Shown here piece by piece: positions 1-24,360 of a stretch of 24,360 nt of DNA (position 1 is its first letter; every line of letters starts with the position of its first letter). The stretch comes from a virus, in IMG/VR virus record IMGVR_UViG_3300025586_000025, positions 1 through 24,360 of that record; one strand, given 5' to 3'. The translations under genes were made by a program, and so were the position numbers. The notes below the pieces were generated by a model. It had not been told where the DNA came from. It ran no database searches and was given only the letters and a program-made list of their open reading frames with translations.

Positions 1-123
1 AAAGGTTATAAAATTCTTAAAGATACAAATAGAAACCCAAAAGGAATAAGTATTGAAACAGACCCTAAAAAAGTGAAAGACCCTGTTGATAAGATATTTG
101 CTGATATATTTTCAAGATTTTAA
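1..123 (+). CDS. C-terminal end of an unknown protein (partial)
   Basis: An open frame runs in from the left edge and ends at TAA 121-123. Forty residues are visible, starting KGYKILKDTNRN and ending DKIFADIFSRF. It is charged and lysine-rich with no motif I recognise. The first copy of the 21-base leader repeat follows 5 bases after the stop and leads into the next gene, so this looks like the upstream member of the same group of small genes. Function unknown; the start lies outside the window. Confidence 0.6.
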   Translation, partial: KGYKILKDTNRNPKGISIETDPKKVKDPVDKIFADIFSRF

Positions 124-128
124 AAATT

Positions 129-149
129 AAATAAACAATAGATATATGA
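129..149 (+). repeat. Leader repeat, copy 1 of 3
   Basis: A 21-base sequence, AAATAAACAATAG followed by ATATATGA, occurs identically three times (also 353-373 and 1064-1084). Each copy ends on an ATG start codon. There is no Shine-Dalgarno in it. It probably acts as a shared translation-initiation or regulatory leader. Confidence 0.8.
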
Positions 150-358
150 AAGAATTTAATTTTATCATAAAAGGAGAGGTTAATTGCGAAGATTATAATT
201 ATCCAGAATATGAAGTTTTAAAATCAAAACTAATAATATTTTGTGATGAAAATAATCTAAATTATGAATATTATGATGCAGAACGAGTTAAAAAAGCACT
301 TGAAGTTTTAGATTTAAAAGAATTAGAACAAAAAGATGTTGGTAAAACAAATAAATAA
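146..358 (+). CDS. Hypothetical small acidic protein (70 aa)
   Basis: The start ATG is the last part of leader-repeat copy 1. The protein is 70 residues, rich in Glu, Asp, Asn and Tyr, with no signal peptide, membrane segment or cysteine motif (single Cys residues only). The alternating hydrophobic/charged pattern FNFIIKGEV...LKSKLIIFCDENN suggests a small alpha/beta fold. The stop codon TAA lies inside the second copy of the leader repeat, so it is closely tied to the next gene. I do not recognise the family. Position left of the terminase genes and small size fit an accessory or early phage gene; that is inference. Confidence 0.6.
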   Translation: MKEFNFIIKGEVNCEDYNYPEYEVLKSKLIIFCDENNLNYEYYDAERVKKALEVLDLKELEQKDVGKTNK

Positions 359-373
359 ACAATAGATATATGA
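353..373 (+). repeat. Leader repeat, copy 2 of 3
   Basis: Identical to 129-149. It contains the stop codon of the preceding gene (356-358) and the start ATG of the next (370-372), so the whole junction between the two genes is the repeat. Confidence 0.8.
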
Positions 374-648
374 AAAAAGAAAATAATTATATAGATGAGT
401 GTTTAGAGGAGTTTGGAAATATAATAAACCAACATAATAAAATAGATATAAACAGAATTTCTTATAGTTTATGTGAAGATATTGAAACTTTCCTAAAACA
501 AAAACTCCAAAAAGCCATAGATAATAAAGTTGAGGAGATAAGAGAGGAAATTGAAAAACAAGATATAGTAAAAGATAAAGTTGGAAGTTTCTATGATGGA
601 TATATATGTTTCAAAGACCAGATACTTTATTACTTAAAGAATAAATAG
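370..648 (+). CDS. Hypothetical helical protein (92 aa)
   Basis: The start ATG 370-372 ends leader-repeat copy 2. The 92-residue product is mostly predicted helix by eye: IDECLEEFGNIINQHN, then a lysine/glutamate-rich amphipathic stretch KLQKAIDNKVEEIREEIEKQ (about residues 45-64) that could form a coiled coil, and a hydrophobic/aromatic tail FYDGYICFKDQILYYLKNK. No signal peptide or metal motif. It is probably co-transcribed with the gene before it. Family and role unknown. Confidence 0.6.
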   Translation: MKKENNYIDECLEEFGNIINQHNKIDINRISYSLCEDIETFLKQKLQKAIDNKVEEIREEIEKQDIVKDKVGSFYDGYICFKDQILYYLKNK

Positions 649-651
649 ATA

Positions 652-660
652 TGATATAAT
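652..660 (+). promoter_or_regulatory. Extended -10 promoter TGATATAAT
   Basis: TGATATAAT is a perfect TGn-extended -10 element just after the stop of the preceding gene. No good -35 is present at 17 bases, which extended -10 promoters tolerate. Predicted start of transcription is near 667, almost exactly at the base of the inverted-repeat arm at 669. Confidence 0.5.
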
Positions 661-668
661 TGGGTAAG

Positions 669-1006
669 TAGTTCATTGAAATCACGAGTCAGTTAGTTAA
701 TCAAAAATATGTCAGAAATAAGAAATATTCGTTGTGAGTTAGTTAGTGGGGAAGATGTTAGCCATTTTGAAGGGAAATTAAAAACTTTTATTGAGTCATT
801 AGGGCTTGATGTAAGTCAAAGTAAAGCGGCAAAAGATATGTCGCAAACAATACTATGGGATTGGTTTAATTATATAACCAACCATATCACAGACCATTTA
901 TCTGAAAAGAAAAAATGGTATTCTGAAAAATAGAACATTATCTACAAAAGTTGGTTCTGGTTCAGAATAATTATTAGAATTATTGACTCGTGATTTTAGT
1001 GAATTA
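669..1006 (+). repeat. 25-bp inverted repeat enclosing a gene (RNA-stem type)
   Basis: The left arm 669-693 pairs with the right arm 982-1006 without a gap: 25 pairs, 21 Watson-Crick and 4 G-U. The core AAATCACGAGTCA (679-691) matches perfectly. All positions that break the DNA-level inverted repeat (671/1004, 676/999, 678/997, 692/983) are G-U pairs in RNA. The enclosed gene is 709-933, and transcription is predicted to begin at the foot of the left arm. It could be a 5'/3' UTR stem or the ends of a small mobile element. Confidence 0.7.
709..933 (+). CDS. Hypothetical 74-aa protein inside a long RNA stem
   Basis: The 74-residue protein begins MSEIRNIRCELVSGEDVSHF and is probably all helical: a segment around FEGKLKTFIESLGLD (residues 20-34) and a second, tryptophan-rich segment ILWDWFNYITNHITDHL (about 48-64), followed by a basic tail. 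No cysteines beyond one, no signal peptide, no membrane segment. No Shine-Dalgarno precedes the ATG. The gene has its own extended -10 promoter and sits alone between the arms of a 25-bp inverted repeat, so it may be an independently expressed accessory gene. Small helical proteins in such positions are sometimes anti-defence proteins, but I see no motif to support that here. Confidence 0.6.
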   Translation: MSEIRNIRCELVSGEDVSHFEGKLKTFIESLGLDVSQSKAAKDMSQTILWDWFNYITNHITDHLSEKKKWYSEK

Positions 1007-1124
1007 ACCAAATAACAAAAACAACTTATGGAAAAAATGAGAATTTTAGATAAATTAAAAACTAAATAAACAATAGATATATGACCTACAAGTCAGAAAA
1101 CTGTAATTGTCCTTTGAAAGTTTA
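1007..1124 (+). other. Short spacer with two tiny open frames
   Basis: Between the inverted repeat and the structured RNA lie a 13-codon frame (1028-1069, MEKMRILDKLKTK) ending in leader-repeat copy 3, and a 14-codon frame starting at that repeat's ATG (1081-1125, MTYKSENCNCPLKV). The second has a CxC pair and stops at the start of the RNA element. It may be the remnant of a gene cut off by insertion of the 1125-2180 cassette, but it is too short to judge. Confidence 0.3.
1064..1084 (+). repeat. Leader repeat, copy 3 of 3
   Basis: Identical to 129-149 and 353-373. Here the downstream reading frame is only 14 codons long before a TAG, unlike the two other copies, which lead into full genes. 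Confidence 0.8.
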
Positions 1125-1318
1125 GTTCTTAATATATAGGTTAGTTTTTAAAACTTAGTAAGTTAAAATCACAAATCGTAGAAGTGAACTCTGCAATAAG
1201 CACCTGCGAAAGGAAACCCTTGCAAGGTCAGGTTGGAATAACCAGTTGAACTTACTATCCATTATGATTGAGTGCAGTTCATACATGGTAAAAAGTGATT
1301 TATCTATATATTAAGAAC
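1125..1318 (+). ncRNA. Structured RNA candidate of about 194 nt, unknown class
   Basis: The ends 1125-1138 and 1305-1318 pair perfectly over 14 bp, extending to 17 bp with 1139-1141/1302-1304 (one G-U). Inside, 1156-1164 pairs with 1249-1257 (9 bp), while 1185-1188 plus 1191-1195 pair with 1273-1281 (9 bp, 2-nt bulge). These two helices cross, giving a pseudoknot. The central part 1196-1248 holds ACCTG/CAGGT (1202-1206/1229-1233) around a small AAGG/CCTT hairpin. There is no long reading frame in it. The HNH gene follows 59 bases later with a strong Shine-Dalgarno. The order of helices does not fit a group I intron core, and I recognise no riboswitch consensus. It could be the RNA of a small HNH mobile element or a cis-regulator of the cassette. 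Confidence 0.55.
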
Positions 1319-1371
1319 CGAGCTTTTATAAGCAATTGTTCTTTTAAAATTAAATATCAAGAAAGGAGGAA
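1317..1371 (+). repeat. Cassette leader, copy 1 (upstream of HNH gene)
   Basis: The segment from ACCGAGCTTTT through AATTGTTCTTTTA to ATATCAAGAAAGGAGG recurs at 1809-1857 with a few changes and a short deletion. Both copies end in a strong AAGGAGG ribosome binding site. This copy contains a small hairpin GCTT-TTAT-AAGC (1322-1333) missing from the other. Confidence 0.7.
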
Positions 1372-1377
1372 ACTACA

Positions 1378-1623
1378 ATGGCTAAAAGAAGAAGAAGGCG
1401 TAAACCTCGGAAGAAACGCAAAGGTTGCACTAGACACCATATCGTCAATAAAGTTTTTGGTGGCAAAGGTGATGTTGAGAACATTATCTGGCTACACGAA
1501 AAAAGACACGATATGTGGCACAGGGTTTTCAATAACCTTAACTTCTTACAGGTAGCAATGATTTTGGTTCGTGCTAACAATATGGTCAAGGGAACTAACC
1601 TAACTATTACGGAGGTAGACTAA
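1378..1623 (+). CDS. Small HNH-domain protein
   Basis: An 81-residue protein with a very basic start (residues 3-15 nearly all Arg/Lys) followed by an HNH-like core: H20-H21 in TRHHIVNKVFGG, N35 in DVENIIWL, then H44 and H48 in KRHDMWHRVF. This spacing (HH...N...H-x3-H) is that of small HNH proteins, some of which are nucleases and others nucleic-acid-binding derivatives. There are no zinc-binding cysteine pairs. The start is fixed by AAGGAGG at 1364-1370. It lies directly after the structured RNA 1125-1318 and begins a three-gene group with the zinc-ribbon genes. Whether it cuts DNA, and whether the RNA guides or is mobilised by it, cannot be told from sequence. Confidence 0.75.
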   Translation: MAKRRRRRKPRKKRKGCTRHHIVNKVFGGKGDVENIIWLHEKRHDMWHRVFNNLNFLQVAMILVRANNMVKGTNLTITEVD

Positions 1624-1624
1624 A

Positions 1625-1759
1625 ATGAACACAGCTATAACCTGTGAGGAATGTAACAAACCACACCCAGATTTAGTGGAGGTTAAGGTAACTGCTATCT
1701 TCAAAGGCAGAACTAACGATTTGAAGGTTCAGTTAGAGAATAAAATAAAACCACAGTAA
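1625..1759 (+). CDS. 44-aa protein with a CxxC motif
   Basis: The frame begins one base after the HNH stop (TAAAATG) and has its own Shine-Dalgarno, GGAGG near 1611-1615, within the end of the HNH gene. The product begins MNTAITCEECNKPHPD: a single CEEC pair, half of a zinc ribbon, then a beta-like stretch VEVKVTAIFKG and a charged tail. A complete ribbon would need a second CxxC, so this may bind zinc as a dimer, be truncated, or not bind metal. Close coupling suggests it is made with the HNH protein. Confidence 0.55.
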   Translation: MNTAITCEECNKPHPDLVEVKVTAIFKGRTNDLKVQLENKIKPQ

Positions 1760-1808
1760 ATTGAAGGACAAGGTTATGGTGCTTCTTAATCCCCTTTTTT
1801 ATTCTCTT

Positions 1809-1857
1809 ACCGAGCTTTTAAATTGTTCTTTTACATAATAATATCAAGACAAGGAGG
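1809..1857 (+). repeat. Cassette leader, copy 2 (upstream of zinc-ribbon gene)
   Basis: A second copy of the leader at 1317-1371, shared from ACCGAGCTTTT to AAGGAGG, with AATTGTTCTTTTA and ATATCAAGA conserved. It lacks the short hairpin of copy 1. Two genes with the same untranslated leader suggests a tandem duplication or a common regulator. Confidence 0.7.
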
Positions 1858-1862
1858 TGCTT

Positions 1863-2180
1863 ATGAAAGAACAAGAAGGAAGAAAATCGGCTTCTAAAGA
1901 AATAAAGATTTATCCAAAGGGGTACGATATGTTCTGCGAAAATTGCAACGAGAAAACATATTGTCTTTATTTAACCAGAATTGGAAACTTTTGTGGTAAA
2001 TGTGAAGATGAAAGGAGGAAATTTATGGAAAGAATAGATACCAAATGCGAGTTCTGTAACATTCCATTAACTATCCGATTTGTGAGTGATGGTAAAGTTT
2101 ACTGCTATTGCCACAGATGTGGACTTCTTGTGGTACTTCCATTATCAGCCGAAGCTAAGGAGCTGTTGAAAGGTAAGTAA
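1863..2180 (+). CDS. Double zinc-ribbon protein with an internal start
   Basis: The start at 1863 is chosen because AAGGAGG (1851-1857) lies five bases upstream; a GTG at 1857 would overlap that site. The 105-residue product has two CxxC...CxxC ribbons: CENC...CGKC, then CEFC...CHRC. Such ribbons bind zinc and usually contact nucleic acid or protein. A second in-frame ATG at 2025 is preceded by another perfect AAAGGAGG (2011-2018), six bases away, and would yield only the second ribbon (51 residues). A terminator follows at 2210-2246, closing the cassette. Specific function unknown. Confidence 0.7.
   Translation: MKEQEGRKSASKEIKIYPKGYDMFCENCNEKTYCLYLTRIGNFCGKCEDERRKFMERIDTKCEFCNIPLTIRFVSDGKVYCYCHRCGLLVVLPLSAEAKELLKGK
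2011..2027 (+). promoter_or_regulatory. Internal Shine-Dalgarno and in-frame ATG
   Basis: AAAGGAGG at 2011-2018 lies six bases before ATG 2025-2027 inside the zinc-ribbon gene and in the same frame. It encodes ERRK in the long product, so it could be chance, but strong Shine-Dalgarnos are otherwise almost absent from this window. Confidence 0.45.
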
Positions 2181-2209
2181 TCCTATGGGCTTGATATTTA
2201 ATTTAGGTA

Positions 2210-2246
2210 AAAGGGGGAGTATTAAATTACTACCCCCTTTGTTTTT
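2210..2246 (+). terminator. Rho-independent terminator
   Basis: AAAGGGGGAGTA (2210-2221) pairs with TACT-A-CCCCCTTT (2228-2240), 12 bp with one bulged A, loop TTAAAT, followed by GTTTTT. It ends the HNH/zinc-ribbon cassette just before the packaging genes. Confidence 0.9.
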
Positions 2247-2266
2247 GTTAAGAAGTGTAGTATAAT
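2238..2266 (+). promoter_or_regulatory. Sigma70-type promoter of the packaging operon
   Basis: TATAAT at 2261-2266 with TTGTTT at 2239-2244 (16-base spacer) overlaps the tail of the terminator. Predicted start near 2273 gives a leader of about 58 bases to the small terminase. Confidence 0.6.
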
Positions 2267-2330
2267 TATAGGTAACAGACATCAACTATAAACTATAAAA
2301 CTCTTACAAGTTAATTTTAAAAGACAAAAA

Positions 2331-2684
2331 ATGGCTACAAAGAAACAAAAAACAGCAGTAGAAAACCTGGTTGGAAATGGTGGGAATGTAACCAAGGCTA
2401 TGAGAGATGCTAAATACAGTGAAAATACACTAAATACTCCTAAGAAATTAACTGATAGTAAAGGGTATGAAGAACTAATGGAAGAATACTTACCTGATGA
2501 TATGTTATTGAAAGCTTTGGAATCTGATATTAAAGGAAAAAAATTAAACAGGAAAGCAGAACTAGAACTAGCTTTTAAACTTAAAGGAAAAATGACAGAT
2601 AAAGTAGATGTTACTTCTAAAGGAGAAGTTATAAAAGGATTTAATTTTACAAAGCCAGATGACTCCAACAATAAAACCAACTAA
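2331..2684 (+). CDS. terS: Terminase small subunit
   Basis: The 117-residue protein has the typical small-terminase opening: a basic helix ending KKQKTAVENLV, then NGGNVTKAMRDAKYSENTLNTPKKLTDSKGYEELM, a helix-turn-helix-like DNA-recognition region of the kind that binds the packaging site. The middle (residues about 55-95) is charged helix suited to ring assembly, and the tail KGFNFTKPDDSNNKTN would contact the large subunit. Small terminases recognise the viral concatemer and regulate the motor. It overlaps the large-subunit gene by 26 bases, the usual coupling. The gene has its own promoter after a terminator. No Shine-Dalgarno; the start follows an A-rich leader. Confidence 0.85.
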   Translation: MATKKQKTAVENLVGNGGNVTKAMRDAKYSENTLNTPKKLTDSKGYEELMEEYLPDDMLLKALESDIKGKKLNRKAELELAFKLKGKMTDKVDVTSKGEVIKGFNFTKPDDSNNKTN

Positions 2685-4065
2685 AAAACAATACGAGGCT
2701 TGGAAAACTTTAAAGGTAGAAGATGAATGTAAATATCCAGTGTTCGGGGGAGGAGCAGGCGGAGGAAAAAGTTGGATGGGTTGTGAATGGTTATTAACTA
2801 ACTGTTATTTTTACCCGTTAAGTAAATGGTTCATAGGTAGAGAAGAACTATCACGATTAAAGAAATCAACTTTTGTTACATTTCAAAAGGTTTGTAGATT
2901 TCACAACATACCAAGAGATGATTGGAAGTTTAACGGACAAGATAATTACATAGAGTTTAAAAATGGAAGCAGGATTGATTTACTTGATTTAGCTTATAAA
3001 CCTTCAGACCCTTTATATGAGAGATATGGTTCGTCAGAATACTCAGGAGGTTGGATAGAAGAAGCAGGAGAGGTAAACTTCCTTGCTTTTGATGTTTTAA
3101 AGTCAAGAATAGGACGACATATGAACAAGGAAGATAATATCCCTATCAAGATGTTGATTACTTGTAACCCAAAGAAGAATTGGTTATATAAATATGTTTA
3201 TAGACCCTGGAAAGACGGAACACTGGAAAAAGACTTTAAGTTCATTCAAAGTTTATACAACGACAACCCTTACACAGCAGATGATTATGGAGAACAATTA
3301 GCCAGTATTAAAGATAAATCAACCAAAGAAAGATTAATGTTCGGTAATTGGGAATATGATGACGACCCTTCAATCTTAATTGAATACGACGCTATTATAG
3401 ATATGTTTACTAATACTGTTGAGGATAGTGAAGAAAAGTTTATGTCAGTTGATGTAGCAAGATATGGACAAGATAAGACTGTATTTATGTTTTGGAAAGG
3501 TTGGAGAGTATATGATATTAAAGTTTTCACGAAGCAAGGAGTTGATGTGACATCTAATAAATTAAAGGAATTTGCAAAAGACGAACAAATACCATTTAGC
3601 CACGTTATTGTAGATGAAGACGGAGTTGGTGGTGGAGTAGTTGATACCGTGAAAGGTGTTAAAGGCTTTGTAAACAACAGTAGGCAGATAGTTTCAAGGG
3701 AACAAGAAAGAAATAAAATAGAGATAAACTATCAAAACTTAAAGGCACAGTGTTATTACTTACTGGCTGATAGGATAAATGAACATAAAATTGCAGTTAG
3801 AACTAGTGATGAGAGTATAAAAGAGCTTTTAACAGAAGAATTAGAATATGTTAAATCAAAAGATATAGATAATGACGGTAAATTAAAGGTTATAGGCAAA
3901 GATGATGTTAAAGAAGCTATTGGAAGAAGTCCAGACTATTCAGATGCACTAATGATGAGAATATACTTTGAACTACAACCACAATCAATGTTTTCTCAGG
4001 AAGAAATAAGGAGAACACAGGAAATACGATACAATCGTGTTATGAGCAACGATACAGGGCTATAA
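2659..4065 (+). CDS. terL: Terminase large subunit (packaging ATPase/nuclease)
   Basis: The 468-residue protein is a full-length motor subunit that pumps DNA into the procapsid and cuts the concatemer. ATPase: Walker A GGGAGGGKS at 30-38, Walker B-like GWIEEAGE at 131-138 with the catalytic Glu, and the coupling motif TCNP at 168-171. RNase H-like nuclease: D265 in SVDVARYG, the acidic set VDED around 318-321 followed by GVGGG, and D429 in SPDYSDALMM. All expected motifs are present, so it should be active. It overlaps the small subunit gene and is followed after 40 bases by the portal, with a promoter in the gap. Length and motif order fit podovirus and siphovirus large terminases. Confidence 0.95.
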   Translation: MTPTIKPTKKQYEAWKTLKVEDECKYPVFGGGAGGGKSWMGCEWLLTNCYFYPLSKWFIGREELSRLKKSTFVTFQKVCRFHNIPRDDWKFNGQDNYIEFKNGSRIDLLDLAYKPSDPLYERYGSSEYSGGWIEEAGEVNFLAFDVLKSRIGRHMNKEDNIPIKMLITCNPKKNWLYKYVYRPWKDGTLEKDFKFIQSLYNDNPYTADDYGEQLASIKDKSTKERLMFGNWEYDDDPSILIEYDAIIDMFTNTVEDSEEKFMSVDVARYGQDKTVFMFWKGWRVYDIKVFTKQGVDVTSNKLKEFAKDEQIPFSHVIVDEDGVGGGVVDTVKGVKGFVNNSRQIVSREQERNKIEINYQNLKAQCYYLLADRINEHKIAVRTSDESIKELLTEELEYVKSKDIDNDGKLKVIGKDDVKEAIGRSPDYSDALMMRIYFELQPQSMFSQEEIRRTQEIRYNRVMSNDTGL

Positions 4066-4066
4066 T

Positions 4067-4095
4067 TTGTAGTTTATTATTAAAAGTGGTATAAT
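4067..4095 (+). promoter_or_regulatory. Strong promoter giving a near-leaderless portal mRNA
   Basis: TTGTAG (4067-4072), a 17-base spacer, and an extended -10 TGGTATAAT (TATAAT 4090-4095). Transcription should begin near 4102, only about four bases before the portal ATG at 4106. This is the best promoter match in the window. Confidence 0.75.
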
Positions 4096-4105
4096 GTAAG
4101 TAATT

Positions 4106-5872
4106 ATGGAAACAAAATCAAAACTAAAAAGTCAGATTTCGCGGGAGGTAGAACAATTTCTCACCGAAGATGCTAAAATCTCTGATAATTACAACTTCTC
4201 ACAATACAAGACATCTAACAGGATAACTCTGTTTGAAACACATACCTATCCTACAGGTAAAATAGACTCTCTAGGCAACTATAAATACTGGTATGACATT
4301 ATCTCTCCAAGAGTAGATAGCGAAGTAAAGAACATAGATTTTGATACTAAAGATATAACCATTTACTCACCTCGTCCAATAGACGAGTTACCTTGCATTA
4401 TATCTAACCTTAAACTAAAGGAATACCTACGAGAAACAGGACAAGCAGAAGAAATCAACTCAGCTATTGAAGAAGGAAGTGGTTGGGGTAATGTTGTATG
4501 GAAGAAAATAAAAGGAGGCTATGAAAGAGTTGACCTTTCAAACTTCTATGTAATCAACCAAACAGCTGAAACACTAGACGATACACCAGTTATTGAACGA
4601 CATCAGATGACTTCTTCAGAGTTAAGAGCCAAAGCTGATGTATGGGAGAATGTGGATGAAGCCTTAAAAGAATGTAATACCAAGACCTATAAGACAGATA
4701 TAGGAACTACTGAGACAGAAACAACTGTGCCTTATTATGAAATCTATGAAAGAAACGGAGAAATAAGTGTTGCAGACCTTAAAGAAAGCAAAGGTAAGAA
4801 ACCAACAAAAGGAGATGAAGACAAATATATCCTTGCTAAAGTAATAGGAGCAGGAACTAAAGGAAACGCCGCTGGGGTTGATATTAAATACATCTTATAT
4901 GCAGAAGAACTTACAGGAAAGAAGATGTCTGATATTTACAAGGAATTTCACAGAAGCCGTTACAAAAAGAGATGGTGGAGAGAAGGTATCTATGAATTAC
5001 TATTTGACCTACAAGTTAGAGCTAACCAGATAGGAAATCAGATAGCACAAGGGCTAGAATTAGCGTCTAAGACGATTTTAAAGTCAGGTGACCCGCTTAT
5101 ACTACAAAACGTTATAACCGACTTACAGAACGGAGATATCATTAAGTCAGAAGACCTAAGCCAAGTAGTATTAAGAATGGATGCTTTCGACCAACTTATA
5201 GCAGATTGGAATAGAATACTAGAACTTGCTAACGATTTAACCAACTCAAGAGAGATAGTGCAAGGAGTAACACCAGCTTCAGGAACTCCGTTAGGAACTT
5301 CCCAATTACTTAACCAAAATGCAGGTAAACTGTTTGACTTCATAAGAGAGAAGTTTGCAATACCTTTTTCAGAGATATTTGAAAAGTTTGTTATTCCAGA
5401 GTTAATCAAAGACCTTAAAGGACAAGAAATACTAAGACTAACAGGCGATAGTGATATGTTAGGACGACTTCACATCTTATTAGTAGAAGATTGGTATATG
5501 CAAAACCTTGCTATATTACCACCACACACCAACGAAATAGCAGTAACCTTAAAGGAAGACAAGCTAAAAGAGTTGAAAGAACGACCAGAACTACTAATGA
5601 AAGCCACTAAGGACCTATTTAAAGGCTTTAAACCTCATATTTCAGTTGTTATCACAGGAGAACAGGTTAATTTAGATGCAGATTTACAGACTTTAATGGG
5701 ATTTGCTCAATTAGAGCAAGACCCTGTAAGAAGAACAGCTATGATAGAACTTGTAATGAAGAAAAAAGGCATCGACGTTGGAAGTTTGCCAAAAAGTGAC
5801 CCCCAACAGGTTCAACAGCAACAACAACAACAGCAACCAGTTAAAAAAGAAAATAATGAAAAAAGAAACTAG
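4106..5872 (+). CDS. Portal protein
   Basis: A 588-residue protein directly after the large terminase, the standard position of the portal, the twelve-fold ring at the packaging vertex. Supporting features: an N-terminal region with aromatic motifs (FETHTYPTGKIDSLGNYKYW) and ISPRVDSEVKNIDF; a basic RSRYKKRWWREGIYELLFDL segment; a long helix-rich stem region (about 300-420) including LELANDLTNSREIVQG and the PASGTPLGTSQLLNQNAGK loop common in P22-type and related portals; and a helical C-terminal part. The tail ends in a run of eight glutamines (CAA/CAG repeat near 5811-5838) and a basic end. It overlaps the next small gene by 17 bases. No Shine-Dalgarno; the mRNA appears almost leaderless. 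Confidence 0.85.
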   Translation: METKSKLKSQISREVEQFLTEDAKISDNYNFSQYKTSNRITLFETHTYPTGKIDSLGNYKYWYDIISPRVDSEVKNIDFDTKDITIYSPRPIDELPCIISNLKLKEYLRETGQAEEINSAIEEGSGWGNVVWKKIKGGYERVDLSNFYVINQTAETLDDTPVIERHQMTSSELRAKADVWENVDEALKECNTKTYKTDIGTTETETTVPYYEIYERNGEISVADLKESKGKKPTKGDEDKYILAKVIGAGTKGNAAGVDIKYILYAEELTGKKMSDIYKEFHRSRYKKRWWREGIYELLFDLQVRANQIGNQIAQGLELASKTILKSGDPLILQNVITDLQNGDIIKSEDLSQVVLRMDAFDQLIADWNRILELANDLTNSREIVQGVTPASGTPLGTSQLLNQNAGKLFDFIREKFAIPFSEIFEKFVIPELIKDLKGQEILRLTGDSDMLGRLHILLVEDWYMQNLAILPPHTNEIAVTLKEDKLKELKERPELLMKATKDLFKGFKPHISVVITGEQVNLDADLQTLMGFAQLEQDPVRRTAMIELVMKKKGIDVGSLPKSDPQQVQQQQQQQQPVKKENNEKRN

Positions 5873-5996
5873 AAAAAGAGAGCTTGATAAGATGTATAAA
5901 GAACTAACAGACCCAGTAAAACGTCAAGAAGCTCAAAGAAGAACAAGAATAGAGAAAATGTTATCAGATAAAAAAAAAGACACTGGATATGCTTAA
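5856..5996 (+). CDS. Hypothetical basic protein (46 aa)
   Basis: A 46-residue frame overlapping the last 17 bases of the portal gene. I chose ATG 5856 because the longer frame starting at 5778 would lie wholly within portal coding sequence. The product, beginning MKKETRKRELDKMYKEL, is strongly charged and probably one long helix with Lys/Arg-rich ends. It overlaps the next frame by eight bases, so the three are translationally coupled. Function unknown; short charged helical proteins are common between portal and scaffold genes. Confidence 0.55.
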   Translation: MKKETRKRELDKMYKELTDPVKRQEAQRRTRIEKMLSDKKKDTGYA

Positions 5997-6156
5997 AAAA
6001 CAACTAGAAAGCCGAATATTTGACCAAGATAGAAGAATATGTGAATTAGAAGAGTTTGAAAAGATAGGAGATGAGAAGTTATTAGAAGCTTATAAAATCG
6101 TTGATGCTAAACAAAAGGTTATCAATAATATTAAGAAATTATTAAATAATAAATAA
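5989..6156 (+). CDS. Hypothetical coiled-coil protein (55 aa)
   Basis: Starts within the end of the previous gene (ATG 5989-5991, eight-base overlap) and ends at TAA 6154-6156. The 55 residues, MLKKQLESRIFDQDRRICEL onward, form regular heptad-like spacing of Leu/Ile (LEEFEKIGDEKLLEAYKIVD, then VINNIKKLLNNK), so an all-helical coiled coil is likely. No known motif. Tight overlaps on the left and a five-base gap on the right place it in the head-region operon. Confidence 0.55.
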   Translation: MLKKQLESRIFDQDRRICELEEFEKIGDEKLLEAYKIVDAKQKVINNIKKLLNNK

Positions 6157-6161
6157 CAACT

Positions 6162-6542
6162 ATGACAAAAATGTCAGAAACAAAGAAAGTTAAAAAAGGG
6201 ATTGTAGAGAAACCTATTAAAAGGAGAAACTTAACAAGGACAGAACTACAAGAGTTTATAGCTTTAACTTCGTTAGTTAATTCAGAAATGTGGAAAGCTA
6301 TGCAAATAGCAGGAAACACAGCCCTTATAACAAATGGGATAGAGTATGCTAAACAACTAGAAGATACTTCAAAAGTGCTTTTAAATGCTAAAAACAACTG
6401 GACTAACCAGAAATTAATGGAATGTGGAGTAAAACCAGGAGTTGCTTGCTCAATCAATTCAGAAACAGGACAAATCGTTGAAAATGTTAAAGAACCTAAA
6501 GTAAAGGTTGAAGTAAAGAAAGGTAAAGCTAAAATCAAATAA
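6162..6542 (+). CDS. Hypothetical head-region protein (126 aa)
   Basis: The 126-residue protein has basic, lysine-rich ends (residues 1-25 and 110-126) and a helical middle: TRTELQEFIALTSLVNSEMWKAMQIAG, then EYAKQLEDTSKVLLNAKNNW. One short segment, MECGVKPGVACSINSETGQIVE, holds two cysteines. No signal peptide or enzyme motif. Two ATGs are possible (6162 and 6171); neither has a Shine-Dalgarno. It lies between the portal and scaffold genes; the stop is joined to the next start as TAATATG. Family unknown. Confidence 0.55.
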   Translation: MTKMSETKKVKKGIVEKPIKRRNLTRTELQEFIALTSLVNSEMWKAMQIAGNTALITNGIEYAKQLEDTSKVLLNAKNNWTNQKLMECGVKPGVACSINSETGQIVENVKEPKVKVEVKKGKAKIK

Positions 6543-6543
6543 T

Positions 6544-6789
6544 ATGGATAAAAAAGAAATAATTGAAAACATAAAAGGTGCATTAGAAGCTGATTTTAAT
6601 GTAAGAGTTGATATATTGTTAAATACAGACCATTTTGGATACAATATATGTCTTTCTTATCTTTATTACAAAAGCTCAGAGAAAATGTATCACGAAGTGA
6701 TTTTTTTAGTTACTGATTTGGAAAAATGGTATGAGAATGATTACACTAAAAAGAGAAAAGAGATTTTTAAGAAGTTATCAATCAAATAA
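6544..6789 (+). CDS. Hypothetical protein (81 aa)
   Basis: An 81-residue protein starting MDKKEIIENIKGALEADFNV. The pattern, a helix then strands (VRVDILLNTDHFGYNICLSYLYY and KMYHEVIFLVTDLEKWY) and a basic helical tail, suggests a small alpha/beta fold. No cysteine pair, signal peptide or catalytic motif is evident. It starts one base after the preceding stop (TAATATG) and ends the same way before the next gene, a coupling used repeatedly in this window. Function unknown. Confidence 0.55.
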   Translation: MDKKEIIENIKGALEADFNVRVDILLNTDHFGYNICLSYLYYKSSEKMYHEVIFLVTDLEKWYENDYTKKRKEIFKKLSIK

Positions 6790-6790
6790 T

Positions 6791-7054
6791 ATGCAACCAG
6801 AACTAGCACAAAAGTTAATGAAGAACAAAGATATAGTTGATTTTGTTGATTTTCTTACAAAGAAAGTAGGAGAATTAGACACAATTACAGATATTGACTT
6901 TGATAAACCAGAAATAGAGCTAGATAAAGACAAAATGATAATAGAAGTAAGAGCTAGAAAGCTAGCAAACACCAAATTGAAAGAGATATTAGCACCCTTG
7001 CTTAATAGTCGTGAGGAGAGAGGGGAAATTAACAAACAAGAATATATAACATAA
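6791..7054 (+). CDS. Hypothetical acidic protein (87 aa)
   Basis: The start at 6791 is chosen because it sits in the TAATATG junction; the longer frame from 6731 would overlap the previous gene by 59 bases. The product begins MQPELAQKLMKNKDIVDFVD and is helix, then an acidic linker (DTITDIDFDKPEIELDKDK), then a strand-helix segment MIIEVRARKLANTKLKEILA. No recognised family. Together with its neighbours it forms a tightly joined series of small genes that ends with the repeat protein at 7056. Confidence 0.55.
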   Translation: MQPELAQKLMKNKDIVDFVDFLTKKVGELDTITDIDFDKPEIELDKDKMIIEVRARKLANTKLKEILAPLLNSREERGEINKQEYIT

Positions 7055-7055
7055 T

Positions 7056-7367
7056 ATGAATAAAAAAGAAAAAGAAGTTAAAGAAGTTAAAGAAGTAGAA
7101 GTTAAGGAAGAAAAAGAAGTTAAAGAAGTTAAAGAAGTAGAAGTTAAGGAAGAAAAAGAAGTTAAAGAAGTTAAAGAAGTAGAAGTTAAGGAAGAAAAAG
7201 AAGTTAAAGCTCCTAAAAAAAGTAAAGTGGAGTCAGTAACAGTATTATCAGCAACTGGTAATGTTGTAAGAACTTATACAGAAGAAATGACTGATAAAGA
7301 CAAAGGGTTTGAGGAAAAAGCTAAGGGTTACGCCAAAAAGATTGGAGGTTCAGTCAGGGAAGCGTAA
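7056..7367 (+). CDS. Lys/Glu/Val repeat protein (103 aa)
   Basis: The N-terminal half is a tandem repeat of the 14-residue unit EKEVKEVKEVEVKE, three full copies plus a partial one (residues 5-51), which would form a long charged helix or stiff extended rod. The C-terminal half, SKVESVTVLSATGNVVRTYTEE then KDKGFEEKAKGYAKKIGGSVREA, looks like a small folded domain with a strand-turn-strand start. The repeat is exact at the DNA level, so its copy number is likely to vary between related phages. It starts one base after the previous stop (TAATATG). Possibly a minor head protein or assembly factor; unproven. Confidence 0.6.
   Translation: MNKKEKEVKEVKEVEVKEEKEVKEVKEVEVKEEKEVKEVKEVEVKEEKEVKAPKKSKVESVTVLSATGNVVRTYTEEMTDKDKGFEEKAKGYAKKIGGSVREA
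7068..7208 (+). repeat. 42-bp in-frame tandem repeat, 3.3 copies
   Basis: Three consecutive 42-base copies (7068-7193) are identical, and a fourth is partial. Each encodes the same 14 residues. Exact repeats of this length are prone to slip and recombine, so expansion and contraction are expected. Confidence 0.9.
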
Positions 7368-7386
7368 ATTGAAAAATAAATAATAG

Positions 7387-7461
7387 AAGCACTACAAACA
7401 TTTAGGGATGTCAGTTAGACGTCTAAATCATTCGGTAGTGCTTATGACTTAGACGACTAAC
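7387..7461 (+). ncRNA. Folded RNA element upstream of the scaffold gene
   Basis: A perfect 9-bp stem, AAGCACTAC (7387-7395) with GTAGTGCTT (7435-7443), encloses a second hairpin: ATTTAG/CTAAAT (7400-7405/7423-7428) and ATGTC/GACGT (7408-7412/7418-7422) around loop AGTTA. The loop can pair with TAAC at 7458-7461. Alternatively GTCTAA (7421-7426) can pair with TTAGAC (7449-7454), which would break the hairpin. A terminator begins at 7460, so the element looks like an attenuator or riboswitch-like control region. No known consensus is recognised. Confidence 0.6.
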
Positions 7462-7490
7462 CGACCTCCTTAAATGGAAGTCGGTTTTTT
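7460..7490 (+). terminator. Rho-independent terminator before the scaffold gene
   Basis: ACCGACCTCC (7460-7469) pairs with GGAAGTCGGT (7476-7485), 10 positions with one C-A mismatch, loop TTAAAT, followed by six T. The loop is the same hexamer as in the 2210-2246 terminator. Its position between the portal-side genes and scaffold/capsid implies conditional termination or an undetected downstream promoter. Confidence 0.85.
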
Positions 7491-7524
7491 AAAATTAAGC
7501 TCAAATGAGCAAAAAAATATTCCA

Positions 7525-8133
7525 ATGGAAAACGAAACAAAAAAAGTTCCTGTAGAGGAACAGGCAAAATTGCCACAAGAGGAGGACGTTAGAGAAAATA
7601 TCATCACAGAATTTGGCTTCGACGAAGATACAGACTCTGACCGAATTGACAAGTTAGTAGAAAAGGAGATGGACAATTCTAAAAAGTTATCCGATGCTAT
7701 TGGTCAAAAGATTAAGCACCGAGATAGAGTTAAGGAATTAGAAAATAACGGTGTTAAACCTCCTGTTAAAGGAGAAGTTAAAATTGACGACGACTTTGAC
7801 AAGAAACTAGATGCGAAACTTCAAGAAAAGTTAGAAATGAAATCTTTAGACGAATTAGATTATTCTGATGACTTAAAAGAAGAAATTGATAAACTTTCCA
7901 AGTTAAAAGGAGTTTCAATCAAACAGGTATTAAGAGACCCTTATATTGTTTCAAGAGTTGAAGCATTTGAGAAGGAATCCGAAACCGAGGAAGCCAGCAT
8001 TAGTAGAAGTAAAAAATCACGAGGCAAGAAAACATTCTCAATGGATACCACGCCAGATTGTGATATGAACACTGAAGAAGGAAGAAAAGAGTGGGCAGAC
8101 TACAAAGCTGAAATGATAAAAGCAGGTAACTAA
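7525..8133 (+). CDS. Putative capsid scaffold protein
   Basis: I place the start at ATG 7525 (MENETKKVPVEEQAKLPQEED), because the earlier in-frame ATG at 7474 lies in the loop of the terminator. The 202-residue product is very acidic and lysine-rich, with low aromatic content and predicted long helices (SDRIDKLVEKEMDNSKKLSD, DKKLDAKLQEKLEMKSLDEL), and a small C-terminal basic/acidic helical segment EEGRKEWADYKAEMIKAGN. This composition and the position directly before the capsid gene fit a scaffolding protein, which shapes the procapsid by binding coat protein through its C-terminus and then leaves. No protease is seen nearby. Function rests on position and composition, not on a motif. Confidence 0.65.
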   Translation: MENETKKVPVEEQAKLPQEEDVRENIITEFGFDEDTDSDRIDKLVEKEMDNSKKLSDAIGQKIKHRDRVKELENNGVKPPVKGEVKIDDDFDKKLDAKLQEKLEMKSLDELDYSDDLKEEIDKLSKLKGVSIKQVLRDPYIVSRVEAFEKESETEEASISRSKKSRGKKTFSMDTTPDCDMNTEEGRKEWADYKAEMIKAGN

Positions 8134-8161
8134 AGAGATAATATTTTGACCTCAAAATTTA

Positions 8162-9382
8162 ATGGCTAATTCAGTAGGAGATTTAAAACCAGAATTTTGG
8201 GCTAAGGAGGCACAAGAATCATTGTTTGTAGCAAACAAAGCAATGGCTATTGCTAACACACGTCTAAGAAATTTGGTGGCTGGAGAAGGAGATACAGTGC
8301 ATAGAACAATCGTTTCTTACCCTGCATCCTCAACTTATGTTCCAGGAACAGACATTTCTACACAAGCTGTAACAGGCTCAAGTGAAGAATTGTCTATCGC
8401 AACTTGGTTGTCCTCATTGGTAACAATCGATGACACCGAAAAAGTCCAAAGTATCATAGAACTTGGCTCAAACATTGCTAAGAAAATGATGCACGACCAT
8501 AACAACCGTATAGAACAAGCAGTATTAGCAGAAGTTTCAAATGCAAATCACTCATTAGATGATGGAAATGTTGGAGGAACATCTGGTTCAAATGCCGTTG
8601 TTTCAACAAACACAGTTCCTCAATTCTTTATCGCTGCAGATACTAAATTAGATGCACAAGATGCACCTAAAGCAGGTAGAACAGCTGTAATTGGGGGTCA
8701 CTTCTTAGGTCAGTTGAAACTACAACAAGCAGCTAGAGCAACTGAATTTGGAGACGGAGTAAACACAAGAGGTGTTGTAACCAATCTATTCGGTTGGGAT
8801 ATTCTGTATTCAAACAACTTGCCTTACGAAGCAGTATTAACAATTGCAACTAACCCTACAACTACAGATACGATTACTATTGCAGGGGTTACTTTCCGAT
8901 TTATCGCAGCATTAGCTTCAGCAGGAGACCTTCATATTGGTTCAGATGCAGCCGCAACTGTAGCAAATATGGTGGTAGCAATAAACGCACCAGCAACTGC
9001 TATTACAGAAGCAACAGACACTGGATACCAAGTGTTGTCAGCTGAAAACATCTTTATGTTGAGAGACAAAAGGAGAGTTACTGCTACAGTTACTTCGGCA
9101 ACTGTTACTACAATCGCAGGTTACGGAGACATCGTTGTTTCTGAAACTTTGACTGCAGATGCAGATGCTTGGAGTGGACAAAAGCAAACTTCATTATTCT
9201 GTGTTAAAGGATGTGTGGACTTAATTGTTCAAATTCCTCCTAAGATAGAAGTTGTGAGAGACCAAGACCAATTCTCAGATATTGTTAAATCATTACTAGG
9301 ATATGGTAAAAAGACTTTCGCAGATGGAGCTAGAAAAATGGTATCTGTGAGCATAGATGCATCTACTTCGGACTGGTCATAA
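8162..9382 (+). CDS. Major capsid protein (HK97 fold, with inserted domain)
   Basis: The 406-residue protein has the order expected for an HK97-fold coat protein: a helical N-arm (MANSVGDLKPEFWAKEAQESLFVANKAMAIANTRLRN), an extended loop (GEGDTVHRTIVSYPASSTYVPGTDIS), a long spine helix (IELGSNIAKKMMHDHNNRIEQAVL), and an A-domain with GRTAVIGGHFLGQLK and GVVTNLFGWDILYSNNLP. Between about residues 222 and 336 a beta-rich segment is inserted (TNPTTTDTITIAGVTFRF...IGSDAAATVANMVVAINA), a module I associate with phage surface and tail proteins. The fold resumes with TSLFCVKGCVDLIVQ. It directly follows the scaffold. The insertion probably projects from the capsid surface, like the I-domain of P22 coat. 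Confidence 0.85.
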   Translation: MANSVGDLKPEFWAKEAQESLFVANKAMAIANTRLRNLVAGEGDTVHRTIVSYPASSTYVPGTDISTQAVTGSSEELSIATWLSSLVTIDDTEKVQSIIELGSNIAKKMMHDHNNRIEQAVLAEVSNANHSLDDGNVGGTSGSNAVVSTNTVPQFFIAADTKLDAQDAPKAGRTAVIGGHFLGQLKLQQAARATEFGDGVNTRGVVTNLFGWDILYSNNLPYEAVLTIATNPTTTDTITIAGVTFRFIAALASAGDLHIGSDAAATVANMVVAINAPATAITEATDTGYQVLSAENIFMLRDKRRVTATVTSATVTTIAGYGDIVVSETLTADADAWSGQKQTSLFCVKGCVDLIVQIPPKIEVVRDQDQFSDIVKSLLGYGKKTFADGARKMVSVSIDASTSDWS

Positions 9383-9402
9383 TGTAAAATCTGTGGTATA
9401 GT
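9374..9402 (+). promoter_or_regulatory. Probable promoter after the capsid gene
   Basis: An extended -10 TGGTATAGT (9394-9402) with TGGTCA (9374-9379) 17 bases upstream. It resembles the portal promoter's GTGGTATA core. Predicted start near 9409, 40 bases before the next gene and inside the palindrome at 9401-9418. Confidence 0.4.
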
Positions 9403-9418
9403 TTGTTTTATAACAAAC
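9401..9418 (+). promoter_or_regulatory. Palindrome GTTTGTT-TTAT-AACAAAC at the start site
   Basis: A perfect 7-bp inverted repeat with a 4-base spacer overlapping the predicted start of transcription. No T-run follows, so it is not a terminator. It may be an operator or a 5' mRNA hairpin. Confidence 0.4.
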
Positions 9419-9448
9419 AAAGATTATTAGATTTAATAGAAAAACATT

Positions 9449-9799
9449 ATGATTAAAAACATAGTTATAGGATTACTAGGTTTAGTAATCATCGTCGGTG
9501 GGTATGCTCTTTCAAGAGACAATGTGGGTGCTCCTTCGGGACCAGCTCATTGGCAAATGGAATCATTCCTACAAGGTGTTAGTGCAGGTGCTAGAGACCA
9601 ATTTAGCGTTTCTAACACTGGTGTAATGACTACACAACTAAACATCTTAGAAGCAACAGGAACATCAACTATTTCAGTTAAAGCTACAGCAGCTTCAACT
9701 GGTGCAAGATTAATTCTTGAAGATAGTGATGGAGCAGGTTGTTCAGAGTTATATGTTCTTAACGGAACATTAACTACTGCAACAGTTACTTGTCCATAG
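9449..9799 (+). CDS. Membrane-anchored small protein (116 aa)
   Basis: Residues 3-22 (KNIVIGLLGLVIIVGGYALS) form a hydrophobic anchor or uncleaved signal. The rest is a Ser/Thr/Ala-rich beta-type domain: QFSVSNTGVMTTQLNILEATGTSTISVKA, then ARLILEDSDGAGCSELYVLNGTLTTATVTCP, with two cysteines that could form a disulfide. Proteins with this GTSTISVK...ARLILEDSDGAGC pattern are, to my knowledge, common in Patescibacteria-type sequences. The gene follows the capsid gene with its own candidate promoter. A membrane-anchored protein among head genes is odd; it could be a minor capsid decoration using the hydrophobic end for assembly, or act at the host surface. Confidence 0.65.
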   Translation: MIKNIVIGLLGLVIIVGGYALSRDNVGAPSGPAHWQMESFLQGVSAGARDQFSVSNTGVMTTQLNILEATGTSTISVKATAASTGARLILEDSDGAGCSELYVLNGTLTTATVTCP

Positions 9800-9803
9800 T
9801 GTT

Positions 9804-9840
9804 CTAACTCAGACTTTCAGAAATGGAGGTTTGAGATTAG
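9804..9840 (+). other. Strong intergenic RNA hairpin without a U-tract
   Basis: CTAACTCAGACTTTC (9804-9818) pairs with GGAGGTTTGAG-A-TTAG (9825-9840): 15 pairs with three G-U and one bulged A, loop AGAAAT. No T-run follows, so it is unlikely to be a simple terminator. It may protect the 3' end of the upstream message or be a processing site. Confidence 0.6.
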
Positions 9841-9874
9841 GACATTATCAAATTATTAATTTATTAAAAACATA

Positions 9875-10276
9875 ATGAAAAATTTAAAAACAATAGGAAT
9901 AACAACACTTGTATTAATAGGAATAATCTTTATAGGATATTCTCTTAAAACAAGTAATACAGGGGGAGCTTACACTTACCAAAACTGTAATGTAACAACC
10001 ACAACAGCAGTAAACATTGATGACATCACAAGAACAATGCTTACAGCTACAAGTGGAAGAACTTGGGCTAGACTTCAATTAGGAGCAAACGAAACAGACA
10101 ACTTCTATATTATGTTAGGAGCAACAGCCACAGAAGAAAACGGTTTAATGTTATCTTCTTCAACAGTAGATTACATTGATATAGGATTTGCAACAGATAT
10201 TCCTTATTCAGGGATAATCACTGGGATTACAGACGGAACAGCTAGTTCAACTTTACTTTTGACAGAGTGTCGTTAA
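9875..10276 (+). CDS. Membrane-anchored small protein (133 aa)
   Basis: Built like the gene at 9449: a basic start and a hydrophobic segment (about residues 6-24, TIGITTLVLIGIIFIGYSL), then a Thr/Ser-rich beta-type domain (YTYQNCNVTTTTAVNIDD, RTWARLQLGANETDNFYIMLGATATEENG, GIITGITDGTASSTLLLTECR). Cysteines near each end of the domain (C38 and C132) could pair. Such a domain resembles short trimeric decoration or fibre modules. Overall sequence identity to the 9449 product is low, but the layout and identical leader AAAAACAT before the ATG suggest a related pair. No enzyme motif. Role unknown; decoration or host-surface protein are both possible. Confidence 0.65.
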   Translation: MKNLKTIGITTLVLIGIIFIGYSLKTSNTGGAYTYQNCNVTTTTAVNIDDITRTMLTATSGRTWARLQLGANETDNFYIMLGATATEENGLMLSSSTVDYIDIGFATDIPYSGIITGITDGTASSTLLLTECR

Positions 10277-10296
10277 TAACTAATTAAAAAAACAAA

Positions 10297-11058
10297 ATGC
10301 GAATTTCAGGAGAAACGAACAATCTCGATTTATACAGCGATGCAAGATTTCTTTGCGGTATTCTTTTAACGGATACTACAACCTATCCACTAGCAGACTT
10401 CGTAAGAAATGCTAATTTTGGGCTTGATAAGGTAAATGCTTTGGCTATGAAAGCTGACGGCAAGTGGAAGTTCATAGATAATAACAGTGCTACAGGAATG
10501 ATTGATACTTCTGTTGCATTAGAGTCGGGAACTCCCACTTATGCAATTCCTATTACTTGGCTTAAAATGGGTAGAGTTAGAGCTAAAGACGCACAAGGTA
10601 ATTTTAATACACTAACTCCAGTAGATAGACGACAATTATCTGATAGTAAGTTAAACGACTCAACAGGTGGAAATCCTAAATATTATGTTCAAGAAGGCAC
10701 AGTGGTTCGTTTATTACCTACACCAAACTATGATTCAACAGGAGGTTTAGAAGTTCAGCAACAAATGGGTTCAACTTACTTTGCTTATAATGCAACTACT
10801 ACAGTTCCAGGCTTTGACTCACGATTTCATAGACTAATATCACTTTATTCGGCTGAAGATTACTGTGAAGCCAACGAATTAGATAGAAAAGTGCAGAAAA
10901 TACAAACTAAATTACTTGTAATGGAACAAGAGTTTATGATTGCAATAAGAACAAGAGATAATGACCAAAAGATAAGTCTTATCCCTAAACGAGAAGACTA
11001 TGGGCAAAATAGGTTATCAAGTAATAGTAACTTTGGCGGAGGTCAAAATGGATTTTAA
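10297..11058 (+). CDS. Putative head-tail connector
   Basis: A 253-residue protein between capsid and tail genes, in the place of connector proteins such as P22 gp4 or the T7 tubular protein. It has a helical beginning (NNLDLYSDARFLCGILLTD..YPLADFVRNANFGLDKVNALAMKAD), a beta middle with the typical NPKYYVQEGTVVRLLPTPNYDSTGGLEVQQQM pattern of adaptor proteins, and a helical end (FHRLISLYSAEDYCEANELDRKVQKIQTKLLVMEQEF) then a low-complexity tail ending GGGQNGF. Such connectors bind beneath the portal and seal the DNA exit. Its stop runs into the next ATG as TAATTATG. The assignment is from position and pattern. Confidence 0.65.
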   Translation: MRISGETNNLDLYSDARFLCGILLTDTTTYPLADFVRNANFGLDKVNALAMKADGKWKFIDNNSATGMIDTSVALESGTPTYAIPITWLKMGRVRAKDAQGNFNTLTPVDRRQLSDSKLNDSTGGNPKYYVQEGTVVRLLPTPNYDSTGGLEVQQQMGSTYFAYNATTTVPGFDSRFHRLISLYSAEDYCEANELDRKVQKIQTKLLVMEQEFMIAIRTRDNDQKISLIPKREDYGQNRLSSNSNFGGGQNGF

Positions 11059-11060
11059 TT

Positions 11061-11960
11061 ATGGCAACAAAAGATAACAACTTCATCACAAAATTTTCAG
11101 ATTTCAATCAAGGTCAAGCACCTTTGGCTCATTTAGATAGTCTTTCAACAGTAGGAAACTCAGGACAATATACTGTGGCTACAAATGTGGATATTATCTC
11201 AAAACCAGGTATATTATCACAAGGTCCAGGGCTGGCTACTTTAACAGCAGGAACTCAAACAGGAGCAGTATCAGACCAAATCAATTTTATAATAGACAAA
11301 GCAGTAGCAAATAATCAAACTTATGGGGTATCAGATACACTTTTACATAGAATAACCCCAACAGCAGTAACTAATACAGGTATATTCCCTCACACAATCA
11401 CAGGAGCAACAGAGGGCAGTTCGTGTATCCACTTTCAAGGGAAACTTTACTACTTTTTCAATAAATCTAGTGGTGGTGATATAGGATTATACGACTTAGC
11501 GACTACTTTCGATGATGATTGGGGTTCAACAGTTCCAACTGGAGCGGCTGCACTTCAAAAAGCACCACACCCAGTGGCTAAAAAGGAAGATATTATGCTT
11601 TTCGGTAACGGAAGATATGTTGGGACTTATATTTCAAGCACAACAACCCTTGCACCGACTAAATTGGACTTTGGAGAGAATACAGAAGTTGCAGATGTAG
11701 CTTTTCACGCTAATCAATGGTGGATTGCTGTTAATGACAATAGTCTATCAAGTCCAAACAGGACAGGTGGGCAGGTTTATCTATATGACGGAAGTGCAGT
11801 AAGCACCTTGCTTTCTGATGAGGTGGCTGTTGGAGTTCAAAAGATAGGATTTATTTACCCAGTAAATGGTATAATGTATATAGCATATCAAGATGTCTCT
11901 GGTTCAAATGTTTTAGGATATATAGTAGGTCGCCAGATTAAACCATTAAGATATTTTTAA
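11061..11960 (+). CDS. Tail-hub-like protein, N-terminal part (split gene)
   Basis: The 299 residues show repeated blade-like patterns (CIHFQGKLYYFFNKSSGGDIGLYD, EDIMLFGNGRYVGTYISSTT, VAFHANQWWIAVNDNS, GFIYPVNGIMYIAYQDVSG), suggesting a beta-propeller as in P22 gp10. It stops abruptly at QIKPLRYF*. The gene at 12468 continues in the same reading frame after an HNH gene, beginning SLPNFQQKSLYKNTIIFVSD. Together they total 482 residues, close to the approximately 470 of P22 gp10, and the join looks like one continuous fold. So the hub was probably split by the homing endonuclease gene. Role: sealing DNA in the head and joining the tail. Whether the two pieces associate is untested. Confidence 0.7.
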   Translation: MATKDNNFITKFSDFNQGQAPLAHLDSLSTVGNSGQYTVATNVDIISKPGILSQGPGLATLTAGTQTGAVSDQINFIIDKAVANNQTYGVSDTLLHRITPTAVTNTGIFPHTITGATEGSSCIHFQGKLYYFFNKSSGGDIGLYDLATTFDDDWGSTVPTGAAALQKAPHPVAKKEDIMLFGNGRYVGTYISSTTTLAPTKLDFGENTEVADVAFHANQWWIAVNDNSLSSPNRTGGQVYLYDGSAVSTLLSDEVAVGVQKIGFIYPVNGIMYIAYQDVSGSNVLGYIVGRQIKPLRYF

Positions 11961-11965
11961 TTATT

Positions 11966-12466
11966 ATGAATAATTCATTAAAAGGAAAAAAAGGATTTCA
12001 GAAAAAAATGTCTTCTTGGAATAAAGGAAAGGTTGGTTATAGAAAAGGATGTAAACATTCTGAAGAAACAAAGAATAAAATGAAAGGAAGAATTCCTTGG
12101 AATTATAACGGTGGCAAACCTAAATGCCCTGATTGTGGTAAAACTCTTTCTACTTATAAAGTAAAATTTTGTAGAAATTGTTCCACAAAAGGAGACAGAA
12201 ATCCTGCTTGGTTAGGAGGAATATCATTTGAGCCATACCCAATTAAATGGACTGATAAATTCAAGGAAAGTATAAGAGAAAGAGATAATTATGTATGTCA
12301 GGAATGTGGGGTTCATCAAGATGAATTAAAAAGAAAATTACATATACATCATATAGATTATGATAAAGATAATCTTAACCCAGACAACTTGATAGCACTT
12401 TGTATTAATTGCCACACAAAAACAAACCATAATAGAGATTATTGGGCTAACTATTTCAAACAATAA
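11966..12466 (+). CDS. HNH homing endonuclease with NUMOD3-like repeats
   Basis: The 166-residue protein has three parts. First, NUMOD3-type DNA-binding motifs: SSWNKGKVGYRKGCKHSEET then KNKMKGRIPWNYNGG. Second, a zinc ribbon CPDCGKTLS...FCRNCSTKGDRNPAWLGG. Third, a C-terminal HNH nuclease, YVCQECGVHQDELKRKLHIHHIDYDKDNLNPDNLIALCINCH, with the HH dipeptide, the Asn and zinc-binding CxxC pairs. It fills the gap between two halves of a tail-hub gene with only 5 and 1 bases to spare. That leaves no room for a group I intron, and the frame differs from the flanks, so it is not an intein. It is best read as a free-standing homing gene. Confidence 0.85.
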   Translation: MNNSLKGKKGFQKKMSSWNKGKVGYRKGCKHSEETKNKMKGRIPWNYNGGKPKCPDCGKTLSTYKVKFCRNCSTKGDRNPAWLGGISFEPYPIKWTDKFKESIRERDNYVCQECGVHQDELKRKLHIHHIDYDKDNLNPDNLIALCINCHTKTNHNRDYWANYFKQ

Positions 12467-12467
12467 T

Positions 12468-13019
12468 ATGTCATTACCAAATTTTCAACAAAAATCACTT
12501 TATAAGAACACTATTATCTTTGTGTCTGATAATCTTATATTTTCCTGTGGAGCAGTAGTAGAACAATTACCTTTACAAATCAGCCAGTTGGCGGACGGAG
12601 GTTTTGAAACTTGTGGGGCATTATCTGCACCGTTCGGAACTCCACTTATCGCTTCAACAGAAAGCACATCATTTAAACTAGCAAAATTCAGTGGATTAGA
12701 TGTAAACTGCACTTTCAAATCACTTGTTATCCCCACAATAAGCAGTGATGTAGTAGGAATGATAGATAAAATCGTAGTAATGACTAATGTTTTAAAAGCT
12801 GATGCTTCTTGTCTATTGAAAATAGAAAGCAATCAAGGAGTAACTTCAACCACAATAGGAACAATAGCAACCACAGGTAAAACAAGACATTCTTTTTCAG
12901 TTCCAGTTAATAATGTAGAAGATTATAGGTTATTCTTTGACTGGGCAGGAGGAAACACAACCAATGGAGTAGAGATTAAGTCAGTTTATGTAAAAGGACA
13001 TTTTAAAGAAATAAAATAA
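12468..13019 (+). CDS. Tail-hub-like protein, C-terminal part (split gene)
   Basis: These 183 residues continue the reading frame and the apparent fold of the 11061-11960 protein: SLPNFQQKSLYKNTIIFVSDNLIFSCGAV reads as a further propeller strand set, then a mainly beta domain ending YRLFFDWAGGNTTNGVEIKSVYVKGHFKEI. Its own start is the TAATATG junction after the HNH stop; no Shine-Dalgarno. If the HNH gene were removed, the two would be separated by a whole number of codons (starts 1407 bases apart). The product should assemble with the N-terminal part if the hub is functional. The stop overlaps the ATG of the tail-fibre gene by one base (TAATG). Confidence 0.7.
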   Translation: MSLPNFQQKSLYKNTIIFVSDNLIFSCGAVVEQLPLQISQLADGGFETCGALSAPFGTPLIASTESTSFKLAKFSGLDVNCTFKSLVIPTISSDVVGMIDKIVVMTNVLKADASCLLKIESNQGVTSTTIGTIATTGKTRHSFSVPVNNVEDYRLFFDWAGGNTTNGVEIKSVYVKGHFKEIK

Positions 13020-14881
13020 TGGCAAAACCAAAAGATTTAACACCACAGTTTCCCATATTAAGTGCAGAAGAAGAAATCATCGTTTCTGGTGTTCAGTCTT
13101 TTAGTGATTTTGTCGGACAACAAAATATAAATACACCGATAAAAGTTCAGCAAAACCACGTAGAGTCTGCTGATTTTCTAACTGGCTCTACAGGGTGGCG
13201 ATTTGATGCTGTTGGAAACTTAGAAGCTAATGACGGAAACTTTAGGGGAGATATAACAGGAGCTTCAGGAACTTTCAGTGGAACAATTACTGCGACAACA
13301 GGTTCAATAGGTGGTTGGTCTATATCAGCCGATGCAATTTTCAAAGACGGAGCAACAGATATTCTTTCAGCAGGTATGGCACCTGTGGATTATCCTTTTT
13401 ATGCTGGGAAGAAATATGTTGATAGGGCGACAGCACCTTTTAAAGTAGAACCAAGCGGAAAAATGACTTGCACAGATATTGTTGCGACAGGAGTTATCAA
13501 CGCACAAAGTGGTTATTTATCGGCTGGAGTTTATGTTGATACAGTCAATGGGCTTCTCTGCGAAAGTGGTGGGTTGAATGTCGGAAATGCTGGGCATATT
13601 AGAGGAGGTCAAACCGATTATGAAACAGGCACTGGGTTTTTCTTAGGATATTCTACAGATGCCTATAAATTCTCAATAGGAAATGCTACTGATTATCTAA
13701 AATGGGACGGAACAAATGTAAAACTGCTTTGTAGTTCAGCAAATGCTATTCATATTCAATATGGTTCAGATATTCTTTTGGAACACGGGGGAGATATTAA
13801 GTTTACTTCTGTAACTGCTCCGACTGCTTGTACTGCAACATTAGCTGGATTAGGAGCTGGAAATGTTGATAATGGAGAACATATTTACAAAATAACTTAT
13901 GTAAATGAAGCAGGTGAAACAGAATTAGGAGTAGCATCAAATACTGTTACTGTTGTGGATAAATCTTCTAACGGAAAAGTTTCTTTAACAAACATCCCCT
14001 TAAGTTTATCCAATTCAGTAATTTCTAGAAAAATATATCGTACTTGGGGTTTTGGAACTTCATTCCATTTACTTGCAACAATATCTGACAACACAACCAC
14101 AACTTATACAGATAATACATCAGATGCAGATTTATCTGTGGAAGAAGCTACATTTATAGAAAATAATAGTTTTGGAAAAATATTTGTTGATGGGGTTGTA
14201 ATTGTAAATTTAAGTTCATCTAATTCTTTTATAGGTCAAAAATCTGGGAACGACACTACCACAGGAGTTGGAAATTCTTTTATAGGTTATTCTGTTGGAG
14301 AATCTAATACTACTGGTACTTTCAACACGGGTGTTGGTTTTGGTGTTTTAAACAAGAATACAAGTGGATATTTTAATACATCAGTTGGATATCATTCACT
14401 AAAAGTTAATACAACTGGACGACATAACACTTGTATAGGAGTAAATGCTCTTTATACTAATATAGCGGGATATGACAACACAGCTATTGGAACTCAAGCT
14501 TTAAGTCAAAATTTTGTTGGTCATCAAAATACTGCTATTGGAAGAGTTTCACTATATAGTAATTCAACTGGTCATAGAAATATTGGTTTAGGACATTATG
14601 CTGGTTTTTATGAAACAGGTTCAGATGCTTTTTATGTAAATAATCAGAATAGAACAAACACAGCAGGAGATAAAGCAAAATCACTTCTTTATGGGGTGAT
14701 GGCGGCAGCGGCTGCAGACCAAAAACTTACAATAAACGCATTACTTAATTTATCAGTATCAAAAACACCAGCTAGTTCAGGAGCAACTGGGGTAGCAGGA
14801 GATATTGCTTGGGATGCTTCCTATATTTATGTATGCACAGCCACAGATAATTGGGAGAGAGTTGGAATTGCTACTTGGTAA
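13019..14881 (+). CDS. Tail fibre / receptor-binding protein
   Basis: A 620-residue modular protein. N-terminal: SGVQSFSDFVGQQ then GWRFDAVGNLEANDGNFRGDI and SGTFSGTITATTGSIGGWSI, patterns of phage tail-tip and fibre stalks. Middle (about 265-385): a fibronectin-III-like segment with HIYKITYVNEAGETELG. Then (about 401-543) about five 22-residue repeats of the NTxxGxxxLxxNTTGxx type, like the beta-roll head of trimeric autotransporter adhesins. C-terminal: TGVAGDIAWDASYIYVCTATDNWERVG, a common fibre tip. It should bind the host surface. It starts on the TAATG overlap with the hub gene. Repetitive fibres of this kind vary rapidly. Confidence 0.75.
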   Translation: MAKPKDLTPQFPILSAEEEIIVSGVQSFSDFVGQQNINTPIKVQQNHVESADFLTGSTGWRFDAVGNLEANDGNFRGDITGASGTFSGTITATTGSIGGWSISADAIFKDGATDILSAGMAPVDYPFYAGKKYVDRATAPFKVEPSGKMTCTDIVATGVINAQSGYLSAGVYVDTVNGLLCESGGLNVGNAGHIRGGQTDYETGTGFFLGYSTDAYKFSIGNATDYLKWDGTNVKLLCSSANAIHIQYGSDILLEHGGDIKFTSVTAPTACTATLAGLGAGNVDNGEHIYKITYVNEAGETELGVASNTVTVVDKSSNGKVSLTNIPLSLSNSVISRKIYRTWGFGTSFHLLATISDNTTTTYTDNTSDADLSVEEATFIENNSFGKIFVDGVVIVNLSSSNSFIGQKSGNDTTTGVGNSFIGYSVGESNTTGTFNTGVGFGVLNKNTSGYFNTSVGYHSLKVNTTGRHNTCIGVNALYTNIAGYDNTAIGTQALSQNFVGHQNTAIGRVSLYSNSTGHRNIGLGHYAGFYETGSDAFYVNNQNRTNTAGDKAKSLLYGVMAAAAADQKLTINALLNLSVSKTPASSGATGVAGDIAWDASYIYVCTATDNWERVGIATW

Positions 14882-15016
14882 TTATCAATAAAAAATATAA
14901 AGAAAAATTCCAAAAAAACATAGAAATTAAAATCAAAGTAAAAATCAAAGACTGTTTAAAACCAAACTTATAATCAATACAAAACTTTTTAATAGACTTA
15001 ATCATAAACAAATAAT
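14882..15016 (+). other. A-rich spacer with no feature seen
   Basis: 135 bases, nearly all A and T, between the tail-fibre and the next small gene. There is no ATG-initiated frame of note, no GC-rich hairpin with T-run and no good promoter. A short direct repeat AAATCAAAG occurs twice. Confidence 0.4.
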
Positions 15017-15196
15017 ATGAAAAAAGAAAAAACACAAAAAGCACCAAAAGTAGAAGCACCAAAAATGAGACAAATCATTATTGAAACAGACGGAACAAAT
15101 ATCAATTTAGTCAAAGCAGAAGTAGCAGGTAAATTAGAGTTAGTCGCAATTTTAAATATTCTGTTAAACGATATGAATAAACCAGAGCAAAAATAA
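15017..15196 (+). CDS. Hypothetical small protein (59 aa)
   Basis: The frame begins after AATAATATG and ends at TAA 15194-15196. The product has a basic, proline-containing start (MKKEKTQKAPKVEAPKM) and a compact end RQIIIETDGTNINLVKAEVAGKLELVAILNILLND, with the strand-turn-strand-helix pattern of a small alpha/beta domain. I associate IIIETDG...KAEVAG...L with small conserved phage proteins next to tail genes in Patescibacteria-type sequences, function unknown. No metal site or signal peptide. Confidence 0.6.
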   Translation: MKKEKTQKAPKVEAPKMRQIIIETDGTNINLVKAEVAGKLELVAILNILLNDMNKPEQK

Positions 15197-15219
15197 TTAT
15201 CAATTAAATATATTAAAAT

Positions 15220-17493
15220 ATGGCATACACAGCAAAAAAGAAAGCAGATGGGAACTATGAAGTTTTCAAAGACGGAGCAAGAATATCCACTGGCTCTGTG
15301 GGTGCTTTAGCACAATATGGGTTATCTGCAACTAAATTAAGTTCGACACCATCCACTTCTCCAAAGGTTGATTGGAATAATTTATATCAAACATATAAAA
15401 CAAAAGCAGAACAACAAAATTGGTCGTGGTTTTGGATTGGTTCTGATACAAATACTGCCGATAGAAGATATTACAGAAAAGAAAATAACCAATGGATACA
15501 AAAAGGAAGCCAATCAGAGGCACAACAATATTATACTGCACCTAAACCAACCCCTACCCCAACTCCAACAACACAAATCCCTTTTACATCAGCAGATAGA
15601 TATAATCCAAACACTGGTCAAATAAATCCAGGGTATATAGAACCTGCAACTAATAAATATAATCAAAACACTGGACAATTAAATCCTAGTTATGTTGAAC
15701 CCACAACAACCCCCACCCCAACACCAACTCCTGCTCCAACTCCAACTGCTCCAACACCTCAAACACAAACTTCTATATATCAAGGAGTTTCAGTTTTTGA
15801 TTATTTAAAATCAGTTGGACAAGACCCATATTTTAATTCAAGAAAAAAGTTAGCCCAAGAGCGTGGAATAAAAAATTATACAAGTTCTGCCCAACAAAAT
15901 ACTCAACTTTTGGGAATGTTAAGAAATGCTGAAACACCAACACAACCAACAGCAACAACACCTCAAACTTCAACCTATCAAGGAACTTCTATTGTTGATT
16001 ATCTAAAATCAACAGGACAAGCCAGTGATTATTCTACAAGGTCAAAATTAGCCCAAGAAAAAGGAATTTCAGGATACACAGGAACGGCAGAACAGAATAC
16101 TCAACTTTTAGGAACTTTGAAAAGTGCTGGAACTCCAACAGATACTCCGATAGCAACAGCAACCCCAACACCTCTCCCCAATGTTTTAACCCCAGACCAA
16201 CAAACAGAATACTTTTCTACACAAGGACAATCAGCAACACCCCTATCCCCGACCGACTGGCTAAAATCTAAAACAGTTATAAACAAAGACTCAATCTCAA
16301 AGATGCCGTCAGTAGTAGATACACCAGCCCCCTCCACAGGAACTACTCCTGAACTACCTATCCCACAAGTAGGAAATATTCAAGATGCTTTCGGTGTTTC
16401 AATGCAAAGTAAAGTAGATACAGCACGAACTACACTAGAAAATACATATAAAACACAATTAGAAGATTTAGAAAAACAAAGGACAGAAAGCCAACAAAAT
16501 ATTGACGAACTTACATCTTTGCAAGGAGAAGGAGTTGAAGATGTTGAAGATTTAATGCAACCCTTTAGAGAAAAACTTGAAAACGCAGAAAGAGAAAGAC
16601 TTTATATAAATGAAAACTTTGAAGCAAATCAAAAACTAACCAACGAATTAGAAACTCTTTTAACCGAAGGTAACGAACTTATAAGACAACAAAAAGAAAT
16701 CACTGGCTTATCAGCGATTAGAAACCCACGAATAGACAAAACTATATCAGATGTCAATGCTAGAGCAGGTGTTATTGAAGCCGTAATGAGTGCTAGGAAC
16801 GGGCAAATCTCTCAGGCTTACAATATGATAGATAGAAGTATAAATGCTATTACAGCCGATAAACAAGACCAACTAACTTATTACAGCACTTTATTTAACT
16901 TCTATGAAAGTCAAAAAGATGCCGAGGGTAATAAACTCACTACACTAACAAATGAAAAGAAATCTTTCTTAAATGCTCAAATAGGACTATTAGAAAATGA
17001 TATGGCTCAAGCACAAAACAATGCAGATTACATTAAAGAGTTAATGACAGACCCAGACTCAGCTTCGTTTATGGCTAAAGCAGGTGTAACCCTAAACGAC
17101 TCACCAGAAACAGTAAACCAAAAAATGGCTCAAGAAAGTCAAAGACAAGAAGTAGAAAACTTCAAGAATGAAAAGTTAGATGAGGGTTATACTTTCGTTC
17201 CATACGGAAATGGAAACACTACATTCAGTGTAGGGGGTAAAAACTTGAGTTTTAATGCTCCAGTCAAAGAAGTAAGTGGAACAACCCCATCATCATACAA
17301 AGAGTGGCAACTTGCTGGAAGTCCGGGAACTTATAAAGATTGGCTAAAGAAAGATGACACACCTAGTTCAACTGATTTAAAACAATTTATAAACAAACAA
17401 ATCGCTACACCAGAATTCCAAGCACTATCAGATGAAGATAAAGACTTTTATATTCGTTCACAAGGAGGAGACCCTTATGACTTTGGTTTTTAA
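15220..17493 (+). CDS. Large virion/ejection protein with wall-type repeats
   Basis: A 757-residue protein. Residues 1-100: small N-terminal domain with YQTYKTKAEQQNWSWFWIG. 105-195: Pro/Thr linkers around a repeated NPNTGQINPGYIEP / NQNTGQLNPSYVEP motif. 185-305: two copies of a roughly 55-residue module, YQGVSVFDYLKSVGQ..ERGIKNYT...QNTQLLGML and YQGTSIVDYLKSTGQ..EKGISGYT...QNTQLLGTL, similar as I recall to modules in Gram-positive wall hydrolases. 400-620: long coiled coil (ENTYKTQLEDLEKQRTES). C-terminal: EWQLAGSPGTYKDWLKK. No catalytic motif is visible. It heads three huge proteins in the position of ejection proteins (compare P22 gp7/gp20/gp16), so a role in crossing the host envelope is likely. 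Confidence 0.65.
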   Translation: MAYTAKKKADGNYEVFKDGARISTGSVGALAQYGLSATKLSSTPSTSPKVDWNNLYQTYKTKAEQQNWSWFWIGSDTNTADRRYYRKENNQWIQKGSQSEAQQYYTAPKPTPTPTPTTQIPFTSADRYNPNTGQINPGYIEPATNKYNQNTGQLNPSYVEPTTTPTPTPTPAPTPTAPTPQTQTSIYQGVSVFDYLKSVGQDPYFNSRKKLAQERGIKNYTSSAQQNTQLLGMLRNAETPTQPTATTPQTSTYQGTSIVDYLKSTGQASDYSTRSKLAQEKGISGYTGTAEQNTQLLGTLKSAGTPTDTPIATATPTPLPNVLTPDQQTEYFSTQGQSATPLSPTDWLKSKTVINKDSISKMPSVVDTPAPSTGTTPELPIPQVGNIQDAFGVSMQSKVDTARTTLENTYKTQLEDLEKQRTESQQNIDELTSLQGEGVEDVEDLMQPFREKLENAERERLYINENFEANQKLTNELETLLTEGNELIRQQKEITGLSAIRNPRIDKTISDVNARAGVIEAVMSARNGQISQAYNMIDRSINAITADKQDQLTYYSTLFNFYESQKDAEGNKLTTLTNEKKSFLNAQIGLLENDMAQAQNNADYIKELMTDPDSASFMAKAGVTLNDSPETVNQKMAQESQRQEVENFKNEKLDEGYTFVPYGNGNTTFSVGGKNLSFNAPVKEVSGTTPSSYKEWQLAGSPGTYKDWLKKDDTPSSTDLKQFINKQIATPEFQALSDEDKDFYIRSQGGDPYDFGF

Positions 17494-17505
17494 TTATATT
17501 AAACT

Positions 17506-19479
17506 ATGTTATCAGTAACAGAATGGAAACAAAATAAAACAACGACAACTCCAGTTCAGAACACTGGTTTTCAGAGTGTTTCAGATTGGAAATCATCTTC
17601 CTCTAACAAAATAAGAACTCTCACTAGAGAAGCAGAATTAGCTAAAGTAGAAGCAGATAAAGGTTTTGGTTTTATGGACATTATAAAAGGAATACCAAAG
17701 GCAGTTTATGATGTTTATAGTCCCATTGTTAAAAGAATGGTTCCAGTTTATACAGAACCAACAAAAGTAGCGATAGAAAGAGGAAAAGAATTTGTATCAA
17801 GTTTAACTTCTGCCGATAAAACAGCCGAAACAGTAGCAAAAGGTTTGGAAGCAGGAGTATCAGCAGTTAGCACTGTATTTACACCTATTTCAGCAGTATT
17901 TGAAGAAGCTGATAAGGTGCCTGTATTTAGAGAAGCGGCACAACTTCTTTCTATGCCGTTTGAAGCAGGAGCAATTACAGGAAGTTTCTTTGCTGATAGA
18001 TTTGTAGATGTATTACCTGTTTCAAAGGAGAACAAAGATATTTTAAGACCTGCTATGGAAGAAGTAGGAAGCACGGTTGGAATGATATGGATAGGTGGAA
18101 AAGTAATGAAAACTCTAACTAAAGGAGAACCTTTAACCAAAGAAAAAATAGCAGAGTTTAAAAAAGAAGGAGAGTCCGTTCCTAAAACTATTAAAGTAAT
18201 AGAAAAACAACAAGCAGAAGTTAAACCAGTAGAAACTGCCAAACCTTTATCAGTTAAAGAATGGCAAGAAAAAGGAAAACCTACTGTTGAAAAGGCAGAA
18301 AAACCAACCACAACCCTACAACAAGAAGCAAAGAAGTTTATTGATGAAGGTAAAAGTGCTGATGAGTTTATTGAGGCACAACCTAAGGTTTATCACGGAA
18401 GTTTAGAAGGTCGTGTAACTAAGTTAGAAGATAAACCATTTTTTGTATCACCAGATAAAAATATGGCTAGAAGTTATGGAAAAGAAATTAGTAACTTTTA
18501 TTTAAAAGATGGTAAGAAAGCTGATTTACAAGATGTGGAACTTCTAAAAAAAGTTGTTGGAATTGAAAATTATAACAAAGGAGAAAGTATATTTAAAAAA
18601 TTAAATATTCAGACACAAGAAAAAGTATTAAAGAATAATTTAAGTGGATTAAAAAGAGATTTTCTATCAAAGAGTGATGAAAGTTTATTGAGTGATTATT
18701 TGTTTGTTGAAAAACCAACTAATACAGCAGTGGTTTTCAGACAAAAACAAATTCAAGATAAGTTAAAAAAGCTTGGTTTTGATTATTATGAAAATCGCAC
18801 AGGTTATGGAGATACAGATTTCGGTGCTTCTTATATGGGAAGTCAAAAACCAGAAATAATTGTTTTAAATAAAGATATATTAAAAACAAAATCCCAACTA
18901 AAAGACATATACAATAAAGCAAAAGAAATTCCAGTAGAACCAAAAGGAAAAGTATCAGGAGTAGCCAAAAGTATAGAAGCTAAAGCAATAGAACAAGGAT
19001 TGATAGAAAAAGGTTTTGATAAACTAGCAGAATATGACCCAGTAACTATTAAAGAACAATCTAAGTTAGTTTCTGATATAATGTCAAAAGATATTGAAAT
19101 GGCTAAAAGGATAGCATTAGGACAAGAACCACTACCAAAAGGGGTAAAAGGTGCTTCGATATTTCAAGCAATGGAAGATTATGCAATGAAAACAAAAGAC
19201 GGAAAGTTAGCATTAGATATAGCAAATTCCCCAATAGCAACAGAAATAAGCACAGCAGGACAGACATTAAGATTATCAGCAGAAAGAACACAAGATACTG
19301 CTACTGCCAAAATAAGAGAAATTAAAAAAGAACGAGAGAAAGCTGTTGAAAAGAAGTTGAAAGGTAAGAAACCAAAGAAAGTAAAAGATAGTATAAATAA
19401 GTCGTTAAAAGAAAAGTCGAAAAAAGCTAAACCAAATAAATATGATTTAGCCAATTTATTAGATAAAATCGTTTGTTAA
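17506..19479 (+). CDS. Ejection-type polyvalent protein with ART-like domain
   Basis: A 657-residue protein. Residues 1-30 hold short SVTEWK / SVSDWK motifs, echoed by SVKEWQ near 250. Residues 90-210 are Ala/Val-rich and amphipathic (VSAVSTVFTPISAVF, AGAITGSFFADRF, VGSTVGMIWIGGKVMK), possibly membrane-interacting. Residues about 294-460 look like an ADP-ribosyltransferase: KVYHGSLEGR (His), FFVSPDKNMARSYG (Tyr after Ala), and QKPEIIVLNKDILK (Glu), the H-Y-E order of ART domains in phage polyvalent proteins. The C-terminal third is helical and very basic (KKLKGKKPKKVKDS). Such proteins are packaged and injected, and modify host targets. The ART call is from motifs only; activity is not shown. 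Confidence 0.65.
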   Translation: MLSVTEWKQNKTTTTPVQNTGFQSVSDWKSSSSNKIRTLTREAELAKVEADKGFGFMDIIKGIPKAVYDVYSPIVKRMVPVYTEPTKVAIERGKEFVSSLTSADKTAETVAKGLEAGVSAVSTVFTPISAVFEEADKVPVFREAAQLLSMPFEAGAITGSFFADRFVDVLPVSKENKDILRPAMEEVGSTVGMIWIGGKVMKTLTKGEPLTKEKIAEFKKEGESVPKTIKVIEKQQAEVKPVETAKPLSVKEWQEKGKPTVEKAEKPTTTLQQEAKKFIDEGKSADEFIEAQPKVYHGSLEGRVTKLEDKPFFVSPDKNMARSYGKEISNFYLKDGKKADLQDVELLKKVVGIENYNKGESIFKKLNIQTQEKVLKNNLSGLKRDFLSKSDESLLSDYLFVEKPTNTAVVFRQKQIQDKLKKLGFDYYENRTGYGDTDFGASYMGSQKPEIIVLNKDILKTKSQLKDIYNKAKEIPVEPKGKVSGVAKSIEAKAIEQGLIEKGFDKLAEYDPVTIKEQSKLVSDIMSKDIEMAKRIALGQEPLPKGVKGASIFQAMEDYAMKTKDGKLALDIANSPIATEISTAGQTLRLSAERTQDTATAKIREIKKEREKAVEKKLKGKKPKKVKDSINKSLKEKSKKAKPNKYDLANLLDKIVC

Positions 19480-19481
19480 TT

Positions 19482-19580
19482 ATGGAAACTGAAACACTAA
19501 ATGAATTAGATACATTTTTTAAAATCTTCGTTGGAATGGTCGTAGTGATGTTAATACTTAATAGATTAGGATTATTATAA
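19482..19580 (+). CDS. Single-span membrane peptide (32 aa)
   Basis: A 32-residue frame between two large genes, joined on both sides (TAATTATG before, TAATATG after). The product, METETLNELDTFFKIF onward, has an acidic N-terminus and one hydrophobic segment (residues 13-32, FKIFVGMVVVMLILNRLGLL) that would span a membrane. Holins are usually longer with more charge at the end, so a holin role is only a possibility; an ejection-pore or structural peptide is equally likely given its place inside the ejection-protein cluster. Confidence 0.6.
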   Translation: METETLNELDTFFKIFVGMVVVMLILNRLGLL

Positions 19581-19581
19581 T

Positions 19582-21678
19582 ATGTTTTGTTTACCAAAAG
19601 AATTTTTAATAAAGATAAAAAAAGCCATAAACGATGGCAAATTTGATATGGAAAAGTTCAACACTACTTCTGCTATAAGAAGAGAGATGTTGGCTGAGAT
19701 AGTGGGAAAGGAAAACGCTAAAGAAGTTAATTTACTCTATGAAAAGAAACTACTTCTAAAGAACCAAGAAACAGCAATGTATAAATTTGTTGAAGATGTT
19801 GCTGGTATTTCTGCAGAAGCTAAATTAGATTTATCAGCTAAGATAAAGCAAACTTATGCAGATAAGAATAGAAGATTATACGAACCCAAAGAAGGCGAAA
19901 ACTTTTTAAATGAATTAGCAAGTGATATTTATTCAAGAAAATATAAAACGGAAGTATCTCTTTCAGAAGCACAGGATATAACTGAATTAGCACAGGATAT
20001 GAAAGTTGCAAAGGCAAAAATGAAAGAGGACTTTACTTGGAAAAATAAGAAAGACGGTATTGAGTATGGTGCTTCTAAAGTAGCATTGGATAATTATATT
20101 GGAGCATTGAAAACTGAAGCAATAAAAAGTGAATTTATAAGTCCATTAAAAGAAAAAGGAGTTGGAGATAAATTAGGTGCAGTAGTTCAAGATGCAAAAG
20201 TTTCAGTAAACTTCATTGCAGAGAACTCAAGGTCATTAGTTGCATCTCTTGATAACTCCTTATGGTTTAGGCAAGGATTTAGAGCTTTAATGGACCCAAG
20301 ATTTTCAAAAATATGGGCAAAGGACTTCGCAACTTCTTGGAAAGATATATTTACTACTATGAGGGGACAAATCGGTAAAGGTGCTACACCTAAAGAGATG
20401 TTTTTAGGAAAAGATGCTATTAAGGCTGGTGGATTAGTTAAAGATAGTGTTCTTGCAGAGGGATATTCAAGACAAAACTATCTTAATGGAAAATACCAAG
20501 GTAAAGCAGGAGAAGGAAAGGCAGGAACTAAACTTGATATAGGAATAAGAGAAGAAGAGTTTTTAACATCAAGACCAGCACAAATACCTATTTTAGGTAG
20601 ATTTTTCAAAGGTTCGGAGGTTGCTTACGAAGTAGGAGCTATAAGATTAAGAATGGATATAGCTGATAAGGTTTATAAATGGGCAGAAAAGAATGGGGTA
20701 GATATGAAAGATAACAAAATAATTGGAGATTTAAACGAAGTAGTTAATGGAATGACTGGTAGAGGTTCGTTTGGTAGGGGAGCAGGTAACATAGAAAAAG
20801 GAGTAAACAAAGCATTTTTCTCTATTAAATTCTTTAAATCTAATTTGGACTTTCTTACTCTACATCAAGGAAGATTAAGCACACCAGCAACAAAATTAGC
20901 CGCCACAAACCTATTAAATACAGTTGCTACAACTGGTTTAGTATTAGAAATGGCTAAAAGATTAAACCCAGAAGATAATAAAGACATATATAACCCAACT
21001 AGCACAAACTTTGGAAAAATAAGGTGGGGAAATATGACATTTGATATGACACACGGAGCTGGAAGTATTGTTGTTGCTATGTCAAGAATTTTAACCCAAC
21101 AATCAACAAGTGGAACTACTGGAATAACAAAACCACTTGGAGAAGGTTTCGGCTCACAAACAGGAATGGATGTATTATGGAACTTTACAGAAAATAAGTT
21201 TTCTCCAATGTTTTCTGTTATTAAGGAAGTCGTAAAACAAGAAACATTTGATAGAGAAAAACCAACTATTAAGGGAGAAATAGGAAACTTAACTATCCCT
21301 ATTATAGTTCAGAATGTTGATGAGTTTAAAAACGAAAGTGTAGCAAAACAGGTTATTGCCTTTATTGCTGACGGAGTAGGAATAAGCACAAGTGCTTATT
21401 ATCCAACAACTAGTTGGGCAGAAAATACAAGTGATGAGATGACACAATTTAAAGAAAAAGTAGGAGGGGATAAATTTCAAGAAGCAAATGATAAATATAA
21501 TGAGAAATACAATGAGTGGTTTACAGATATTAAGAAGAATGAAGAGTATTTAAATCTTTCTGATGAAGATAAACAAAGGGTTATCACAAAAAAGAAGGGA
21601 GAAATAAAAGGTTTTATACTTAGACAATATGGTTTCAGAAAAGAAAGAGTTAAACCAACAAAGTTACCATCTTTCTAA
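19582..21678 (+). CDS. Large ejection-type protein (698 aa)
   Basis: A 698-residue, mainly helical protein, third of the long series. N-terminal third: charged helices (ISAEAKLDLSAKIKQTYADKNRRLYEP). Middle (about 205-300): FIAENSRSLVASLDNSLWFRQGFRALMDPRFSKIWAKDFATSWKD, a pattern I associate with a C-terminal domain of large phage polyvalent proteins, then GRFFKGSEVAYEVGAIRLRMDIADKVYKW. A glycine-rich turn GMTGRGSFGRGAGN follows, then a hydrophobic segment LAATNLLNTVATTGLVLEMA (about 435-455) and NFGKIRWGNMTFDMTHGAGSIVVAMSRIL. The tail is charged helix. No catalytic motif. Together with the two genes before it, it fits an injected internal-virion protein set. Confidence 0.6.
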   Translation: MFCLPKEFLIKIKKAINDGKFDMEKFNTTSAIRREMLAEIVGKENAKEVNLLYEKKLLLKNQETAMYKFVEDVAGISAEAKLDLSAKIKQTYADKNRRLYEPKEGENFLNELASDIYSRKYKTEVSLSEAQDITELAQDMKVAKAKMKEDFTWKNKKDGIEYGASKVALDNYIGALKTEAIKSEFISPLKEKGVGDKLGAVVQDAKVSVNFIAENSRSLVASLDNSLWFRQGFRALMDPRFSKIWAKDFATSWKDIFTTMRGQIGKGATPKEMFLGKDAIKAGGLVKDSVLAEGYSRQNYLNGKYQGKAGEGKAGTKLDIGIREEEFLTSRPAQIPILGRFFKGSEVAYEVGAIRLRMDIADKVYKWAEKNGVDMKDNKIIGDLNEVVNGMTGRGSFGRGAGNIEKGVNKAFFSIKFFKSNLDFLTLHQGRLSTPATKLAATNLLNTVATTGLVLEMAKRLNPEDNKDIYNPTSTNFGKIRWGNMTFDMTHGAGSIVVAMSRILTQQSTSGTTGITKPLGEGFGSQTGMDVLWNFTENKFSPMFSVIKEVVKQETFDREKPTIKGEIGNLTIPIIVQNVDEFKNESVAKQVIAFIADGVGISTSAYYPTTSWAENTSDEMTQFKEKVGGDKFQEANDKYNEKYNEWFTDIKKNEEYLNLSDEDKQRVITKKKGEIKGFILRQYGFRKERVKPTKLPSF

Positions 21679-21791
21679 ACAGATAAACAGTAAGCAATAA
21701 GATAAACTAAATAGATAATGGGACATATTAATATAATCCAACCATTTTCTTTTAAGTTAAACATAGTTCATTTAAAGTTAAATAATAAGTG

Positions 21792-21992
21792 TTAGTGCCA
21801 CTTCACGACTCCCTTGCAAGCAGGGTAAAGTGAACAACCTAAAAAGTCTCCGTATTTGCTTTGTCTTAAAACAAGCTTTCCTTTTTTGCAAAATGGACAT
21901 ATATCATTGTCTTTTGCTTCAGGGATAGTCTTTGCTTTACTTTTAATCTTCGGTATATGTATTCTCATTGATGTTCCTATACTTCCTTTCAT
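21792..21992 (-). CDS. Topoisomerase-type C4 zinc-finger protein
   Basis: The only gene on the minus strand, 66 residues. A basic N-terminus (RIHIPKIKSKAKT) leads to CPFCKKGKLVLRQSKYGDFLGCSLYPACKG, cysteines at 32, 35, 53 and 59. This is the C4 zinc finger found in tandem at the end of type IA DNA topoisomerases and as a stand-alone module in some phage and plasmid proteins; it binds single-stranded DNA. There is no topoisomerase catalytic domain. It faces away from the structured region at 22087, with which it may share a divergent control region. Its opposite orientation and unrelated content suggest an acquired single-gene unit (moron). No Shine-Dalgarno. Confidence 0.8.
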   Translation of the reverse strand: MKGSIGTSMRIHIPKIKSKAKTIPEAKDNDICPFCKKGKLVLRQSKYGDFLGCSLYPACKGVVKWH

Positions 21993-22051
21993 ATTTAGTT
22001 AAAAGTTAGTTAATAATTGAGTTCCTTGCATAAAGAGCTTACCCGTTAATA

Positions 22052-22080
22052 TTACAGTAAAAAAAGAGGTTTTGTATAAT
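22052..22080 (+). promoter_or_regulatory. Promoter of the noncoding region
   Basis: TTACAG (22052-22057), 17-base spacer, perfect TATAAT (22075-22080). Predicted start near 22087. No reading frame of useful length follows on this strand for over 600 bases. Confidence 0.6.
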
Positions 22081-22086
22081 GAAATT

Positions 22087-22621
22087 TAATAATCAAGTTT
22101 CGTTTAAGATTTGCTCATTAGGACTTGAACAGAAATTACAAGTAATTATAAACTCTGTTCAAGCACCTCCATTATAAGTTTGGAGGTAAACGTGAGCTAC
22201 CTTTTCGTAACGGTTAGTAAACATTAGCCTAGTGATGACTAATTCTCTTGTTTACAGCATTGGTTCATTCTCTATGATAAGCAATAGGTTCATTCTAAAA
22301 TGACAAACGGTATAAAGAGCAGTATATATTACGCCAGCTACTATGCCCATAATATATGTATTATTTTTGAATATACCAGAAATATTAACTGGCTTAAACT
22401 AAACGCTTTGACGGTGGTTGCCGAAATCCAGTCGTTTACTTTCTCTTGAATATTAAAGAACAAAATTGTCCGTCTAACTAAATTATGAAAGTTATTTAGC
22501 TAGAGTGTATATAAAACAAAATGCTCCCAACTTATATGTAGCAGGAAGCGGAGAGCATTTTATCTACAATTTCCTACTACAAAAATTGCTATATTCAGTT
22601 TTATACCTACAATTATAGCAA
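22087..22621 (+). ncRNA. Candidate large structured RNA (about 535 nt)
   Basis: No protein gene is visible on either strand. From a good promoter onward many clear helices appear: CTTGAACAGA/TCTGTTCAAG (22124-22133/22154-22163, 10 bp), immediately followed by ACCTCCA/TGGAGGT (22165-22171/22181-22187, 7 bp), GTAAACA/TGTTTAC (22217-22223/22249-22255), ATATATTA/TAATATAT (22324-22331/22350-22357), TAAACG/CGTTTA (22400-22405/22433-22438), CTAAAT/ATTTAG (22478-22483/22494-22499), a pseudoknot at 22518-22580, and TTGCTATA/TATAGCAA (22586-22593/22614-22621). The direct repeat GGTTCATTCT occurs at 22262 and 22287. Large ornate RNAs such as ROOL and GOLLD are known from phages, but I recognise no family consensus here. 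Confidence 0.5.
22518..22580 (+). ncRNA. H-type pseudoknot or switch at the 3' part
   Basis: AAAATGCTC (22518-22526) pairs with GAGCATTTT (22553-22561), 9 bp. GTAGCAGGAA (22538-22547) pairs with TTCCTACTAC (22571-22580), 9 of 10. The helices interleave without sharing bases, with connecting loops of 11, 5 and 9 nt. The first helix could also work as a terminator, since TTTTAT follows on + and T-rich sequence follows on the minus strand. Confidence 0.55.
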
Positions 22622-22647
22622 AGAAATACTTATTATGCAAGAAAACA

Positions 22648-22676
22648 TTTATAAAAGCCATAGAATATGTTATAAT
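22648..22676 (+). promoter_or_regulatory. Candidate promoter of the 22796 gene
   Basis: TATAAT at 22671-22676 with TTTATA (22648-22653) 17 bases upstream. Predicted start near 22683, 17 bases before the small frame at 22700. Confidence 0.45.
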
Positions 22677-22699
22677 ATTACCAATTAACTAAAAACAAT

Positions 22700-22777
22700 A
22701 TGTTACAAATAAATCCCGCTTCCACATTTCCAATCTGTCGTCAAATAGCAAACCACGTAGATACAAACACCTATTAA
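22700..22777 (+). pseudogene. Truncated copy of the N-terminus of the next gene
   Basis: A 25-codon frame, MLQINPASTFPICRQIANHV then DTNTY and TAA. It aligns without gaps to the first 24 residues of the 22796 protein (MQLSPNENYPIFHGIINHLDTGTY) with 11 identities, including Q, P, PI, I, NH, DT and TY, plus conservative changes. The copy ends at TAT-TAA where the full gene reads TAT-TAT. DNA identity is low, so the duplication is not recent. It could be a gene remnant or a kept upstream reading frame acting as a leader peptide. Confidence 0.6.
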
Positions 22778-22795
22778 AAACTAACAAACTAAACT

Positions 22796-23683
22796 ATGCA
22801 ATTATCACCAAATGAAAATTATCCTATTTTTCACGGAATAATAAACCACTTAGACACAGGCACTTATTATGTCCGAACTGTTATTTATGATGCAGATTAT
22901 AATTTACTTGCTACAGTTGATTTAGAAGACCAAGGTAGTCAAAACTTTCTTAAAATGTGGAAAGTTCCTTATGATAATGTATTCCAAAAAGGAAAGTTTA
23001 TATTGTTAGTTACATCTACCTACACGGATAGTTCTTACACAACTAAAAGTGAAAACTATGGAGATGAATTTCAAACTCACCTAGTCCAAGAGCGGTGGAA
23101 TTTAGCTACAAATGCTAGTTTAGGAGGAGGTAGTAGTAGTTATTCAGGAATTACAGCCAGTGATGTTAGAAAAGTTATAAAAAAAGAATTAGAGAACATT
23201 AAGTTCCCCGAAGTAGAAGAAATCAAATTTCCTAAACAAAAAGAGTATGAAGCTAACTTTAAAGATATTACAAAAGGTTTGACTGATATCAAGGCTTTAG
23301 TAGGCACTTTACCGACTCAAAATTCAAATTTAAGCCCGTTAATAGATAGACTTGATGATATTATCGAAGATATACAAGCAAAGCCTGTAACAAGAGAAAC
23401 AGACATTAAACCTATCTTAAAAGTAATTAAAGAAGCACAATCAGAAAGAGCAGGAAATAGCAAAGAAACAGCAAAGATTTTAGATAAAGTAGATTCTAAA
23501 TTAAGTATGGTAGAAAAAGAACTTGTGAAAGTAATCAAGAAAGAAATTTCAGATATTCTACCAACAGCTATTAAAGAAACCATGAAAAAAGCAAACTTCT
23601 CAATCCCTATGAATATGGGTAACGAAGAAGATGATAAAAAATCCAGCATTAATAAATTAAAATCTAAATACGGTATAAAATAA
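22796..23683 (+). CDS. Putative tail accessory / fibre-attachment protein
   Basis: The 295-residue protein has two parts. Residues 1-103: a beta-sandwich-like domain (NYPIFHGIINHLDTGTYYVRTVIYDADYNLLATVDL, KFILLVTSTYTDSSYTTKSENYGDEFQTHLVQERWN). After a Gly/Ser hinge (LGGGSSSYSG), residues 120-295: long charged helices (VRKVIKKELENIKFPEVEEI, DIKPILKVIKEAQSERAGN, SKLSMVEKELVKVIKKEISD) ending in a basic tail, consistent with a trimeric coiled-coil stalk. No catalytic motif. It follows a truncated paralogue of its own N-terminus and precedes, by one base (TAATATG), a fibre-like secreted protein. A role in attaching or supporting a surface fibre is inferred. Confidence 0.55.
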   Translation: MQLSPNENYPIFHGIINHLDTGTYYVRTVIYDADYNLLATVDLEDQGSQNFLKMWKVPYDNVFQKGKFILLVTSTYTDSSYTTKSENYGDEFQTHLVQERWNLATNASLGGGSSSYSGITASDVRKVIKKELENIKFPEVEEIKFPKQKEYEANFKDITKGLTDIKALVGTLPTQNSNLSPLIDRLDDIIEDIQAKPVTRETDIKPILKVIKEAQSERAGNSKETAKILDKVDSKLSMVEKELVKVIKKEISDILPTAIKETMKKANFSIPMNMGNEEDDKKSSINKLKSKYGIK

Positions 23684-23684
23684 T

Positions 23685-24360
23685 ATGAAAATAAAATCAA
23701 TAATCATCGCTATATTACTTCTAACAGCCTCAACTTGTAATGCAGGCTTCTTTGACTGGCTAGGCTTTGGAGATAATGTTGGCTCTGGTATGGGTACAAT
23801 AGAACAACTAGACCAGTGGAGGTCTACAACAGACGGAATAACTACAAATTCATCAGGGAAGACCATCTATACACCCCTCTCAGACGCTTATTTTGCCAAT
23901 CTAACAGTAGGAGGCATAGCAACTACTACTACGCTATGTTTTGATGATAATACTTGTCAGACAACAGCTGGAGGAGCATTAACCCCTTGGACTTCAAATA
24001 TAGACGGTGGAGGTTATAATCTAACAAATGTCGGCTATATAGAAGCAGACACAGGGACTTCTACAATGGCTAATCTTGACATTACAGGCGATTTGAATGT
24101 TGACGGTAATATCTATGGTTCTTTCTCTTTCATAACCAGTGGAGAATTAACGGTAGATAATATAAAACTATCAGGCAATACAATAGAAGCAACAAACGAC
24201 AGTGGACTTAACTTATATGATAATGCAAGTAATGGAATAACTGTTAAAGACGGTGGCAACATCGGCATCGGGACGACAACCCCACTTTCAACCTTAGATG
24301 TATATGGTAATGGAATATTTAGTGGATTAACCAACAACTCTCGTTATCTAAACTTTGGAG
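23685..24360 (+). CDS. Secreted fibre-like protein (partial, runs off the end)
   Basis: Open to the right edge; 225 codons visible. Residues 1-20 (MKIKSIIIAILLLTASTCNA) are a clear signal peptide with a likely signal-peptidase-I site after CNA. The mature part begins GFFDWLGFGDNVGSG and continues with fibre repeats: YFANLTVGGIATTTTLCFDDNTCQTTAGG, LTNVGYIEADTGTSTMANLDITGDLNVDGNIYG, GGNIGIGTTTPLSTLDVYGNG. This is the layout of long, beta-rich surface or tail proteins, often closed by an intramolecular chaperone (peptidase S74) domain, here outside the window. A signal peptide on a phage fibre is unusual; the protein may be exported to the host surface, or the window may border host genes. Confidence 0.7.
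   Translation, partial: MKIKSIIIAILLLTASTCNAGFFDWLGFGDNVGSGMGTIEQLDQWRSTTDGITTNSSGKTIYTPLSDAYFANLTVGGIATTTTLCFDDNTCQTTAGGALTPWTSNIDGGGYNLTNVGYIEADTGTSTMANLDITGDLNVDGNIYGSFSFITSGELTVDNIKLSGNTIEATNDSGLNLYDNASNGITVKDGGNIGIGTTTPLSTLDVYGNGIFSGLTNNSRYLNFG

Follow-up and report, generated by a model that had tools for sequence, protein, structure and literature searches.

Gene content and strand of the structured region

The window analysed here is a virus record of 24,360 bases in which a terminase and a major head protein were recognised (PHROGs). Between a tail gene ending at 21678 and a fibre-like gene starting at 22796 it contains one small minus-strand ORF (21792–21992), and the adjacent 803 bases (21993–22795) were shown by an ORF scan to hold no ORF of at least 50 aa on either strand, in agreement with the gene-free gap described in an initial annotation of this DNA. 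The strong helices described for the same region were also found, including a 10-bp stem (22123–22133/22154–22164), an adjoining 7-bp stem (22164–22171/22181–22189) and a pseudoknot. A second phage, contig IMGVR_UViG_3300035698_004019 (L004), was reached through the small ORF, for which the two phages are 95% identical. The following features were assigned in the window, all of them on the minus strand:

22612–22640, minus: RNA promoter predicted from sequence, −35 TTGCAT (22640–22635), 17-nt spacer, −10 TATAAT (22617–22612)
22097–22605, minus: structured noncoding RNA of about 509 nt, both ends predicted; assigned from the fold z, the lack of any ORF above 49 aa and the L004 counterpart
22566–22589, minus: P2 hairpin GCAAT/ATTGT, with kissing arm GTAGTAGGAA (22580–22571) in its loop; equivalent present in L004
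22515–22564, minus: S1 long hairpin of 12–15 bp, with kissing arm TTCCTGCTAC (22547–22538) in its loop
22508–22517, minus: conserved GTTTTATATA, the 3′ arm of closing stem P1, partner TATAAAAC (22605–22598)
22473–22504, minus: P4 hairpin TCTAGCTAAAT/ATTTAGTTAGA, 11 bp with one G.U; L004 has a hairpin at the matching place
22434–22449, minus: conserved block TCAAGA-N4-GTAAAC, present in L004 as an N5 version
22085–22457, minus: tentative long-range closing helix of TTTAATATTCAAG (22457–22445) with CTTGATTATTAAA (22097–22085), 12 of 13 pairs
22123–22189, minus: two adjoining 3′ hairpins, TTACCTCCA/TGGAGGTG and GCTTGAACAGA/TCTGTTCAAGT
21993–22085, minus: decayed N-terminal coding part of the small gene, intact in L004 as 54 extra residues
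21792–21992, minus: small ORF with a Topoisomerase-I-type C4 Zn ribbon (PF01396; Pfam E 1.8e-12), downstream of the RNA

The initial annotation had read the RNA on the plus strand. Compared with shuffled sequence, the plus strand of the region folds near chance (z −1.32, and −1.51 for the trimmed RNA, 22070–22605), whereas the reverse complement gave z −3.42 and −5.83, respectively. A.C mismatches on the plus strand become G.U pairs in continuous minus-strand helices in S1, the S2 loop-loop helix, P4 and both 3′ hairpins, each of the latter gaining one such pair, and the G.U pairs of S1, S2, P2 and P4 are compatible with the minus strand only. The opposite strand is favoured by two helices, GCTCAT/GTGAGC and an AU-rich one, GTATATATTA/TAATATATGT, so the strand assignment rests on the overall balance and on L004. 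Taken together, the structured RNA is very probably encoded on the minus strand, directed away from the fibre gene; the longest ATG ORF inside it is 49 aa. This case illustrates that candidate RNAs need to have their strand fixed, from relatives and from G.U asymmetry, before any interpretation.

The promoter originally assigned, TTACAG-17-TATAAT, is present on the plus strand (22052–22080), but the matching place in L004 has no counterpart and promoter-like sites were found by scan at a number near that of shuffles (10 compared to 6.4 ± 2.7). This sequence was rejected as the RNA promoter, and so was a plus-strand RNA, given its near-chance fold and this non-conserved promoter. For the minus strand, L004 showed a promoter-like TTGCAA-17-TATAAT with the same 17-nt spacer and similarly spaced from the kissing module, giving the consensus TTGCA(T/A)-17-TATAATT over both phages. 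Transcription of the RNA would then start near 22605. The RNA promoter and a fibre promoter on the plus strand (22648–22676) lie divergently, back to back, and both are conserved in L004.

Counterpart in a second phage and compensatory changes

The window and L004 have unrelated genes on the left flank of the locus, and the two phages have little else in common. The L004 counterpart of the RNA (about 1673–2060) was found at the same position, between the Zn-ribbon ORF and the fibre gene. No alignment of the two gaps was obtained with blastn. Read in the Zn-ribbon direction, the order of parts is nevertheless common to both: promoter, P2, S1 with TTTTGTTTTATATA at its end, P4, TCAAGA-N4/5-GTAAAC, ATACCGTTT and GAAAAG. 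Within this order TTTTGTTTTATATA is identical in the two phages, P1 is possible in L004 as TAAGAC/GTTTTA, P2 is represented by ATCAG/CTGGT, S1 by a 16-bp stem, P4 by a hairpin ATAGTG/CACTAT at the matching place, and the conserved block lies at 1833–1849.

In the window, the S1 loop arm is complementary to the P2 loop arm over 10 bp, as a kissing loop or pseudoknot, and in L004 the corresponding arms TTGATTAAGA/TCTTAATCAA are likewise complementary over 10 bp. Pairs were compared in a hand alignment kept in stem register, MAFFT having placed the stems out of register. By this count, both sides had changed in seven of the 10 kissing pairs and one side in one more; the 12 pairs of S1 showed six changes on both sides and two on one side, and P2 two and two, respectively, out of five. 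No pair was broken in any of the three helices. Compensatory changes in a related phage, which the initial annotation had named as a check, are thus present in the 5′ module. Since the loops change their letters and stay complementary, it is the pairing and not the sequence that is under selection.

A scanner for tandem kissing modules scored 63.5 for the window and 65.5 for L004. Dinucleotide shuffling, repeated 5,000 times per region, gave maxima of 59.0 and 51.5, respectively, so that none of the 10,000 shuffles reached the real score. The opposite strands of both regions gave no match. The best module score in about 620 kb of other sequence was 60.0, and a set of 80 contigs selected for a matching −10 box and a TTTTGTTTTATATA tail, which included that of L004, yielded 50.5 as the next-best score. 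At the level of sequence, the comparison demonstrates a minus-strand structure under selection for pairing, with conserved promoter-like sequence. It looks like a real RNA class absent from the catalogues, with two members known. The initial proposal of a large structured RNA is therefore retained in part: there is an RNA without an Rfam family that carries compensatory changes in a second phage, but its strand, promoter and direction had to be revised.

One alternative is that the region encodes no RNA and that the helices arose by chance in AT-rich, decayed sequence. The decayed coding segment at 21993–22085 and the near-chance fold of the plus strand would fit this, but the module, the compensatory changes, the promoter spacing and the position recur independently in L004, and we consider this explanation quite improbable. 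The concern that the gap might be decayed coding sequence holds for 21993–22085 and not for the remainder.

The 3′ domain of the RNA is poorly supported. Taken as a whole, the RNA of L004 has a weak fold (z −2.0 sense, −1.3 antisense), and past P4 the two RNAs have only short blocks in common. No equivalent of the two 3′ hairpins at 22123–22189 was found in L004. The long-range helix TTTAATATTCAAG/CTTGATTATTAAA appears in both the MFE and the centroid structures; its L004 equivalent, judged by eye, is weak, and the helix could have arisen by chance. An 8-bp complementarity between the loop 22171–22181 and 22528–22538 was rejected, as it is missing from L004 and may be due to chance.

The Zn-ribbon gene and the distribution of the cassette

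The Zn-ribbon ORF, which apparently belongs to the same transcription unit as the RNA, was left unused in the initial annotation. The window and L004 copies differ by nine nucleotides over 67 codons, and four of the seven changed codons are synonymous. In L004 the ORF encodes 120 aa and starts at 2071, 11 nt past the block CAATCTTAGAAAGG (2047–2060), which resembles CAAATCTTAAACGAAAC (22113–22097) in the window. As the L004 ORF begins at the 3′ edge of the RNA, the two seem to be transcribed as one unit, and a search for intrinsic terminators found none in either region. In the window, codons 1–54 are affected by decay: the frame can be followed as FYCNI (LYCNI in L004) and then runs into stops, while the Zn-ribbon domain itself is intact, with a second ATG at 21968 preceded by AGGA. 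Ancestrally, the cassette probably ran from promoter through RNA to ORF, and 21993–22085 is decayed coding sequence and not RNA. As the N-terminal half of the protein has been lost, the RNA and protein of the window need not form a working pair. The 54 N-terminal residues in L004 (2071–2232) carry a second CxxC...CxxC pattern, which was lost from the window copy.

The cassette was absent from two related contigs. In G2, the contig behind L003, which is near-identical to the window over most core genes, the tail gene leads directly to the fibre promoter, and in the more distant L002 (tail protein 70% identical) the same locus also lacks the cassette. Its position and opposite orientation would fit a moron. 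Scans of viral contigs with the tail, fibre, Zn-ribbon and a nearby structural protein and with three RNA-derived DNA patterns yielded L004 as the only further RNA homologue, but these scans match short exact patterns and the lack of further members therefore says little. No true relative came out of genome scans, whether by protein or by pattern, and blastn against phages and plasmids gave short chance matches only.

Several other observations were made in the same contigs. A module swap was seen when positions 17506–21678 of the window were compared with G2: the two phages are identical over the head and packaging genes and have the same fibre gene, but the tail modules preceding it differ. 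Ahead of the real start of the fibre gene, the window contains a diverged and truncated second start (22690–22790, plus strand; MLQINPASTFPICRQIANHVDTNTY, then a stop), and in L003 the leader is joined directly to the fibre gene, which suggests recombination at the gene start. Another structured RNA is likely at 1124–1321 (plus strand), upstream of the terminase genes, where a 15-bp closing helix AGTTCTTAATATATAG/CTATATATTAAGAAC surrounds a branched fold (gap z+ −3.15) and the 5′ arm recurs in G2. In L053, the contig of L002, a gene-free stretch of 812 bases (1465–2276; z+ −8.64) comprises four tandem modules with long closing helices, three of which follow the motif TAGTTATTT. This stretch had no Rfam match and is possibly the strongest RNA candidate among those observed.

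Interpretation and comparison with known systems

On balance we favour a moron-like minus-strand cassette of promoter, RNA and Zn-ribbon gene in which RNA and protein act together. Such a cassette, set against the late genes, would use its own sigma-70-type promoter to produce a structured RNA of about 400–510 nt followed by the small Zn-ribbon gene. The RNA opens with a pair of neighbouring hairpins, and their loops, with 10 bp of complementarity, would form a kissing loop or pseudoknot; sequence, folding and comparison show this arrangement and, after it, more hairpins and a branched domain. The RNA would either fold into a particle bound by the Zn-ribbon protein or control the gene as a long structured leader. 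Joint action, whether as a complex or through leader control, is suggested by the shared orientation, the missing terminator and the abutting arrangement in L004, and we put it forward tentatively; transcription, ends and function of the RNA are likewise predictions from the DNA. The function is testable, as the RNA comes with a defined promoter, a candidate protein partner and a compact loop-loop element that keeps its pairing while its letters change.

The RNA might instead be purely cis-acting, a long 5′ UTR controlling the Zn-ribbon gene by, e.g., a switch between kissing and non-kissing states. Promoter, RNA and ORF follow each other in both phages, and the short distance between CAATCTTAGAAAGG and the L004 ORF agrees with this. 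A length of 400–510 nt is, however, long for a leader, and the RNA of the window still folds strongly in spite of the decayed N-terminal part of its ORF. We regard a leader function alone as somewhat unlikely.

Few large structured RNAs are known from phages and, to our knowledge, no function has been established for any of them. With Rfam 15, no match reached the gathering score in the window or in the whole L004 contig, and at E ≤ 10 the two RNA regions gave weak, unrelated matches only. OLE RNA is chromosomal and binds a membrane protein encoded beside it by oapA. The RNA described here is similar to OLE in lying beside a protein gene and differs in being phage-borne; no Rfam match was obtained here.

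GOLLD and ROOL use kissing loops to build homo-oligomers and are often found near tRNA islands (PMC12286853). The main rival to the favoured cassette is a stand-alone ornate RNA of this kind, acting in trans and perhaps forming a homo-oligomer via loop-loop contacts, with the Zn-ribbon gene as an unrelated neighbour. Size, phage location, an own promoter and loop-loop pairing all resemble GOLLD and ROOL, and pairing of the P2 and S1 loops could be intermolecular as well as intramolecular. Neither record matched the covariance models of ROOL (RF03087) or GOLLD (RF02032) at E ≤ 10, in line with the earlier remark that no consensus of either was recognisable; no control genome matched ROOL either. 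No tRNA or tmRNA was detected in the window (ARAGORN) and no tRNA in the searched contigs of relatives, and in L004 the RNA abuts an ORF with no terminator. The stand-alone reading seems somewhat unlikely to us. Compared to ROOL, the RNA is also phage-encoded, of similar size (the ROOL model has 574 positions) and rich in helices and loop-loop contacts, but it lacks a covariance match and a nearby tRNA and has a co-directional protein gene directly downstream. Like GOLLD, it is a large RNA of phages that combines a complex fold with kissing loops, but it matches the model in neither phage, is shorter and does not lie beside tRNAs.

The order of promoter, pseudoknotted RNA and small gene is also reminiscent of type III toxin-antitoxin systems, in which the RNA would neutralise the protein encoded downstream. 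Type III antitoxins are described as multiple RNA repeats and the toxin as an endoribonuclease (PMC8860590). Here, no long tandem repeat family was found in the region, the downstream protein is a PF01396 Zn ribbon and not a ToxN-like endoribonuclease, and PADLOC gave a marginal match for the L004 ORF (E 0.008) and none for that of the window. Such a system is highly improbable.

Phage ICP1 produces an abundant noncoding RNA of about 800 nt from a gene-free stretch of about 1 kb and contains no tRNAs (PMC7567579), so RNAs of this type without tRNAs have a precedent; the two are comparable in size and context only. A speculative extension of the favoured cassette, which we think unlikely as a whole, is that the RNA represents a new class of large phage RNA, either a ribonucleoprotein or an assembling RNA with the co-transcribed Zn-ribbon protein, in which fast-changing loops would keep pairing phage-specific. 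Read in this way, it would resemble plasmid antisense RNAs, with pairing loops that change quickly between phages.
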